64,000 nt of DNA, from contig JAJYOU010000002.1 of the NCBI GenBank assembly GCA_021795965.1, positions 1 to 64,000 of the forward strand, given 5' to 3'. Shown one piece after another: positions 1 to 64,000 of the stretch. The stretch comes from Chloroflexota bacterium. GTDB lineage: Bacteria; Chloroflexota; Anaerolineae; Anaerolineales; Villigracilaceae. How positions within the stretch are numbered: position 1 is the first letter of the stretch; each line of letters starts with the position of its first letter. A program made the translations under genes and the position numbers. A model generated the notes under the pieces. It did not search any database and had not been told where the DNA came from. It was given only the letters and a program-made list of their open reading frames with translations.

Positions 1-66
1 GTTTGAGATTTGGTGTTTTATATCGAGAACAATCAAATGAGTAAAAAGTAGTCTAATTTATTTTTT

Positions 67-1092
67 TTATTGGACACAAGGAATTTGTCGGCCAATAATT
101 TTTGCGATTTGGCCAACTTGTTGAATTATTTCTGAAAACTTTTCAGGTTTTAAAGACTGCTTCCCATCAGAAAGGGCTGACTCGGGATGTAAATGAACTT
201 CCACCATCAACCCATCAGCACCCGCTGCGATGGCAGCTCTCGCAACCGGACCAACGTATTCTGAATAACCTGTCGAATGTGAAGGGTCCAAGATAACAGG
301 CAAATGTGTTAAATTCTTTAAAACAGGTATGGCATTTATGTCAGTCGTATTTCGCGTGGATGTTTCGAAGGTTCTGATTCCCCTTTCGCAAAGGATAACC
401 TGGTTATTTCCTCCTGCCAAAATGTATTCGGCAGACATTAACAATTCTTCAATGGTGGCACTCAACCCGCGTTTAAGCAAAATTGGTTTTTTTATTTCAC
501 CCAATGCTCTTAAAAGGTTGAAATTTTGCATGGACCTTGCGCCTACCTGCAAAACGTCAACAAATTTAACCATTTCTTCGATCTGAATTTGAGACATAAT
601 TTCAGCAACAACAGGCAAGCCGGTGATCTCCCTTGCTTCAGCAAGATATTCCATCCCTTCTTCGCCTATTCCCTGAAATGCGTATGGTGAAGTGCGAGGT
701 TTAAAAACTCCGCCACGCAATGCATTAGCACCAGCTTTTTTTACGGCAATTGCTGTTTCAATGATCTGAGATCTGGATTCGACCGAACACGGACCTGCAA
801 TGATCAGCAAATCTTTCCCTCCAACGGTAAAACCATCCAGAGCGTATTTTGAATCTTCAGGGTAAAATTGCCTGGAAGCTAATTTGAAAGGCTGGGTTAT
901 TCTTTTTACAAAATCCACACCGTCCAATACTTCAAATTGGTCAATGTTAATATTATGAGTTTCACCGATGGCGCCGATGATTGTTGCTTCAACCCCCTGC
1001 GAAAGATGAACATTCAAACCCAGCGCTTTAATGCGCTCGATTACGTGGTCAATTTGCTTTGGTGTCGCATTACTTTTCATGATGATCATCAT
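67..1092 (-). CDS. aroF: 3-deoxy-7-phosphoheptulonate (DAHP) synthase, type I-beta
   Basis: Cytosolic enzyme that condenses phosphoenolpyruvate and erythrose 4-phosphate, the first step of the shikimate pathway. The 341 residues show a short N-terminal ferredoxin-like domain (about 1-75) followed by the TIM-barrel with GPCSVES at 100-106, KPRTSPYAFQG at 131-141 and DPSHSTG at 269-275. The N-terminal extension is typical of the I-beta class, where it can take part in feedback control. It lies 11 bp after aroH, so the two are almost certainly co-transcribed from the promoter at 1664-1692. Two Met codons open the frame; I keep the first because no strong ribosome binding site separates them. Family assignment is very secure; the allosteric effector cannot be read from the sequence. 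Confidence 0.96.
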   Translation of the reverse strand: MMIIMKSNATPKQIDHVIERIKALGLNVHLSQGVEATIIGAIGETHNINIDQFEVLDGVDFVKRITQPFKLASRQFYPEDSKYALDGFTVGGKDLLIIAGPCSVESRSQIIETAIAVKKAGANALRGGVFKPRTSPYAFQGIGEEGMEYLAEAREITGLPVVAEIMSQIQIEEMVKFVDVLQVGARSMQNFNLLRALGEIKKPILLKRGLSATIEELLMSAEYILAGGNNQVILCERGIRTFETSTRNTTDINAIPVLKNLTHLPVILDPSHSTGYSEYVGPVARAAIAAGADGLMVEVHLHPESALSDGKQSLKPEKFSEIIQQVGQIAKIIGRQIPCVQ

Positions 1093-1103
1093 GGCATTTT
1101 TCT

Positions 1104-1472
1104 CTATTCCGTCACAAGGTCAGGTCTAAGAACGACGGCATTATTTAAATAAACATGCTTAATTGATTTTTGATCCATTTCGGTATTCCAATGAATCAAA
1201 ACCCGGATACATTTTGTCAAAGTTCCCGGTACCGGTATCTCCTGCGCGCAAAGCATTGGAACCGTATCCCAACCCATTCGACGAGCTGCCTGGGCTGGAT
1301 GAATAGATATCAGATCCTCGGTTACCGTAAAAATGATAGATACTATGTCTTGAGTATAAAAATCGCTATTCGCGTTAACAATCGCCTCAAGCAGCTCTTG
1401 TGTCGCCTCAAGTACTAATTCTGGATCATCGTCTCCAACTGTGGTCGCACCACGAATTCCTCGAACATTCAT
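1104..1472 (-). CDS. aroH: Chorismate mutase, AroH type
   Basis: Converts chorismate to prephenate on the way to phenylalanine and tyrosine. The 122-residue product beginning MNVRGIRGATT matches the monofunctional Bacillus-type AroH family in length and pattern (RGIRGAT near the start, PAQAARRMGW in the middle, CIRVLIHWNT before the C-terminal LNNAVVLRPD). The start at 1472 is chosen because a GGAGG-like site lies at 1481-1486. The same frame stays open for 56 more codons upstream, and that extension is the aromatic-rich leader listed separately, not a normal part of AroH. It forms an operon with aroF. Confidence 0.94.
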   Translation of the reverse strand: MNVRGIRGATTVGDDDPELVLEATQELLEAIVNANSDFYTQDIVSIIFTVTEDLISIHPAQAARRMGWDTVPMLCAQEIPVPGTLTKCIRVLIHWNTEMDQKSIKHVYLNNAVVLRPDLVTE

Positions 1473-1640
1473 AATAGTATCCTCCGTGAATAAAAAAAAG
1501 AGCAGGCCGTCTGGCTTGCTCTTTGTGTTCACAAAATTTTGTTGAACCCATCTACTTAAGCAACAATCACCGGTCTCCAATTTTTGGACTCCGTAATAAA
1601 AATAAAATGCAAAGTAGGAATAGGTTTTAATGTTTTTCAT
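1473..1640 (-). promoter_or_regulatory. Candidate aromatic-amino-acid leader/attenuator of aroH-aroF
   Basis: An ATG at 1640 opens a frame whose residues 7-16 read YSYFAFYFYY, eight Phe or Tyr in ten codons. Downstream lie a GTTCA/TGAAC hairpin near 1526-1546 and then the terminator at 1492-1524. This is the layout of a pheL-like attenuator. It departs from the textbook case in two ways: the leader frame has no stop codon and runs in frame into aroH, and I see only a weak (6-bp) candidate antiterminator pairing. No clear ribosome binding site precedes the ATG. Role inferred from sequence; mechanism unproven. Confidence 0.62.
1492..1524 (-). terminator. Intrinsic terminator / attenuator upstream of aroH
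   Basis: Read on the minus strand, AAAGAGCA and TGCTCTTT form a stem that continues through GCC/GGC around a four-base loop, followed directly by a run of T. It ends only six bases before the aroH ribosome binding site, which leaves no room for another promoter. It must therefore act within the aroH transcript rather than only closing the ilv operon. Confidence 0.8.
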
Positions 1641-1663
1641 AATCTGTTAGGTAAAGATGATTT

Positions 1664-1692
1664 ATTCTATGCCAACATCACTCAAAAGTCAA
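1664..1692 (-). promoter_or_regulatory. Promoter of the aroH leader
   Basis: Minus-strand -35 TTGACT (1687-1692), 17-bp spacer and -10 TAGAAT (1664-1669), each one mismatch from consensus. It lies between the ilvE stop (1723) and the leader ATG (1640). The distance from -10 to leader ATG (23 bp) is nearly the same as in the ilv promoter (25 bp). Confidence 0.75.
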
Positions 1693-1722
1693 GAAATTCA
1701 AAGAAATCCAACGGTCTAGTTA

Positions 1723-2646
1723 TCAAACAACAAAATAACACCATTTTTCGTATCTGGGATCCTTGGCTCGAATTGCATTGTGGAATATTTTTTGAATTGA
1801 ACGTGTTATTGGCCCGGTTCGACCATCACCAATTTTTCTGAAATCGATTTCAGATAAACCGATGCATTCCGCAGCAGTGCCACAAACGAATACCTCATCG
1901 GCGATATATAATTGGTCCCGGCTAATAGGTTGTTCTTTTACTTCCAATCCCAGATCAGTTGCAATTTCAAAAATTGATGATCGAGTAATCCCTTCCAACA
2001 CCGGCGCCGTTGCAGGAGTACATAATGTGCCATTGCGAATGACAAAAAGATTTTCTCCGGTGCATTCAGCTACATAACCCTGCGGATCCAGTAATATGGC
2101 TTCGTCAAATCCAAGGCGAACCGATTCTGTCTTGGCCAAAAAACTATTGGCATAATTTCCGGAGATCTTGGCTTTAGTCATGTTTACATTAACATGATGC
2201 CTGGTAAAAGTTGAAATATTCGCCCGAATGCCTTTTGCGAGGGATTCTTCTCCAAGATAATTATCCCAATTCCAGGCAGCAATAGCCAGAGAAGCTGTTC
2301 CGTGATCTACATTCAAATCCCATGCTCCCCCAGATAAAAATAGCAGGGGACGAATGTAGCTATCACCGAACCCATTTGCTTTTACTACTTCAACACACCC
2401 TTCGACAACATCGTTTGCGGTTGTCTTCAAATCCCGAAAACCAAAAATTTTTGCTGAATCAATCAGTCGTTCGGCATGATCAACCAATCTGAATATCGCT
2501 GCTCCTTTTCCATCAGTTTTGTAGGATCGGATTCCTTCAAAGACAGCCGCTCCATAGTGCAAGGCAGGAGTGAGAACATGAACTGTTGCTTTTTCAAATT
2601 CGACCAGCTTACCATCCATCCAGATATACTTAGATTCCATTCCCAT
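1723..2646 (-). CDS. ilvE: Branched-chain amino acid aminotransferase
   Basis: PLP-dependent class IV transaminase making the last step of valine, leucine and isoleucine synthesis with glutamate as amino donor. The 307 residues match the family length. The catalytic lysine is K160 in AKISGNY, and the glutamate of the YVAECTGENLF block (E194) holds the cofactor ring. The start at 2646 is supported by AAAGGA seven bases upstream. It is the last gene of the ilv-leu-cimA series, 29 bp after leuB. No terminator follows before the aroH promoter, so read-through transcription into the aroH leader is expected. Confidence 0.96.
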   Translation of the reverse strand: MGMESKYIWMDGKLVEFEKATVHVLTPALHYGAAVFEGIRSYKTDGKGAAIFRLVDHAERLIDSAKIFGFRDLKTTANDVVEGCVEVVKANGFGDSYIRPLLFLSGGAWDLNVDHGTASLAIAAWNWDNYLGEESLAKGIRANISTFTRHHVNVNMTKAKISGNYANSFLAKTESVRLGFDEAILLDPQGYVAECTGENLFVIRNGTLCTPATAPVLEGITRSSIFEIATDLGLEVKEQPISRDQLYIADEVFVCGTAAECIGLSEIDFRKIGDGRTGPITRSIQKIFHNAIRAKDPRYEKWCYFVV

Positions 2647-2675
2647 AGCATTATCCTTTCATAAAACAAAAAATG

Positions 2676-3746
2676 TCATTCCTGATTAAGGATTCGTGAA
2701 ATTAATATATCGGTCAATTCGCCAGATTTTAATTTACCGCCCAGATCTGCCGTTCTTGCGCCTTCGAAAATGACAGTATCAACAGCATTTTCAATTTCTT
2801 TCGCTTCCTTTTCCAAATTTAGCGAGTAACGAAGCATCAGTGCTGAAGATAAAATGGTTCCAATCGGATTGGCAATCCCCTTGCCCGCAATATCGGGTGC
2901 AGACCCATGGATAGGTTCATATAATCCTGGTCCGTGGACACCCAGACTAGCAGAAGGAAGCATCCCCATCGATCCTGCCAGTACAGAAGCCTCATCTGTT
3001 AAAATGTCACCAAACATGTTTTCAGTCACGATAACATCCATGGATGCCGGATTGGTTATCAGACGCATCGCAGCTGTGTCTATTAAAATATGTCCCAATT
3101 CAATATCCGGGTTTTCAAATCCAACCTGGGTTGTGATCTGCCGCCACAACCTCGAACTTTCCAGAACATTTGCCTTATCCACTGAAGTAATTCTTTTCCT
3201 TCTTCCCCGGGCTAATTTAAAAGCCAATTCGACCACTCGTTTAATTTCATAATCATAATACTCGAGAGTATCGACCGCCCTTTCCCTGCCATCTTTGATA
3301 TCTCGACCTTTTGGCCAGCCAAAATATAAGCCTCCGGTTAACTCACGAATTACCAGAATATCCACTCCAATCAACTTTTCTGGTTTAAGTGAGGATGAAT
3401 TTATTAATTTTGGGTGAACTTTGACCGGTCTCAGGTTAGCGAACACGCCCAAACCTTTTCTTAAAGCCAGGAGTCCTTTTTCAGGGCGATCCTTCGCATT
3501 CGGATCATCCCACTTGGGTCCTCCGACTGCACCTAACAGAACGGCATCGGATGCTACACAATCCGCCAGGGTTTCATCAGTTAGGGAAGCGCCGAATTTA
3601 TCAATGGAACATCCACCCATCAATCTTTCAGCAAAATTAAATTGGTGTCCATGCTTTTTAGATATGACATTTAAAACTCGAACTGTTTCGTCGATAACCT
3701 CCGGACCAATTCCGTCACCAGGTAATAAGACAATATTTGCTTTCAT
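2676..3746 (-). CDS. leuB: 3-isopropylmalate dehydrogenase
   Basis: NAD-dependent oxidative decarboxylase of 3-isopropylmalate in leucine synthesis. In organisms with citramalate synthase the same enzyme also handles 3-methylmalate (established for the pathway). The 356 residues contain the substrate-binding [10 protein letters not shown] at 134-143 and the metal-binding [12 protein letters not shown] block of isopropylmalate/isocitrate dehydrogenases. It sits 23 bp after cimA and 29 bp before ilvE, which fits a shared role in leucine and isoleucine routes. Confidence 0.96.
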
Positions 3747-3769
3747 AAATATCCCTTAAAAAATTCTTT

Positions 3770-5329
3770 TTATGATGCCGCAGCGACGTTCAGTCCGAAT
3801 TCGATTGAATCTACCAGGGCTTTCCATGACGCCTCAATGATATTAGCGCTGGCGCCAACTGTTCCCCAACGTTTATTACCATTTTGGGTTTCAATCAAAA
3901 CACGTGTAATCGCTTCTGAACCGTTGTCCGAATCCAAAATGCGAACTTTAAAATCTGCCAAATGAAAGGTCGCCAATTGAGGATAGGTGGTCTGAAGAGC
4001 TTTTCTGAGAGCCAGATCCAGAGCGTTCACAGGCCCATTTCCCTCCGCGGCTGTATGTAATATTTCACCTTTGACCTTGACTTTCACGGTAGCCTCAGAG
4101 AAGATACCCCTTCCCTGTCGATGTTCGACATTCACGAAGAAATCTATCAATTCAAATGGTGATACGTAATCAGGTTGCTGCCGCTGAAGCATTAATGCAA
4201 CAGAGGCTTCAGCTGCTTCAAATGAAAAGCCTTTCGATTCGAGAACTTTGACCTCGTTTAAAACATCAACGACAACGGTATTATTCGATACATCCAATCC
4301 ATTTTCTTCGCCAGCGGAAAGTATATTCCCTCTCCCAGAAAGGTCAGAAACTACCACTCGCATTTGATTTCCCACTTTTTCGGGTTGAATGTGTTGGTAA
4401 CTTAATATATTTCGCCGCATGGCAGCAACATGAACCCCACCTTTGTGAGCAAATGCAGATTTGCCCACGAAAGGCAAATGATCGTTTGGCGTCAGATTCG
4501 CAACTTCATCAACATAATGCGATACCTCATAAAGTTTTGTTAGACCTCCCGGCGGCAAACACTGCAAACCTAATTTAAGTTCAATATCTGACATGATGGA
4601 AATGAGATTCGCGTTTCCACATCTTTCACCCACACCATTAATGGTTCCCTGAACCTGGATTGCACCTTCCCGGATTGCAACTAATGAGTTTACAACAGCA
4701 CATTCTGCGTCATTATGAGCATGAATGCCAAATGGATGGGCTATTTTTGTTTTTAATGACCGAAAAATATTTTCAATTTCCCAGGGCATTGTTCCGCCGT
4801 TCGTATCACAAATGACCACAGTCTCAGCACCTCCCCTGATCGCAGCCTGGAGAGTTTCCAATGCGTACGACTGATCTGCTTTCCAACCGTCAAAAAAATG
4901 TTCAGCATCATAAATAACGTATTTTCCATTTTGACGGAGGTATTTCACAGAATCCTCAATGATTCTTAGATTGTCAGCCAGCGTTGTTTGTAAAACATCT
5001 TTGACATGCAAATTCCATGATTTCCCAAAAATGGTACAAACTGGAGTATTGGCTTCGATCAATGCTTTTATGTTTGCATCATCTTCAGGTCCTCCTTTAA
5101 CTCGACAGGTTGACCCAAATGCGCTAATTTTTGAAATGTTCCAATCCAGATCACGGGCACGATCAAAAAACTCGACATCCTTTGGATTTGATCCAGGCCA
5201 GCCGCCTTCGATAAAGGAAACTCCCAGATTGTCAAGTTTTTTCGCGATGTGAATTTTGTCGCTGGCTGATAAATTAAAACCCTCACCCTGAGTCCCGTCA
5301 CGCAACGTTGTATCGTAAATTTGGATCAT
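3770..5329 (-). CDS. cimA: (R)-citramalate synthase
   Basis: Condenses pyruvate and acetyl-CoA to citramalate, giving 2-oxobutyrate for isoleucine without threonine deaminase. The protein has the DTTLRDGTQGEG motif at 6-17 shared with isopropylmalate and homocitrate synthases. It also has the EGGWPGSNPKD block near 40-50 that separates the CimA branch from LeuA. The HAHND metal-binding motif lies near residue 203, and a C-terminal regulatory domain follows about residue 390. The 519 residues match CimA length. Placement between leuD and leuB suggests that LeuCDB complete the citramalate route. No ilvA is present in the operon. Substrate preference is inferred from family motifs. Confidence 0.9.
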   Translation of the reverse strand: MIQIYDTTLRDGTQGEGFNLSASDKIHIAKKLDNLGVSFIEGGWPGSNPKDVEFFDRARDLDWNISKISAFGSTCRVKGGPEDDANIKALIEANTPVCTIFGKSWNLHVKDVLQTTLADNLRIIEDSVKYLRQNGKYVIYDAEHFFDGWKADQSYALETLQAAIRGGAETVVICDTNGGTMPWEIENIFRSLKTKIAHPFGIHAHNDAECAVVNSLVAIREGAIQVQGTINGVGERCGNANLISIMSDIELKLGLQCLPPGGLTKLYEVSHYVDEVANLTPNDHLPFVGKSAFAHKGGVHVAAMRRNILSYQHIQPEKVGNQMRVVVSDLSGRGNILSAGEENGLDVSNNTVVVDVLNEVKVLESKGFSFEAAEASVALMLQRQQPDYVSPFELIDFFVNVEHRQGRGIFSEATVKVKVKGEILHTAAEGNGPVNALDLALRKALQTTYPQLATFHLADFKVRILDSDNGSEAITRVLIETQNGNKRWGTVGASANIIEASWKALVDSIEFGLNVAAAS

Positions 5330-5343
5330 TTAATATATCCTGA

Positions 5344-5931
5344 CTAATTTAATCTGGTTTCGAAATCTGAAATTTCTTTTTCAAAACCCATTATGTATCC
5401 CAATTCATCCACGCCATTCAATAAGCAAGTTTTTGAAAATTCATTGATGGGAAATGAAATATTTTTTCCATCGGGTAATTTTAGAAGTTGACTTGCAAGG
5501 TCGATTTCGACTTCGTAATTCGGGTCATTTTCAACCATAGTGAAGATGGCCTTATGAACAATTGGATCAACAATTATTGGAAGTAAACCATTTTTGAGAG
5601 CATTGTTCTTGAAAATATCAGCAAAGGAGGTGCTGATTACTGCTGAGAAACCGAAGCCAGTCAATGCCCAAGGAGCATGTTCACGTGAAGAACCGCAGCC
5701 AAAATTATCTCCGGCTAGAAGGATTTTTGCACCGCTGTATTGAGTTTTATTTAAGACAAATTCTTTATTGGGGTTGCCATCTGATTCGTAGCGCCAATCA
5801 GCAAAAAGATTGGCACCCATTCCATTTTTATCGATTGCTTTCAAAAATCTCGCTGGAATAATTTGATCAGTGTCGATATCATTTATTTTCAAGGGCATAA
5901 GCCGTGATTTGAGATATGTAAATTTAGCCAT
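5344..5931 (-). CDS. leuD: 3-isopropylmalate dehydratase, small subunit
   Basis: Swivel-domain subunit that partners LeuC to isomerise 2- to 3-isopropylmalate, and probably citramalate to 3-methylmalate. The 195 residues carry the family signature FGCGSSREHAPWAL at 77-90 and an N-terminal NDIDTDQIIPARFL block. The start codon overlaps the leuC stop region by one base, so translation is probably coupled. Length and motifs are those of the bacterial LeuD of the two-subunit enzyme. Confidence 0.96.
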   Translation of the reverse strand: MAKFTYLKSRLMPLKINDIDTDQIIPARFLKAIDKNGMGANLFADWRYESDGNPNKEFVLNKTQYSGAKILLAGDNFGCGSSREHAPWALTGFGFSAVISTSFADIFKNNALKNGLLPIIVDPIVHKAIFTMVENDPNYEVEIDLASQLLKLPDGKNISFPINEFSKTCLLNGVDELGYIMGFEKEISDFETRLN

Positions 5932-7340
5932 TACAGCATCGTCCTTACATCAGTAATCTGACCTGTTACAGCCGCAGCTGCTGCGGTTAATGGGCTTACC
6001 AGAAAAGTTCTGCCACCTTTGCCCTGACGACCTTCAAAATTACGATTGCTGGTACTCACAGCGTACTGTCCAGGCTGAAGCTGATCTCCATTCATGGCAA
6101 TACACATCGAACAACCTGGTTCACGCCATTCGGCCCCGGCATTCTTGAAAATCTGATCCAGCCCTTCTTTTTCAGCCTGCGTTTTTACTGCCTGCGAACC
6201 GGGAACAACCAACACGAGTGTATCAAGGGAAACTTTTTTCCCGTTGATAATGCTGGCTGCCAATCTTAAGTCAGAGATCCGAGAATTTGTGCACGATCCA
6301 ATAAAGACCACATCGACCTTCTTGCCGATAAGGGGCTTACCGGGCTCCAAACCCATATAGGTTAATGATTTTTCCAAGGCAATTTTTTGATTCATAATTT
6401 CTTCGCCTGAAAAATTGGCCGGATCGGGCACACACTCGGTGATCTTAATTCCCATTCCAGGATTGGTCCCATAGGTGATCATTGGTTCGATTGAAAAAGC
6501 GTCAAGAGTAATTGTTTTATCAAAGGCAGCGTCCGGATCGCTTGGCAGGGATTTCCAATATTCCACTTTAGGGTCCCAATCTTTTCCCTTTGGCGAATTT
6601 TCGCGATCCTTGAGGTAAGCAAAAGTCACCTCATCCGGGGCAACCATCCCGGCTCTTGCCCCCGCCTCGATCGACATATTGCATATGGTCATTCTTTCTT
6701 CCATGGAAAGATCACGGATTGCCGAACCAGTGAATTCAAAAACATGTCCTGTTCCACCGCCGACACCGATCCGAGCGATAAGTGCCAAAATAATATCTTT
6801 CGCGGTAACACCTTTCGAAATTTTCCCCTCCACCTTCACCTCAAAAGTTTTTGGTTTGGTTTGTAAGAGGCATTGAGTGGCAAGAACGTGTTCAACTTCA
6901 GAAGTACCGATTCCAAATGCCAGCGACCCAAATGCGCCGTGTGTAGCGGTGTGACTGTCCCCACAGACTATGGTCATCCCAGGTTGGGTGTATCCCATTT
7001 CAGGTCCAATCACGTGGACTATTCCGCGATGTTCACTCTCCATGTTATATAAGCGGATTCCAAATTCAGAAGTATTTAATTCTATTTGCTTAATTTGAGC
7101 AGCCGCCAATGGATCCGAAATCGGAATCTTTGGATCATGTGTTGAGATGGAATGATCCATCGTGGCAATCGTTCTTTCTGGACGGCGAACTTTCAAACCA
7201 CGCTGCCTTAAACCGGTAAAAGCTTGTGGAGATGTGACTTCGTGAATTAAATGCAGGTCAATATATAAAATTGCAGGGGAATTTGGCTGTTGTGTCACAA
7301 TGTGAGCATCCCAGACCTTTTCAAACATTGTCTTTGGCAT
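5931..7340 (-). CDS. leuC: 3-isopropylmalate dehydratase, large subunit
   Basis: Iron-sulfur subunit of isopropylmalate isomerase. The three [4Fe-4S] ligands are visible: C350 in GSCTNSR, and C410 and C413 in EPGCSMC. The 469 residues match the standard LeuC length. A second Met (residue 5) is possible, but GGAAAC upstream of 7340 fits the first. A 101-bp gap separates it from leuA, the widest inside the operon. I see no hairpin or leader peptide there. Confidence 0.96.
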
Positions 7341-7441
7341 GATTTAAGTTTCCTAAAACTATATGATCAACTACTCAAGTAATTTTTTCGCAGCGTTTAT
7401 CTTTTAAAGTCTGTGAAAAATAAATGGGATGTAAAACCAAG

Positions 7442-9076
7442 CTATCCAACCAGAGTTACATCCAAATCGGGGAAAGGCAAATTTTCACTTTCCATCTGTG
7501 CAACGATTAATTTGTTTAATGCTGCCAAATATGCTTTTGCGCTGGCGACTATAATATCGCTGTCAGCTCCATGTCCACCATAAACTCTGGGATAACTGAT
7601 TTCCTTTTGTGCATCCATTGTTTGCGTGCCCATTTTTGCCTGGACTCTAACAGTCACTTCACCTAACGCATCAATCCCCTCGGTAATGGCATGAATGTTA
7701 AATTCCAAGAGAGTAGCCTGGGTTTTAACGATCGCGTCGATTGCTTTGTAGGTAGCGTCCACCGGACCGGTTCCAATCGATGCATGAACATGAATTTTCC
7801 CATCAGGACCACGCAACCGAATCGTGGCGGTTGGCAAGCCCATCGTTCCACAAGCGACCTGCAAACCGTCCAATGCATAAACGTCTCTCGGGCGATAGAA
7901 TTCATCCGCGATGATTGCTTCGAGGTCAACGTCGGTGATGACTTTCTTTCGATCTGCCAATTCTTTGAAGCGGATGAAGGCTTTATCGAGTTCGCTTTCA
8001 TTTAGAGAATGACCCAACTCAGCCAGGCTCACACGTAATGCATGACGCCCTGAATGTTTTCCCATCACAAGTTTGGATTGGCTGATGCCGACATCTTCTG
8101 GTTTCATGATTTCGTAGGTCAGATTATGTTTGAGCATGCCATCCTGATGAATACCGGCTTCGTGAGCAAAGGCATTGGCACCAACAATGGCTTTATTGGG
8201 CTGGACCGGGATACCCGTGTAATTGGAGACCAATTTACTGATCTTGCTCAATTGGGTTGCGTCAATCCCAGTGTCGAATCCAAAAATTGAGTGGCGCGTT
8301 TTCAACGCCATGACCACTTCCTCAAGAGAGGCATTTCCTGCCCGTTCCCCTATTCCATTGATCGTGACTTCTACCTGCCTGGCGCCGGCATTAATTCCCG
8401 CCAAAGCATTCGCGGTTGCCAATCCCAAATCGTCGTGCGTGTGAACTGATACGATGACGTTCTCAATTCCGTTCACATTTTTAAATATCTCTGAAATCAG
8501 AGATCCAAATTCATTCGGAGTGGTGTAACCCACTGTGTCAGGGATGTTAAGGGTTGTGGCACCAGCTTTTATTGCCTGTTCCAAAACTTTATATAAGAAT
8601 TGCGGATCTGAACGACCGGCATCTTCAGGTGAAAATTCAACATCTTTGCATTTCGTTTTTGCGTACTTCACCATTTGCATCGTTCGTTCCAAAACCTGAT
8701 CCCGATCCATGTTTAACTTGTATTTCATGTGAATTTCGGAGGTCGCCAGGAAAAGATGAATACGTGGTTTTTGAGCTCCACAAATTGCCTCCCAGGCTTT
8801 ATCAATATCCCCCTTCGTCGCTCGTGCAAGAGCAGTAATCGTCGGGATCTTGCCATCTGTTTCACCCCGTGGAGGGTTTCCAACTTCTTCTGAAATTCTC
8901 CGAACTGCTTCGAGGTCATCAGGAGAAGCAGCTGGAAATCCGGCTTCAATAATATCCACACCCAATTTGGCGAGGGCACGGGAGACCTCCAATTTTTCAG
9001 CAGAAGTCATGGTTGCTCCGGGAGATTGTTCCCCGTCTCTTAAAGTTGTGTCAAAAATTCGGACATAATTAGTCAT
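7442..9076 (-). CDS. leuA: 2-isopropylmalate synthase
   Basis: Condenses 2-oxoisovalerate with acetyl-CoA, the committed step of leucine synthesis. [15 protein letters not shown] lies at the N-terminus and HTHDDLG marks the metal site. The 544-residue length includes a full C-terminal regulatory domain (about 400-544), so leucine feedback inhibition is likely. AGGAG precedes the start at 9076. The window has two enzymes of this superfamily in one operon, LeuA and CimA, and their motifs separate them clearly. Confidence 0.95.
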
Positions 9077-9140
9077 TTCAGTACTCCTTAAACGAAATCC
9101 ACGCCAAAATCTGTGATTTTTTTAGAATAAATCCGCACAA

Positions 9141-10193
9141 CTATTTTTTCCAATTTTCCGGTCTCAATGATCGAACGGCGGCTCCGGCTCGCCACATTTC
9201 TGATTCGCGAATTTCGTCCAACTCCTTTTCCAATTTTTCACGGTAATCTGGTTTGCCGTTTGATTCAAGAGTAATCCTGGCTTCATTACCATTTAAAACC
9301 GAAGCATAAAGTTCTTCAAAAACTGGCGCAACTGCATCACGAAAACGAGGGTGCCAGTCCAAGGCACCCCTTTGAGCAGTGGTCGAGCAATTTGCATACA
9401 TAAAATCCATTCCTTTTTCACCAACCAAACGGATCAGGCTTTGTGTTAATTCTTCTACCGTCTCATTGAAAGCTTCGCTCGGGCTATGTCCGTTTTTTCT
9501 TAGAACATTGTATTGTGCTTCCATCACACCCGAGAGAGCTCCGATCAATATTCCACGTTCGCCCGTCAAATCGCTGTATACCTCATTTTTGAATGTCGTT
9601 GGAAAAAGGTAACCGGCTCCTATCGCGATCCCAAGAGCGATTGTCCGTTCTGTTGCTCGCCCAGTGAAATCCTGGAAAACAGCGAAGCTGGCATTGATCC
9701 CGCTGCCAGAAAGAAAATTCCTTCGAACGCTGGTCCCTGAACCTTTTGGAGCAACCATGGCTACATCGACGTGAGGAGGAGGGATAACTCCGGTATCATC
9801 GCTGAAAGTTATGGAGAATCCGTGAGAAAAATAAAGCATGTCACCTTTATTTAAGCACTCGATAATATTCGGCCATTGGCTACGTTGGCCTGCATCGGAG
9901 AGTAAATACTGGATAATTGTCCCTTTTTCTGCGGCTTCTTCGATTGAAAAAAGCGTTTCACCAGGCACCCACCCATCAGCAACAGCGCGATCCCAATTGG
10001 CAGTTCCTTTTCGCTGCCCCACGATCACTTTTATTCCGTTTTCCCGCATATTCATGGCTTGAGCAGGACCCTGAACACCATAACCCAAGACCGCAACAAT
10101 TTCATTTTTTAATATTTCGCGTGATTTTTCCAATGAAAATTCGTCTCGAGTAACTACCTCTTCCACCACTCCACCAAAATTTATCTTAGCCAT
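9141..10193 (-). CDS. ilvC: Ketol-acid reductoisomerase, eukaryote-like subgroup
   Basis: NADPH-dependent isomeroreductase that turns acetolactate or acetohydroxybutyrate into the dihydroxy acid. The Rossmann loop is GYGVQGPAQ (37-45). Several blocks look like the yeast mitochondrial Ilv5 and Bacteroidota type rather than the usual bacterial class I enzyme: DGWVPG, LYFSHGFS, HSPSEAFNETVEE and PDYREKLEKELD. The 350 residues agree with that type without its transit peptide. It lies between ilvN (57 bp) and leuA (64 bp). Function is certain; the subgroup call rests on remembered family patterns and needs a tree. Confidence 0.93.
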   Translation of the reverse strand: MAKINFGGVVEEVVTRDEFSLEKSREILKNEIVAVLGYGVQGPAQAMNMRENGIKVIVGQRKGTANWDRAVADGWVPGETLFSIEEAAEKGTIIQYLLSDAGQRSQWPNIIECLNKGDMLYFSHGFSITFSDDTGVIPPPHVDVAMVAPKGSGTSVRRNFLSGSGINASFAVFQDFTGRATERTIALGIAIGAGYLFPTTFKNEVYSDLTGERGILIGALSGVMEAQYNVLRKNGHSPSEAFNETVEELTQSLIRLVGEKGMDFMYANCSTTAQRGALDWHPRFRDAVAPVFEELYASVLNGNEARITLESNGKPDYREKLEKELDEIRESEMWRAGAAVRSLRPENWKK

Positions 10194-10250
10194 TGAAAAT
10201 TTTTCTCCTGTTTTTTATGACATGTTTTTGTTCAAGGACAAAATAAGCGA

Positions 10251-10781
10251 TCAATTCATACTTTGAGTTAATTCCTGGTAACCATTTTCTGCGTGAAAAA
10301 GTGAATCTGGTCCTCGTTCCATCGCAACGGATCCCGTTCGAACCATTTCGATTATTCCCAAGGGTTTTAATACCTCGACAAAGCCATCAATTTTTTCAAT
10401 ATCCCCTGTTATTTCTACAATGACAGACTGATTGGTGACATCAATTATTCTGGCTCTAAAAACTTCTACCATTTGAAAAATCTCGGAACGTTTATCTGAA
10501 ACTGTACTAACCTTGATTAATGCCAGATCGCGTTTCACAACTTGTTTATAGGTTAAATCTTCAATCTGAATGATATTAACGAGCTTATAGAGATAATGGG
10601 TTAGCCGGTCAATGTGATGATCATCACCTTCAACTGTCACCGTCATTCTTGAAATTCCATCAACATCAGTGTGACCGACTGTCAAGGATTCGATGTTGAA
10701 AGTGCGACGTCTGAATAATGACGCAACGCGATTAAGGACCCCTGGCAAATCTTCAACTAAAATAACAAGAGTATGCAGCAT
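10251..10781 (-). CDS. ilvN: Acetolactate synthase, regulatory small subunit
   Basis: ACT-domain subunit that activates IlvB and confers valine inhibition. The start at 10781 (MLHTLVILVED) is chosen because AAGGAG lies just upstream; the longer frame to 10820 adds residues not typical of the family. The 176 residues contain the N-terminal ACT domain with GVLNRVASLFRRR (about 15-27) and the C-terminal domain about 80-165. It is placed 57 bp after ilvB. Confidence 0.94.
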   Translation of the reverse strand: MLHTLVILVEDLPGVLNRVASLFRRRTFNIESLTVGHTDVDGISRMTVTVEGDDHHIDRLTHYLYKLVNIIQIEDLTYKQVVKRDLALIKVSTVSDKRSEIFQMVEVFRARIIDVTNQSVIVEITGDIEKIDGFVEVLKPLGIIEMVRTGSVAMERGPDSLFHAENGYQELTQSMN

Positions 10782-10838
10782 TATTTTCTCCTTTTCAACT
10801 TGTTTCTGAAGGTTATTCAAACCAGTTGAATTTTTTGT

Positions 10839-12554
10839 TTACGAATCCTTCGGGGTTTCAACCAGGACTCTCGGACGGCGAATCATATCCTGGAGATCAG
10901 AGCCAGATGCCACCATTGGATAGACTGAATCTTCCTGCTCAACCTTGAAATCGATGACCACAGATCCTTCGGTTGCTTGAGCTTCTCGAATTGCGGCTTC
11001 AACCTGGGATCGTTGTGTAACTCGGATCCCTTTTAAACCATGAGCATCTGCAAGTTTTACAAAATCCGGACTCTTCATGGGGGTGGCAGCATAGTTTTTA
11101 TCGTAAAAGAATTCCTGCCATTGGCGAACCATCCCCAAAAAGCCATTATTTATGACAGCAATATTTACTTTGATCCCTTCTTGTGCCAGGGTTGATAATT
11201 CTGCCGCCGTCATTTGAAAGCCACCATCCCCAGCAATTGTCCATACTTCACTCATTGGGGTGGCGAATTTTGCGCCAATCGCAGAAGGTAATCCAAAACC
11301 CATTGTTCCCAATCCCCCGGATGTCACCCATTTATGGGGTTTATCAATATGGTAGTACTGGGCTGCCCACATTTGATGCTGCCCAACGTCAGTCGTAATC
11401 ACAGTATCTGTACTTGTGAACCGCCAAAGATCATTGATGACGTGTGCTGCATATAAATGCCCGTTATCTGGCAGGTTCTGAATATCCCTGACGGAAACAT
11501 TTCCTTTCATTTCAGCGATGTGATCAGTCCAGTCGACGCGGTTTTGAGTTTCAACCAGCGGCAGCAATTGACCTAATATTTCCTTCAAATCACCCACCAA
11601 ACCAATGTCCACTTTTACGTTTTTGTTGATCTCTGATGGATCTATATCAATATGGACCTTTTTTGCATTCACCGCATAAGTATTTAGGTTGCCAGTTACC
11701 CGATCATCAAAACGCATACCAAAAGCTAACAATAAATCGGCCTCCTGGATGGCATTATTGACCCAGGCTTCACCATGCATTCCCATCATTCCAAGATTAA
11801 GCCGATGGTTTGCAGGGAGAACACCTTTTCCTAAAATGGTTATAGCTACTGGAATATTTCCCTTTTCTGTGATTACACGCAGTTCTTCCATAGCATTGCT
11901 CATTAAGATTCCATGACCCGCAAGGATTAACGGTCTTTTAGAATGGTTGATCAAATCCACCGCGTCATGTATGCTGGATGGTGCAGGTCGCATGTTTGGT
12001 CTATATCCACGCATCTTAAACGGAGAATGATCGTATTCCCAATTATCAATTAATGCCTGTTGAGCATCTTTGGCAATGTCAACAAGGACTGGACCGGGAC
12101 GGCCCGACCGGGCAATATAAAAAGCCTCTCGGAGAGCAGGCATAATTTCGTATACATCCGTTACGAGGAAATTGTGCTTCGTTATTGGAATGGTGATCCC
12201 GGTCATGTCAGTTTCCTGAAAAGCATCATAACCGATCAACTTTGAGGAAACCTGGGCAGTAATGAAAACCACCGGAACAGAATCCATATGAGCGGTAGCA
12301 ATTCCCGTCACAAGATTTGTCGCACCCGGACCTGAAGTCGCAATCGCAACACCAACTTTTCCACTGACACGTGCATAACCATCAGCCATGTGTGCTGCGC
12401 CCTGCTCGTGGCGAGTAAGTACGTGATGAATGCTGGGATAACCGCGCATTGCATCATAAATGGGCAAGTTAGCGCCACCAGGGTAACCAAATACGACTTC
12501 AACACCTTCTCGAACCAGACACTCCCAAACAATTTGTGCACCACTACGTTTCAT
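10839..12554 (-). CDS. ilvB: Acetolactate synthase, catalytic large subunit
   Basis: Thiamin-diphosphate enzyme that makes acetolactate from pyruvate and acetohydroxybutyrate from pyruvate plus 2-oxobutyrate. The start at 12554 (MKRSGAQ) is set by AGGAGA upstream. The protein has the cofactor-activating glutamate E50 in TRHEQGAAH and the ThDP motif GDGGFQMTAAEL near 437, with the matching INNGFLGMV. The 571 residues are the normal length. It starts 14 bp after the ilvD stop. Confidence 0.96.
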   Translation of the reverse strand: MKRSGAQIVWECLVREGVEVVFGYPGGANLPIYDAMRGYPSIHHVLTRHEQGAAHMADGYARVSGKVGVAIATSGPGATNLVTGIATAHMDSVPVVFITAQVSSKLIGYDAFQETDMTGITIPITKHNFLVTDVYEIMPALREAFYIARSGRPGPVLVDIAKDAQQALIDNWEYDHSPFKMRGYRPNMRPAPSSIHDAVDLINHSKRPLILAGHGILMSNAMEELRVITEKGNIPVAITILGKGVLPANHRLNLGMMGMHGEAWVNNAIQEADLLLAFGMRFDDRVTGNLNTYAVNAKKVHIDIDPSEINKNVKVDIGLVGDLKEILGQLLPLVETQNRVDWTDHIAEMKGNVSVRDIQNLPDNGHLYAAHVINDLWRFTSTDTVITTDVGQHQMWAAQYYHIDKPHKWVTSGGLGTMGFGLPSAIGAKFATPMSEVWTIAGDGGFQMTAAELSTLAQEGIKVNIAVINNGFLGMVRQWQEFFYDKNYAATPMKSPDFVKLADAHGLKGIRVTQRSQVEAAIREAQATEGSVVIDFKVEQEDSVYPMVASGSDLQDMIRRPRVLVETPKDS

Positions 12555-12568
12555 TTTCTCTCCTATCT

Positions 12569-14236
12569 TCAACTCTTTAACACAGCTCCAGTATCGGCGG
12601 ATGTCACGAAATAAGAATAACGTTTCAACCATTTGCTCCGTGTATTTGAAACGAATGGCGGCAAATTGGAAAGTCGACTTGCTATTTCATGGTCGCTAAG
12701 TTGGACGTTTAATGTTCGCTGCTCTAGATCGATATCAATTCGATCTCCATTCTTTACGGCGGCAATTGGACCGCGAGCAGCCGCTTCAGGTGAAATATGC
12801 CCGATACAAGCTCCCCGGGTGCCACCACTGAATCTGCCATCTGTTATCAGGGCAACCTTTTCTCCCAAACCCTGCCCCATGATGGCACTCGTAGGGGAAA
12901 GCATTTCTTGCATACCCGGACCACCTTTTGGTCCTTCATACCTGATCACAACCACATCTCCTGCGTTAACCCTGCCATTAATGATCCCGCTCATGGCTTC
13001 TTCCTGGGACTCAAATATTTTTGCCGGACCGCTAAATTTCATCATTGATTTTTCGACCCCAGCAACTTTAACCACCGCTCCTTTTGGTGACAAATTTCCA
13101 AATAAAATTGCCAATCCACCCCGTTTAGAGTGGGCATTTTCATATTTACGAATTACTTCGCTATCTTTAATGGTTAATCCTTTAATATTTTTCTCCAAAG
13201 TATCTCCGCTGACTGTCATTCTATTCAGATGGAGAATCCCGGTCGATCGTTGAATTTCGTTTAAAATTGCAGGGATCCCACCCGCCCGATGAACATCCTC
13301 CATGTGCCATTTTCCAGAAGGAGAAACTTTGCATATGTGAGGAACTTTTTCAGCAACCTTGTTGATATTTTCAAGGGGATAATCGATGCCTGCTTCCTGA
13401 GCCAGTGCCAGGGTATGCAAAACGGTGTTTGATGATCCACCCATCGCCATATCCAACGCAAAAGCGTCATTGATTGCTTCGCTGGTGACGATATCCCGCG
13501 GTTTAATATCTTTCTGAACCAGCTCAATAATTTTCCTGGCCGCAGTTATTGCAATATATTCTCGTTCTTTTGTTTTTGCCAATGCCGTTCCATTAAAGGG
13601 AAGCGCCAACCCGAGAACCTCCATCAGGCAATTCATTGAATTGGCAGTAAACAAGCCAGAACATGACCCACACGAAGGACAGGCATAATCTTCCAATATG
13701 GAAAGACGCTTTTCATCAATTTTTCCAGTCGAAAAAGCTCCGACACCCTCAAAAACTGAAATTAAATCGATTGCCTCGCCATCCGGTGTTTTACCTGCAG
13801 GCATTGGTCCGCCAGATACAAAAATTGCAGGTATATTGACTCTCAAAGCTGCCATCAACATCCCGGGAACAATTTTGTCGCAATTGGGAATGCAAACCAT
13901 CCCATCAAATTGGTGTGCGTTAATCATGGTTTCCACGCTATCAGCAATTAATTCCCTGGATGGCAGGGAATATTTCATGCCTTCATGCCCCATTGCAATA
14001 CCGTCATCCACACCTATGGTATTAAATTCAAACGGTACACCGCCTGCCGCCCGGACTGAGTCTTTGACCAGTTTCCCAAACTCCTGCAGGTGAACGTGCC
14101 CTGGAATGATGTCTACGTATGAATTAACGATTGCTATAAAAGGCTTATCAAAATCCTCTTTTTTGACTCCGGTTGCTCTCAGCAAAGCACGATGAGGAGC
14201 TTTTTCAAAACCGTTTTTTATGATGTCTGATCGCAT
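12569..14236 (-). CDS. ilvD: Dihydroxy-acid dehydratase
   Basis: Fe-S dehydratase for the third common step of valine and isoleucine synthesis. C119 (NCDK) and C192 of the [16 protein letters not shown] block are the expected cluster ligands. Extra cysteines at 186 and 189 are present. The start at 14236 ([14 protein letters not shown]) has AGGAAAGAG upstream. The 555 residues are normal. First structural gene of the operon, 64 bp behind the attenuator hairpin, so its expression should follow the leader peptide switch. Confidence 0.96.
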
Positions 14237-14291
14237 GGTTAGGTCTCTTTCCTGTTCTATTATTTGACTGGCATGACAGAAGGGCAAATAT

Positions 14292-14324
14292 TTAATAAAA
14301 AAAGCCGCCTATCAAGGCGGCTTT
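14292..14324 (-). terminator. Attenuator terminator of the ilv operon
   Basis: On the minus strand, AAAGCCGCC (14316-14324) pairs with GGCGGCTTT (14301-14309) around a six-base loop and runs into seven or more T residues. The perfect nine-base-pair stem lies between the leader-peptide stop (14344) and ilvD. Confidence 0.9.
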
Positions 14325-14381
14325 CGTTTGAATTAGTTGCGTTTTATTTCTGTCTCTCCGCAGCCAACCCAAACGAAAGCC
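14319..14381 (-). promoter_or_regulatory. Antiterminator pairing of the ilv leader
   Basis: GGCTTTCGTTTG in the leader RNA (14370-14381) is perfectly complementary over 12 bases to the segment at 14319-14330. That segment includes the 5' arm of the terminator stem, so the two structures exclude each other. The 5' arm lies inside the leader frame just after the Leu/Ile/Val codons, where a stalled ribosome would leave it free. Confidence 0.88.
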
Positions 14382-14442
14382 TTACCTTAATAATAAGGAC
14401 TACGATAATGACTGCAAGGAGGAGGAGGGAATTATTTAACAT
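14344..14442 (-). CDS. ilv operon leader peptide
   Basis: A 32-residue reading frame too short for most gene finders. Residues 6-18 are LLLLAVIIVVLII, twelve branched-chain residues out of thirteen, followed by two more (V20, L22). It is the sensor of a ribosome-mediated transcription attenuator: shortage of charged Leu, Ile or Val tRNA would stall the ribosome here and favour the antiterminator. The ATG lies about 18 bases after the expected transcription start and has no obvious ribosome binding site. It is analogous in design to ilvL and ivbL of enterobacteria, with no claim of homology. Confidence 0.9.
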   Translation of the reverse strand: MLNNSLLLLAVIIVVLIIKVRLSFGLAAERQK

Positions 14443-14467
14443 ATAGGGTTTGTCGAAATTTCGTTGA

Positions 14468-14495
14468 ATTATATGGATAATCTAAAATTAGTCAA
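14468..14495 (-). promoter_or_regulatory. Promoter of the ilv-leu operon
   Basis: Minus-strand -35 TTGACT (14490-14495), 16-bp spacer and a perfect -10 TATAAT (14468-14473). It is 25 bp upstream of the leader-peptide ATG. The bases between it and the lipoprotein gene end at 14682 contain only AT-rich sequence in which I see nothing else. Confidence 0.85.
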
Positions 14496-14681
14496 GAGAA
14501 ATACCCGAATTGAAACATATTCACTTAAATACTTTAAGGCTTTCGTTGAAATTGGACAATTAATAAAAAAAATTCCCATTATTTCATTTTTGTGGTATCA
14601 CAAAAATTAATTTTTTCATCTACCGATATTAAGTTTGCCATCCTAATTCATCCCAAAGGAATAACCTGATTCAAATGTTTT

Positions 14682-15686
14682 TTATTGTTTTGGTCCTAAA
14701 ACCAGGGGCAAACTCTGTAGATACATCAAACCATCCATTACATCATCCGATTGATGAAAAACCAGGCGAATACCTGTTTCCTCGTGAACGCTGTATGGAA
14801 TTGAAATCGAAATGGGTTGGTACTCTCCAACATTGTTATTGACTTGAATCAACTTCGAACCCAAAACAACTCCGCTCTCGTTGATTAATTCAAGGATGAG
14901 GGGGTGTTCGTTGATCGGTAAATATGATCCTTTAATATCCAATGATTCCGAATTAATATTCTCACCATCATTCAACGAATCTAAAAGCAGACGCGGTTGA
15001 CTTGATTCTCCCGCCGTAATTTCGTTCTCCCCCACTTTTTGCAACAATAAGTGAACTGAATTAATAGCTTGAATTCTTCCGAACTTATCGAACGTACTAA
15101 TTTGGAGACGCGCTAATTCAGACGCAGTCTTAATTTCGTAACTAATATTTTCATCAACCCGAGTGTAGTAACCAATATTCGGGAATGTCCTAAAAGTTTT
15201 TCGATAAAGCTCCTCCCCAAACTCTCCAATCAACTCAATTCTTGTTGATCCTGCAAATTTGGGGGAAATGTGAACAATTAATTCGATTGGGGAAACTACC
15301 TTGGAATTTGGACCTGGTGAGAGGAGTTGGAGAGGAACCTGACCTGGATCAACGGTTGGGGTCTTAGAATTAGCAGGGGCTTGTATTTGTGTCGGTTCGA
15401 AAACGATTGTGGGCGTGCTAGTTAGCGTTGGAAACGAAGTAACCGTGAGAGCCAGAGTCTGTGAGGGTTGAGCGGTTTTTAGCCTAGCTGCCGGCAATGT
15501 CAGGTCCGATGAGGGTATCGTGTTCTTACCGATATTCGTGGAAGTAATCGAAGCTGTGATAATATTGGACGATGTTTGTCCAGAAGAACCGGCAGGCAGA
15601 ATTTTAAATGTTGCTGAACACCCAACAAGTAGAAAAGCCAAAATCCAAAACCTTAAATTAATATATTTTTTCAAAAAAACAATCAT
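14682..15686 (-). CDS. Lipoprotein of unknown function with Ser/Thr/Pro-rich linker
   Basis: The N-terminus has a hydrophobic segment ending in LLVGC, a lipobox that predicts cleavage before cysteine 23 and anchoring to the membrane outer face. Residues about 35-115 are a low-complexity Ser/Thr/Pro/Ala-rich linker. From about 120 to 330 there are beta-rich repeats; phrases such as PGPNSKVVSPIELIVH and the later SLNDGENINSESLDIKGSYLP suggest two immunoglobulin-like domains. I recognise no catalytic motif. It is convergent with nothing and stands alone behind the ilv promoter, transcribed toward it. Confidence 0.75.
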   Translation of the reverse strand: MIVFLKKYINLRFWILAFLLVGCSATFKILPAGSSGQTSSNIITASITSTNIGKNTIPSSDLTLPAARLKTAQPSQTLALTVTSFPTLTSTPTIVFEPTQIQAPANSKTPTVDPGQVPLQLLSPGPNSKVVSPIELIVHISPKFAGSTRIELIGEFGEELYRKTFRTFPNIGYYTRVDENISYEIKTASELARLQISTFDKFGRIQAINSVHLLLQKVGENEITAGESSQPRLLLDSLNDGENINSESLDIKGSYLPINEHPLILELINESGVVLGSKLIQVNNNVGEYQPISISIPYSVHEETGIRLVFHQSDDVMDGLMYLQSLPLVLGPKQ

Positions 15687-15957
15687 ATTTAATCAATAAT
15701 TTTCCTGACGATAATTTGGACTCGGTGGATCACTTTAATATCCATCAAATTTTACTCTATAAAACCCTTGGTGATTAATTTCTCCTGGAAACTGGTTTTA
15801 AAAAACCTGGTTTTGAGTAAAAATATTTTTTGCCATACATCTTTCTTACGTGACGAATGTCGTTTCATTTGATGACATTAATAGCTTTGTCTATTTATTA
15901 TGATTGGTTATCATCGTAATGTTTGTTATCGTAGTTTTTTATTATTGAGGAGTCCAC

Positions 15958-17397
15958 ATGCAGGCTGTCCCAAGTGAATTTTTGGCTATAGATCGTAAAG
16001 AAAGGGTGAATAAGCCATTTCATGATTTATCTTTGCGCCAGCCAGAAGAACGGGTTTGTGATTTTGATGACGTTGTAATTGCTTTTGATGCTGAACGAGC
16101 CAAAGTGGAAGCATCCCGTTGTATTCATTGCCCCGATCCAGCTCCTTGCATGGTTGCATGTCCTACTCACAATGATATTCCATCCGCGATGTGGTTAATT
16201 GAACAGAAGAGATTCAAAGAAGCGGCTCAAATTTATCATCAAACTTCCTCCTTACCCGAAATTTGCGGACGGGTTTGTCCGCACGAACAATTGTGCCAGG
16301 GGTCTTGTGTTTTGAATAAACACCACCAACCCGTATTAACTGGTCAACTTGAAGTATTCGCGTTGGAGTGGGAAAGAAAGAACGATCCCTATCAAATAAA
16401 TAAAACAGCTCCTAGCGGTAAAAAGGTAGCTGTTATTGGTGCAGGACCAGCAGGGTTATCCTGTGCTCATATTTTATTGGGTCATGGGCATGAAGTTACC
16501 ATTTTTGATTCAAAACCAGCACCTGGTGGATTGATGGTGTATGGTATTCCAAATTTTAAATTACCCAAAAGCGCAGTTTTTTCCAAGTGGGGCGACATGG
16601 AATCCGCTGGCGCAAAATTTGTTGGAAACACCTATATTGGCAAAGAAAAAACCATCGACCAACTTTTTGAAGAAGGTTTTAGTGCTGTATTCATCGGAAT
16701 CGGAACCGGGATTGATGCAAAGATGGAAATTCCTGGTGAAGATTTACCGGGTGTTTATGAAGCAACCGATTTCTTGATTCGCGGTAATGTCAAAACGGAC
16801 ATCCTGCCTGACGACAAAAAAGAAAGACCACAAATGGGCAACCGAGTAGCAGTGATTGGCGGTGGTGATACAGCCTCAGACTGCCTGCGAACAGCATTAA
16901 GAATCGGAGCCGAAGAAGTCTCATGCATTTACCGGCGCACTGAAAAAGAGATGCCGGGCGGGAAAAAAGACCGGCAGATGGCAAGGGATGAAGGCGCACA
17001 TTATCGTTTTCTAACCCAGCCAGTTCAATTTATCGCTGGATCAGATGGCCGGTTGGCTGCAATTGAGTGTGTTGAAATGAAACTTGGTGAACCAGATGCA
17101 AAAGGAAGGCGAAAGCCTGTTCCAGTTGAAGGATCCAATTTTTCTATAGCCACCGATACTGCCATCAAAGCGTTGGGTTATTGGCCCGATCCAATCATTG
17201 GAAAATCAACCCCAAATCTCGAAATCCATGACTGGGGATTGATCACGGTTATGGATAATAAGACTGGTGCAACCTCCCGACCTGGAGTATTTGCCGGAGG
17301 CGATGGAGTCACTGGTCCAGACCTGGTTGTGACTGCGATGGTCTCAGGCAGAAAATCAGGGGAAGCCATCCATAATTACCTGGAAAGCTTGAAATAG
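15958..17397 (+). CDS. gltD: Glutamate synthase small-subunit-like FAD/NAD(P) oxidoreductase
   Basis: Flavoprotein of the GltD family, which passes electrons from NAD(P)H through Fe-S centres to a partner. Two cysteine clusters are visible in the N-terminal domain: CIHCPDPAPCMVAC and CGRVCPHEQLCQGSC. FAD-binding GAGPAGLSC and the NAD(P)-binding GGGDTASDC follow. GAGGAG precedes the ATG. No large subunit (gltB) is nearby, so it may act with a subunit encoded elsewhere or belong to the related NfnB-type or dihydropyrimidine dehydrogenase-type enzymes. A terminator follows at 17405-17441. Confidence 0.87.
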   Translation: MQAVPSEFLAIDRKERVNKPFHDLSLRQPEERVCDFDDVVIAFDAERAKVEASRCIHCPDPAPCMVACPTHNDIPSAMWLIEQKRFKEAAQIYHQTSSLPEICGRVCPHEQLCQGSCVLNKHHQPVLTGQLEVFALEWERKNDPYQINKTAPSGKKVAVIGAGPAGLSCAHILLGHGHEVTIFDSKPAPGGLMVYGIPNFKLPKSAVFSKWGDMESAGAKFVGNTYIGKEKTIDQLFEEGFSAVFIGIGTGIDAKMEIPGEDLPGVYEATDFLIRGNVKTDILPDDKKERPQMGNRVAVIGGGDTASDCLRTALRIGAEEVSCIYRRTEKEMPGGKKDRQMARDEGAHYRFLTQPVQFIAGSDGRLAAIECVEMKLGEPDAKGRRKPVPVEGSNFSIATDTAIKALGYWPDPIIGKSTPNLEIHDWGLITVMDNKTGATSRPGVFAGGDGVTGPDLVVTAMVSGRKSGEAIHNYLESLK

Positions 17398-17404
17398 CTT
17401 AAGA

Positions 17405-17441
17405 AAATGTCCATCTCATCTGAAAGATGGACTTTTCTTTT
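17405..17441 (+). terminator. Terminator after the gltD-like gene
   Basis: GTCCATCT (17409-17416) pairs with AGATGGAC (17425-17432), followed by TTTTCTTTT. It overlaps the longest possible frame of the next gene, which argues for that gene starting downstream at 17478. Confidence 0.85.
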
Positions 17442-17477
17442 AAGATTTTATTTATCCCAGTCCGTTATAATTTCAAA

Positions 17478-18719
17478 ATGCGAGTAGTAAAAAGATATCC
17501 TCTAATTCTTATAATATTCTTAATTGTCCTGGCACTGACAAAAAGCAATTCAAGGCCGCAAACACTTGATGAAAAAATTCATTCAGTTGTTTCGAAATTT
17601 GATTTTGATTTCTACAGCTGGACGGCGAATGCAATCTGGACAAAGATTTCACAGGATTCCATCGGCGGCATCCATTATTTTTCCAGAAACAGCCTTCATC
17701 AAATCGTTATAGATTGCACAAACACGGTCAATGAAATTGGCTACACGAATGATAAAATAAAAACCATTTTTAGCGATCCAAACATCCCCGACCCAACTTC
17801 CAAAACTGAAAGCCTTAGGACGCGATTGGCTCTCCTGGAAGAATCATGGAATTCATTGGAACCTTTTGCGGAATCAACCCTGGAATACCAGGTTACAACA
17901 GAATTAAACGATCTGGGTCTCACGACCCTGGGTCAGCCAATTCCGTGGGTGCTTTATCATGTTTCCCCATTGCCACAAAATATTATTATTTCGCGGAAAG
18001 AAAAAATTGGAACCATCGCAAATTTTATCCTCAAGCCAATTCCTGTAGATACGGCAAATACTCTCGAGAACAAGGTAGATTCCCAGTTAAAAGTTTCCTC
18101 TCTAGTAGTCGAAATTGGTGGCCTGGCTGATTATCCAACCATGGTGATGAGGACCTCTGCACTGGATTGGATAATAGACACCGTTTCGCATGAGTGGATT
18201 CATTTATATTTGTCGCAACGTCCACTGGGGCTGAACTATACAACACCGGAGTTACGCACAATGAATGAAACCACTGCGTCGATCGCCGGAAATGAAATCG
18301 GTAAATTTGTCCTTGAAAAATACTATCCAGAATTAGCCATCGAGACAAATTTCGTCAGTTCAAATCAAGACGCTAAGAACGCAGATCAACCTGAATTTAA
18401 TTTTCGGAATGAGATGCATCTAACAAGGATTAACGTGGATAATATGCTTAGCGAAGGATTAATTTCCGAAGCTGAAGCTTACATGGAACAAAGGCGGGTA
18501 ATATTTTGGCAGCATGGATACGAAATTCGAAAATTAAATCAGGCATATTTCGCATTTTATGGATCCTATGCCGATACCCCGGGTGGTGCTGCAGGGGAAG
18601 ATCCGGTTGGTCCCGCAGTGAGAGATTTGAGGAAAAAAAGTCCAACTTTAAAAGCATTTTTGGATCGAATATCTCAAATGAGTTCCTATAGTGACTTGAT
18701 TAAAGCTTTACAGAATTGA
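17478..18719 (+). CDS. Putative membrane-anchored zinc metallopeptidase (HExxH)
   Basis: I do not recognise the family by name. The chosen start gives a 413-residue protein with one hydrophobic segment (about 8-20) that would be a signal anchor. HEWIH at 238-242 matches the HExxH zinc motif, and ETTASIAGNE (264-273) offers a third, glutamate ligand as in gluzincins. The surrounding SHEWIHLYLSQ and later YGSYADTPGGAAGEDPVG resemble a peptidase core. A TATAAT lies six bases before the ATG and no ribosome binding site is seen, so the mRNA may be leaderless. Peptidase activity is an inference from the motif. Confidence 0.7.
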   Translation: MRVVKRYPLILIIFLIVLALTKSNSRPQTLDEKIHSVVSKFDFDFYSWTANAIWTKISQDSIGGIHYFSRNSLHQIVIDCTNTVNEIGYTNDKIKTIFSDPNIPDPTSKTESLRTRLALLEESWNSLEPFAESTLEYQVTTELNDLGLTTLGQPIPWVLYHVSPLPQNIIISRKEKIGTIANFILKPIPVDTANTLENKVDSQLKVSSLVVEIGGLADYPTMVMRTSALDWIIDTVSHEWIHLYLSQRPLGLNYTTPELRTMNETTASIAGNEIGKFVLEKYYPELAIETNFVSSNQDAKNADQPEFNFRNEMHLTRINVDNMLSEGLISEAEAYMEQRRVIFWQHGYEIRKLNQAYFAFYGSYADTPGGAAGEDPVGPAVRDLRKKSPTLKAFLDRISQMSSYSDLIKALQN

Positions 18720-18751
18720 TCCATTTAAAGCACTGGTAAAATAGAAGTTGT

Positions 18752-19984
18752 ATGAAAAATATTCTCGTTTTCCTTCTTGTGATATTGCTCCTTGATTCGT
18801 GTTCTCCCATTATTCCAAGAAGTCCAATTCCACAAACTGAATCCATCCAGCCATCGTTCCCCACTTCTACTCCATTTTCATTAGGGAAATGTTTCGATGC
18901 ACGTTCACCGACCCCAAATCCAAAAGAAGCCTCATTATTCCCAGCAATTGGCGAAACGGATCATACGGTTGGCAATCCACAGGCTGATGTCACCATTCTG
19001 GATTACAGTGATTTTCAATGTGCTTCCTGCGCACAAATTGACCAACTCCTAAGTGGATTTGTCAATAAATATCCCGGCAAGATCTTGTTTGTATTTAGAA
19101 ATTTTCCCATAATTACGCTGCATGATAAAGCTGCCCTGGCTGCCCAAGCCGCTGAAGCAGCCAGCCAACAAAATAAATTTTGGGAGATGCATGATTTTCT
19201 TTTCCAAAATCTAAAAACATGGGAAACGATGACCCCTGAAGTTTTTAAAACCTGGATTGTTCAAGAATCAACTTCATTAGGCATTGATCGGAACAAATTT
19301 TCTGAAGATTTTTCCAGTCAGCAGGTTTCATCGAGGGTTCAAAAATCCTTCGATGATGGCATGAAAATAAATCTTCCAGGGGTGCCGATCCTATTAATTA
19401 ATGGCGAATTGGTCAAATGGGAAGCAAACCTGTTTGAAAATTTGGAAAATTATGTCAAACTTGCAATCCTCTCAAAACAACAATTCAATTCTTGTCCCGA
19501 TACAGTTATTTCTCCTGGAAAAAAATACAGAGCAAACCTTGTTACAACCAAAGGGAAAATCACCATTGATCTATTCACTGATCAAGCCCCAATCGCTGTA
19601 AACAACTTTATCTTCCTCGCAAAAAAAGGTTGGTTCAACAAAACCCCCTTTTTTAAAGTAGTACCCAACGAACTGGTCGAAAGTGGTGATCCAAGTGGAA
19701 CGGGTTTTGGAGGACCAGGATATTTTTTACCGACCGAAAATAACAATCTACTTTATGACCGGGCAGGGATGGTGGGAATGCTAAATACCGGACCCAATTC
19801 AAATGGCAGTCAATTTTTAATCACAATGGCGCCGGCACCGAATTTTAATGGCAGTTATCCTATTTTCGGCTTTGTAAGTAATGGAATGGATGTGTTATCA
19901 AAATTAACTCCTTATGATCCAAACGGGTCCAATGGGAAAAACATCCCTGACATGATCATCTCGGTGCAGATTGAAGAACAATAA
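18752..19984 (+). CDS. Lipoprotein fusion of DsbA-like thioredoxin fold and cyclophilin
   Basis: A 410-residue exported lipoprotein (lipobox LLDSC, cysteine 17). Residues about 65-235 form a DsbA/DsbG-like thioredoxin domain with active-site CASC at 90-93. Residues about 245-410 form a cyclophilin-type peptidyl-prolyl isomerase (FFKVVPNELVESGDPSGTG, MLNTGPNSNGSQFLIT, FGFVSNGMDVL). One polypeptide could therefore both oxidise or isomerise disulfides and isomerise prolines in proteins folding outside the membrane. It lies 32 bp after the putative metallopeptidase, which hints at a shared role in extracytoplasmic protein quality control. Domain calls are firm; joint function is inferred. Confidence 0.9.
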   Translation: MKNILVFLLVILLLDSCSPIIPRSPIPQTESIQPSFPTSTPFSLGKCFDARSPTPNPKEASLFPAIGETDHTVGNPQADVTILDYSDFQCASCAQIDQLLSGFVNKYPGKILFVFRNFPIITLHDKAALAAQAAEAASQQNKFWEMHDFLFQNLKTWETMTPEVFKTWIVQESTSLGIDRNKFSEDFSSQQVSSRVQKSFDDGMKINLPGVPILLINGELVKWEANLFENLENYVKLAILSKQQFNSCPDTVISPGKKYRANLVTTKGKITIDLFTDQAPIAVNNFIFLAKKGWFNKTPFFKVVPNELVESGDPSGTGFGGPGYFLPTENNNLLYDRAGMVGMLNTGPNSNGSQFLITMAPAPNFNGSYPIFGFVSNGMDVLSKLTPYDPNGSNGKNIPDMIISVQIEEQ

Positions 19985-20068
19985 TTCCAACAAGATCAGG
20001 TAAATCTTTTTGGAATTATGTTTAGTGTATAATCCGCACCTGCATCTAAAAAACAATGGAGAGAATTA

Positions 20069-20722
20069 ATGGATTTCGTAAAACAATTAGTCGATATTTT
20101 TTTACATTTGGATAAACATTTAGCTTTAATCATCAGCCAATACCACAACCTTACTTATGCTTTCCTTTTTATCATTATTTTTTGCGAAACAGGGTTGGTT
20201 GTCACTCCTTTTTTACCAGGTGATTCTTTAATATTTGCTGCTGGGGCGTTTGCCGCAAACAGTGAATTGAACGTATGGTTTCTATGGGTGATGTTAGCTA
20301 CCGCAGCTGTCGGAGGAGATGCTTTAAATTATTGGATTGGCCGCAAAATTGGACCAAGAGCTTATACAGGGGAAATTAAATTAATCAAAAAGGAATATAT
20401 TGACCGAACTCATGCCTTTTTTGAAAAACATGGTGGAAAAACCATTTTCCTCGCAAGGTTTGTTCCAATTGTTCGAACTTTTGCTCCTTTCGTTGCCGGG
20501 GTGGGTCAGATGTCGTATGGATATTTCTTTAAATACAATTTCATCGGGGGGGTGAGTTGGGTTACCCTTTTCCTTGCTCTGGGTTATTTTTTTGGGAATA
20601 TCGATTTCGTAAAACACAATATGGAATTCGTGATTATCGCGATTGTTCTTATTTCCCTGGTACCCATGATCGTGGAATGGTTAAAATCGCGGGCTAATTC
20701 GAAAAAAGTCCCCGCAATTTAA
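20069..20722 (+). CDS. DedA family membrane protein
   Basis: Integral membrane protein of 217 residues with the DedA/SNARE-associated domain: ETGLVVTPFLPGDSLIFAAG in the first half and RFVPIVRTFAPFVAGVGQM in the second, plus C-terminal membrane spans. Family members act in membrane homeostasis, some as undecaprenyl-phosphate or phospholipid flippases. GGAGAG precedes the ATG, and a TATAAT at 20028-20033 is a likely -10 of its own promoter. Substrate unknown. Confidence 0.9.
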   Translation: MDFVKQLVDIFLHLDKHLALIISQYHNLTYAFLFIIIFCETGLVVTPFLPGDSLIFAAGAFAANSELNVWFLWVMLATAAVGGDALNYWIGRKIGPRAYTGEIKLIKKEYIDRTHAFFEKHGGKTIFLARFVPIVRTFAPFVAGVGQMSYGYFFKYNFIGGVSWVTLFLALGYFFGNIDFVKHNMEFVIIAIVLISLVPMIVEWLKSRANSKKVPAI

Positions 20723-20754
20723 ATATTTTTAGGCATTCTCATCAGTTATTTTCA

Positions 20755-20800
20755 TAAAAAAAGAGACAGGTTGTCCATTTTTGACCTGTCTCTTTTCATT
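20755..20800. terminator. Bidirectional terminator between dedA and the phosphofructokinase gene
   Basis: AAGAGACAGGT (20761-20771) pairs with ACCTGTCTCTT (20784-20794). It is flanked by A on the left and T on the right, so it can end transcription from both convergent genes. Confidence 0.9.
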
Positions 20801-20824
20801 TGAATTTGGATGTTCAATAGTTCA

Positions 20825-22021
20825 TTATTCGCCAGTCATGATAAACAAAGGTTTCATTTCAAAATTTTCATATTTTGGCCGGTATCGATCAGTATCGTAA
20901 AACTGGTTTACATCGACAGTTTTTTTGGTGGATGTAACAACATCCAAAGGCATATTGTCATAACGACCATTTTTCAATACCACCAACCTTCCATGAACAC
21001 CCTTCAGAACCAAATCCAGCGCGAGGTTACCGAATGCCATGGGTACTATCGAGTCAATGGAATCAGGATCTCCGCCACGAACCATGTAACCGAGCTTCTG
21101 GTTTACAACATCCACTTTTTTACCGTTATTATATTTCGGAGAAAATTCAGTTAATTGGGCAGCAACATGGTCTCCAATTCCACCCAATTTTGCATGCCCA
21201 TAAGCATCGGTTTTTTTATCCTCGAATACCATATCTCCGCCTTCGTAAGTTGCTCCTTCTGAAACAAGAACAACAGAATAATGGCTGGGATTATATTTTC
21301 GATCCAGACTTAATAACTCTGTCAGATGGTCGATGTTGAATTTAAATTCAGGAATTACACAGCGATGGGAAACCCCAGCCATGGTCGGAAGAATCGCGGT
21401 GAAACCCGCATATCTTCCAAAAACTTCAATTACAAGGAACCGTTCATGGGAACCGGCAGTTGTTCGGAGGATGTTCGTCAATTCGATGGTCCGCGTGACA
21501 CAGGTGCTAAATCCGATACAATAATCTGTACCCGGGACATCATTATCCATCGTTTTAGGAATCGCAACGATCGGGACTCCCTCTTTATATAAACGAACAC
21601 CATAACTCAACGTATCATCCCCACCAATGGGAATCAAATAATCCACGCCAAGAAAATCAAGATTTTTAATCACTTCAGGCGTCAAATCATTTTTCTCCTG
21701 CTGATATTGATCCAATAAATGAGAAGGAATATCCTCCTTTCTCATTTTTGACGGATTTGTTCTGGAAGTGTGGAGAAATGTTCCGCCAGTTCTCCCCGCT
21801 TTGTTTACAATTTCCTCAGTTAAAAACTGGAAATTATTCGTGTTATCCGCATTATTATCACGAATTAAATCAGTCAGACCAGCCCAGCCACGCCTGATTC
21901 CGACCACTTTGTATCCTTCCCGCAGCGCTCGAATCGTGACCGCACGGATTGCCGGATTTAATCCTGGGACGTCCCCACCACCCGTTAATATTCCAATTAC
22001 TCCCGGTTTTCTTATAGCCAT
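20825..22021 (-). CDS. 6-phosphofructokinase, predicted pyrophosphate-dependent
   Basis: Phosphorylates fructose 6-phosphate in glycolysis. Two residues that mark PPi-dependent enzymes are present: the second Asp of GGDD (133-136), where ATP enzymes have Gly, and Lys in PKTMDND (155-161), where ATP enzymes usually have Gly. PPi use makes the step reversible, so the enzyme could also serve gluconeogenesis. The protein has 398 residues, and GGAGGAGAG precedes the ATG at 22021. Phosphoryl donor is inferred from motifs. Confidence 0.9.
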   Translation of the reverse strand: MAIRKPGVIGILTGGGDVPGLNPAIRAVTIRALREGYKVVGIRRGWAGLTDLIRDNNADNTNNFQFLTEEIVNKAGRTGGTFLHTSRTNPSKMRKEDIPSHLLDQYQQEKNDLTPEVIKNLDFLGVDYLIPIGGDDTLSYGVRLYKEGVPIVAIPKTMDNDVPGTDYCIGFSTCVTRTIELTNILRTTAGSHERFLVIEVFGRYAGFTAILPTMAGVSHRCVIPEFKFNIDHLTELLSLDRKYNPSHYSVVLVSEGATYEGGDMVFEDKKTDAYGHAKLGGIGDHVAAQLTEFSPKYNNGKKVDVVNQKLGYMVRGGDPDSIDSIVPMAFGNLALDLVLKGVHGRLVVLKNGRYDNMPLDVVTSTKKTVDVNQFYDTDRYRPKYENFEMKPLFIMTGE

Positions 22022-22090
22022 TCTCTCCTCCGATCAATAATCTCTCAAAATAATGATTAACTTTTTGGGATCTGGGTGATTTAACAAGGT

Positions 22091-22885
22091 TTAATTCAAA
22101 TGGGAATTTATCTCATACAAAAATATTCCAGCTGCAACAGAAATGTTTAAGGAAGTAACTTTTCCGAGCATTGGTAAAAATACCAATTCGTCACAGACTT
22201 CAACCTGCTCTGGTGTTAATCCTTTTTGCTCAGATCCCAGTAATAAAATCACCGGTTTTCCATCATAAGTTATCGAGTGGTAATTAACGGATCCATGTGC
22301 AGAAGTTCCTATGATTCTTGAATTTCTCTTTTTTGCCCAATTTTGAAATTCCGTAAAATTAACCGAATAAAATGGTTGCCAAAATATTGTGCCCATGCTT
22401 GCCCTGACTGCCGAGGGATGATAAGGATCCACACCACCATCAATCAGGATGACCCCATTTCCTTTGACGGCATCCATGGTTCGCAAAATAGTGCCAAAAT
22501 TTCCCGGGTCCTGTGGAGAAACAATTCCAGTCATCAAGGTAAAATCATTCACATTTTCTAAACTCAAAGAACGCTGACGAACGATGGCGATTATTCCTTG
22601 CGGGTTTTCTTTTTCTGAAATCGAAATCATGACTTGAGCTGGTACTTGAACGCATCGAATGTCTTTTTTGATACCTCGATTGATCAACTGGTATCCAAAA
22701 TCACTTTTTAATTTCTCTGGACAATAAATCAGACATTCAAAAAGCCAATTCGCCTCAAATGCCTCGCCGACATGCAATAAACCTTCAACCAGAAACAACT
22801 TAGATTCATCCCGGTTTTTTTTGCTTCTCAAAGATCTAGCTAATTTAATTACCGGGTTTGTTGTACTGGAAATTATTTCGGTCAT
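22091..22885 (-). CDS. SpoU/TrmH-family RNA 2'-O-ribose methyltransferase
   Basis: SAM-dependent trefoil-knot methyltransferase acting on rRNA or tRNA. The three SPOUT motifs are present: PQDPGNFGTILRTMDA, LLLGSEQKGL and LPMLGKVTSLNISVAAGIFLYE. The N-terminal part (about 1-90) is the small substrate-binding domain of the RlmB/TsnR-like group (NPVIKLARSLRSKKNRDESK). The 264 residues are typical. GGAGAAAA precedes the start. The target nucleotide cannot be told from sequence. Confidence 0.9.
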   Translation of the reverse strand: MTEIISSTTNPVIKLARSLRSKKNRDESKLFLVEGLLHVGEAFEANWLFECLIYCPEKLKSDFGYQLINRGIKKDIRCVQVPAQVMISISEKENPQGIIAIVRQRSLSLENVNDFTLMTGIVSPQDPGNFGTILRTMDAVKGNGVILIDGGVDPYHPSAVRASMGTIFWQPFYSVNFTEFQNWAKKRNSRIIGTSAHGSVNYHSITYDGKPVILLLGSEQKGLTPEQVEVCDELVFLPMLGKVTSLNISVAAGIFLYEINSHLN

Positions 22886-23160
22886 AAAATTTTCTCCGAA
22901 TTATTCCAATAAGGGAACATTCAATACAATGATCTTTATATTATAGTATTAGGATTGAAATTTAGCGCCAGGTTTATAAAAAGTTAAACGTCCATTTTTA
23001 AAGTTACCTCAAGAATTTTCTTCCTTTGCGAATTGATTTACAATAATATAACTGAATGGCAATTGATAATTGATTTGGATTATCCTGTATTCCCCTGTAT
23101 GATTTAGATTTATGTAACTGAAATTTTATTAAATTTTTTTCCGGTTCCTGGAGTGGAATT

Positions 23161-24480
23161 GTGGATAACAAAAAATCAATTGATAAAAATGATCTATCAA
23201 CAGATTCAAAAACTGCAAGGAACGCCAAGGAAGTTTTAACTGGTAACAGTAAAAAAAATATATTTGCAAGGCTGCTACCTTTTATGGGCCCTGCATTTAT
23301 CGCCAGTGTTGCATACATGGATCCGGGAAATTTTGCAACGAATATTCAGGGGGGAGCAAAATTTGGACTTGAATTACTTTGGGTTATAGTCGCTTCGAAT
23401 TTAATTGCCATGCTGCTCCAGACCTTATCGGCAAAATTAGGAATCGCAACAGGAAAAAATCTTGCAGAACATTGTCGCGATCATTATCCGAAGGGAATTG
23501 TTTGGATGATGTGGGTCGTGGCAGAATTAGTTGCAATCGCGACAGATTTGGCCGAATTTCTTGGCGCTGCATTAGGGTTTAATTTGCTTTTCGGAATACC
23601 ATTAATCTGGGCAGGATTAATAACCGCAGTCATCACTTTCATGATTCTCGGTCTGGAAAAATACGGTTTTCGCCCGATCGAAGCAGTGATTACCGCTTTC
23701 GTCGGTGTTGTTGGTTTAAGTTATCTTATTGAAATTCTTATCGTCAAACCGAATTGGGGCAGTGTTGCATATCACATGGTTGTCCCGCAATTTTCAAACA
23801 CCGAAAGTATTCTCCTGGCAACAGCGATTCTCGGTGCAACGGTTATGCCCCACGCGATTTTCCTGCATTCATCTCTCACAAAGGACAGAATCGTCGTCAG
23901 CAATCCCAAATTGCTAAAAAAATTATTTAAGTATGAAATTGTCGATGTGGTGGTAGCCATGGGGGCTGCAAGTTTTATCAATATGGCAATGCTTATCATG
24001 GCGGCTTCGACTTTTCACAATTCCGGCCTTACGAATGTGGGAACTATTCAAGAAGCCCATCGAACCCTGCAACCCTTGTTAGGCAGTGCTTCTCAATATA
24101 TATTCGCAATTTCATTACTCGCGAGCGGTTTAAGTTCATCATCAGTTGGAACCATGGCTGGCCAGGTAATGATGCAAGGTTTTTTGCATAAGCATATTCC
24201 TGCCTGGATTCGTAGATTGGTCACCATTTTTCCTTCCCTCTTAGTCATTTCTCTGCAGCTGGATCCAACCAGGACTTTGGTATTAAGCCAGGTACTTTTG
24301 AGCTTTGGATTGCCTTTCGCAATATTTCCATTAATTCAATTCACACGCAACAAGAAACTTATGGGCGAATTGGTTAACAAACCCATTACTACTTTTCTGG
24401 CAAGCCTGGTGGCAGGTTTGGTGATTATGCTCAATTTCTTTTTAATTTTTGAGCTGATTATTGGAGGATCTCATGTTTAA
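23161..24480 (+). CDS. mntH: Nramp family divalent metal (Mn/Fe) transporter
   Basis: Proton-coupled importer of Mn(II) or Fe(II) in the cytoplasmic membrane. TM1 carries the metal-binding DPGN motif (AYMDPGNFATN), and TM6 carries MPHAIFLHSS with the second set of ligands (A/M-P-H). The frame starts at a GTG with GGAG upstream. The N-terminal 35 residues are a polar cytosolic tail. The stop overlaps the start of the universal stress protein gene, so the two are translationally coupled. Confidence 0.93.
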   Translation: MDNKKSIDKNDLSTDSKTARNAKEVLTGNSKKNIFARLLPFMGPAFIASVAYMDPGNFATNIQGGAKFGLELLWVIVASNLIAMLLQTLSAKLGIATGKNLAEHCRDHYPKGIVWMMWVVAELVAIATDLAEFLGAALGFNLLFGIPLIWAGLITAVITFMILGLEKYGFRPIEAVITAFVGVVGLSYLIEILIVKPNWGSVAYHMVVPQFSNTESILLATAILGATVMPHAIFLHSSLTKDRIVVSNPKLLKKLFKYEIVDVVVAMGAASFINMAMLIMAASTFHNSGLTNVGTIQEAHRTLQPLLGSASQYIFAISLLASGLSSSSVGTMAGQVMMQGFLHKHIPAWIRRLVTIFPSLLVISLQLDPTRTLVLSQVLLSFGLPFAIFPLIQFTRNKKLMGELVNKPITTFLASLVAGLVIMLNFFLIFELIIGGSHV

Positions 24481-25372
24481 GAAAATACTCATTCCCCTGG
24501 ATGGATCAAACCTTGCTGAAGCTTCTTTGTCTCCGGCTGTGGCTCTTGCGAAAAAGATGGAAGCGCCGATCGTTTTGCTGCATGTCATTGAAGAAGACGC
24601 ACCCCAGGAAATTCACAATGACCACCATCTCGATAATGTTGAGGATGCGGTCAAATATCTGGACAAAATCTCGAAAAAAATATCGTCAGAAAATATCCAC
24701 GTCGAAGGCCATGTTCACTCGGCGAAGGTTAAGGATGTGGCTGCCAGTATCAATCAGCACGCAAACGAAGAATTTAATTCCGATTTGATCGTGATGTGCG
24801 CACATGGGAAAAGCGGCTTTAGAGATCTAATTTTTGGGAATATCGCCCAACAAGTTCTAGCGGATGGTAGATCCACCATTTTATTGATGCAGTCAGAAAT
24901 AAAAGATTCCCCTCCATTCTCACTGAAAAGAATATTAATACCACTCGATAGCCAATCCATTCACGATGAAAGTCTAATTTATGGAATGGGTTTGGCGAAA
25001 GCGTTTGATGCAGAACTTTATATTTTGACGATCATACCCACTTATTCAACATTATCGGGAGAAGATGCTGCGGTTGGGAAAATGTTACCCGGAACTGTTT
25101 CGGCTTTTCTGGATATTCTGGAAAACGAGGCAAAAGACCATGTACAGCTTCACCTGGATGAATGTTTGAAAGCTGGAATCAGCACAGAGGCAGAAATTGG
25201 ACGAGGCGATCCGGCAACCTTGATTGTATCCACCGCAGAACGAACAAGAACCGATTTAATCGTCCTCAGCACACACAAAAAGGCAGGCATTGAAGCTTTC
25301 TGGTCTCACTCTGTTGCCCCCAGTGTAATTAAAAAAACACATATCCCCTTGCTTTTAATACCTTTGAATTAG
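24473..25372 (+). CDS. Universal stress protein with two UspA domains
   Basis: Tandem UspA protein of 299 residues. The first domain (about 1-145) keeps an ATP-loop-like AHGKSGFRDLIFGNIAQQVL. The second (about 150-299) has STHKKAGIEAFWSHSVAPSV, where the glycines of the nucleotide loop are largely lost, so only the first domain may bind nucleotide. The start at 24473 (MFKKILIPLDGS) has GGAGG eight bases upstream, inside the end of mntH. The coupled arrangement suggests that it senses or modulates metal uptake; this is inference. Confidence 0.9.
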   Translation: MFKKILIPLDGSNLAEASLSPAVALAKKMEAPIVLLHVIEEDAPQEIHNDHHLDNVEDAVKYLDKISKKISSENIHVEGHVHSAKVKDVAASINQHANEEFNSDLIVMCAHGKSGFRDLIFGNIAQQVLADGRSTILLMQSEIKDSPPFSLKRILIPLDSQSIHDESLIYGMGLAKAFDAELYILTIIPTYSTLSGEDAAVGKMLPGTVSAFLDILENEAKDHVQLHLDECLKAGISTEAEIGRGDPATLIVSTAERTRTDLIVLSTHKKAGIEAFWSHSVAPSVIKKTHIPLLLIPLN

Positions 25373-25428
25373 AGATGCAACATTTTGTTATATTAATTTT
25401 TTTGTTATTTCCTTCTTGGGAGACAAAT

Positions 25429-25510
25429 TCTAAAAAGTCTTTACGCTTTTTAGATTTCAGAAAAGATTAATTATCTTCTGAAAGTAATTTCATTTTTCCC
25501 CAAGGGGAAA
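25429..25510. repeat. Three consecutive inverted repeats in a non-coding scar
   Basis: TCTAAAAAG/CTTTTTAGA (25429-25437 and 25446-25454), TTTCAG..AAGAT/ATCTT..CTGAAA (25455-25483) and TTTCCCC/GGGGAAA (25495-25510). The first may terminate the mntH-usp transcript although it lacks a T run. Together they look like leftover ends of an element next to the integrase fragment. Confidence 0.5.
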
Positions 25511-25560
25511 GTTTATCGTCGGGGCGGGCTTTTGATTTAATAAAAAAAACCCTGCCCTTT

Positions 25561-25761
25561 CCCAATCAGCGGACTTCCCTCGGGCACTTGCTTGCAAAGA
25601 TTGGGAAGAGGGCGGGAGTCGCGGGAGTCCACCCTCACCGTTTCAGGCACACCTTCGCTGTGACCTATCTCAGGAATGGAGGAGATCCCTATACCCTAAA
25701 GTCCCTTATGGGTCATACTGAATTAAAGATGGTTGAGCGTTATCTGAGCCTGCCCATGTAA
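25561..25761 (+). pseudogene. C-terminal fragment of a tyrosine recombinase/integrase
   Basis: A 67-codon in-frame remnant without a start codon. It encodes GVHPHRFRHTFAVTYL, then LKSLMGHTELKMVERYLSL and a stop. These hold the conserved HxxR, the GH dipeptide and the catalytic tyrosine of phage-type integrases. The N-terminal domain and first catalytic arginine are absent. The frame stays open a short way upstream but shows no family pattern there. It is the debris of a genomic island integrase beside a tRNA gene. Confidence 0.8.
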
Positions 25762-25814
25762 AATTATCCGGGTGACTTTCCAGACATAGATAGTTGAAAT
25801 TTCCTATATGTAGT

Positions 25815-25838
25815 GGTCGCGTGGCTGGCTTAGCGCGC
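25815..25838 (+). repeat. Partial inverted copy of the tRNA-Ser 5' half (possible att remnant)
   Basis: 24 bases starting GGTCGCGTGGCTGGC match the 5' half of the downstream tRNA-Ser (26011-26034, minus strand) with one mismatch, but in opposite orientation. This partial tRNA copy lies between the integrase remnant and the intact tRNA. Confidence 0.65.
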
Positions 25839-25951
25839 AGCACGCCGCACATTCTTTTATTACTACCGGAATCCAATAAAACTCAGACCCCCAGATATAT
25901 GGGGAGCTGAATTGCAAGATCATATATTTTTTTGGGGGCGGGCATTTTAGG

Positions 25952-26039
25952 CGGAGAGGGGGGGATTCGAACCCCCGATACCTTTGACAGTATACGCGCT
26001 TTCCAAGCGCGCGCGCTAAGCCAGCTACGCGACCTCTCC
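25952..26039 (-). tRNA. tRNA-Ser (GGA anticodon)
   Basis: 88-nt class II tRNA. The acceptor stem is GGAGAGG/CCTCTCC with discriminator G. The T-arm is GGGGGTTCGAATCCCCC. A long variable arm (TATAC/GGTATC) follows the anticodon arm, whose loop TTGGAAA gives anticodon GGA, reading UCC and UCU. The 3' CCA is not encoded. Confidence 0.95.
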
Positions 26040-26099
26040 ATGGGCGGGGCGTATTATACCATTTATGCCCCGTAAATAAAGGTTTAATTTTTACGAATT

Positions 26100-27335
26100 T
26101 TACTGGTATTTCCGAACCACCAGGACTGCATTATGACCGCCAAAACCAAAAGCATTCGAAATGGCAATATCGACTTTCTTTTCCTTGGCCTGGTTGGGAA
26201 CGTAATCCAGGTCGCATTCCGGGTCAGGTGTTTTATAATGGATTGTGGGAGGAAGAATTCCTTCACGCACAACCTGGACGCAGAAAATGGCTTCCAGGGC
26301 GCCGGTTGCCCCCATCATATGACCCGTCATGGATTTTGTAGACGACACCGGCACTTTATATGCCTGTTTGCCAAAGGCGGATTTAATTGCTTTAGTCTCC
26401 GCAAGATCGTTAAGCATGGTCCCGGTGCCGTGTGCACTGATATAGCCCACCGCTTCCGGATTGACGCCCGCGCTATTCAATGCAGAAATTATGGCAGACG
26501 CGCCGCCGCTGCCGTTGATCTCTGGAGCGGTAACATGATAAGCATCTGCCGTGGAACCATATCCAGCCAGCTCAGCCAGGATAATTGCCCCGCGAGCTTT
26601 CGCATGGCTCTCGGTTTCCATGACCAAGACTGCTGCGCCTTCACCCATCACCAACCCATCCCGGTTTTTATCGAAGGGGGCGGGTGTCATGGAGTAGTCA
26701 TCATTTTTTCGAGTCATGGCGCCAATGCGGTCAAATGCCCCCACTCCGATCTGGCAAATAGTGGCTTCCGTTGCACCTGCAATGGCGACGTCGATGATAC
26801 CTGCTCGAAGCATCAACCAAGCCATACCGATACCATCTGCGCCAGAAGCGCAGGCTGACGCAATCGAGAAACTTGGACCTTTGATCCCATAATCAATCGC
26901 AATTAAACCCGAAGAACCGTTGGGCATCAGCATGGGTATTGCGAAAGGACTGATTCGTCGCGCACCCTCATCCTTCAAGGCGAAAATAGCGTCCTGTAGA
27001 GACTTCATTCCGCCAATCGCAGAGGAAACTATGACGCCGATGCGTGCACTGTTGGCTTCGGAGATTTCCAGTCCACTCTGCTCGATGGCTTCTTTTGCGG
27101 CTGCTGTTGCGAGGAGTTCCACCCGGTCCCGACGTCGGGCTTCCTTAAAATCCATGTAATTGGTTGGATCAAACCCTTTTACTTCGCAGGCAATTTTAAC
27201 CAAAAAATCAGTTGAATCAAAAAGCGTGATGGGTCCAACGCCCGAGACCCCATTAACGGCATTTGTCCAGGATTGAATAACGTTTAGCCCGATTGGATTG
27301 ACGGTCCCTGTGCCAGTAATCACGATTTTTTCCAT
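26100..27335 (-). CDS. fabF: 3-oxoacyl-[acyl-carrier-protein] synthase II
   Basis: Condensing enzyme of fatty acid elongation. The catalytic triad is readable: C162 in SACASG, His in SAHGTGT (near 302) and His in TGHMMGATGA (near 339). The 411 residues are the usual length. GGAGG precedes the ATG. It is not in a fab cluster: upstream in the same direction lies thrC (11 bp away), an unusual partner, and downstream the tRNA-Ser. Confidence 0.95.
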   Translation of the reverse strand: MEKIVITGTGTVNPIGLNVIQSWTNAVNGVSGVGPITLFDSTDFLVKIACEVKGFDPTNYMDFKEARRRDRVELLATAAAKEAIEQSGLEISEANSARIGVIVSSAIGGMKSLQDAIFALKDEGARRISPFAIPMLMPNGSSGLIAIDYGIKGPSFSIASACASGADGIGMAWLMLRAGIIDVAIAGATEATICQIGVGAFDRIGAMTRKNDDYSMTPAPFDKNRDGLVMGEGAAVLVMETESHAKARGAIILAELAGYGSTADAYHVTAPEINGSGGASAIISALNSAGVNPEAVGYISAHGTGTMLNDLAETKAIKSAFGKQAYKVPVSSTKSMTGHMMGATGALEAIFCVQVVREGILPPTIHYKTPDPECDLDYVPNQAKEKKVDIAISNAFGFGGHNAVLVVRKYQ

Positions 27336-27346
27336 AAGCCTCCAAC

Positions 27347-28453
27347 CTACTGCGAAAATTTATATCCAGATCCGGTCAACATCACCACCACTGGGTCAGG
27401 TAATCGATCCATTATTTGCTCCAAAGCGGACCATACGATAGCCGAAGTCGGTTCTACATATAACCCGCGAGAGGCTAATTCGTCACGACCCCGCAAGATA
27501 TCAATTTCTTCAACCGCAACAAATTCACCTCCCCCAGAAAGCATCATTTGCAACAGCATGCCGGCTCTCAGGGGACGTTTGACTCTGACACCTTCTGCCA
27601 GGGTTGGACCCTCTGTAACAAATCCGTAAGCTGACATCCCCGCCTTTGCCAGCACCCAGAGCGGCGAACATGCCTTCGCCTGAACTCCCACCATATATGG
27701 ACTTTTTTTGATCAATCCTGCCCGTTTGAGCGCGTCAAAACCTCGATATAATCCCAACAATAAACCACCCTGTCCCGTTGGAGTGATCACCGCACCAGGA
27801 GCACAGCCAATTTGCTCAAATATTTCGTAGGCTGCGGTTGCGTAACCCGGAAGGTTGACCGGTAAGTAAGCATGACTCGCGTAAGCGATTTCTTCGCTTT
27901 CGATATATTTATCAAGCGCCCCGGTCACATCCGAACGGGATCCGTCTATGGGATGTATTTCAGCGCCGTAAAATTCAATTTGTCGTCGTTTAGGTCCACT
28001 TGCCGAGGCAGGAATAAATATTTTTACATCCAAACCAGCCCTGGCAGAATACGCCGCAAGAGATGCTCCAGCATTCCCGGAGGAATCCTCAACCACAGAT
28101 TGAACCCCACGCCCTTTCAAAAAGGTCGCGATCAGAGCGGTTCCCCTGTCCTTGAATGAACCGCTTGGGTTTAAATGTTCGCACTTAAAAGCAACCTGTC
28201 TATCCCTGATCGTTGCCCAGATTAATGGTGTATCCCCTTCGCCCAGGCTTACACCGGCATCATCTCTTGACAGCCCCTGAAACGTATGTTTGTATTTCCA
28301 TAATCCTGCTGAGTTTCGATCGACTCGATCGGGATAATACTCGATCGGGCTAATATCAAAAAGCCCGCCACAATTCAAGCATTTATACGGCGTTCCTTGC
28401 TCTGGATACTCTCTTCCACAATTGACACATTTGATGGTCATTGTTTCAGCCAT
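27347..28453 (-). CDS. thrC: Threonine synthase with N-terminal zinc ribbon
   Basis: PLP enzyme converting O-phosphohomoserine to threonine. Cys 9, 12, 25 and 28 form a zinc-ribbon pair (CVNC and CLNC), as in many ThrC proteins. The PLP lysine is K101 in NPSGSFKDRG, with DSSGNAGAS as phosphate-binding loop and TGQGG farther on. It has 368 residues. Its start overlaps the acetyltransferase gene by 16 bp; a second Met (residue 5) is also possible. Confidence 0.93.
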   Translation of the reverse strand: MAETMTIKCVNCGREYPEQGTPYKCLNCGGLFDISPIEYYPDRVDRNSAGLWKYKHTFQGLSRDDAGVSLGEGDTPLIWATIRDRQVAFKCEHLNPSGSFKDRGTALIATFLKGRGVQSVVEDSSGNAGASLAAYSARAGLDVKIFIPASASGPKRRQIEFYGAEIHPIDGSRSDVTGALDKYIESEEIAYASHAYLPVNLPGYATAAYEIFEQIGCAPGAVITPTGQGGLLLGLYRGFDALKRAGLIKKSPYMVGVQAKACSPLWVLAKAGMSAYGFVTEGPTLAEGVRVKRPLRAGMLLQMMLSGGGEFVAVEEIDILRGRDELASRGLYVEPTSAIVWSALEQIMDRLPDPVVVMLTGSGYKFSQ

Positions 28454-28995
28454 TCTTTTTGCAGGATTGCATATATAAACTCGCTTCCCCAGGTTTCTTC
28501 CCGGGAAAGCCAGTAACTTTCAAGTTGGTAAGCTTCGCGGCGAAAACCCAATCGCTCCAAAAGGGAAAAAGAACGAATATTTTCAACATCACATCCTGCA
28601 ACTACACGATGTAAATTCAGGTCGCGAAATAAATAATCCAATAATCGACTAACCGCTTCCTTGGCGTAACCTTTTCCCCATGCTTGTCGTGCCAGGGTGC
28701 AGCCAATATGCGCCTGACGTGGATCTGATTTGGAAATAAGGAAAGCAACATCGCCGATAATCTCATTTCCTCCGAGGGTGGATTCCAATGCGAGCTGAAC
28801 CCATTCACCCGGAGTGATAGGTTCCTTTAGAATTTTCTCTGAAATAAAACTTTCCGCTTCTTCCAAAAGAAAAGGTGTTTTCCAACCCTGGAATCGATAA
28901 ACTTCAGGATCATTCCTGTATTGAATAAATTTTTCAATATCGGAATTGCAGAATGGGCGTAACAACAACCCGGGACTTGAAAGAGTTGGAAGCAT
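28438..28995 (-). CDS. GNAT acetyltransferase, RimJ/RimL-like
   Basis: 185-residue N-acetyltransferase of the RimL group, which uses acetyl-CoA to modify a protein N-terminus or small amine. LLLRPFCNSDIEKFIQYRND opens the fold. GCTLARQAWGKGYAKEAVSRLLDY is the acetyl-CoA-binding loop region, and VENIRSFSLLERLGFRREAY is the typical C-terminal block. It overlaps thrC and probably shares its transcript. Substrate unknown. Confidence 0.88.
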   Translation of the reverse strand: MLPTLSSPGLLLRPFCNSDIEKFIQYRNDPEVYRFQGWKTPFLLEEAESFISEKILKEPITPGEWVQLALESTLGGNEIIGDVAFLISKSDPRQAHIGCTLARQAWGKGYAKEAVSRLLDYLFRDLNLHRVVAGCDVENIRSFSLLERLGFRREAYQLESYWLSREETWGSEFIYAILQKEWLKQ

Positions 28996-29120
28996 TCTTA
29001 TTCCTGAATTTTACTTTTCGGAATGGTGTTTCGAAGAATATATTCTACTCAAAATTACCTCTCAAATCGCACGAATTATCTACCGGAATTGCAGAAGATA
29101 ATCTACTCCTCAACACTAAA

Positions 29121-31259
29121 TCATTTCTTGCTTTTGACCCATCCAAGTCCAATTCGACCACGGTCTTTTTCCATTTTCAGGATTTCAACGTCAATAATAT
29201 CTCCAACCTTTAAAACTGTCCCGAATGGAAGTTGGGTCCTGTGAAGCAGCCCGTCCTGTTTTACGCCAATGTCGACAAATGCACCGAAATCAACCACGTT
29301 TCGAATTGTCCCCTTCAATTCCATTCCAGGCGCAAGATCTTCCATTTTTAAAATATCTGAACGTAATATCGGCGCCTCAGCCTCCTCACGAGGATCTCGA
29401 CCCGGGCGGACCAATTGTTCCAGAATATCATTTAGAGTCGGCAGACCGCAGTTCAATTCTGATGCCAGCTGTTGAGGTTGGTTTTTTTCTATGAGATCAT
29501 CGATCGCCTCTTTGCGCTCGGAAAGCAGTTTGGAAAAACTTGATCCCGCTTTATGTAAAACCTCCATCGCAATAGGGTAGCTTTCGGGATGAATTGCGCT
29601 CGCATCCAGTGGATTCTTCCCATTTCTGATCCGCATAAAACCAGCTGATTGTTCAAAGGCTTTCGGACCCAGACCACTCACCTTTCGCAATTCGGATCGG
29701 GAAGTGAATTCCCCATTTTCATTGCGAAAAGAGACAATTGAGTTAGCCAGTTTGGGACCTACCCCGGCAACATGGGTTAGAAGCGCTGGAGAAGCGGTAT
29801 TCAAATCGACACCGACGTTGTTAACCACACTTTCAACCACGCCATCCAACGCGTGATTTAACGAAGGTTGGTCGACATCATGCTGGTAAAGCCCCACCCC
29901 GATTGATTTCGGATCAATTTTTACCAACTCCGCCAATGGATCCTGGGCTCTTCTGGCAATTGAAACTGCACCGCGAATGGACACATCCAGATCGGGAAAT
30001 TCTGCCCGGGCTAATGGGCTGGCAGAATATACTGAAGCCCCAGCTTCATTTACGATTATATATTTTGTTGTCTTAAAATTTCGGGTTAATTCTGCCGCCA
30101 ATTTCTCTGTTTCCCGCGATGCGGTACCGTTTCCGATGGTGATTAATGTGACCTTATATTTCTTGATCAAAGCTTCGAGTGTAGCTTTTGCCCCAGCCCA
30201 ATCGTTTTTTGGTTCATGCGGATAAATTGTACCCGTATCAAGCAATTTGCCAGTCTGATCAACAACAGCGAACTTCGTACCGGTTCGGAAACCAGGGTCC
30301 AGTCCAATCACAACCTGGTTGGTTAAGGGCGGCAGCGAAAGAAGTGCACGTAAATTGGTGGCAAAAACGTTGATTGCGTGCCCGTCAGCTTTTTCGGTCA
30401 AAGATCGACGCACATCCCTTTCGATTGCCGGCAGCAAAAGACGATTGGCGGCATCTTCTTCAGCGAGAATCAACTCGTCAGCAAAAGGCGAGATGATATC
30501 CGACTCAAAATTCTCATCGATTGAAGTGCGCCAATCTTTCTCGTTGATTTCAACCCACACCTTGAGGATGCCTTCTTTTTCACCGCGGTTTAAAGCCAGA
30601 ATTTGATGCGACTGAAGTCGATCAACTCTGCCGTCAAATTGGTAGTAGCTTTCATAAACACTTTTCTCGTCTAAAACCCCATCGATTTTTTCAGCATAAA
30701 CTTTTGCAAACTTCATCGCCTTTTCGCGCGTTGTTTTGCGAACACCCGCATTCTCACTGATGGTTTCAGCCACGATATCGCGTGCTCCATCCAGTGCATC
30801 CTGCCAGGTGATCACTTGTTCATTCAAAAATTCGCTGGCAATGACTTCGAGAGAACGCTTGTCTTTAACCTGGCTCAGAATTTTATCAGCCAGGGGTTGG
30901 AGACCTTTCTCGCGTGCGATCATTGCGCGGGTGCGGCGTTTCGGTTTGTATGGAGCATACAAGTCTTCCAACGCCGTCATCGTGTTGGCAGAGAGGATAG
31001 CAGAACGGAGTTCATCCGTCAGTTTTTCTTGTTCGGCAATCGATGCTAAAATAGTTGCCCGGCGTTCATCCAACATCCGTAAACGTGAGACTTCATCTGC
31101 GACAATTCGCACTTGCTCATCGTCGAGCGTTCCAGTTAATTCCTTCCGATAACGGGAAATGAATGGGACAGTATTGCCCTCATCCAGCAAATGGATGGTT
31201 GCTTCCACCTGGGAAGCTCTGACATTTAGAAGGGTGGCGATGGTTTCTGCGTAAGTCAT
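29121..31259 (-). CDS. tex: Tex family S1 RNA-binding protein
   Basis: Cytosolic nucleic-acid-binding protein linked in other bacteria to transcription and stress. Domain order: Tex N-terminal helices (about 1-190), a YqgF-like domain with IGLDPGFRTGTKFAVVD, helix-hairpin-helix motifs (THVAGVGPKLA and LRKVSGLGPKAFEQ) and a C-terminal S1 domain (GTIRNVVDFGAFVDIGVKQD). I choose the start at 31259 (MTYAETIATLL), 712 residues, because the next 10 upstream residues are not family-like. TGGTAAAAT, an extended -10, ends seven bases before this ATG, so the transcript may be leaderless. Confidence 0.93.
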   Translation of the reverse strand: MTYAETIATLLNVRASQVEATIHLLDEGNTVPFISRYRKELTGTLDDEQVRIVADEVSRLRMLDERRATILASIAEQEKLTDELRSAILSANTMTALEDLYAPYKPKRRTRAMIAREKGLQPLADKILSQVKDKRSLEVIASEFLNEQVITWQDALDGARDIVAETISENAGVRKTTREKAMKFAKVYAEKIDGVLDEKSVYESYYQFDGRVDRLQSHQILALNRGEKEGILKVWVEINEKDWRTSIDENFESDIISPFADELILAEEDAANRLLLPAIERDVRRSLTEKADGHAINVFATNLRALLSLPPLTNQVVIGLDPGFRTGTKFAVVDQTGKLLDTGTIYPHEPKNDWAGAKATLEALIKKYKVTLITIGNGTASRETEKLAAELTRNFKTTKYIIVNEAGASVYSASPLARAEFPDLDVSIRGAVSIARRAQDPLAELVKIDPKSIGVGLYQHDVDQPSLNHALDGVVESVVNNVGVDLNTASPALLTHVAGVGPKLANSIVSFRNENGEFTSRSELRKVSGLGPKAFEQSAGFMRIRNGKNPLDASAIHPESYPIAMEVLHKAGSSFSKLLSERKEAIDDLIEKNQPQQLASELNCGLPTLNDILEQLVRPGRDPREEAEAPILRSDILKMEDLAPGMELKGTIRNVVDFGAFVDIGVKQDGLLHRTQLPFGTVLKVGDIIDVEILKMEKDRGRIGLGWVKSKK

Positions 31260-31904
31260 AGGCGCGATTTTACCATAAGCTAAAATCATTAATGATCTTA
31301 AGCGGTTTGAGTTAAGCGGTCAAAACTTTTCACTCTTCGTTTCCAAATTTATCATTTTTTTCACCAGGTTATTTAAAAAGATCGATCCCTCCAGCTCGGC
31401 GGCACAGAACCGGATCCCCTATAATTGCATCCTGTTATTTCGGTGATGCTGCGTCAGGCGTCAATCCGTGATCGAGGTAAAACAGAAAATTCCATCAAAA
31501 TGAGTTATTGGATTAGCGTATAAATTACATCTCCCACCACTTGTTTCTCTAACACTTGTATTTCGAGGTTAATACCCGGGTTAATTAAATCAGGATTTCG
31601 GAGGGTTCGGGGAACCGGTTTGGGTTGACACTTACGTCACCTTTAGCGATAATAAAATTAAGTTTATTTTAATCTTTTGTGTTTGATCCATTTTGATTAT
31701 TTTTTTCATTTTGTGTCATGATTTGAGATCGACTCTGATTATATATATTCAAATTGTTCGCTGAGAGGACAACGCCGCATACCTCCAATAAGTCACTCCG
31801 TAAAATAAAGTATATTTTCAAATTAACCCGCAATTCCAATGATTTTGTGCGTTCACAACCCCCAATCAATATGAAAAAAGAGACCTTCTATAGAGGATAA
31901 ATTT
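31260..31904. other. Long intergenic region between tex and degV
   Basis: 645 bp with no convincing gene. It holds a strong plus-strand promoter at 31625-31653, listed separately, and about 245 bp that would be the degV 5' untranslated region. Within that stretch GAGG and CCTC (near 31765-31786) could close a small hairpin. No terminator, tRNA or known riboswitch pattern was seen. Confidence 0.6.
31625..31653 (+). promoter_or_regulatory. Promoter, probably of degV
   Basis: Perfect -35 TTGACA (31625-31630), 17-bp spacer, -10 GATAAT (31648-31653, one mismatch). The next gene on this strand starts 250 bp downstream. Confidence 0.65.
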
Positions 31905-32741
31905 ATGACAATCATAATCGCAGATACCACAAGCGGAATAACCCTGGATCAGGCTAAAAACCTCAGAATCCATCTTCTTCCCCAGCAGGTTATTTTTGGG
32001 GAAGAATCCTTTAAGGATGACTCGGAAATTACGACAGAAGAATTCATTAAAAGACTCAAAGCATCATCAACCCTGCCCAAAACATCAGCACCCCTGCATA
32101 CGATGTATCTCCCAATCTTTGAAAAAGCCGCTCAGAACGGGGAAACCGTGATCGTGATTGTGCCCTCCTCAAAATTAAGTGGAACACTTCGATCTGTAGA
32201 AACTGCCCGGCAGGAGTACCCCAAAGCAGATATCCGGATAATCGATACTCTCACCATCGCGGGACCTCTCGGGACTCTTGTTCTCGAAGCACACGCCATG
32301 GCATCTGCCGGGAAATCCCCGGATGAAATCGAGACTTATATCCAAAAATTATCCAAAAAAGCAAAGCTTTACTTTGTGGTGGATACCCTGGAATATCTTC
32401 AAAAAGGTGGACGCATTGGGGCAGCTCGAGCGTTGATCGGTGAATTATTACAAGTGAAACCTATTCTTCAATTACTCGAAGGTCAGGCAGCTCCTTTTGT
32501 CCAGGAGCGAACAAAAAAACGCGCAATATCCCGCATGATTGATACTGCCTGCGACGATCTGGGTTCGAATCCTGATCCTAAAATTAGCGTCATGCATATT
32601 GATGCGGAAGATGAGATCATGGAAGTTCGGGCAGAATTATCGCGGCGCCTGGGGATTAGGGAAATTCCTGTCTACCTGCTTCCTCCGGCTATTGTTGTTC
32701 ACGCTGGGCCAAAAGCTCTGGCAATTGGGTATTTCAAATGA
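31905..32741 (+). CDS. DegV family fatty-acid-binding protein
   Basis: 278-residue DegV protein. The family (FakB in Gram-positives) holds a fatty acid for phosphorylation by FakA. Signature parts are DTTSGITLDQAKNL at the N-terminus, KTSAPLHTMYLPIFEKAA (about 59-76) and VDTLEYLQKGGRIGAARALIG (about 152-172). AGAGGAT precedes the ATG. No fakA kinase is nearby. Role as lipid carrier comes from the family only. Confidence 0.92.
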   Translation: MTIIIADTTSGITLDQAKNLRIHLLPQQVIFGEESFKDDSEITTEEFIKRLKASSTLPKTSAPLHTMYLPIFEKAAQNGETVIVIVPSSKLSGTLRSVETARQEYPKADIRIIDTLTIAGPLGTLVLEAHAMASAGKSPDEIETYIQKLSKKAKLYFVVDTLEYLQKGGRIGAARALIGELLQVKPILQLLEGQAAPFVQERTKKRAISRMIDTACDDLGSNPDPKISVMHIDAEDEIMEVRAELSRRLGIREIPVYLLPPAIVVHAGPKALAIGYFK

Positions 32742-32910
32742 CCAAAAAGTACCAATATTTTGTGAAACTGTGCCCAACGGGAGCTCCAAAATGCTCTTTA
32801 GAAAGCTGATTTGGCTGATTTAGCTGTGTTATAATTTACGGGCTATTTTCCAATTCTCATCCATTTCAGGGTTATTTTCCCACGCAGGGATCTTTCAAGG
32901 AGATCGTTTT

Positions 32911-33663
32911 ATGTCTGGACACAGCCATTGGGCAACAATTAAACGTAAAAAAGGTGCTGCAGATGCAAAAAAGGGGCAGGTTTTTACCCGCATCGCAAAA
33001 GAGATTGTCATGACTGCCCGCAGTGGAGCTGATGTCGGATCAAACTTCCGCCTAGCACTTGCTGTTGAAAAAGCCAGGGCTGTCAATATGCCCAAGGAAA
33101 GTATTGAACGCGCGATTCGGCGTGGTTCGGGTGAAGACAAAGACGCAAATGCCTTTGAAGAATTCACCCTCGAAGGTTACGGTCCTCATGGAGCTGCGAT
33201 CATGGTTGAATGTGTGACAGACAATCGCAACCGCACCGTCGCTGATATTCGGCATACCTTCAGTAAAAACGGTGGCATCATGGCTGAGGCAGGCGCTGTG
33301 GGCTGGCAATTTGAACGAAAATCCTACTTTTCATTCCCTGCCACTCAACTCAATTACGAAAAAGCTTTCGAACTTGCAATTGACGCTGGTGCGGACGATG
33401 TCCAGGAAGATGGCGAAAATATCGAAATCGTCGCTCCTGTGGACGCATTCAAGACCCTTCTGGATGCGCTTCATCAAGCCAAAGTTTCACCTGATGAGGC
33501 AGAACTTCGCTTAATTGCCAAGCAGGATCTCGAACTGGATGTTGAATCCACCCTCCAGGTATTAAGAGTTATTGAAATCATCGAAGATATGGATGACGTT
33601 CAAAACGTTTTCCATAATCTAAAAATTTCCGATGAAGCCCTGATGGCTCTCGAGGAAGAATAA
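32911..33663 (+). CDS. yebC: YebC/PmpR family protein (probable transcriptional regulator or translation factor)
   Basis: 250-residue DUF28 protein starting MSGHSHWATIKRKKGAADAKKG, the invariant N-terminus of the family, with IERAIRRGSGE in the middle domain. Members have been described as DNA-binding regulators and, more recently, as factors that relieve ribosome stalling. AAGGAG precedes the ATG, and a TATAAT at 32830-32835 probably marks its promoter. It heads a run with ruvC and ruvA, a common arrangement in bacteria. Confidence 0.95.
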   Translation: MSGHSHWATIKRKKGAADAKKGQVFTRIAKEIVMTARSGADVGSNFRLALAVEKARAVNMPKESIERAIRRGSGEDKDANAFEEFTLEGYGPHGAAIMVECVTDNRNRTVADIRHTFSKNGGIMAEAGAVGWQFERKSYFSFPATQLNYEKAFELAIDAGADDVQEDGENIEIVAPVDAFKTLLDALHQAKVSPDEAELRLIAKQDLELDVESTLQVLRVIEIIEDMDDVQNVFHNLKISDEALMALEEE

Positions 33664-33669
33664 GACATG

Positions 33670-33703
33670 CGGGGTAGGCGAACAACCTGCCCCGTTTAAT
33701 TTT
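33670..33703 (+). terminator. Hairpin between yebC and ruvC
   Basis: CGGGGTAGG (33670-33678) pairs with CCTGCCCCG (33686-33694) with one G-T pair and is followed by TTTAATTTT. It is a weak or partial terminator that could lower ruvC expression relative to yebC. Confidence 0.6.
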
Positions 33704-33707
33704 CATT

Positions 33708-34187
33708 ATGACCCTCGTTCTAGGCATTGATCCGGGTACGGCAACCATCGGGTATTCGCTTGTCACCGAGCTTCCAAATGGTGATTGCGAAGCAATAGCT
33801 TTCGGAACGATTACCACGCCCAAAAACACTCCGCCCGGCGACAGGTTAATCGTAATTTATGAAGGTGTAAGGGATATCATCAACCAGTATCATCCTGACT
33901 CAGCGGCAGTTGAAAAGCTTTTTTTTGCGAGCAACGTCACAACTGCAATCTCTGTAGGGCAGGCTCGCGGAGTCATTCTCCTGGCATTGGCTCAATCCAA
34001 ACTTGATATTGCTGAATATTCCCCCAATGAAGTGAAATTGGCAGTATCTGGATACGGTTTTGCTGATAAGCGGCAAATGCAGGAAATGGTGCGCATACTT
34101 TTACGTCTCGACAAAATTCCAAAACCGGATGATGCCGCCGACGCTCTTGCAATTGCAATAACACATCTCCATACAAGGCGATATTAA
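33708..34187 (+). CDS. ruvC: Holliday junction resolvase RuvC
   Basis: Endonuclease that cuts Holliday junctions during recombination repair. The catalytic acidic residues sit in GIDPGTATIGY (D7), the VEKLFF block (Glu) and PKPDDAADALAIA near the C-terminus. The 159 residues match the family. Two bases separate it from ruvA. No ribosome binding site is obvious before the ATG. Confidence 0.95.
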   Translation: MTLVLGIDPGTATIGYSLVTELPNGDCEAIAFGTITTPKNTPPGDRLIVIYEGVRDIINQYHPDSAAVEKLFFASNVTTAISVGQARGVILLALAQSKLDIAEYSPNEVKLAVSGYGFADKRQMQEMVRILLRLDKIPKPDDAADALAIAITHLHTRRY

Positions 34188-34189
34188 AG

Positions 34190-34765
34190 ATGATATCAAG
34201 TCTACGCGGTGAACTAACCCAAATCGAAGAAAATGCCCTCATTCTTCAAAATTCAGGGCTTGGTTTCAGAGTCTTTGTTCCCAAACCACTGATTTCAAAG
34301 TTCACTCTCGGTGATTTTATTTTGCTTCAGACTCACCTCGTCGTGCGGGAAAATGATCTTTCCCTTTACGGGTTTGAAACCACCGGCGATAGACAGCTTT
34401 TCCTGATGCTGCTCGGTGTGGATGGAGTTGGTCCCAAATTGGCGCTCTCAGTTTTATCCACCCTCGACCTGGATGCGGTCAAGCAGGCAGTATTTTCGGA
34501 TGAGCCCGATCTCCTCAGTCGGGTGCCGGGTGTTGGGAAAAGGACTGCCCAAAAAATGCAGTTGTATCTGAAAGACCGCTTAAAACCAACCGGCCCGATG
34601 GAAAAACTGATAACAATGTCAGAAACAGATTCTGAGTTATTATCAGCGCTCACCTCCCTGGGTTATTCGGTTGTCGAAGCTCAAAGCGCACTTCAATCCC
34701 TGCCTAAAGACGCGCCAGATGACCTTGAAAGTAAAATTAGGCTTGCACTCTCATACTTCCAGTAA
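34190..34765 (+). CDS. ruvA: Holliday junction branch migration protein RuvA
   Basis: Junction-binding subunit of RuvAB. It has the N-terminal OB fold, then two helix-hairpin-helix motifs (LLGVDGVGPKLALSVL near 76-91 and SRVPGVGKRTAQKM near 107-120), and the C-terminal domain that contacts RuvB (about 145-191). It has 191 residues. ruvB is not next to it; proC follows after 64 bp. Confidence 0.95.
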   Translation: MISSLRGELTQIEENALILQNSGLGFRVFVPKPLISKFTLGDFILLQTHLVVRENDLSLYGFETTGDRQLFLMLLGVDGVGPKLALSVLSTLDLDAVKQAVFSDEPDLLSRVPGVGKRTAQKMQLYLKDRLKPTGPMEKLITMSETDSELLSALTSLGYSVVEAQSALQSLPKDAPDDLESKIRLALSYFQ

Positions 34766-34829
34766 TACCGGCTCAATTTCCAGGTTTCCTTTTCTTCCGA
34801 CTTTCCATCATAAATGAACGGATGTCCGC

Positions 34830-35684
34830 ATGCTAAATAAATTAATTGCCTTTATTGGTCCCGGAGCCATGGCTGAAGCCATGCTGGGTGGATTAATTCG
34901 CAATGCCATTGCCTCTCCGAACGAGATTCTGGTTTCAGGACCCCGACTCGAACGCTGCGATCAGTTACATGCCCTGTATGGAGTTCAGCCTTTCACTGAT
35001 AACGCTACTGCGGTGGAAAAAGCAGAGGTGATTGTTCTTTCGGTAAAGCCACAACGCCTGGCGGGTGTCATGGAAAACCTGAAAGGTGCATTTCACAAAG
35101 ATTCCCTGGTTCTTTCCATCATTGCGGGCGCCACACTCAAAAAACTTGGCAAAGGATTGAATCATCAGAACATCGTCCGATCCATGCCAAACACCCCGGC
35201 TCAAATTGGCGAAGGAATTACCGTCTGGACATCCTCGCCTTCTGTCTCGTCAGAACAAAAGGAAATCACCCGCACCATCCTTTGTGCGCTCGGTCAGGAA
35301 ATTTATGTGGATGATGAACATTTTCTCGACATGGCAACCGCCCTTTCTGGCACTGGACCTGCCTACGTATTCATGTTCATGGAGGCAATGATTGATGCCG
35401 GGGTTCACATGGGTTTTCCACGGCGCATCGCTGAGCAGCTGGTTGTGCAAACCATTCGTGGATCGGTTGATTTTTACAGGAATAATGACCTGCATGTCGC
35501 AGCCTTGCGCAACCAGGTTACTTCTCCGGGTGGAACATCCGCTGAGGCTTTGTACTACCTGGAAAAAGCTGGTTTCAGAACTGCAATCTCCCGAGCGATT
35601 TGGGCAGCTTATCAACGCTCCCTGGAGCTGGGCAAAGACCAGCCGGTTCACTTTCCCGATACTCCAGCTCAGGAAACAGATTAG
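34830..35684 (+). CDS. proC: Pyrroline-5-carboxylate reductase
   Basis: NAD(P)H-dependent last step of proline synthesis. It has an N-terminal Rossmann fold with FIGPGAMAEAMLGGL (about 8-22), then VLSVKPQ, SIIAGATLKKL and the C-terminal dimer domain with VTSPGGTSAEALYYLEKAGFR, the family signature. It has 284 residues. No other proline genes are adjacent. Confidence 0.95.
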   Translation: MLNKLIAFIGPGAMAEAMLGGLIRNAIASPNEILVSGPRLERCDQLHALYGVQPFTDNATAVEKAEVIVLSVKPQRLAGVMENLKGAFHKDSLVLSIIAGATLKKLGKGLNHQNIVRSMPNTPAQIGEGITVWTSSPSVSSEQKEITRTILCALGQEIYVDDEHFLDMATALSGTGPAYVFMFMEAMIDAGVHMGFPRRIAEQLVVQTIRGSVDFYRNNDLHVAALRNQVTSPGGTSAEALYYLEKAGFRTAISRAIWAAYQRSLELGKDQPVHFPDTPAQETD

Positions 35685-35747
35685 AAATAATTCGCGGGAA
35701 TATAACCCATTTCCAGCCGGGTTTGCCCAAAGTGATCTATTTTTCCC

Positions 35748-37748
35748 ATGTCCTTATTAACTGTATCTAACCTCACAAAATCCTACGGTCACCGCGATAT
35801 TTTTTCGGGGTTAAATTTTGGCATTGAAAAAGGTGCCAGGCTGGGTATTGTAGGTCCGAATGGCATCGGTAAAACTTCCTTACTTCGAATCCTGGCTGGC
35901 GAGGATGAAGCATCATCCGGTAACATGCATCGTGCCCGCGACCTGCAATTAGGTTACCTGCCGCAGGAAGCTGACTTTCAAATGTCAGGCTCCCTCTGGG
36001 ACATATGCGAAAATGTCTTTTCTCATCTGCTGCACAAACAGGCTGAACTGACCCTGCTCGAACATCAAATGACAGATAATGATCCATTTATCATCGAAAA
36101 ATATGGGGAACTTCAGCATGAATTTGAACGCCAGGGGGGCTACACATTTCAAACCCGCATCAGACAGGTTTTATCGGGGCTGGGTTTCGAAAAAAAGGAT
36201 TACACACTCAGCATTGATCATCTTTCCGGTGGTCAGCGAACTCGCGCCTTCCTGGCGCGGTTACTTCTCTCAAATCCTGACCTGCTCTTGTTGGACGAAC
36301 CGACCAACCATCTCGACATCGCAGCCGTCGAATGGTTGGAAGGATACCTCAGCCAATGGGAAGGAGCAGCTGTGATCGTTTCTCATGACCGTTACTTTTT
36401 GGACAAGGCTGCGAACGGGATCCTGGAGATGACCGCTGCCGGGGTTGAGGATTACCGGGGAAATTACAGCCATTATCTGCTCCAGCGGCAGGAACGCTGG
36501 GATCGACGATTCCAGGTTTTCGAAGGCGAAAAAGAAAAGCTTGTTAAAGACCTGGAGTACATCAAGAAAAATATTGCCGGTCAGAATACTCTGCAAGCAA
36601 AAGGGAAATTAAAACGTCTGACACGAATTGTCCAGGCGATTGACCAGGTCGGGATGGACGCAGCGATGAATTCTAACTGGTCTCAACTTGGGGTCGAAAC
36701 CACCACCAGCCCCTTCAGCGTCGATGAGGCTGAAAGGAGAATAAACGCACTCCACCTGCCAAATATACGTCCGCCCCATCTGCATCTGCATTTGCGTTCT
36801 GAAAAACGTTCTGGCGATCTGGTCATCCGTACCCATGATCTTAAAATCGGCTGGCCTGATAAACCCTTGTTTGGCTCCCCAGATATTGAGCTTCGTCGCA
36901 CAGACTGCGCGGCTCTAATTGGTCCTAACGGGGCTGGTAAAAGCACTTTTTTGAAAACAATTCTCGGCCAGGTGAACCCACTAGAAGGTGAAGTAATCCT
37001 TGGAGCCAGCCTGCACATCGGATATTTCGCACAGGCGCACGAAGGCCTCAAACCTTCAAATACGCTCATCCAGGAAATCCAATCTGCCTCACCTCTCATG
37101 CTCGAAAATGAAGCACGCCAGTATCTTGGAAAATTTCTATTCAGCGGCGATGATGCTTACAAAAAAGTGGAAGTGCTGTCTGGAGGTGAACGCGGTCGTT
37201 TGGCACTCGCCAAACTTGCTCTCGAAGAAACAAACCTGCTGCTGCTGGATGAGCCAACCAATCACCTTGACATTCCTTCGCAGGAAATTCTCGAACAGGT
37301 ATTGGAATCCTATGACGGAACGATCTTGCTCGTAACACATGATCGCTACCTGGTGGATGCCCTCGCCACACAGATTTGGGAAATTCTGCCAGATTCATCA
37401 TCTCTCTCGGTCTTTAAAGGCACTTACTCACAAATGCGTGAGGAGCGCGAAAGACTGGCTGCCCTTGACAATCAGGACGAGAGTAACGCCCGCCAAGTCG
37501 ATAGCAAGCGGAAACCTTCGTCGCCGGGCAACAACCCATCTTTAAAAGAAAAAAGACGCCGGCTGGCGCGTCTCCAAGAACTGGAAAATACAATCGCCGA
37601 TCTTGAAAGTCAACTTGCAGTTATTACCGCAAAACTGGAAGATCGCTTCGTAAATCAAAATGACGTCGTCGGATTGGGTCAGAAATATCAATTAATTCAA
37701 AAAGAGATGGATCTTAACCTGCTCGAATGGGAAAAAATGCAAGAATGA
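35748..37748 (+). CDS. ABC-F family ATPase
   Basis: Soluble protein with two ABC domains and no membrane spans; the family acts on the ribosome in translation or antibiotic protection. Walker A motifs are GPNGIGKT (36-43) and GPNGAGKST in the second half. Signatures are LSGGQRTRAFLARLLL and LSGGERGRLALAKLAL, each followed by LLLLDEPTNHLD. The linker between domains (about 240-320) is charged and helical, and a coiled-coil tail begins about 585. It has 666 residues, Uup/YdiF-like. The exact subfamily is uncertain. Confidence 0.93.
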   Translation: MSLLTVSNLTKSYGHRDIFSGLNFGIEKGARLGIVGPNGIGKTSLLRILAGEDEASSGNMHRARDLQLGYLPQEADFQMSGSLWDICENVFSHLLHKQAELTLLEHQMTDNDPFIIEKYGELQHEFERQGGYTFQTRIRQVLSGLGFEKKDYTLSIDHLSGGQRTRAFLARLLLSNPDLLLLDEPTNHLDIAAVEWLEGYLSQWEGAAVIVSHDRYFLDKAANGILEMTAAGVEDYRGNYSHYLLQRQERWDRRFQVFEGEKEKLVKDLEYIKKNIAGQNTLQAKGKLKRLTRIVQAIDQVGMDAAMNSNWSQLGVETTTSPFSVDEAERRINALHLPNIRPPHLHLHLRSEKRSGDLVIRTHDLKIGWPDKPLFGSPDIELRRTDCAALIGPNGAGKSTFLKTILGQVNPLEGEVILGASLHIGYFAQAHEGLKPSNTLIQEIQSASPLMLENEARQYLGKFLFSGDDAYKKVEVLSGGERGRLALAKLALEETNLLLLDEPTNHLDIPSQEILEQVLESYDGTILLVTHDRYLVDALATQIWEILPDSSSLSVFKGTYSQMREERERLAALDNQDESNARQVDSKRKPSSPGNNPSLKEKRRRLARLQELENTIADLESQLAVITAKLEDRFVNQNDVVGLGQKYQLIQKEMDLNLLEWEKMQE

Positions 37749-37800
37749 ACGAATTTTCTTTTTAGCAATAAACAACTTGCTTCAATCAGATTAATGGAAA

Positions 37801-37831
37801 CGACTGGCGATTTGATTTGCCAGTCGTTTTT
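37801..37831 (+). terminator. Terminator after the ABC-F gene
   Basis: CGACTGGC (37801-37808) pairs with GCCAGTCG (37819-37826), followed by five T. Confidence 0.88.
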
Positions 37832-37854
37832 GATGGAATGAGTTGGATTATTTG

Positions 37855-38751
37855 TTATCTGACCAGGACTATTCCCAGTGAAAACAGAATCGAAAAAATC
37901 AAAGCCAGTTGGGCTGTTCCGGCCAGGACCAGGTTTAATTCCCTGCCGCTGAACCTGGTAAATTTACGATACTGGCTAATTGCCAGCGGAAACGAAAGCC
38001 AGGTAAAAATGACGCCCCACGAAGTAATCCCCAATAACCACATGCCCAAGGGGATCAGATAAGCTCCCAGCAGGCAGACCAAATACTCAATCTGCATCGC
38101 TCCACGTCCCAGCAGGACCGCCAGAGTGTGTTTTCTTGCCGATCGGTCAGTATCGATATCCCTTGTATTATTTACGACGAGAATATTAACGATCAGCAAT
38201 CCGATTGGAATCGCAGCCAGGATGATGCTCACCGGTAATTTTCCGACGATTGCATAATAAGAACCGCAAACAGCAGCCAATCCAAAGGAAAGGAATACGA
38301 AAACATCTCCCAGCGCGTAATATCCATAAGGGAATGGCCCTCCAGTGTAAGCCAGGGCAGCCAAAATGATCGCGATACCCAGTATCAACACACCCCAGCC
38401 ACGCAACCAGACAAGATAGAGTCCAATGAAAGCAGTAAATCCGAATATCAAAATCGTGGCTATGCGCATTTCCCGTGCGGAAATCAAACCTGATGCTGTC
38501 ATTCTGGTCGGTCCCAAGCGCTCTTCCGTGTCGCTGCCGCGATCGTTATCAAACAAATCGTTTGAAATATTAGCCCCAATTTGCATGACCAACGAAATTA
38601 ATAAGCATGCCACAGCTGGAAGCAGTTGAAAGCTTCCAGCCCGAATGGAAAACGCGATTGCCACCAAAACCGGCGCCCCTGCAGCAGGTAAGGTTTTCGG
38701 ACGAGCTGCAAGAACCCATAATGAGAACTTCGAAGTCGTTAAACTGGTCAT
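37855..38751 (-). CDS. menA: 1,4-dihydroxy-2-naphthoate polyprenyltransferase (UbiA family)
   Basis: Membrane prenyltransferase of menaquinone synthesis. The two Asp-rich motifs of UbiA enzymes are NDLFDNDRGSDTEE (first half) and NNTRDIDTDRSARKHTLA (second half), and about eight hydrophobic spans follow the usual layout. The 298 residues and the GPTRMTASGLIS block match MenA. No other men gene is in the window. The alternative is another UbiA-type prenyltransferase. Confidence 0.87.
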   Translation of the reverse strand: MTSLTTSKFSLWVLAARPKTLPAAGAPVLVAIAFSIRAGSFQLLPAVACLLISLVMQIGANISNDLFDNDRGSDTEERLGPTRMTASGLISAREMRIATILIFGFTAFIGLYLVWLRGWGVLILGIAIILAALAYTGGPFPYGYYALGDVFVFLSFGLAAVCGSYYAIVGKLPVSIILAAIPIGLLIVNILVVNNTRDIDTDRSARKHTLAVLLGRGAMQIEYLVCLLGAYLIPLGMWLLGITSWGVIFTWLSFPLAISQYRKFTRFSGRELNLVLAGTAQLALIFSILFSLGIVLVR

Positions 38752-38796
38752 TGATTAATTATTTCTTTCAAATCTAAAAGGTTGGAAACTCTTATT

Positions 38797-41352
38797 TTAT
38801 GGAACCAGGTTCAAGGTAGCCTCAGCATCCTTTGTGATTGAATCTTTATTCCACCACATCGGATAATACTGAATATTTCTCCACATATCGATCATATCCG
38901 TGTAATGCGGGGCATAGGCATGTCCCGACTCTCCTGTGGTATGGACTGTGACCGAGTTGTTGAGGTCGTTCATATCAACGATCATACGCATAGAAGGCAG
39001 CCAAGTATCCTCGAAGGATTTGAAAAGATCCCAGCCAGTGGCATTTACAAGCGCTTCACCGCCGTTAACTTCGTAAGGTCCACGGTTGAATAAGTTTTCG
39101 ATCAAAGAAACTCCAGATTCTCCCAATGTCAGATTGCGGAAAGTGGCGGTATGCAACTTGCCCCATTTCCAATTTGCGACATTAGACCCCATCTTTTGGA
39201 TGCATTCTTTGCATTTAAGTGCATCTGCAAAAGCTTTTGCGAAAATATCATCGCGAGTTTCCACGATATTGGATGTGGTTTTATCGTCCCACCAGGCAGA
39301 ATCCGGTGTTTTCACTAAATTTCTCATAATCTCGTAGGTTCGAGACCCGCCATCAGGCAAGTAATCCTTTGGAATATTTTCGTCACTGAAAGTATCAGAA
39401 ACCAAATTCCACCAAAAAGCCTCAAATAATGCCGTCGCTGTGGAATCTTTTGTTTCTTCAAAATCCCAGTTTGATAAATATTGGTCCCTGATTTTTGCCA
39501 ATGCAGGATCCAGTTTGGTATTCATTAAAATGGGCACCATCGTCTCTGCATTCAAGCTTTTATCATCGCCCTGTATTTTTTGGATATATGCAATATCGAT
39601 CTTTCCAGGCGCTTTGGACAGCATATCCACGATTCGCTGAGCTCTGAATCCATAATCCCAGTCAGTGGTAATCAAATATTTATAATCGTTCGGAGCAACC
39701 TGGTTGTTGGCTGATACAACGAAACCCGAAGGCGGATTCAACACAAACGGATGCTCGTCAAACGGGATGTATCCTGTCCATTCATATTCACCTGTCCAAC
39801 CAGGAACCGGCAGCCTGCCATCTCCCTTGGAACGAATCGGGATATTCCCCGGCATCTGGTAACCGATATTTCCATCCACATCGGCATAAACAAGATTTTG
39901 CGCAGGAACGACAAAGTCCTTTGCCGCATTGCGAAATTCGTCCCAGTTATTGGCTTTATCAAAGCCCCAAACACCCTTGAAGACTGAACCCGGTTCCAGT
40001 GCGGTCCAGCGCAGCGCGATCGCATAATTTTTAGGTAAATCAATTCCAGCCCGGTCTTTGAATGCCGTCGCAGTCGGGGTTACGATATTTTTCAATGGCT
40101 CGTAGGTGTCCGAAATGATTGGTCCATGCCTTGTCACCCGCACAGGTAAATCAACCTCGCTTCCACCCCCAACCAGAATTTTTTCCGTTCGAACGGTCAT
40201 ATCTTCCCATTTACCCATATATTCGTACTGGTTGGGGTTATCAGGATTAATTTTTTCTACGTATAAATCCATCACATCCGGACCTGTGTTTGTAAAAGCC
40301 CAGGCAATTTTTTCATTATGACCAATCACCACTCCTGGTACACCTGCAAACGAAAAACCGGCGACCTCGTAAGGACATTCCGTGGTTTTAGGTTCGCAGT
40401 GTAAGCCAACCTGGTACCAAATGGATGGCATCTGGATCGCGAGGTGTGGATCATTGGCCAACAACGGCTTGCCGGTTGTGGTCAATTTACCAGAAACAGC
40501 CCAGTTATTCGAACCAATTGCAGACCCGGATTCACCCAGAATTCCATCAAGAGAAGTCAGCCTCTTGGAGACAAAATCCAAATCCTGGGTTGAGATCTGA
40601 TCCAATGTCTTCGATACCAGATTCGAGTTAATACCGTTTGTGGAGGTGCTAAAATCTCCAATTTGCGGCACTATCAGTGGATGATCGGAAGGATACTGCG
40701 GGTATAAATCGTTGACTTGTTCGGGAGTTAATGTTTTCAATAGAATGGCGCGGGCAATTTCTTCGCCCATGTTTCCGCGCAAATCCCAAGCCATGGCTTT
40801 TGCCCAAGTCATCGTGTTGACGGGGGTCCACGCCTCCGGCTTATACGATGGTGTCAAAAGTCCCACAATTCCATATTCGAGGCTCAAATTAATCCCGCTA
40901 TGGTCGGACAAATACGCGTTCACCCCATCGGAGTAAGCCACAAGTATCGCCTTGGATTCTGGATCCAGGTTTTGATATTCTGTTTCAGCAATTTGCCTCC
41001 AGCCGAGGGTTCTCAGGAACGAATCCGTCTCAACCTGGCTTTTCCCAAACATTTCAGACAGTCTGCCCGAACCAATGTGTCGCCAGAAATCCATCTGCCA
41101 AAATCGGTCCTGGGCATGGACATAGCCCTGAGCCATAAATAGATCATGCATTGTACTGGCATAAATATGCGGAATACCCATATTGTCCCGCACTACTTTG
41201 ACAGTACTGTTTAAACCTGAAATTTTTATTTCACCATCTGTCTGAGGAAATGAAGCTTTGATAGCTGCATCTCCCCCAAATTTTCCGACGAGCGAGAGCA
41301 GGATCACGACGGTTAAAATAATAATGACAAAACGACGCAATTTGACGTTCAT
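38797..41352 (-). CDS. Penicillin acylase family protein (Ntn hydrolase)
   Basis: Precursor of a two-chain Ntn-hydrolase that cuts amide bonds (beta-lactam side chains, acyl-homoserine lactones or similar). The start at 41352 has AGGAGG upstream and gives 851 residues with a signal anchor (about 7-23). The nucleophile is Ser 281 in IGSNNWAVSG, where autocleavage frees the beta chain. The alpha-chain block VHAQDRFWQMDFWRH and the later ANNQVAP and YPMWW segments fit the family. It acts outside the cytoplasm. The natural substrate is unknown. It is 45 bp upstream of menA in the same direction. Confidence 0.9.
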   Translation of the reverse strand: MNVKLRRFVIIILTVVILLSLVGKFGGDAAIKASFPQTDGEIKISGLNSTVKVVRDNMGIPHIYASTMHDLFMAQGYVHAQDRFWQMDFWRHIGSGRLSEMFGKSQVETDSFLRTLGWRQIAETEYQNLDPESKAILVAYSDGVNAYLSDHSGINLSLEYGIVGLLTPSYKPEAWTPVNTMTWAKAMAWDLRGNMGEEIARAILLKTLTPEQVNDLYPQYPSDHPLIVPQIGDFSTSTNGINSNLVSKTLDQISTQDLDFVSKRLTSLDGILGESGSAIGSNNWAVSGKLTTTGKPLLANDPHLAIQMPSIWYQVGLHCEPKTTECPYEVAGFSFAGVPGVVIGHNEKIAWAFTNTGPDVMDLYVEKINPDNPNQYEYMGKWEDMTVRTEKILVGGGSEVDLPVRVTRHGPIISDTYEPLKNIVTPTATAFKDRAGIDLPKNYAIALRWTALEPGSVFKGVWGFDKANNWDEFRNAAKDFVVPAQNLVYADVDGNIGYQMPGNIPIRSKGDGRLPVPGWTGEYEWTGYIPFDEHPFVLNPPSGFVVSANNQVAPNDYKYLITTDWDYGFRAQRIVDMLSKAPGKIDIAYIQKIQGDDKSLNAETMVPILMNTKLDPALAKIRDQYLSNWDFEETKDSTATALFEAFWWNLVSDTFSDENIPKDYLPDGGSRTYEIMRNLVKTPDSAWWDDKTTSNIVETRDDIFAKAFADALKCKECIQKMGSNVANWKWGKLHTATFRNLTLGESGVSLIENLFNRGPYEVNGGEALVNATGWDLFKSFEDTWLPSMRMIVDMNDLNNSVTVHTTGESGHAYAPHYTDMIDMWRNIQYYPMWWNKDSITKDAEATLNLVP

Positions 41353-41477
41353 CTTTTTTCCTCCTGGCGAAATATTATTCAATTATAGTCCAGTGTTTAC
41401 AAATCGTTATCACTCTGTTAACTTAAATTTATACATAACAGGATATTATTACGTATATAAAAATGAAAAGGATAAAA

Positions 41478-41768
41478 ATGTTAGTATCATCAAATATAAA
41501 TACAAAGTATCGCAACGTTGAGGGGTATTCGCAGGAAACAAATGAGTTTACTCGTCACAAAAAGGATTTTTTCACAATAAATGGTGCGCTGCGAGAGGGG
41601 TGGCAAATTCTCGAATCGGCGAATTATCTCGCACGAGGTAGAAATAATGAGGGAAGTGGATATCTGATCACTCTTTATCATCCAGCCCGTAATCAGGTGC
41701 GTCAAACAAGTGTCCTGGCAAGTCAGGAAATGGATAACCTGCTCACCAAGAAATTCGTTCAGGCATAA
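41478..41768 (+). CDS. Small hypothetical protein
   Basis: 96 residues from the Met at 41478, chosen because AAAGGA lies five bases before it. The sequence is hydrophilic, with no signal or membrane segment. GALREGWQILESANYLARG and GYLITLYHPARNQVRQTSVL suggest a small alpha/beta domain. I do not recognise the family. A terminator follows directly, which supports it as a real monocistronic gene. Confidence 0.6.
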   Translation: MLVSSNINTKYRNVEGYSQETNEFTRHKKDFFTINGALREGWQILESANYLARGRNNEGSGYLITLYHPARNQVRQTSVLASQEMDNLLTKKFVQA

Positions 41769-41800
41769 AAATTTCAACCCGTTAAAATATTAAGGCACAT

Positions 41801-41828
41801 AAAAAAGACTCCAATGGGGAGTTTTTTG
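41801..41828 (+). terminator. Terminator after the small hypothetical gene
   Basis: A short GC stem (ACTCC at 41808-41812 with GGAGT at 41818-41822) extended by A/T pairs and followed by six T. Confidence 0.75.
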
Positions 41829-41982
41829 TTTAATTTAATCCCCATAGGTTGTACAATTACAACAATTGATCATTTTTCGGTTGGTTGTGAGTCGATGAAT
41901 TAATTGAAGCATTATTTATACCGATCCCGCCCAAGCCAATAACTTAATTTCTTGAAATTTCTATTTTCGAAAGAAGGTAAAT

Positions 41983-42786
41983 ATGGATTCCTATATTGTC
42001 AAACCAGGTAAAAAAATTGATATCACCGATTATGATCCCGACGATGAAAGCCAATTCAGCCAGGGAAAACAGGCAGGATTGGAACGACTCTCGGAATTAA
42101 CCCAAAAATTGGACAAACTGCAGGAAATTCTTTATGCCGAGCATAAACACAAAATCCTCGTCGTTCTTCAAGCCAGGGATGCCGGCGGGAAAGATGGAAC
42201 CATCCGCGCAGTCCTGAGCGGTATTAATCCCCAGGGAGTGAATATTGTCAGTTTTAAAGTACCCACGGCAATTGAGCTGGATCATGATTATTTGTGGCGA
42301 ATTCATCAACATCTGCCCGCAAAAGGCGAAATGGTGGTGTTTAATCGCTCCCATTACGAGGATGTGCTCGTCGTAAGAGTGCATAATCTGATTACAATGG
42401 ACGAATGCAAGCGAAGATATACTCAAATCAAACAATTTGAACAAATGCAGGCTGAAGAGGGTACCACCATCCTGAAATTATTTTTAAACGTTTCAAAAGA
42501 TGAGCAAAAGAAACGCTTCCAGGAACGCTTGGATATACCGGAGAAAAACTGGAAGTTTAACCCGGGCGATTTATCAGAACGTGATTTATGGCCAGATTAT
42601 TCAAAAGCTTACGAAGATGCAATCAATGAGACCAGCACGTCATTTTCCCCCTGGTATATCATTCCTGCCAATCATAACTGGTACAGGAATCTGTGTGTAG
42701 CTGAAATTTTGGTGAATACACTCGAAAGCTTGGACATGCATTACCCGGTGCCAACCACCGATCTTAGCCAGGTTGTCATAAAATAA
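41983..42786 (+). CDS. ppk2: Polyphosphate kinase 2 family protein
   Basis: Uses polyphosphate to phosphorylate nucleotides (AMP, ADP or GDP), or the reverse. Walker A is ARDAGGKDG (64-72), Walker B and lid parts are VVFNRSHYEDVLVVRVH (118-134), and GDLSERDLWPDYSKAYEDAI lies near 189-208. The single-domain length of 267 residues fits class I or III PPK2. AGAAGG lies upstream of the ATG. The donor and acceptor class cannot be fixed by eye. Confidence 0.92.
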   Translation: MDSYIVKPGKKIDITDYDPDDESQFSQGKQAGLERLSELTQKLDKLQEILYAEHKHKILVVLQARDAGGKDGTIRAVLSGINPQGVNIVSFKVPTAIELDHDYLWRIHQHLPAKGEMVVFNRSHYEDVLVVRVHNLITMDECKRRYTQIKQFEQMQAEEGTTILKLFLNVSKDEQKKRFQERLDIPEKNWKFNPGDLSERDLWPDYSKAYEDAINETSTSFSPWYIIPANHNWYRNLCVAEILVNTLESLDMHYPVPTTDLSQVVIK

Positions 42787-42899
42787 CCAGAAATCAGTCC
42801 ATGGGAAATTGGTTCCTTCCTTATTTTCATTTTTCTCCATGAACTTATGAATTCAATGTTTTATAGTCCACTGACATTAAGAAATTATTGTTTCGGCTT

Positions 42900-43598
42900 T
42901 TAGTTTTTTTTCTGGTCAGTTAGGTCTTGTGAATTAATTATTCCCAACCGCTGCAACTCTGCCACAGCAGCTGTTCTTGTTCCCACGCCCAGGCGTTCGT
43001 AAGCCTGCGATAACAAATTTCTAAAGGTCGAGCTGGTAACACCCAGGCGTTCTGAAAGCTCAGTAGTTGAGTAATTCGGATAAGCCTCACAGAGTGAAAG
43101 AGCTTCAAGCTGGCGACTCGTCAAAAGTTTTGATTTGCTATTATTTGATCGGGATACCCTCAGTTTTTCAACCACACCCTGGCCAAAATAAAGACCTCCA
43201 CTTTTTAAAGCAAAAATAATATCCACCAGGCGCGTGATGGCGCCGTAATCATTTTTAAAGATATACCCTTTAACTCCCATCTGAAACAATTTTTCAATCA
43301 ATACACTCTGCGAGTGCATGGATATAACCAAAATAATCAATGTCGGATACCTGGCTCTTATCCGAGGAATTACCGTTAAAACAGGGTAGGAATTTGGATT
43401 TTTAATTGAAATGGGGACTTCTATGTCCAGAATCAGGATATCAGGAGAATTTTCAGACAAAATTTTCTCAAGATCTTCACCGTAATGAGCTATCCCGGCA
43501 ATCGAAATCTGATCTTCTTCCTGCAGTCTAAATAAATATCCATCGATGATGCTCTGATGATCTTCAAGGATGCATATTTTTATTTTGTCAGACGACAT
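42900..43598 (-). CDS. Two-component response regulator, NarL/LuxR family
   Basis: The receiver domain (about 7-125) has phosphoacceptor D58 in DILILDIE and the conserved lysine in GYIFKNDYG. The C-terminal LuxR-type helix-turn-helix (about 165-225) contains LTSRQLEALSLCEAYPNYSTTELSERLGV. It is the last gene of the methyltransferase-kinase-regulator operon and should be phosphorylated by the kinase 39 bp upstream. Target genes are unknown. Confidence 0.92.
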   Translation of the reverse strand: MSSDKIKICILEDHQSIIDGYLFRLQEEDQISIAGIAHYGEDLEKILSENSPDILILDIEVPISIKNPNSYPVLTVIPRIRARYPTLIILVISMHSQSVLIEKLFQMGVKGYIFKNDYGAITRLVDIIFALKSGGLYFGQGVVEKLRVSRSNNSKSKLLTSRQLEALSLCEAYPNYSTTELSERLGVTSSTFRNLLSQAYERLGVGTRTAAVAELQRLGIINSQDLTDQKKN

Positions 43599-43637
43599 GG
43601 TGGATAATCCTTACCCTTTCACGGTTTTTTGATTGCA

Positions 43638-44828
43638 TTACATAGATGATGGTTCGATTCCATCCGTCTGTTTTCCATCTTTATCCATTGAATAAGGAAA
43701 TAAAAATTTAAGCATAAAATATTTTCCTCTTAAATTTTCGTAACTCATCTTCCCATTTAATAAACGAACCCTTTCACGCATCCCCGTCAGTCCAATACCT
43801 TGGACCACATTTTCAGGGTCAAACCCAATCCCGTCATCCTTGATATTCAATTGGATTTGATTATCTTTCGCATTCAATTCAACCCATACTCTTGTGGCAT
43901 GAGCATGCTTTGCTACATTCGTCAATGCTTCCTGAACGACCCGGTAAATACTGATCGCGAGTTCATCTGAAATCCTCGGGAGTTCAATTCCCTGGTAAGA
44001 AATTTCGAGCCTCGCCTGATCAGAAAAATCCAGACAAAGCTGCTTAATGGTCATGTGTATGCCCATTAAATCGAGGATGGGCGGGCGCAACCGGTATGAC
44101 AAAGTGCGGATTTCCTCCAATGCATTATTGGTCGAATCGATCAAACTCGCAATTCGATCTGAAAAAGTGATCTTGTCATTCCTCTTGGGATCAATCAGGT
44201 TTTCGAGAGACATTCGGATTCCAATTAGCGCCTGTCCAGCCTCGTCATGCAATTCCCTTGAAATCCTTCTGCGCTCATCCTCTTGCGCCAGGATGATATT
44301 TCGATAAGATTCTTCATTCGTCCTTTGGATGGCTTCCCGCGCCGCCTTGATATCTTCGATATTTTTGTTTTGCGAAATTTGAAAAGCCATTCGGAAATTT
44401 TCCTGCTCTGTCCGAACTTGCAACGTATATGAATTAAAAAAACCTTCTGTCATTTTCTGTATTAAAGGGTAGATCCATTCGGACAAATCAAAATTATCTT
44501 TCAGAACTGGAAGGAAAAATCGCTGATAAACATCCATTATTCCAAAAAAAGACTGCGAACTCAGTCCCAAGGTTTGAAGAAAAACACCGTGATCCATCAA
44601 ATCCAGATCTGGGTTTTTAAAAAATCGAATGCTGAAATTTACTTCATCCTGTGCGATGAAAATCAAATTTTTAGGACGAATGGTTGTTTTATTCGAAAAT
44701 CTGAGCTTCCATAGGATCTCATGTAGATCAGCCAGAAGGGAGGCTTGATTTGCCTCCAGAAAAGCAAGAATTGGCGCGAATAATTCTGGGGAAGATTTAG
44801 ATCCGTTGATAACGAAAAAATCAGGCAT
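43638..44828 (-). CDS. Sensor histidine kinase, NarX/DegS type (HisKA_3)
   Basis: Soluble 396-residue kinase with no membrane segment. Residues about 10-140 are an all-helical domain I cannot name with confidence; its layout recalls the N-terminal sensor of RsbR-like proteins. H194 in ISRELHDEAGQAL is the phosphorylation site. The ATPase domain has VVQEALTNVAKHA (N box) and DDGIGFDPEN...GIGLTGMRERV (G boxes). It starts 6 bp after the methyltransferase gene without a clear ribosome binding site, so translation is probably coupled. A cytosolic signal is likely. Confidence 0.9.
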   Translation of the reverse strand: MPDFFVINGSKSSPELFAPILAFLEANQASLLADLHEILWKLRFSNKTTIRPKNLIFIAQDEVNFSIRFFKNPDLDLMDHGVFLQTLGLSSQSFFGIMDVYQRFFLPVLKDNFDLSEWIYPLIQKMTEGFFNSYTLQVRTEQENFRMAFQISQNKNIEDIKAAREAIQRTNEESYRNIILAQEDERRRISRELHDEAGQALIGIRMSLENLIDPKRNDKITFSDRIASLIDSTNNALEEIRTLSYRLRPPILDLMGIHMTIKQLCLDFSDQARLEISYQGIELPRISDELAISIYRVVQEALTNVAKHAHATRVWVELNAKDNQIQLNIKDDGIGFDPENVVQGIGLTGMRERVRLLNGKMSYENLRGKYFMLKFLFPYSMDKDGKQTDGIEPSSM

Positions 44829-44834
44829 TTTTCG

Positions 44835-45638
44835 TCACTTGGTCAGATAACTACCAAATCCTCCGCCCATCGGTCCAAAGGCTTCTTGATCATCCTTGGA
44901 AAGCTCTGATTTGTCAAAACCGTGCCAATCGAACAATGAAACCCATCCCTTTTCATCCATCTTCCAGGGTTTGATTAAATCGGTAAATTGAGAGAGAGTC
45001 CGAAGATGACTTTCCTGACCAAAGGATTCGTAAATCTTTAACATTTGGGCAATCCCTGGGTGATTTGGATCAAAACCAGCGGCTTGGGCATTGAAAGCCA
45101 TGCAACTGCCTGGGGCTGCCCAGTCGTATAAAATTTGCATGGCATGAGAAATCTCTTCATCGTATAAAAATCCGCTGATCCCCCAAAATGAAATAGCTAC
45201 CTTCCGCCTGCCGTTTAATATTTTTATAACATCGGGGTGATTTAACAACTCTTCTGGTCTGGCCACATCATTTTCAAAACAATAAACATTCGGGATGCCC
45301 TGGATAATTTCCTGGCTGTATCGAACTACGACTGGGTCCTTATCTGAATAAATGACGGTCGTCCCTGCAGGCACCCGGTTATGGATGTGATCTGCAGTTG
45401 GAAGCCCAGAAGCAAAATCGATGATTACATCGTAACCGCGTCTCAAAGTTAATTCTTCGGCAATTTCCTGCAGCGACCATCGCTGCAATTTTGTGAAATT
45501 GACCAGGAAAGGTAATATTTTTATCACCTTATCCGCGGCAATTCGATCCACCTCGAAATTGTGGCTGCCGCCCAGGTAATAATCATACATTCTGCCTGAA
45601 GACGGAAGAGTGGTATCAACAATGTCATCCTTGCTCAT
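44835..45638 (-). CDS. DUF574 family SAM-dependent methyltransferase
   Basis: 267 residues with the family hallmark RMYDYYLGGSHNFEVDR at 16-32 and the SAM-binding DFASGLPTADHIH that follows about residue 72. Such proteins are abundant in actinomycetes and mostly uncharacterised; their substrates are unknown. AAAGGAGG precedes the ATG. It heads an operon with a soluble histidine kinase and a NarL-type regulator, an unexpected link between methylation and phosphorelay signalling. Family call firm, role open. Confidence 0.88.
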   Translation of the reverse strand: MSKDDIVDTTLPSSGRMYDYYLGGSHNFEVDRIAADKVIKILPFLVNFTKLQRWSLQEIAEELTLRRGYDVIIDFASGLPTADHIHNRVPAGTTVIYSDKDPVVVRYSQEIIQGIPNVYCFENDVARPEELLNHPDVIKILNGRRKVAISFWGISGFLYDEEISHAMQILYDWAAPGSCMAFNAQAAGFDPNHPGIAQMLKIYESFGQESHLRTLSQFTDLIKPWKMDEKGWVSLFDWHGFDKSELSKDDQEAFGPMGGGFGSYLTK

Positions 45639-45747
45639 TTGTGCCTCCTTTTATTAATCATGCCTATATTAATGCCAGAAAAAAGTGTTTTAAAAATATT
45701 CCCGGCAAAATCAGTACAATTGCCTAGATCCAGAGTGACTTTGCCTA

Positions 45748-45776
45748 TTGATGTATTAAGCACAAAGAATGATAAT
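45748..45776 (+). promoter_or_regulatory. Promoter of the candidate small RNA
   Basis: -35 TTGATG (45748-45753), 17-bp spacer, -10 GATAAT (45771-45776). No open reading frame follows on this strand before the terminator at 45933. Confidence 0.5.
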
Positions 45777-45782
45777 TTGCCA

Positions 45783-45933
45783 TATCCGAACTAATTCTTT
45801 GTTTTTATAGATTATTTCGGAAGTTGAAAGTGACGGCGCGGGGGCAATGCCGCATACGCGAAAGCCCTCCATCAAAGAAAGACCTGGGTTGCAGTTCAAG
45901 GGGACCTGCTTCCGTGGAGGGCTTTCTCTTTTT
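45783..45933 (+). ncRNA. Candidate structured small RNA
   Basis: About 150 nt between the promoter and an intrinsic terminator. Hairpin 1 pairs TCCGAA (45785-45790) with TTCGGA (45816-45821), extended by TAAT/ATTA. A GC-rich middle part contains GGCAATGCC. The terminator stem GAAAGCCCTCCA (45860-45871) pairs perfectly over 12 bp with 45915-45926, has a 43-nt loop with its own GCAG/CTGC pairing, and ends in CTCTTTTT. I recognise no known RNA family. Confidence 0.45.
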
Positions 45934-46103
45934 AATACTTTAGCTCACCGGGCTAAGACAAAATAGTCAAACTCCAATATACCAAAAAATAAATTAATAT
46001 TGATATTCTAATTGGGTTCAAATCGGAAAACTTCTGTCCAATCAATAAATTATTTACCTGTCATCGAATACATTATAGTTATTATTATTAGCTTGAGGAA
46101 CCT

Positions 46104-47063
46104 TTAGCTTTTCTTTAATCTGCTTTTTAAAAGGTAATCCAGCAAGACTGCGATGATAAACATCATTCCCTTGATGACTTGCTGGTTATAGGATGGAACC
46201 TCAAGCAGATTCAACCCATTCGTCAAAACTCCAATAATAAATGTCCCGATGATTGCCCCCGTCACCGAGCCCGCTCCTCCCATCAGGCTGGCACCGCCCA
46301 GCACACTCGAGGCAATCGCATCCAATTCCAGACCCGTCCCACTATTGGGCTGCGCCGACCACAAACGCGCGGTGAGGAGTAGTCCGGTCAAACCTGCACA
46401 CAGTGCACTAATGATATAAACACCGAATTTGATCTTTATCGGAGAGATGCCCGCCAACCGCGATGTTTCTTCATTACCACCGACAGCAAAAACATAATTT
46501 CCGAAAATGGAACGATGGAGGATGATGTAAGCAACAATTGCGACAAAAATTAAAACAAACAACGGAATCGGGATGCCGTGGAAATCACTCGACCAAAAAG
46601 TGAAAAGTTTGTCCAGCCCCGATATCGGTCGACCTTCTGTGTACACCAGGGTCAAACCTCGTGCGGCTGCCATGCTTGCCAATGTCGCGACAAAAGGTGG
46701 AATGCGACCCCAGGCAATCAGCGCTCCATTAAACGCCCCCACCAGTGCAGCCGCACTCAAAGCTACCAAAATTGCCGGGTAGGTTCCCAACCCGCTTTTA
46801 GTTGCCAAACCAGCCGCCAATGCTCCGGTCAGGGCCGCGACAGATCCAACGGATAAATCCACCCCACCAGTGATCAAGGTAAATGTCATGCCAATCGCTG
46901 CAATAGCGATCATTGAAGTTTGCAAAGCAACAGTCAGCAGGTTGTTCCCTGTCAGGAAGTCGGGTGAAAGCAGCGAAATAGGCAATGCAACCAGGAGCAG
47001 AATCACCAAGGAACTATTTGCCCTTACCAGGCTCAGGAAACGTTGCAAGGTCTTTTTATTCAT
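46104..47063 (-). CDS. rbsC: Ribose-type ABC transporter permease (second copy)
   Basis: Membrane subunit of a RbsC-like importer, 319 residues with about ten hydrophobic spans. GMTFTLITGGVDLSVGSVAALTG and NALDAIASSVLGGASLMGGAGSV-like blocks (here LELDAIASSVLGGAS) are family signatures. Its start overlaps the ATPase stop by 8 bp. It differs clearly in sequence from the permease at 50508, so the two could form a heterodimer. Last gene of the ribose operon. Confidence 0.92.
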   Translation of the reverse strand: MNKKTLQRFLSLVRANSSLVILLLVALPISLLSPDFLTGNNLLTVALQTSMIAIAAIGMTFTLITGGVDLSVGSVAALTGALAAGLATKSGLGTYPAILVALSAAALVGAFNGALIAWGRIPPFVATLASMAAARGLTLVYTEGRPISGLDKLFTFWSSDFHGIPIPLFVLIFVAIVAYIILHRSIFGNYVFAVGGNEETSRLAGISPIKIKFGVYIISALCAGLTGLLLTARLWSAQPNSGTGLELDAIASSVLGGASLMGGAGSVTGAIIGTFIIGVLTNGLNLLEVPSYNQQVIKGMMFIIAVLLDYLLKSRLKKS

Positions 47064-48582
47064 TCAGGTTTATCCCCGCGTTTTCGAGTTGACCCGTCGC
47101 AGCCTGCATAATTTTATCCTGAGTGGCATCCAGGCGGCTAAATTCTGCCATCAAACGACCCTCACGCATGACCAGGATGCGATCGCTTATTCCAAGAATT
47201 TCGGGGAGCTCAGATGAGATCATGAGAATTGCCATCCCTTTGGATGCAAGTTCCCCCATCAGGTTGTGAATTTCAGCCTTGGCAGAGACGTCGATTCCGC
47301 GGGTGGGTTCATCCAAGATTAATATTTGCGGATTAAGAGCGAGCCAGCGCGCAATAACCACCTTTTGTTGGTTACCCCCCGATAAATTGCCAACGTGCTG
47401 CTCAAGGTTGGGTGTGCGGATATTTAATTGATTAATTGCGCTCCTGATCCAACGATCTATCTTTTTAACTTGTAAAAAACCAAAGCGGGAAAATTTTGTG
47501 AATAAAGTAATCGAGGCGTTGGATCGAACACTTTGCCTGAGAAATAGTCCCTGTGCTTTGCGATCTTCGGTTACCAGACCAATCCCGAGACGGATTGCTT
47601 CTTCAGGCGATTGAATTTTAACCTTTTGCCCTGCCACGATTATTTCACCTGCCTCAAGCGGATCAGCGCCAAAAAGAACTCTTGCAATTTCAGTTCTGCC
47701 AGAACCCACCAATCCTGCCAAACCAACAATTTCGCCTCGGCGCAGGAATAAACTGGCATTCTTCAATCTGGAACCGGATCTAAGCCCATACGCTTCCAAT
47801 ACTATCTCACCTATTTCCGTTTCGGTTTTTGGGAAAAACTCTTTCAGCTCTCGCCCAACCATCATCTGCACGACGGAGTTGATGGATAAATTACCGGTTG
47901 GTTCCACTCCCACCAATTGTCCATCGCGCATGACGGCAATTCGATCAGAAAAAGAAAAAATCTCCTCCATGCGGTGCGAAATATAAATCAGAGTTACTTT
48001 CTGTTCCCGCAAAGTATGCATCATCTCAAACAATTTAACTGATTCGCGTTCGCTCAATGCGCTGGTCGGTTCATCCAAGATGATCACGCGAGATTTAATC
48101 GAGATTGCTTTGGCTATTTCAACCATCTGCCGCTGTGCAATAGAAAGATCAGAAATAATGGCGCTTACAGCAAAATCCAGCCCCAGCTGGTTGATGATGA
48201 CCTGCGCATCTGCCTGCATTTTTTTGGTATCGACGAGAATTCCAGAAACCTGGAGAGGTTCCCGACCCAAAAATATATTTTGGGCAACGCTCATTTGAGG
48301 AATCAGCGCTAATTCCTGATGGATCATCGCGATCCCCAATTCCTGGGCTCGCCGCGGAGAAGTAATCCTGACCTCGTTACCGTCCAGCAGGATCATTCCA
48401 GAATCGGCTATCAGTGCGCCGCTCAGGATATTCATGAGCGTGCTTTTTCCCGCGCCATTTTCGCCAACCAGCGCAAGTATCTCACCGAAATAAGCCGCCA
48501 GCGTCACATCCCTGACAGCCATAACCCCGGGAAAAGACTTGACGATATTTTTAAGTTCAAGGCGGTAAGTTTGATCTGTCAT
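47056..48582 (-). CDS. rbsA: Ribose-type ABC transporter ATPase
   Basis: Fused two-domain ATPase of the RbsA/MglA group. The first Walker A is GENGAGKST (40-48). The second domain has the degenerate GLVGSGRTE typical of the group, and both keep an ABC signature (DLSIAQRQMVEIAKA; LSGGNQQKVVIARWL). The start is MTDQTYRLEL at 48582 (508 residues). An ATG at 48594 is also possible, but a longer frame to 48630 would begin inside the intergenic hairpin. Neither has a strong ribosome binding site. Confidence 0.93.
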   Translation of the reverse strand: MTDQTYRLELKNIVKSFPGVMAVRDVTLAAYFGEILALVGENGAGKSTLMNILSGALIADSGMILLDGNEVRITSPRRAQELGIAMIHQELALIPQMSVAQNIFLGREPLQVSGILVDTKKMQADAQVIINQLGLDFAVSAIISDLSIAQRQMVEIAKAISIKSRVIILDEPTSALSERESVKLFEMMHTLREQKVTLIYISHRMEEIFSFSDRIAVMRDGQLVGVEPTGNLSINSVVQMMVGRELKEFFPKTETEIGEIVLEAYGLRSGSRLKNASLFLRRGEIVGLAGLVGSGRTEIARVLFGADPLEAGEIIVAGQKVKIQSPEEAIRLGIGLVTEDRKAQGLFLRQSVRSNASITLFTKFSRFGFLQVKKIDRWIRSAINQLNIRTPNLEQHVGNLSGGNQQKVVIARWLALNPQILILDEPTRGIDVSAKAEIHNLMGELASKGMAILMISSELPEILGISDRILVMREGRLMAEFSRLDATQDKIMQAATGQLENAGINLNE

Positions 48583-48599
48583 TTTAAATCGCATGAAGA

Positions 48600-48632
48600 G
48601 AGTGTCCCCGGTTGGTTTCACCGGGGACACTC
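48600..48632 (-). terminator. Strong hairpin between binding-protein and ATPase genes
   Basis: GAGTGTCCCCGGT (48600-48612) pairs perfectly over 13 bp with 48620-48632 around a 7-base loop. No T run follows on the minus strand. It probably pauses transcription or blocks 3' decay, keeping the binding-protein message more abundant than the ATPase message. Confidence 0.7.
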
Positions 48633-48646
48633 AATATGTATATTAA

Positions 48647-50416
48647 TTACTTGGTTACAAGTGAAAGCGGAACAGGAATGGATGCAGCAACAGTCTCGCC
48701 ATTCAGGTATTTTAGCGCAGATTCCACGCCCAACCGGCCAATTTCAGCGGGTTGCTGGGCGACAGTGGCTGCAAGCGAGCCATCCTGGACAGCTTTGGTG
48801 GCGTCATCGATCGCATCGAAACCGACAAAAACAATGCCGGTTCTTTTCGCTGCTTGAGCAGCCTGGAGAGCGCCAAGAATCATTTCATCATTGTGGGCAA
48901 AAACGCCCGCAATATCGGGTTGAGCCTGCAGAATGTTTTCGAAGACTTTCAGACCCTCATCGCGATTGAAGTTGGCGGTTTGCTGGGCAACAATCTTGGC
49001 ATCTTTGCAGTTGGCAGCCATGTAATCATCAAAGCCCTTGCCGCGGTCGCGTGCAGCCGACGTGCCGGCGATACCTTGGAGTTCGACTACATTTCCTTTG
49101 CCATTGATGGCTTTGCACAGGAATTCGGCAGCCATTGCACCACCCGCAACGTTATCCGATGCGATATGAGCCACAACAGTACCGCCATTCGCGCCGCGAT
49201 CCACAGTAAAGACCGGGATTCCAGCATCATTGGCTTTTTGGATGGCAGGTACAACCGCATCCGAATCGGTTGGGTTGATTAGCAGAGCTGAAACTTTCTT
49301 GGTAATCAGGTCTTCAATTCCAGCCACCATTTTGGCTGAATCATCCTGGGCATCGACGACGATCAATTTTGCACCAGCAGCATCAGCAGCTTTTTGAGCT
49401 CCATCACGGAGTGTCACAAAGAACGGGTTGTTAAGGGTGGAAAGAACCAATCCAAGTGTGACTTCCTTTTTCGGAGCGGGGAGTGTCACACCCAGCGATT
49501 CGGCAGTGACCAGGGACAGCGGAACGGGGATGGAAGCATCCACTTTTTCGCCGTTCAAAGACTTGATGGCAGTTTCAATTCCCAATCGGCCGATTTCAGC
49601 GGGTTGCTGGGCAACTGTTGCAGCCAGTTTGCCATCTTTGACAGCCGCGACGGCATCATCCACTGCATCGAAACCAACAAACACGATACCAGTGCGTTTG
49701 GCAGCATCCGCAGCCTGAATTGCACCCAGGATCATTTCATCATTATGAGCAAATACTGCAGCAATATCGGGTTGAGCCTGAAGAATGTTTTCAAAAACCT
49801 TGAGACCTTCATCCCGGTTAAAGTTGGCGGTTTGCTGGGCAACGATCTTGGCATCTTTGCAGTTGGCAGCCATATAATCATCAAAACCCTTGCCGCGATC
49901 ACGTGCAGCAGAAGTTCCTGCAATCCCTTGCAGTTCAACCACGTTGCCTTTGCCGCCGATCGCCTTGCAGAGGAATTCGCCAGCCATCGTGCCACCGGCA
50001 ACATTGTCGGATGCAATGTGCGCGACCACATTCCCCCCGTTTGCACCTCGATCAATCGTGAAAACCGGGATATTTGCGTCATTAGCCTTCTTGATGGATG
50101 GAACAACCGCGTCCGAGTCTGTCGGGTTGATCAGGATGGCAGAAACCTTTTTAGTGATCAGGTCCTCGATCCCAGCGGTCATTTTGGCGGAATCGTCCTG
50201 GGCATCCACGATAATCAATTTCACGCCAGCAGCATCAGCAGCTTTTTGAGCTCCATCCCTGAGGGTGACAAAGAACGGGTTGTTGAGGGTGGAAAGTACG
50301 AGACCCAGGGTCTTTTCTGCAGGCTGAACAGGTTGGGCAGTCGCTGCCCCTCCACATGCTGAAAGCAATACGGCAACCAGCATTAGTACGCTAAAAATCA
50401 TTGAAATGCGTTTCAT
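48647..50416 (-). CDS. rbsB: Tandem-duplicated ribose-type substrate-binding lipoprotein
   Basis: A 589-residue exported lipoprotein (lipobox LLSAC, cysteine 21) carrying two complete periplasmic-binding domains in one chain: residues 36-304 and 320-588. The halves align without gaps and by my count differ at 26 of 269 positions. Both keep the sugar-site patterns of the family (LSTLNNPFFVTLRDG, INPTDSDAVVP, FAHNDEMILGA, VGFDA). The linker (305-319) reads AESLGVTLPAPKKEV. Normal family members have one domain of about 300 residues. AAGGAG precedes the ATG. Ribose is inferred from rbsD and rbsK in the operon. Confidence 0.95.
   Translation of the reverse strand: MKRISMIFSVLMLVAVLLSACGGAATAQPVQPAEKTLGLVLSTLNNPFFVTLRDGAQKAADAAGVKLIIVDAQDDSAKMTAGIEDLITKKVSAILINPTDSDAVVPSIKKANDANIPVFTIDRGANGGNVVAHIASDNVAGGTMAGEFLCKAIGGKGNVVELQGIAGTSAARDRGKGFDDYMAANCKDAKIVAQQTANFNRDEGLKVFENILQAQPDIAAVFAHNDEMILGAIQAADAAKRTGIVFVGFDAVDDAVAAVKDGKLAATVAQQPAEIGRLGIETAIKSLNGEKVDASIPVPLSLVTAESLGVTLPAPKKEVTLGLVLSTLNNPFFVTLRDGAQKAADAAGAKLIVVDAQDDSAKMVAGIEDLITKKVSALLINPTDSDAVVPAIQKANDAGIPVFTVDRGANGGTVVAHIASDNVAGGAMAAEFLCKAINGKGNVVELQGIAGTSAARDRGKGFDDYMAANCKDAKIVAQQTANFNRDEGLKVFENILQAQPDIAGVFAHNDEMILGALQAAQAAKRTGIVFVGFDAIDDATKAVQDGSLAATVAQQPAEIGRLGVESALKYLNGETVAASIPVPLSLVTK
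48653..49459 (-). repeat. Second unit of the internal duplication in the binding-protein gene
   Basis: 807 bp encoding residues 320-588, repeated from 49505-50311 at an offset of 852 bp with high nucleotide similarity. Confidence 0.9.
49505..50311 (-). repeat. First unit of the internal duplication in the binding-protein gene
   Basis: 807 bp encoding residues 36-304. It pairs with the unit at 48653-49459; the protein copies are about 90% identical. Confidence 0.9.
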
Positions 50417-50507
50417 TTTTCTTTCTCCTTATAAAATAGATTTAAAAAGGGTAACTGGATATTTTGAATTATTTTTTTTTTGCTCCTTTTGTTCCTGAAA
50501 TAATCGG

Positions 50508-51479
50508 TTATTTTGTAGACCGGTTAATGGCATTATAGAATAGCAGGGCTAGCGCTATCACTGTCCCTTTAACCACCTGTTCCCATAGCGGCGAGACATT
50601 GAGAAGATTCAATCCGTTTCCGAGTGTTTCGATCAATAACGTGCCAAAGAGGGTTCCCAACAGGGTTCCTTCACCACCCGAAAAACTTGTTCCTCCAACC
50701 ACCACCGCAGCAATGGCGTTGAACTCATACCCGACACCGATCACAGGTTGCGCAGAATCAAGCCTGGCCACCAAAATTATCCCGGCCAATGCCGCACACA
50801 TGCCAGAAATCATATATACGTAAACGATCATACGGTTGACATTAATTCCCGCCAATCGCGCCGCCACAGGATTATCGCCAATTAAATAGACATATTCACC
50901 AAAACGAGTCCGGCTGAGCAGCAACGTCATCACGATAAACAGCAAGCCAGCCACCACAATTGGCATTGGAACCGGTCCAATCGAACTTATTCCAATAAAC
51001 CTGAATGATTCCGGTAACCCGGTGAAAGGTTTGCCCTGCGTGTACATGAGGGTCAAACCGCGTCCAACGGTCAGCATGCCCAGAGTGGCGATAAATGGAG
51101 GTATTTTTCCGCGGGTAATCATCACGCCATTGATCATACCCATCACGGCACCGATTGCAATCGCGATTAAAAAACCCAGCAACGCTGGTACGCCCTGCTT
51201 GACAAGGTCGGCTGCCACAACCGCGGAAAGCGCCAGGATCGATCCAACTGAAAGATCAATACCTGCAGTCAAAATCACCAGGGTCATGCCAATGGCAACA
51301 ATTCCGCTGATGGTTGCCTGCCGCACAATATTGATCTGGTTCGAGCCCGTCAGGAATCGATCAGAGAGCAGCGTAAGCCCAAGTGCCAGCAAGGCATAAA
51401 CCAATAACAATCCGAAGCGCTTTAGAAATATGCTCAAGGTGAAAGGTGCTGAGCTGGGCTGCGCTACAGATGTAGTCAT
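50508..51479 (-). CDS. rbsC: Ribose-type ABC transporter permease (first copy)
   Basis: 323-residue membrane subunit with the RbsC pattern: GMTLVILTAGIDLSVGSILALS and YEFNAIAAVVVGGTSFSGGEG. The start at 51479 (MTTSVAQPS) follows the rbsD stop directly; the longer frame would overlap rbsD. It precedes the binding-protein gene by 91 bp. It has a polar N-terminal tail of about 20 residues before the first span, which the other permease lacks. Confidence 0.92.
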   Translation of the reverse strand: MTTSVAQPSSAPFTLSIFLKRFGLLLVYALLALGLTLLSDRFLTGSNQINIVRQATISGIVAIGMTLVILTAGIDLSVGSILALSAVVAADLVKQGVPALLGFLIAIAIGAVMGMINGVMITRGKIPPFIATLGMLTVGRGLTLMYTQGKPFTGLPESFRFIGISSIGPVPMPIVVAGLLFIVMTLLLSRTRFGEYVYLIGDNPVAARLAGINVNRMIVYVYMISGMCAALAGIILVARLDSAQPVIGVGYEFNAIAAVVVGGTSFSGGEGTLLGTLFGTLLIETLGNGLNLLNVSPLWEQVVKGTVIALALLFYNAINRSTK

Positions 51480-51480
51480 A

Positions 51481-51876
51481 TTAAAAAACCACTCCAGAAA
51501 CCAGGATGATATTGGCAAAAGGAGCGAATTCACCCGTCCGGACGACAGCCCGGGCATCGATGGTTAATTTCTTAAAGGTCGTATGAGGCACAAACTCCAT
51601 CGTTATCCCGGGCAAAAGAGCCCGAACAGCATCGAGATACTTGGGGTTGCGCGTTTTTACTTCCTCTGCCAGAATTACCTTTTCAACCTGCATTTCCTCC
51701 AGAATTACCCTGAGCGTGTCCAGCGCTCCAGGGATACCTTCAGTAAGCGCCAGATCAATGCGCTCAGTCTCTGGGGGAACCGGCAATCCGGCATCTCCAA
51801 CCACCAGCATTTGCGTGTGTCCGAGTGTCGCGATTGCGTAGGATAATTCTGAATTTATCAATTTTGTTTTCTTCAT
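51481..51876 (-). CDS. rbsD: D-ribose pyranase
   Basis: Catalyses the pyran-furan (and anomer) conversion of ribose so that it can be used by ribokinase. LGHTQMLVVGDAGLPVP near the N-terminus holds the catalytic histidine (H20) and aspartate, and VRTGEFAPFANIIL closes the protein. The 131 residues are typical. Start and rbsK stop overlap by 4 bp (ATGA). Its presence is the best evidence that the operon handles ribose. Confidence 0.94.
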   Translation of the reverse strand: MKKTKLINSELSYAIATLGHTQMLVVGDAGLPVPPETERIDLALTEGIPGALDTLRVILEEMQVEKVILAEEVKTRNPKYLDAVRALLPGITMEFVPHTTFKKLTIDARAVVRTGEFAPFANIILVSGVVF

Positions 51877-52781
51877 CCTTTGCCTCCAAGGAACTGATCT
51901 ACCTCTTCTCGCATGGGCATTGACGGCTGCGCCCCTTGCCTTGTCACCGAAATAGCTGCCGCGGCATTCCCAAGACGAGCTGATTCTTCCACGCTCAAAC
52001 CGGTTGATATTCCGCAGGAGAAAGCGCCAACGAATGTGTCCCCGGCGGCGACCGTATCGATCGCTTTTACCTGGTAAGCAGGAATGTATTTTTGCCCTGC
52101 GCGATCGACTAAAAGCACACCTTTTTCCCCCAAGGTGATGATCAAATTTCGCACATCCAATTTCAGTAAAACTTCAATCGCTTTCTTGAGGCTGGATTCT
52201 CCAGCCACCAGCAAAGCTTCGCCTTCATTGGGAATGAAATAATCAACATTTTTTAATAGGTCCGCATCAAGGTGTTGGGCCGGAGCAGGATTTAACACCA
52301 CCTGTAATTGATGCTGCTTTGCCATGTTAATGGCTTCGCGAACGGTTTCGAGCGGGCTTTCCAACTGGATAACCAGCAGGTCCGCACCTTTGAACGCTTG
52401 CTCTGCTTGATGAAGATCTTCGGGGGCGAGAAAATTGTTGGCACCTGAAGCGACTACGATGGTATTTTGACCCTGTGCATTAACTGTAATCAGGGCAACT
52501 CCCGTCGCCTGTTTTTCATCCTCCAGGATATTGCGGACGTCAATCCCATCTTTCATGGCGCTCTTCAGCAATTCCGCTCCAAAACCATCCCGACCTATCC
52601 GGCCGATCATAGTCACAGAAGCTCCCATCCGGGCGGCTGCCACCGCCTGGTTGGCACCTTTTCCGCCAGGGAATGTATTAAATTTCCCGCCGATGATGGT
52701 CTCCCCAATCTGCGGCAGGCGCGTGACATTAATGACCAGGTCCATGTTCAAACTGCCAACCACCAGAATTTTTCCGCCCAT
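51873..52781 (-). CDS. rbsK: Ribokinase
   Basis: PfkB-family kinase making ribose 5-phosphate. It has signature 1, FNTFPGGKGANQAVAAARMG, near 34-53, and signature 2 with the catalytic base, DTVAAGDTFVGAFS, near 242-255. It has 302 residues. GAGG precedes the ATG, which lies 2 bp from the rbsR stop. Product would feed the PRPP synthetase and pentose phosphate pathway. Confidence 0.95.
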   Translation of the reverse strand: MGGKILVVGSLNMDLVINVTRLPQIGETIIGGKFNTFPGGKGANQAVAAARMGASVTMIGRIGRDGFGAELLKSAMKDGIDVRNILEDEKQATGVALITVNAQGQNTIVVASGANNFLAPEDLHQAEQAFKGADLLVIQLESPLETVREAINMAKQHQLQVVLNPAPAQHLDADLLKNVDYFIPNEGEALLVAGESSLKKAIEVLLKLDVRNLIITLGEKGVLLVDRAGQKYIPAYQVKAIDTVAAGDTFVGAFSCGISTGLSVEESARLGNAAAAISVTRQGAQPSMPMREEVDQFLGGKG

Positions 52782-52783
52782 GC

Positions 52784-53779
52784 TTACCTCGCCGAACTTT
52801 CACGAATCACAAGCCTTGTCGGAAGGACGTTTCGCCGGGGTGGCAGGGATGGATTATTAATCCGTTCGATGATCAGGTTGACTGTCATTTGTCCGATTTC
52901 CTGTTTTGGCTGGGAAACCGTGCTTAATAAAGGTGTTGTGTAGGAACTCAATTCGATGTCATCAAAACCAACGATTGCCAAATCATCCGGTACTTTTAAT
53001 CCAAGTTGTGATGCTGCTCGCAGTGTACCAATCGCCATCATGTCATTGCAAACAAAAATTGCGGTTGGACGGGGATGATGCTGCAAAAGTTTCAGTCCAG
53101 CGGTATAGCCAGATGCTGCATGAAAATCTCCACGAATAATCAACGTTTCGTCCAGAGAAATTCCTGCCCCCTGCAATGCGTTCCGGTATCCGGTCACGCG
53201 CTCAGCGCTCGGAGTCAGGTTGGAAGGACCCGTGATGCAGCCAATGAGCTTGTGTCCGTTCGCCAGCAGATGTTGGGTGGCGAGTAGCCCCCCCTGAAAA
53301 TTGTCGGTTGTGACGCAATCCAGTTCGAGGTTGGCCATATCCCGGTCCACAACCACCAAAGGTGTGCCATTTTGGACAATTTTCGAGATGGATTCCCGAT
53401 TTTCCCCCGCGCCGACAAATATAATGCCGTCCACCTGCTTGTTTTCAAGCACATCGGTGTACATGCGCTCTTTATTTTGATCATTTTCAGTGTTGCAGAG
53501 GATGACGCTGTAACCAATCGCAAAAGCTGCAGATTCAATCGCATGTCCCACTTCGGCAAAAAAGGGATTGGCGCTATCCGGCAGGATCAATCCCAGGGTG
53601 TGGGTATGACCGCTGCGCAAAGAACGCGCGAGCCCGTTTGGACGATATCCAAGCTCAAGCATGGCTTTTTGAACCTGTTCGCGGACCGGCGCCGATACAA
53701 AACGCGTGCCATTAATCACATGAGAGACGGTTGCCGATGATGTTCCTGCTTGAGCTGCAACTTGCTTTATGGTGGTCAT
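52784..53779 (-). CDS. rbsR: LacI family transcriptional regulator of the ribose operon
   Basis: 331-residue repressor. The LacI helix-turn-helix is TIKQVAAQAGTSSATVSHVI (3-22), followed by the hinge helix region NGLARSLRSG and a sugar-binding core homologous to RbsB (about 60-331). First gene of the operon. The palindrome just upstream overlaps its own promoter, which suggests autoregulation with release by ribose or a ribose phosphate. Confidence 0.93.
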   Translation of the reverse strand: MTTIKQVAAQAGTSSATVSHVINGTRFVSAPVREQVQKAMLELGYRPNGLARSLRSGHTHTLGLILPDSANPFFAEVGHAIESAAFAIGYSVILCNTENDQNKERMYTDVLENKQVDGIIFVGAGENRESISKIVQNGTPLVVVDRDMANLELDCVTTDNFQGGLLATQHLLANGHKLIGCITGPSNLTPSAERVTGYRNALQGAGISLDETLIIRGDFHAASGYTAGLKLLQHHPRPTAIFVCNDMMAIGTLRAASQLGLKVPDDLAIVGFDDIELSSYTTPLLSTVSQPKQEIGQMTVNLIIERINNPSLPPRRNVLPTRLVIRESSAR

Positions 53780-53809
53780 ATTTCTCGCGCGAGTTTCCAG
53801 TCGAAGGAT

Positions 53810-53843
53810 TTTAGTTAATCGATTACGTAATCGATTAACTAAA
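53810..53843. promoter_or_regulatory. Operator: 34-bp perfect palindrome upstream of rbsR
   Basis: A perfect inverted repeat centred between 53826 and 53827. It contains TAATCGATTA twice, each with the central CG common in LacI-family operators. It starts at the edge of the -10 box and covers the expected transcription start, so a bound repressor would block RNA polymerase. The double core could bind two dimers. Confidence 0.88.
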
Positions 53844-53871
53844 GTATAGTGTTCTCAAGCAAGAAAATCAA
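53843..53871 (-). promoter_or_regulatory. Promoter of the ribose operon
   Basis: Minus-strand -35 TTGATT (53866-53871), 17-bp spacer, -10 TATACT (53843-53848), directly abutting the operator palindrome. Confidence 0.75.
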
Positions 53872-53994
53872 TCATGACATTTGTCCTTATTTTCAAAACT
53901 TTTGAAATTTTTATAATTAACCGCCCATTATCTGGTATTTTTTTGGATTACTTTACCCCCTCCTGCTCAATTGAGATAACCCAACAGAATTCCC

Positions 53995-55515
53995 TTAAAT
54001 GGTGATACCTTTCGGACGATACTGCAGTGCTTCGGCGATATGGATGGCTTCAATTCTCTCGCTGCCCGCCAGGTCAGCGATCGTGCGCCCAAGCTTCAGA
54101 ATCCTGTGATAAGCCCGGGCGGACAAATTCAACTGGCTCATGGCGGATCGCACCAGGCTGTCGCCGGTATCATCCAATTTACAGAATTTTCTAACCTCAG
54201 CTACACGCATATCAGCATTGCAGGCTATGGGACTACCTGCAAATCTTTCCCGTTGGCGCTGCCGGGCTGCCTCCACGCGTGCCCGGATATTTGCGGAACT
54301 CTCCCCCATCCTGTCACTCGACAATTTTTCATACTCAACCCGCGGCACCTCGATGTGTATGTCGATCCGGTCGAGTAATGGACCCGATATACGTTTCTGA
54401 TACTTGGTGACCGTGGAGGGAGCACATGTGCAGGGTTTTCGGGAATCGCCAAAATAGCCGCACGGACAGGGGTTCATGGCGGCAACCAGCTGAAAATTTG
54501 CAGAAAAAGTCAGGGAGCCCTGAGCCCGGCTGATGGTGACCACCTTATCTTCCATCGGCTGCCGCATCACTTCGAGGACGCGGGAACCAAATTCAGGAAG
54601 TTCATCCAAGAACAGCACCCCGCGATGCGCGAGGGAAATCTCCCCGGGATGAGGAATGTTTCCCCCACCCACCAACCCGGCATGGCTGATGGTGTGATGC
54701 GGTGCTCTGAAAGGTCTTTGACGGATTAACGGCATTCCTGGAGGCAATTGGTCTGCCACCGAGTAAATCCGGGTGACATCCAATGACTCATCGATCGACA
54801 TTTCAGGCAGAATTCCCGGCAATGCCCGAGCCAATAAAGTCTTTCCACTGCCCGGACTGCCGACCATTAAAATGTTGTGCCCGCCTGCAGCAGCCACTTC
54901 GAGCGCCCGTTTGGCATGATCTTGTCCTTTTACCTCGGCAAAATCCGTTGGTGCCACCAAAGGTATTTCTTCTTCCATTTTTGGGGTGTAGGCTGTGATG
55001 GACTGATGCCCACTCAGATGTTCATATAATTCAGCCAGGCTGGTCACAGGTATGACTTCCAATTCAGGGATTAAAGCTGCCTCAGCTGCATCCATCGTCG
55101 GAACAATCATGCGTTTAAAACCCTGCGCCCGGGCGGTTGCAGCCATCGGGAGGACTCCACGCACATGACGAAGGCTGCCGTCCAGGGATAATTCACCTAT
55201 TACCATGGTTTCTTGCACCGTCGCCGGGTCAAGATTTCCACTTAAAACAATCACCCCCAGTGCAATTGGCAAATCAAAATATGGTCCCTCTTTTCTCACA
55301 GAAGCCGGAGCCAGATTCACGACGATGCGATGCCTGGGGAAATTCAAACCTGCGTTTTTTACTGCTGTTTGAACCCGTTCCCGGCTTTCCTGAACCGCTA
55401 TATCCGGCAGTCCTACGATCGTCATACCCGGGTTGCCGGTGGTGAAATCAACCTCCACCTCCACCACCACACCTTCCAAACCGACCACCGCACAAGAAAA
55501 CACTCTGGCAAGCAT
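53995..55515 (-). CDS. comM: ComM/YifB family Mg-chelatase-like AAA ATPase
   Basis: 506-residue hexameric helicase family linked to branch migration in natural transformation. The N-terminal Lon-protease-like fold (about 1-170, EVDFTTGNPGMTIVGLPD) is followed by the AAA module with Walker A GSPGSGKTLLARALPG near 217, and by a C-terminal Mg-chelatase domain (NLSARAYHRILKLGRTIADLAG). Stands alone. Other competence genes are not in the window. Confidence 0.93.
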   Translation of the reverse strand: MLARVFSCAVVGLEGVVVEVEVDFTTGNPGMTIVGLPDIAVQESRERVQTAVKNAGLNFPRHRIVVNLAPASVRKEGPYFDLPIALGVIVLSGNLDPATVQETMVIGELSLDGSLRHVRGVLPMAATARAQGFKRMIVPTMDAAEAALIPELEVIPVTSLAELYEHLSGHQSITAYTPKMEEEIPLVAPTDFAEVKGQDHAKRALEVAAAGGHNILMVGSPGSGKTLLARALPGILPEMSIDESLDVTRIYSVADQLPPGMPLIRQRPFRAPHHTISHAGLVGGGNIPHPGEISLAHRGVLFLDELPEFGSRVLEVMRQPMEDKVVTISRAQGSLTFSANFQLVAAMNPCPCGYFGDSRKPCTCAPSTVTKYQKRISGPLLDRIDIHIEVPRVEYEKLSSDRMGESSANIRARVEAARQRQRERFAGSPIACNADMRVAEVRKFCKLDDTGDSLVRSAMSQLNLSARAYHRILKLGRTIADLAGSERIEAIHIAEALQYRPKGITI

Positions 55516-55578
55516 GAAGATATTTTACATGCTTAATGTCTGGAAAAGTGTTCGATCTGCCTTATAAAAAGAAATTCA

Positions 55579-57024
55579 TTAGTTCGTCGAAGTGCCAGCC
55601 GCTGCAGCCGGAAATCTCACTTCAAACGTGGTGCCGCTGTCTGGCGAACTCTGAACTTCGATGGTAGCCTGATGATTTTTAGCGATCCATTCGACGATGG
55701 AAAGACCCAGTCCCGTTCCAGAGCTATCTTCCGAATCCGAGCGTCCGCGGGCTTTGTCGACGCGGTAAAACCGGTCAAAAAGGTGAGGCAAATTTTCGCT
55801 TGGAATGCCTTGACCATGATCGATCACACGCAATAGTACCGTTTCGTGATCCAGCTGCGTTTCAACCCTCACAAATTGATCAGGTCCGCGGTTGTACTTG
55901 ATCCCATTTTCAACCAAATTGCTGATCAATTGCAGCAAATATTGTGGATCGCCGAAAATTTTCACTTCAGGAAGCTCGCCAGTTTCCAAACGAAGATTTT
56001 TCCTGGCTGCCAGCGGCTCCAGCCTCTCGAGCGCATCCACCACCAGCTCGCTCAGATCGACCACTCTTTTTTCCATGACAACCTGCCCCTCATCCATCCT
56101 CGCCAAGATGAGCAGGTCTTTCACCAGGTGGGTCATGAATTCATTTTCGCTTTGAATAACACTGATTGCCCGCTGGTACTCTGCAATACTGCGCTTGGTG
56201 GAAAGCGAGCGGTTTGCTTCAAGGTTGACGATGGTGAGCGGGGTTCTAAGTTCGTGGCTGGCGTCTGCCACAAACTGGCGCTGTCTTTCAAAAGCTGTTT
56301 GGAGGCGCGCCAGCATTGCATCAAATGTATTTGCAAGTTCAGCCAGCTCATCTTTTCCGGAGAAATTCAAACGCCGGTTCAAATCTGTTTCGCTGATGGA
56401 TTGAGCCGCCTGGGTGATGGTATGGACCGGTCGAATTGCCCGATCTGCCAGCCAGAGCCCACCACCAAAAGCGATGATCATCGTCAACAGGCTGCCCAAC
56501 CCAAGGGTAAAGATCAAACGACTGATCATGCCGTAAGGATCAAATGGACTGCCCAGGATTGCGAAGCCGCTGATCCCCTGAATACTGGAAATTTGCTTCA
56601 TGATGAAAAAATATTGCGTATGGGAGTTTTTCCAATCCTGCTGCCACCAGGAAAGGATCCCGGTTTCAAGTTCGGGTTTTCCCAGCATGGCGCTTTGTGC
56701 ATTTTTCATCAAATTTGCACCATCTTCGTTCGAAGAAATCCCCTGGGTCAAAACCACTTTACCCTCCGGTCCAATCACGAGTAAAACATCTCCCGGCTGT
56801 AGAATTGGCGTCACCGGCACGGAACCGGAAAGAAGTTTTTCAATATCATTTAATTTTTGAACGAGTTCGTAGGTCGTGTCGCCGCGATAATCCCGTGTCT
56901 GGCTGTAAAAAATGAATGCACTGAAACCAGCGAGAACCAGCGCAAGAATCACAATAAACCACAGCACCAGCCTGAAGCGGATGCTAAAAAAGAAATCCTT
57001 TATAAACGGCTTGAATTTTTTCAT
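55579..57024 (-). CDS. Membrane sensor histidine kinase (OmpR-system type)
   Basis: 481 residues. TM1 is at about 17-40 and TM2 at about 168-192, enclosing an extracytoplasmic sensor of about 125 residues. A HAMP domain follows (DRAIRPVHTITQAAQ), then HisKA with FVADASHELRTPLTIV, the N box NLVENGIKYN and the G boxes DHGQGIP and GTGLGLSIVEW. It overlaps the regulator gene by one base. The signal is unknown. The facing cluster at 57846-59468 is the likely target. Confidence 0.92.
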   Translation of the reverse strand: MKKFKPFIKDFFFSIRFRLVLWFIVILALVLAGFSAFIFYSQTRDYRGDTTYELVQKLNDIEKLLSGSVPVTPILQPGDVLLVIGPEGKVVLTQGISSNEDGANLMKNAQSAMLGKPELETGILSWWQQDWKNSHTQYFFIMKQISSIQGISGFAILGSPFDPYGMISRLIFTLGLGSLLTMIIAFGGGLWLADRAIRPVHTITQAAQSISETDLNRRLNFSGKDELAELANTFDAMLARLQTAFERQRQFVADASHELRTPLTIVNLEANRSLSTKRSIAEYQRAISVIQSENEFMTHLVKDLLILARMDEGQVVMEKRVVDLSELVVDALERLEPLAARKNLRLETGELPEVKIFGDPQYLLQLISNLVENGIKYNRGPDQFVRVETQLDHETVLLRVIDHGQGIPSENLPHLFDRFYRVDKARGRSDSEDSSGTGLGLSIVEWIAKNHQATIEVQSSPDSGTTFEVRFPAAAAGTSTN

Positions 57025-57701
57025 TACTCAGACTTGTCCGCAATCCGGTACCCTGCGCCGCGGATTGTTTCCAGCAGTTTTGGCTCGTGTCCTTCGTCAA
57101 TTTTTCTGCGCAGACGCCGGATGTAAACATCCACCACATTGGACATCACAAGGTTCTCATAATTCCAGAGATGGTTTTCAGCCATTTCCCGCGTAATTAA
57201 ATGATTTTCGTGGCGCATTAAATACTCCAAGAGCGAGAATTCCTTGGCGGTCAGCTCAATCAATTGCCCATTTCTCATCACGGTGTGGGTTGCCGGATCC
57301 AGGATGAGATCCGAAATCTGCAGACTGCCTGATTTCGGACCCGATTCCCTGCGCAGCAAAGCCCGTATTCGCGCCCGCAGTTCATCCATCTCAAAAGGTT
57401 TGACCAGGTAATCATCTGCACCGCTGTCGAGACCCATCACCCGGTCCTCAAGGGCATCTCGTGCAGTCAGCATCAGGATGGGGACAGCCCGCTTTTTGTT
57501 GCGCAGCTCCCGGCAGACCGCAATTCCATCCTTTCCGGGCAGCATCACATCCAATATGATCAAATCGTAAACATCCATTAACCCCATTTCTTCTGCATCC
57601 AGCCCATCATAAACAGGATCGACCACGTAGCCGTCTTCGGTCAGGATCGATTTTAATGAATCACTCAATCGCCTGTTATCTTCCACCAAAAGAATCCGCA
57701 T
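57024..57701 (-). CDS. OmpR family response regulator
   Basis: 225 residues from MRILLVED at 57701, which has GGAGG upstream. The receiver has D51 (DLIILDVMLPG) and the lysine in DDYLVKPF. The C-terminal winged helix (about 125-222) includes LTAKEFSLLEYLMRHENHLITRE and VDVYIRRLRRKID. Co-transcribed with the kinase that follows. Confidence 0.94.
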   Translation of the reverse strand: MRILLVEDNRRLSDSLKSILTEDGYVVDPVYDGLDAEEMGLMDVYDLIILDVMLPGKDGIAVCRELRNKKRAVPILMLTARDALEDRVMGLDSGADDYLVKPFEMDELRARIRALLRRESGPKSGSLQISDLILDPATHTVMRNGQLIELTAKEFSLLEYLMRHENHLITREMAENHLWNYENLVMSNVVDVYIRRLRRKIDEGHEPKLLETIRGAGYRIADKSE

Positions 57702-57845
57702 TTTCCGCCTCCGGTTTAATTCTCCCAAATTGTAGCATTATTGGATGACAGAATTATGAAGAAGCTTGACCGGTTGGTTTCATCAATTTGTCATCATCAA
57801 ACAATATACTAACCTTATCTTATTTGTCAATTTAAAAGGATAAAA

Positions 57846-58244
57846 ATGAAAAAACAAGTAGTTGCTTTATTGGCAGCAATATCCATGACCGTGATCGTTG
57901 CCCTGGTAATGGTCGTAACCGGCGCGAATGCACTCTATAACTCAAACGGGGTTACCCCCTCCAACACCCAGGCAGCAAGTTCCTCTGTCAGTAGCACGAG
58001 TGCTGCCGACCAGGCTCTCATCAAACAGCTCCAGGATCGGATCACCGAATACGCACAGAGGGAACAGCAATATCTTCAGCGTGAACAGCAGCTTCAGCAA
58101 ACCATCCAGAATGATAATTCCCAGGTCGCAGAAGCCAGCCTCCAAATTCAACAAATCCAGCAGCTTCTCCAGGCAATGCAAGCCAGGGGATTAATTCAGG
58201 TCGATGGAAACGGTACAATTACCATTACAGGTCGGGGAAATTAG
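57846..58244 (+). CDS. Small exported protein with Gln-rich coiled coil
   Basis: 132 residues. A hydrophobic segment (about 7-27) ending near GANA looks like a signal peptide or anchor. A Ser/Thr linker follows. Residues about 53-112 form a Gln-rich coiled coil (REQQYLQREQQLQQTIQ), and the protein ends in VDGNGTITITGRGN. I know no family. AAAGGA precedes the ATG. It faces the two-component genes across a 144-bp spacer in which TTTGTCA occurs twice. Confidence 0.7.
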   Translation: MKKQVVALLAAISMTVIVALVMVVTGANALYNSNGVTPSNTQAASSSVSSTSAADQALIKQLQDRITEYAQREQQYLQREQQLQQTIQNDNSQVAEASLQIQQIQQLLQAMQARGLIQVDGNGTITITGRGN

Positions 58245-58325
58245 GTTTTTCCCATCATTAGCTAGATTCATTCGGAATTAATTGGGCTCTATCTATCCTT
58301 CAACCAACATTTAGTGGATAATCAT

Positions 58326-58604
58326 ATGAAAGCATTTAAGTCATTTCTTCATGTTCTGATCGCATCGGTCAGTGTCGTCAGCTTCTTGGGAGGCTGGATC
58401 GCTCTGGCACATTCCAAAAAACCGGTTCAAAGCTATACTTCTCAGTCAATCGTTGCATTGCCGACCTTGGCTCCCATCCCCGCCTTGGGAAGTTTATCTG
58501 TCAGCAATTCAAATTCATCCGGTCAGGGCAACGGGCTTGGTATACTCATGTCCTCAAATAATAATTTTATGAATCGTCCATTATTCAGGACCGGTGGATC
58601 TTAA
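58326..58604 (+). CDS. Small exported protein, unknown
   Basis: 92 residues from the Met at 58326 (MKAFKSFLHV); a start at 58314 would add four residues. It has one hydrophobic segment (about 8-27), then a Ser/Asn/Gly-rich tail with no recognisable fold. It lies 81 bp after the coiled-coil gene and 78 bp before the membrane oxidoreductase and probably belongs to the same unit. Confidence 0.55.
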   Translation: MKAFKSFLHVLIASVSVVSFLGGWIALAHSKKPVQSYTSQSIVALPTLAPIPALGSLSVSNSNSSGQGNGLGILMSSNNNFMNRPLFRTGGS

Positions 58605-58682
58605 TCGAACCTTGCACCAAATCTTAATCGTCACTTTAAAAAACAAAATCATCACTGAATTCAAAAATACCTGGACTCCATC

Positions 58683-59468
58683 ATGCCTGACAAATTAAAA
58701 AAACCTGATTATCAGGATCAACCAAAGCAAGCAATGGCGCTTATTTTTCGAGACGCGTCCCTGCTTCTGATCCTGCTCCTGGCAATCCTGACAACTGTTG
58801 CCGTCTTATTCACTCCAATGGGCAGCTGGCTGTACTCTTCGATTGCCTGGCTTTTTGCGGCAGATAGCCAGCAGTTTTGGTGGTACGTCACCCGCTCGGC
58901 GGCAATCATTGCTTATTTGCTGCTTTGGCTTTCAACAGTTTGGGGGCTGGCTGTTCCTTCCAAAATTGCCTCCCCGCTGCTGGATGCAACCTATACCTTT
59001 GATTTCCACCAATTCATCTCCCTGCTTGGAATCGGGTTTTTGCTGTTGCACGTCCTGGTATTAATGTTCGATCGCTACCTCCCCTACACTCCACTGCAGA
59101 TCCTGATCCCATTTCTATCGCCTTACCGCCCTGTCTGGGTCGGTATCGGTGTGATTTCCTTCTACATCATATTAATTGTTACCATCACCTTTTACCTGAG
59201 AAGCAAAATAGGGATGAACGCTTTTAGAAGCATCCATGTCTTCAGCCTGGTAGGATTCCTGGGCGCCACTCTGCACGGGTTGTTTTCAGGAACTGATTCC
59301 GCCCTCTTGTCAATGCAAATTCATTACCGGGTCACCTCCCTTTCGGTGCTATTTCTAACCGTTTACTGGTTTGTGCAAAAGTATCTGAATAAAAAAACTG
59401 CAACTGCCAGTCAAATTCCAGCCGTTAAAGCTGGGAGTACTAAGGAAAGTAGAAGAAATATTAAATAA
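58683..59468 (+). CDS. Ferric-reductase-like transmembrane protein
   Basis: 261-residue membrane protein with about six spans and the ferric reductase-like (FRD/MsrQ) pattern. Histidines placed to bind b-type haems are in FDFHQFISLLG and GFLLLHVLV, and in FRSIHVFSLVG and ATLHGLFSG. No flavin or NAD(P) domain is attached, so it would only carry electrons across the membrane. The neighbouring exported proteins and the facing two-component system suggest a redox or metal-responsive unit. Confidence 0.82.
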   Translation: MPDKLKKPDYQDQPKQAMALIFRDASLLLILLLAILTTVAVLFTPMGSWLYSSIAWLFAADSQQFWWYVTRSAAIIAYLLLWLSTVWGLAVPSKIASPLLDATYTFDFHQFISLLGIGFLLLHVLVLMFDRYLPYTPLQILIPFLSPYRPVWVGIGVISFYIILIVTITFYLRSKIGMNAFRSIHVFSLVGFLGATLHGLFSGTDSALLSMQIHYRVTSLSVLFLTVYWFVQKYLNKKTATASQIPAVKAGSTKESRRNIK

Positions 59469-59469
59469 A

Positions 59470-60720
59470 TTATTCATCCCTCCCATCCAGAGATTTCATG
59501 TTTCTCAGCTCTGGAAAGATGAATGCAACCGTAATCACGACTAAAACGGTCATAACTCCGCCTCCGACCACAGAAATGATCGGACCTAATAACCAGGCAG
59601 CAGCACCGGACTCAAATCCACCCAGTTCATTGGAAATTCCAATAAAAATGCTGTTAACCGATGAAGCACGTCCCCGCATTTTATCCGGCACTTGAGTCAA
59701 CATCAACGTTGCCCGGATGATGACACTGATGTTATCCAGCGCACCCAGGATGATCAGCATCAGCATTGAGAGCCAGAAAAGGCTTGAAAAGCCAAAGATT
59801 ATCGTTGCCAAACCAAATCCCGCCACAGCAACCAGGAGAGTTTTGCCAGCATGTCTAAATGGCGGCAAATGAGATATGGCAAAAGCCATGATCAGGGAGC
59901 CCACGGAAGGGGCAGCACGCATCAAACCGAGACCCCAGGAACCCACATGCAGGATTACAGTGGCAAATACCGGCAGCAAAGTCGTTGCCCCGCCAAAAAG
60001 GACCGCGAACATATCCATGGTGATCGCTGCCAGGATCAATTTTGTGCCGCGGATAAACTTCAAGCCTTCTGCCAATGATTCCAGGGTCGGTGTCTTGACA
60101 GATAATTCCAGCGGTTGACCTTTAATCAAATTGATCAAGACCAGGAATGTAAACGCTGCCAGCATATCCACGACGTAAATAATGGTCACACTACCCAGGG
60201 CAGCTGCAATCCCCCCAGCGACAGCTGGGCCGATAATAGAAGCCAGCTGCCAGGCGCTGCTGTTCCAGGTGGCAGCGCTGGTAAATGCCTCCGGCGGCAC
60301 TGTTTGCGGAATTAAAGTTGCAGATGCAGGATCATTAAATGCTCGGGCGATTCCAATTCCCAGCAAACTGGCATAAATTAACCAGATTGGACCCGCAGTG
60401 TAAGACAGGTATGCCAGGCTGAGCGAACATGCTCCAAGCAGGATTTGAGTGATGATCAAAATTCGCTTACGATTGTAGTGATCTGCGATATGTCCGCCAG
60501 GCAGCGATAACAAAATGACCGGAATGACTTGCACCAATCCCACCAAGCCGAGTAAAAAAGCATCCTTGGTTCGCAGCCATAATTCCCACCCAATTGCGAC
60601 AGAAACCATCTGATTTCCAAAAGATGTCAGGAAACGTCCAGCCAAAAGATAACGAAAATCCTGATATCTCAAGGCAGCATACGGGTCACGCTGCCTGTTC
60701 TTGCCTGTCAGCTCGGTCAA
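59470..60720 (-). CDS. MFS transporter, EntS/MFS_3-like exporter
   Basis: 416-residue, twelve-span permease. The N-terminal AALRYQDFRYLLAGRFLTSFGNQM and SLPGGHIADHYNRKRILI (the loop 2-3 motif) are typical of the enterobactin-exporter-like MFS group. It is convergent with the ferric-reductase-like gene; stop codons are one base apart. Substrate unknown; a siderophore or drug is possible from the family. Confidence 0.88.
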   Translation of the reverse strand: MTELTGKNRQRDPYAALRYQDFRYLLAGRFLTSFGNQMVSVAIGWELWLRTKDAFLLGLVGLVQVIPVILLSLPGGHIADHYNRKRILIITQILLGACSLSLAYLSYTAGPIWLIYASLLGIGIARAFNDPASATLIPQTVPPEAFTSAATWNSSAWQLASIIGPAVAGGIAAALGSVTIIYVVDMLAAFTFLVLINLIKGQPLELSVKTPTLESLAEGLKFIRGTKLILAAITMDMFAVLFGGATTLLPVFATVILHVGSWGLGLMRAAPSVGSLIMAFAISHLPPFRHAGKTLLVAVAGFGLATIIFGFSSLFWLSMLMLIILGALDNISVIIRATLMLTQVPDKMRGRASSVNSIFIGISNELGGFESGAAAWLLGPIISVVGGGVMTVLVVITVAFIFPELRNMKSLDGRDE

Positions 60721-61027
60721 TTTTTACACTCCAAACGATTTATACCGGTCAATATGCCTGGGAATAGACCAAAAATTTTACCCTCAAAATCCAATCAGAA
60801 CAACCTTTGTTTCCGAGGAATGTTTCTGAAATTTGTTTGGTAGGGCTGATGAATAATTTTGCTAAAACTAATTTCGCTTCCCTTTATTTTAAAAAACTGT
60901 AATCTGCTACAATAAGAGCAGACAAAACAACGAACAAAATTTATAATCCGGCATGTCTAAGACGTTCAGGTGTGACAATGAATGGATTCGCTCCGTTCAT
61001 TAAATCCAAATTTCAAGAGGTTTAAAA
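60721..61027. other. Intergenic region between the MFS gene and pepA
   Basis: 307 bp between divergent genes. A TACAAT at 60908-60913 is a possible -10 for pepA without a good -35. AGAGG precedes the pepA ATG. I see no other feature. Confidence 0.5.
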
Positions 61028-62440
61028 ATGAGCATCAAGGTAAATGTCCAATCCAAATTAGGTTTTTCTGACTTGGTTATTTCACCAGTGTTCCCGCCAG
61101 AGACTATCACGCTCAAAACAGCAGGCAAGGAAGTTGGCGACATACGCCTGGTCGGTGACCGGGCTCTTCTTTCGCTCGGTCCGATCAATAAACTTTCGGC
61201 TGAGATGGTCCGCAGGGCGGGCGGAAGCCTCGCCAAATGGCTCGCCAAAAACGAAGTCGAAAAAGCTGGCGTTGATCTCGGTGCATTATTCGGGACAGGC
61301 ATGCCCCCTTCAACCTCCATTACTGCTTTCGTGGAAGGAATTTTATTGGGAGCGTTCCAGTTCAATTTGTATAAATCCAAAAAAGAAAATACGGAAACCA
61401 ACCTCAGTCTTTTACTCAATGGGAATCAACCACTTTCCGTCGAAGATTTGAACAAAATCATCCGGAAAACCGCGATCATAGCTGAAGCAGTCAACCTTTC
61501 GCGCGAATGGGCTCACGAACCGCCCAATGTGATTAACCCTGTGACCCTGGCAGAGAGAGTCCAAAAGTTGGCAGCTGAGGTCGGATTAAGCTGTACCGTC
61601 CTGGATGACCAACAATTGGAAGCAATGGGTGCCGGTGCCATCGTGGCTGTTGGGAAAGGCTCCAAGACTCCCAGCCGGCTGATTATTTTGGAACACAAGG
61701 GTAAATCTGGCGGAAAACCGGTTGCACTGGTTGGAAAATCCCTGACCATGGACACCGGGGGATATTCCCTGAAATCTCAGGATAATATTCTCGGTATGAA
61801 ATACGACAAGTCAGGCGGCATGACGGTCATTGCGACCCTGATGGCGGCAGCGAAACTGGATCTTGCAACACCGGTTGTCGGCGTGATTGCCGCGGCAGAA
61901 AATATGATCTCCGCATTTTCGTACCGCCCGGACGATATCATCCAGGCATTGAATGGCAAATCCATCGAAATTATCAGCACCGACGCCGAAGGACGCCTTG
62001 TTCTCGCGGATGCCTTGACTTACACCGAACGCACCTTTCAGCCGCGTGCGATGGTGGATATTGCGACGCTGACCGGTGCGGTTGTAGTGGCGCTTGGATC
62101 AGTGCGTGCCGGTTTGTTATCAACGGATGATGGACTCGCGAACGATTTATTCAAATCTGGCGAACGGACCTTTGAAAGATTGTGGCGCTTGCCTCTCGAT
62201 GAAGACTATTTTGAGCAGATCAAGGGAACAGATGGGGATCTTCTAAATTCAGGCGGTCGAAAAGCCGGCTCAATTATTGGTGGAATGTTCTTGAAACAAT
62301 TCGTGACCGATGCCACCCCGTGGGCGCACCTGGATGCAGCCGGGATGATGGATACGGACAAGGAACTTTCTTATTGTCCAAAAGGTGGCATTGGTTTTGG
62401 TGTTCGACTTTTCCTGGATTACCTGGAATCGCTCGAATAA
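61028..62440 (+). CDS. pepA: Leucyl aminopeptidase (M17)
   Basis: Cytosolic two-metal aminopeptidase, 470 residues. The C-terminal catalytic domain has VGKSLTMDTGGYSLK, MKYDKSGGMT and STDAEGRLVLADALTY, which supply the metal-binding Lys, Asp and Glu residues of the family. The first of these reads MDTGG instead of the common FDSGG, a mild change that keeps the Asp. The N-terminal domain (about 1-160) is divergent. Single gene. Confidence 0.93.
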   Translation: MSIKVNVQSKLGFSDLVISPVFPPETITLKTAGKEVGDIRLVGDRALLSLGPINKLSAEMVRRAGGSLAKWLAKNEVEKAGVDLGALFGTGMPPSTSITAFVEGILLGAFQFNLYKSKKENTETNLSLLLNGNQPLSVEDLNKIIRKTAIIAEAVNLSREWAHEPPNVINPVTLAERVQKLAAEVGLSCTVLDDQQLEAMGAGAIVAVGKGSKTPSRLIILEHKGKSGGKPVALVGKSLTMDTGGYSLKSQDNILGMKYDKSGGMTVIATLMAAAKLDLATPVVGVIAAAENMISAFSYRPDDIIQALNGKSIEIISTDAEGRLVLADALTYTERTFQPRAMVDIATLTGAVVVALGSVRAGLLSTDDGLANDLFKSGERTFERLWRLPLDEDYFEQIKGTDGDLLNSGGRKAGSIIGGMFLKQFVTDATPWAHLDAAGMMDTDKELSYCPKGGIGFGVRLFLDYLESLE

Positions 62441-62455
62441 ATAATTCTTCAAAAA

Positions 62456-62500
62456 GCGTAAAAAAAGCCTGCACTTTTCGAAAATAAAAGTGCAGGCGGC
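62456..62500 (-). terminator. Perfect hairpin with T run on the minus strand
   Basis: GCCTGCACTTTT pairs perfectly over 12 bp with AAAAGTGCAGGC. A poly-T run follows only on the minus strand, although both neighbours are plus-strand genes. On the plus strand it could still slow transcription after pepA. Confidence 0.65.
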
Positions 62501-62594
62501 GAAATTCAGTTTTTGCTCGAATATTCGAAAAAATCTCGTCTCAGCAGCCGCCTAACCTCTCACAAGTTAAAAATGTTAACCAGGAGGTACTGTT

Positions 62595-63590
62595 ATGAGT
62601 GATCACAAGATGGATGAAAATGACGTCAGGATCTTTTCGGGACAGTCTCATCCAGGGTTCGCGCAGGATATCGCCAATTACCTGGGTATCCCGCTCGAAA
62701 GGACGAATTTCCGTCGTTTTGGGAATGATTGCACTGAAGTCCAACTGGGGGCAAGCGTTCGCTCGAGATCAGTTTTTATTGTGCAATCCCTTATAAAACC
62801 CGTCAGCGAAAATCTCCTCGAATTATTTATCATGCTGGATATTGCGCACAGTGCTGGCGCAAGAAATGTGCATGCAATCATCCCCTATTACTCATTCGCA
62901 CGCTCTGACAAAAAAGACGCACCCAGGATTTCCATCATCGCCAGGCTGGTAGCCGATCTTTTGGTGACTTCGGGAGCATCCCACGTCATGACCATGACCC
63001 TCCATTCTCCCCAGGTTCATGGATTTTTTAGTGTCCCCACCGATGTCCTGACTGGTCGGACTGAAATTGCCCGTTATTTTACCGAGCGCGACCTGGACAG
63101 CACCATTGTTGTCTCCCCGGATTTGGGACATGCGAAATCCGCCGCCCGTTTCGCAGATATGATCGGACTTCCGATCGTCGCTGCCAACAAAGAACGCGTC
63201 TCGGATACCAGGGTCCGAATAACGGGGTTTTCAGGGCAGCAAGTCAGGAAGTTCCGCCGCGCCCTGGTGTACGATGATGAAATTTCAACCGGCAATTCCA
63301 TGGCGGAAGTCAGCAAAATTCTCGTTAAACATGGTGTCAAAGAAGTCATTCCGATCTGCACTCACGGGGTGTTCTCGGGAAACGCTTTGGAACTTCTGGG
63401 GAACATTCCACAAATCAGCGAGGTGGTCATGACAGATACTGTACCTGCCCCGGCAAATCAAAATCATCTCCCCTTCCGATTAACCGTTTTACCTGTCGCA
63501 AAACTTTTTGGTGAAGCGATTTGGCGAAACTACACCCGGCAGTCGATTGGCGGGTTGTTCACCTACTGGCAGGAACCAGCTTCCAATTAA
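62595..63590 (+). CDS. prs: Ribose-phosphate pyrophosphokinase (PRPP synthetase), divergent
   Basis: Makes PRPP from ribose 5-phosphate and ATP. IFSGQSHPGFAQDIANYLGI opens the protein, then YYSFARSDKKDAPRISIIARLVADLL and LHSPQVHGFF for the ATP and pyrophosphate sites. The PRPP loop reads YDDEISTGNSM where classical enzymes have DDMxDTAGT, and the ribose-5-P loop is SPDLGHAKSAARFA. These changes make it a divergent member. It has 331 residues, and AGGAGG precedes the ATG. A related PRTase role cannot be excluded. Confidence 0.85.
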   Translation: MSDHKMDENDVRIFSGQSHPGFAQDIANYLGIPLERTNFRRFGNDCTEVQLGASVRSRSVFIVQSLIKPVSENLLELFIMLDIAHSAGARNVHAIIPYYSFARSDKKDAPRISIIARLVADLLVTSGASHVMTMTLHSPQVHGFFSVPTDVLTGRTEIARYFTERDLDSTIVVSPDLGHAKSAARFADMIGLPIVAANKERVSDTRVRITGFSGQQVRKFRRALVYDDEISTGNSMAEVSKILVKHGVKEVIPICTHGVFSGNALELLGNIPQISEVVMTDTVPAPANQNHLPFRLTVLPVAKLFGEAIWRNYTRQSIGGLFTYWQEPASN

Positions 63591-63644
63591 TATTCACCCA
63601 TTCAAAATCATAATTTCAAATCTCACAAAAATTGGATCAAACTT

Positions 63645-63941
63645 ATGACAGCATATGTTATCGTCGACATCGAAGTCAAAAACCCCGAGGGTTACGCTCA
63701 CTATAAAGATCTTGCCCAAACCACCGTTCCGCTTTATGGGGGCAAATATATTGCCCGCGGCGGTCCTGCTGAAGGTCTTGAAGGCGATTGGAAGCCTGGC
63801 CGGATTGTGATTCTTGAATTTCCATCCACCGCTCAAGCCAAAGCCTGGTTAAATTCACCCGAGTATGCCCCCGCCCGGAAGTTGCGGCATCAATATGCCG
63901 TATCAAGGTCTATCGTCGTTGAAGGACTGGAAAAACCCTGA
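63645..63941 (+). CDS. DUF1330 family protein
   Basis: 98-residue ferredoxin-like (dimeric alpha/beta barrel) protein. The family pattern is clear: AYVIVDIEVKNPEGYAHY, GGKYIARGG and RIVILEFPSTAQAKAWLNSPEY. No ribosome binding site is obvious. Biochemical function of the family is not known. Confidence 0.9.
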   Translation: MTAYVIVDIEVKNPEGYAHYKDLAQTTVPLYGGKYIARGGPAEGLEGDWKPGRIVILEFPSTAQAKAWLNSPEYAPARKLRHQYAVSRSIVVEGLEKP

Positions 63942-64000
63942 TTTCGCAGGGGGATTTAGACGGAGTTAATTCCACGCTTATTGTTTGAGTCCCAGCATGC

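Follow-up and report, generated by a model that had tools for sequence, protein, structure and literature searches.

Within the window, by which we mean the whole stretch of 64,000 nucleotides that was analyzed, a set of ribose genes on the minus strand runs in the order rbsR-rbsK-rbsD-rbsC1-rbsBB-rbsA-rbsC2 and spans positions 53779 to 46104. The gene under study, rbsBB, encodes one lipoprotein with two complete RbsB domains and lies inside this operon. The genes and features are as follows.

52784..53779, minus strand: rbsR-like LacI-family regulator (RbsR model PRK10423, 317.6 bits, below the cut-off of 531)
51873..52781, minus strand: rbsK, ribokinase (TIGR02152, 364.2 bits against a cut-off of 299.65)
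51481..51876, minus strand: rbsD, D-ribose pyranase (171.3 bits against a cut-off of 93)
50508..51479, minus strand: rbsC1, first permease gene (ribose permease PRK09512, 294 bits, below the cut-off of 398)
48647..50416, minus strand: rbsBB, tandem ribose-binding lipoprotein of 589 aa (single ORF; PF13407 twice; NF007936 RbsB)
50354..50416, minus strand: predicted signal peptide and lipobox LSAC, residues 1-21 with Cys21 (sequence and pattern match)
49505..50314, minus strand: RbsB domain 1, residues 35-304 (alignment of the halves, PDB match, predicted fold with pLDDT mostly >90)
49463..49504, minus strand: inter-domain linker AESLGVTLPAPKKE, residues 305-318 (pLDDT drops to 63 in block 311-320)
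48653..49462, minus strand: RbsB domain 2, residues 319-588 (alignment of the halves, PDB match, predicted fold)
48600..48632, minus strand: 13-bp perfect stem-loop between rbsBB and rbsA (folding of 48583-48646)
47056..48582, minus strand: rbsA, ATPase (best NCBIfam match RbsA PRK10762, 566.7 bits, below the cut-off of 745)
46104..47063, minus strand: rbsC2, second permease gene (ribose permease PRK09512, 283.3 bits, below the cut-off of 398)

With rbsA, rbsC, rbsB, rbsD, and rbsK all present together, the operon was assigned to ribose because RbsB, RbsD, and RbsK exceed their curated cut-offs; RbsA, both RbsC proteins, and RbsR have ribose models as their best matches, yet score below the curated cut-offs. 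For two genes, a start other than the listed one is likelier, namely the ATG at 48582 for rbsA in place of a GTG at 48630 that sits inside the stem-loop, and the ATG at 51479 for rbsC1 in place of 51557.

The rbsBB product begins with the signal peptide and its LSAC lipobox, followed by a 13-residue spacer, domain 1, a 14-residue linker, and domain 2. The chain stops one residue past domain 2, and the permeases are encoded by separate genes, with no fusion of rbsBB to a transmembrane domain. Self-alignment gave a best shift of 284 residues with identity at 247 of 306 positions. PF13407 matched both halves (two stretches, E 5.2e-132), the curated RbsB model NF007936 scored 681 bits against a cut-off of 337 (a score that sums the two domains), and each half aligned nearly full-length with the PDB ribose-binding proteins 2ioy and 1dbp. 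AlphaFold2, run on 14 double proteins, predicted two confident domains and a weak linker (mean pLDDT 89.7, pTM 0.52). The top Foldseek matches of the rbsBB model in the PDB were single ribose-binding proteins, 2ioy first, and the 50 PDB matches listed each covered about one rbsBB domain at most. An earlier note made from the DNA had proposed a ribose-binding protein repeated in tandem within one chain, with halves about 90% identical and free of gaps; the single 589-aa ORF, the two PF13407 matches, the PDB match of each half, and an amino-acid identity of 89.7% over 271 aligned codons bear this out, with the linker cut here at 14 residues.

At the DNA level, the identity of the halves is 77.6% (182 differences in 813 nt), third codon positions account for 142 of the differences, and the longest exact run in common is 32 nt. 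Since the halves are this different, both an assembly error and a very recent duplication are unlikely, and as rbsBB lacks a near-exact direct repeat of 807 bp, the proneness to deletion that the earlier note expected is unlikely for this copy. At synonymous sites, the two halves have diverged (dS 1.79, pS 0.68, near saturation) about as far as the orthologous halves of the window and a congener, G005 (1.86 and 1.82). A between-half dS at the level of orthologues, together with a DNA identity of only 78%, led us to reject a recent duplication, which the earlier note had offered as one account of the repeat. Its other suggestion, that the repeat persists under selection, is compatible with a dN/dS of 0.04 between the halves.

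The occurrence of double genes in other genomes excludes a chance origin of the double rbsB. Among 61 relatives, the window's genome counted, full-length doubles were found in G005 (same genus, 90% identity) and G034 (same family, 87%), and G052 carries a double of another family (40% identity). Relatives carry the double rbsB in the same operon, and doubles are also present in the isolates Thermanaerothrix daxensis GNS-1 (L039), Petrocella sp. FN5 (L050), and Clostridiaceae HSG29 (L053). Across Anaerolineae more widely, the number of tandem domains in rbsB varies from one to three, and the same holds, separately, for a few Clostridia. Among the matches listed in a contig scan, at least 80 loci comprised 19 multi-domain genes, 60 single-domain genes, and one (L054) cut at the contig end. 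Removal of near-identical proteins took the set from 115 to 102, in which at least 26 RbsB proteins have two or more full domains; at least five of these are triples (L045, L046, L047, L048, and L126). The set of 28 multi-domain RbsB proteins consists of these 26 plus L052 and L128, both cut by contig edges, and leaves out the more distant doubles L011, L056, and L145. The contigs of L119 (1369-3345) and L129 (1486-3282) end within a further RbsB copy, giving at least three copies each, and short-read assemblies may undercount such arrays.

In a sample of the class, 57 of 396 genomes matched at E <= 1e-60, and the 28 best-scoring RbsB loci (L008, L118-L144) comprised 15 multi-domain and 13 single-domain genes, a best-first ranking that favors multi-domain genes and excludes lower-scoring single or cut matches. 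A phylum sample gave matches in 7 of 251 genomes at E <= 1e-80 and no double among them besides the window. Likewise, a Clostridia sample around HSG29 (G667) gave 12 matches in 291 genomes at E <= 1e-90, one cut by a contig edge, with no double besides the center genome itself.

A lipobox was recognized by pattern in 18 of the 26 multi-domain proteins; of the others, L129 is truncated, L126 carries a Cys within a lipobox-like motif, and six (L043, L044, L051, L060, L143, and L144) have none by pattern. Linkers, as cut, range from 1 to 16 residues across the multi-domain proteins and from 14 to 16 in the clade of the window. Among the proteins listed with a start, linkers of 1 to 3 residues are found in exactly the six without a lipobox, which suggests the spacer in the leader of the second copy as the source of the inter-domain linker. 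L145, of another family, has no lipobox by pattern, yet has a 16-residue linker.

To address how the domains are related, we built a protein tree of 88 domains in which 27 multi-domain proteins have two or more rows. Domains grouped by genome, not by position, in 18 of the 27, and the remaining nine (L008, L009, L010, L040, L041, L043, L143, L045, and L047) were mixed, positional, or unresolved. Positional orthology was observed only among close relatives (L040/L041, L043/L143, and the first halves of L008/L009). Six proteins (L008, L009, L010, L039, L040, and L041) have in common an AESLGVT linker, which is absent from the tail of the single-domain L055 and appears to be a mark of one duplication. 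Five columns, one of them at the domain edge, are strictly half-specific in five of these six species, and at each interior half-specific column L039 and L055 match the first half or its commonest residue. At 12 columns, the residue of a species is common to both of its halves. In a DNA tree of 16 domains, a clade of the five second halves was rejected (p-AU 1.3e-22), and the window's own halves paired (support 73/86, unstarred).

Informative sites were clustered in runs (P<0.01) in 15 of the 20 quartets run, where P values are uncorrected for multiple tests and pairs have sequences in common. The clustering was strongest in L040/L041 and L043/L143, and the five exceptions involve L039 or L119, with nearly all sites of the homogenized type. 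Exact runs within a gene reach 602 nt in L039 and 797 nt in L129. For the window itself, sites shared by position outnumber 'cross' (homoplasy) sites by 17 to 8 with L009, 14 to 12 with L040, and 8 to 6 with L041, so that nucleotide support for position-wise ancestry is thin; because this excess is small, the evidence for an old duplication in the window comes from the linker, dS, and the half-specific residues. The pattern fits an old duplication that may have been homogenized by patchy gene conversion, a process that the earlier note had raised and that the grouping of domains by genome and the clustered sites support. Such a gene offers concerted evolution inside one bacterial ORF, with conversion tracts that can be read directly.

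To characterize ligand binding, we considered 15 positions that we take to be the ribose contacts, mapped via the alignment with 1dbp. Each half of the window protein has all 15 of these residues. Across 59 domains of multi-domain RbsB proteins, they are kept in 883 of 885 cells, and both exceptions are the conservative change F164Y in L129. As these residues are identical and dN/dS is 0.04, both halves of rbsBB probably bind ribose as equivalent receptors. Halves for different ligands, which the earlier note had thought possible, are disfavored by the same residues.

The stem-loop after rbsBB is unusually stable (48583-48646: MFE -27.9 kcal/mol, z -6.3, none of 200 shuffles as good). Among 93 loci tested, z was -3 or lower after rbsB in 53, compared with 3/60 after rbsC1, 2/71 after rbsA, 6/43 after rbsC2, 2/72 after rbsD, and 2/53 after rbsK, a weak control in that the segments after these neighboring genes often fall in the next gene. 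Where rbsB is the last gene, a stem-loop after it may be the operon terminator. In cellulolytic Clostridia, similar stem-loops directly after the binding-protein gene, within the operon, are reported to raise binding-protein transcripts (PMC9045158); the binding-protein genes there lie at the 5' end, whereas rbsB here lies mid-operon, and a terminator role is putative. The stem-loop after rbsBB lends support to, but does not prove, a need for large amounts of receptor. In operons with the rbsB-rbsA layout, after removal of 16 near-copy loci, the 70 nt after rbsB reached z <= -3 in 16 of the 22 operons with several domains and in 7 of the 14 with one. The idea that the tandem substitutes for a stem-loop in raising receptor output was rejected, as both occur together. 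We also rejected a tie between the tandem rbsB and two permease genes: L055, L057, L061, and L062, for example, are one-domain, two-permease operons, and the Clostridial doubles L049, L050, L053, and L116 adjoin one permease gene in the stretch read.

We propose that rbsB underwent a lineage-old tandem duplication with in-frame fusion, by which one lipoprotein would display two complete ribose receptors beside the ribose ABC importer. Domain number would be labile in Anaerolineae (1, 2, or 3), patchy intragenic gene conversion or unequal exchange would homogenize the copies within a gene, and purifying selection would maintain the function of both domains. Both domains would bind ribose independently and dock by turns on the RbsA-RbsC translocator, and the repeat would raise the number and the local supply of loaded receptors per chain. 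The evolutionary part (old in-frame duplication, labile domain number, homogenization, and purifying selection) appears highly probable from the sequence comparisons. The two domains, the operon, the spread over genomes, the mosaic of conversion-like tracts, and selection on both halves can be seen in the sequences themselves. The functional part, in which both domains bind ribose and what is gained is a larger number or a better local supply of receptors, we consider about evenly balanced, and we give the explanation as a whole slightly better than an even chance. By analogy with the tandem domains of GlnPQ, the most likely effect is that each chain carries more receptors of one and the same kind, and the improved local delivery that the earlier note had suggested is the leading candidate function. 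Three points weigh against this receptor-supply reading. Binding proteins are reported to reach 30-50-fold excess already (PMC9045158), so doubling the receptors may matter little. An advantage 'per lipid anchor' cannot be general, because six multi-domain RbsB proteins have no lipobox by pattern. Finally, one domain suffices in many operons of the same layout among the loci read.

It is also conceivable, though unlikely, that the tandem is close to neutral and arises as a side effect where tandem duplication and exchange are frequent, its extra domains being tolerated rather than selected. On a tree of RbsA from 44 operons (45 were named, one without a strong RbsA match), domain number changed at least eight times, five of these changes forced by starred branches. 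Singles neighbor doubles on the trees, as the single-domain L055 beside the double L039, and the exact runs of hundreds of nt within genes point the same way. Against this, domain number clusters on the tree (8 changes compared with 14.6 in shuffles), the tandem is found again in Clostridia and among other families of binding proteins, and in the lineage of the window the halves stayed open and constrained (dN/dS 0.04) while dS neared saturation. Somewhat less likely is a copy-number dial, in which recombination-driven in-frame repeats would expand, contract, and convert within populations (1, 2, 3, or more), tuning ribose capture, while inner and outer domains would stay different at a few residues; other sugar-binding families of the class would have acquired such a dial on several occasions.

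Specialized halves, one binding ribose and the other a different sugar, would widen the range of the translocator as in GlnPQ, whose two domains are reported to differ in specificity (PMC8025302). The few half-specific residues persist despite homogenization, and dN/dS of paired domains (0.04-0.32) mostly exceeds that of orthologous domains (0.03-0.085, five pairs), which could reflect some specialization or relaxed constraint. We nevertheless regard this explanation as improbable, since the contact residues are the same in both window halves and in nearly all other copies, homogenization opposes specialization, and the only sugar enzymes in the operon are ribose pyranase and ribokinase. L126 (613-3267, minus strand), a triple with domains just 65-71% identical, is the most diverged array and a candidate for specialized domains.

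A slightly lower probability still attaches to physical cooperation, in which a docked half would alter the docking of the other, or the second half would reach through a wall layer, geometry mattering over number. The two domains of OpuA are described as cooperative and transiently interacting (PMC11065425), and linker lengths in the window's clade are similar (14-16 residues). The domains of GlnPQ, however, are reported to act independently (PMC8025302), linkers as cut vary from 1 to 16 residues across multi-domain RbsB proteins, and in the AlphaFold2 model, judged by its pTM of 0.52 and the high confidence within each domain, nothing points to a fixed interface. An assembly artefact or chimera, despite the draft state of the genome (62% complete, 39 contigs), was rejected for the window as next to impossible, given the 182 differences, the absence of any exact repeat beyond 32 nt, and the same structure in independent assemblies, isolates included.

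Returning to the multiplied equivalent receptors that we favor, each half of rbsBB resembles the RbsB of CUT2 ABC importers (E. coli 1dbp/2dri, T. tengcongensis 2ioy), being a complete RbsB with the ribose-contact residues in an rbs operon, and differs in that there are two domains per chain. AdcA, a zinc lipoprotein of Gram-positive bacteria, is likewise a free two-domain binding lipoprotein. The domains of AdcA (ZnuA-type plus ZinT-type) are unlike each other and are not copies. GlnPQ of Lactococcus lactis has tandem domains joined by a 14-residue linker, with reported independent binding and competition for docking (PMC8025302); its domains are permease-fused and differ in specificity, whereas rbsBB is a free lipoprotein with domains about 90% identical. 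OpuA of L. lactis is reported to have two equivalent binding domains per translocator (PMC11065425), each fused to a permease chain and not in tandem, while those of rbsBB are tandem and unfused. A chain of two or three like RbsB domains that is not fused to a permease and evolves in concert is a variant of these known multi-domain binding systems. No description of tandem RbsB lipoproteins was found in the literature searched, whose coverage leaves most subscription journals outside. Why some importers have several binding domains is a question studied mainly in GlnPQ and OpuA, with their permease-fused domains. The same operon layout with one, two, or three near-equivalent RbsB domains allows domain number to be compared with little else changed, and is a natural test case for multi-receptor nutrient importers.

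In other sugar-binding families of the class, a clear self-repeat was found in 15 of 18 further stretches, with shifts of 283-351 residues; these 18 were preselected as tandem-looking and give no estimate of prevalence. L168, L169, and L170 fell below the self-repeat threshold, and near-identical tandems are present in L160-L167, L171-L175, L178, and L179. Differing repeat lengths and low similarity suggest that the tandems of these families arose independently. The L160 tandem lies in a single-contig genome of 4.67 Mb.
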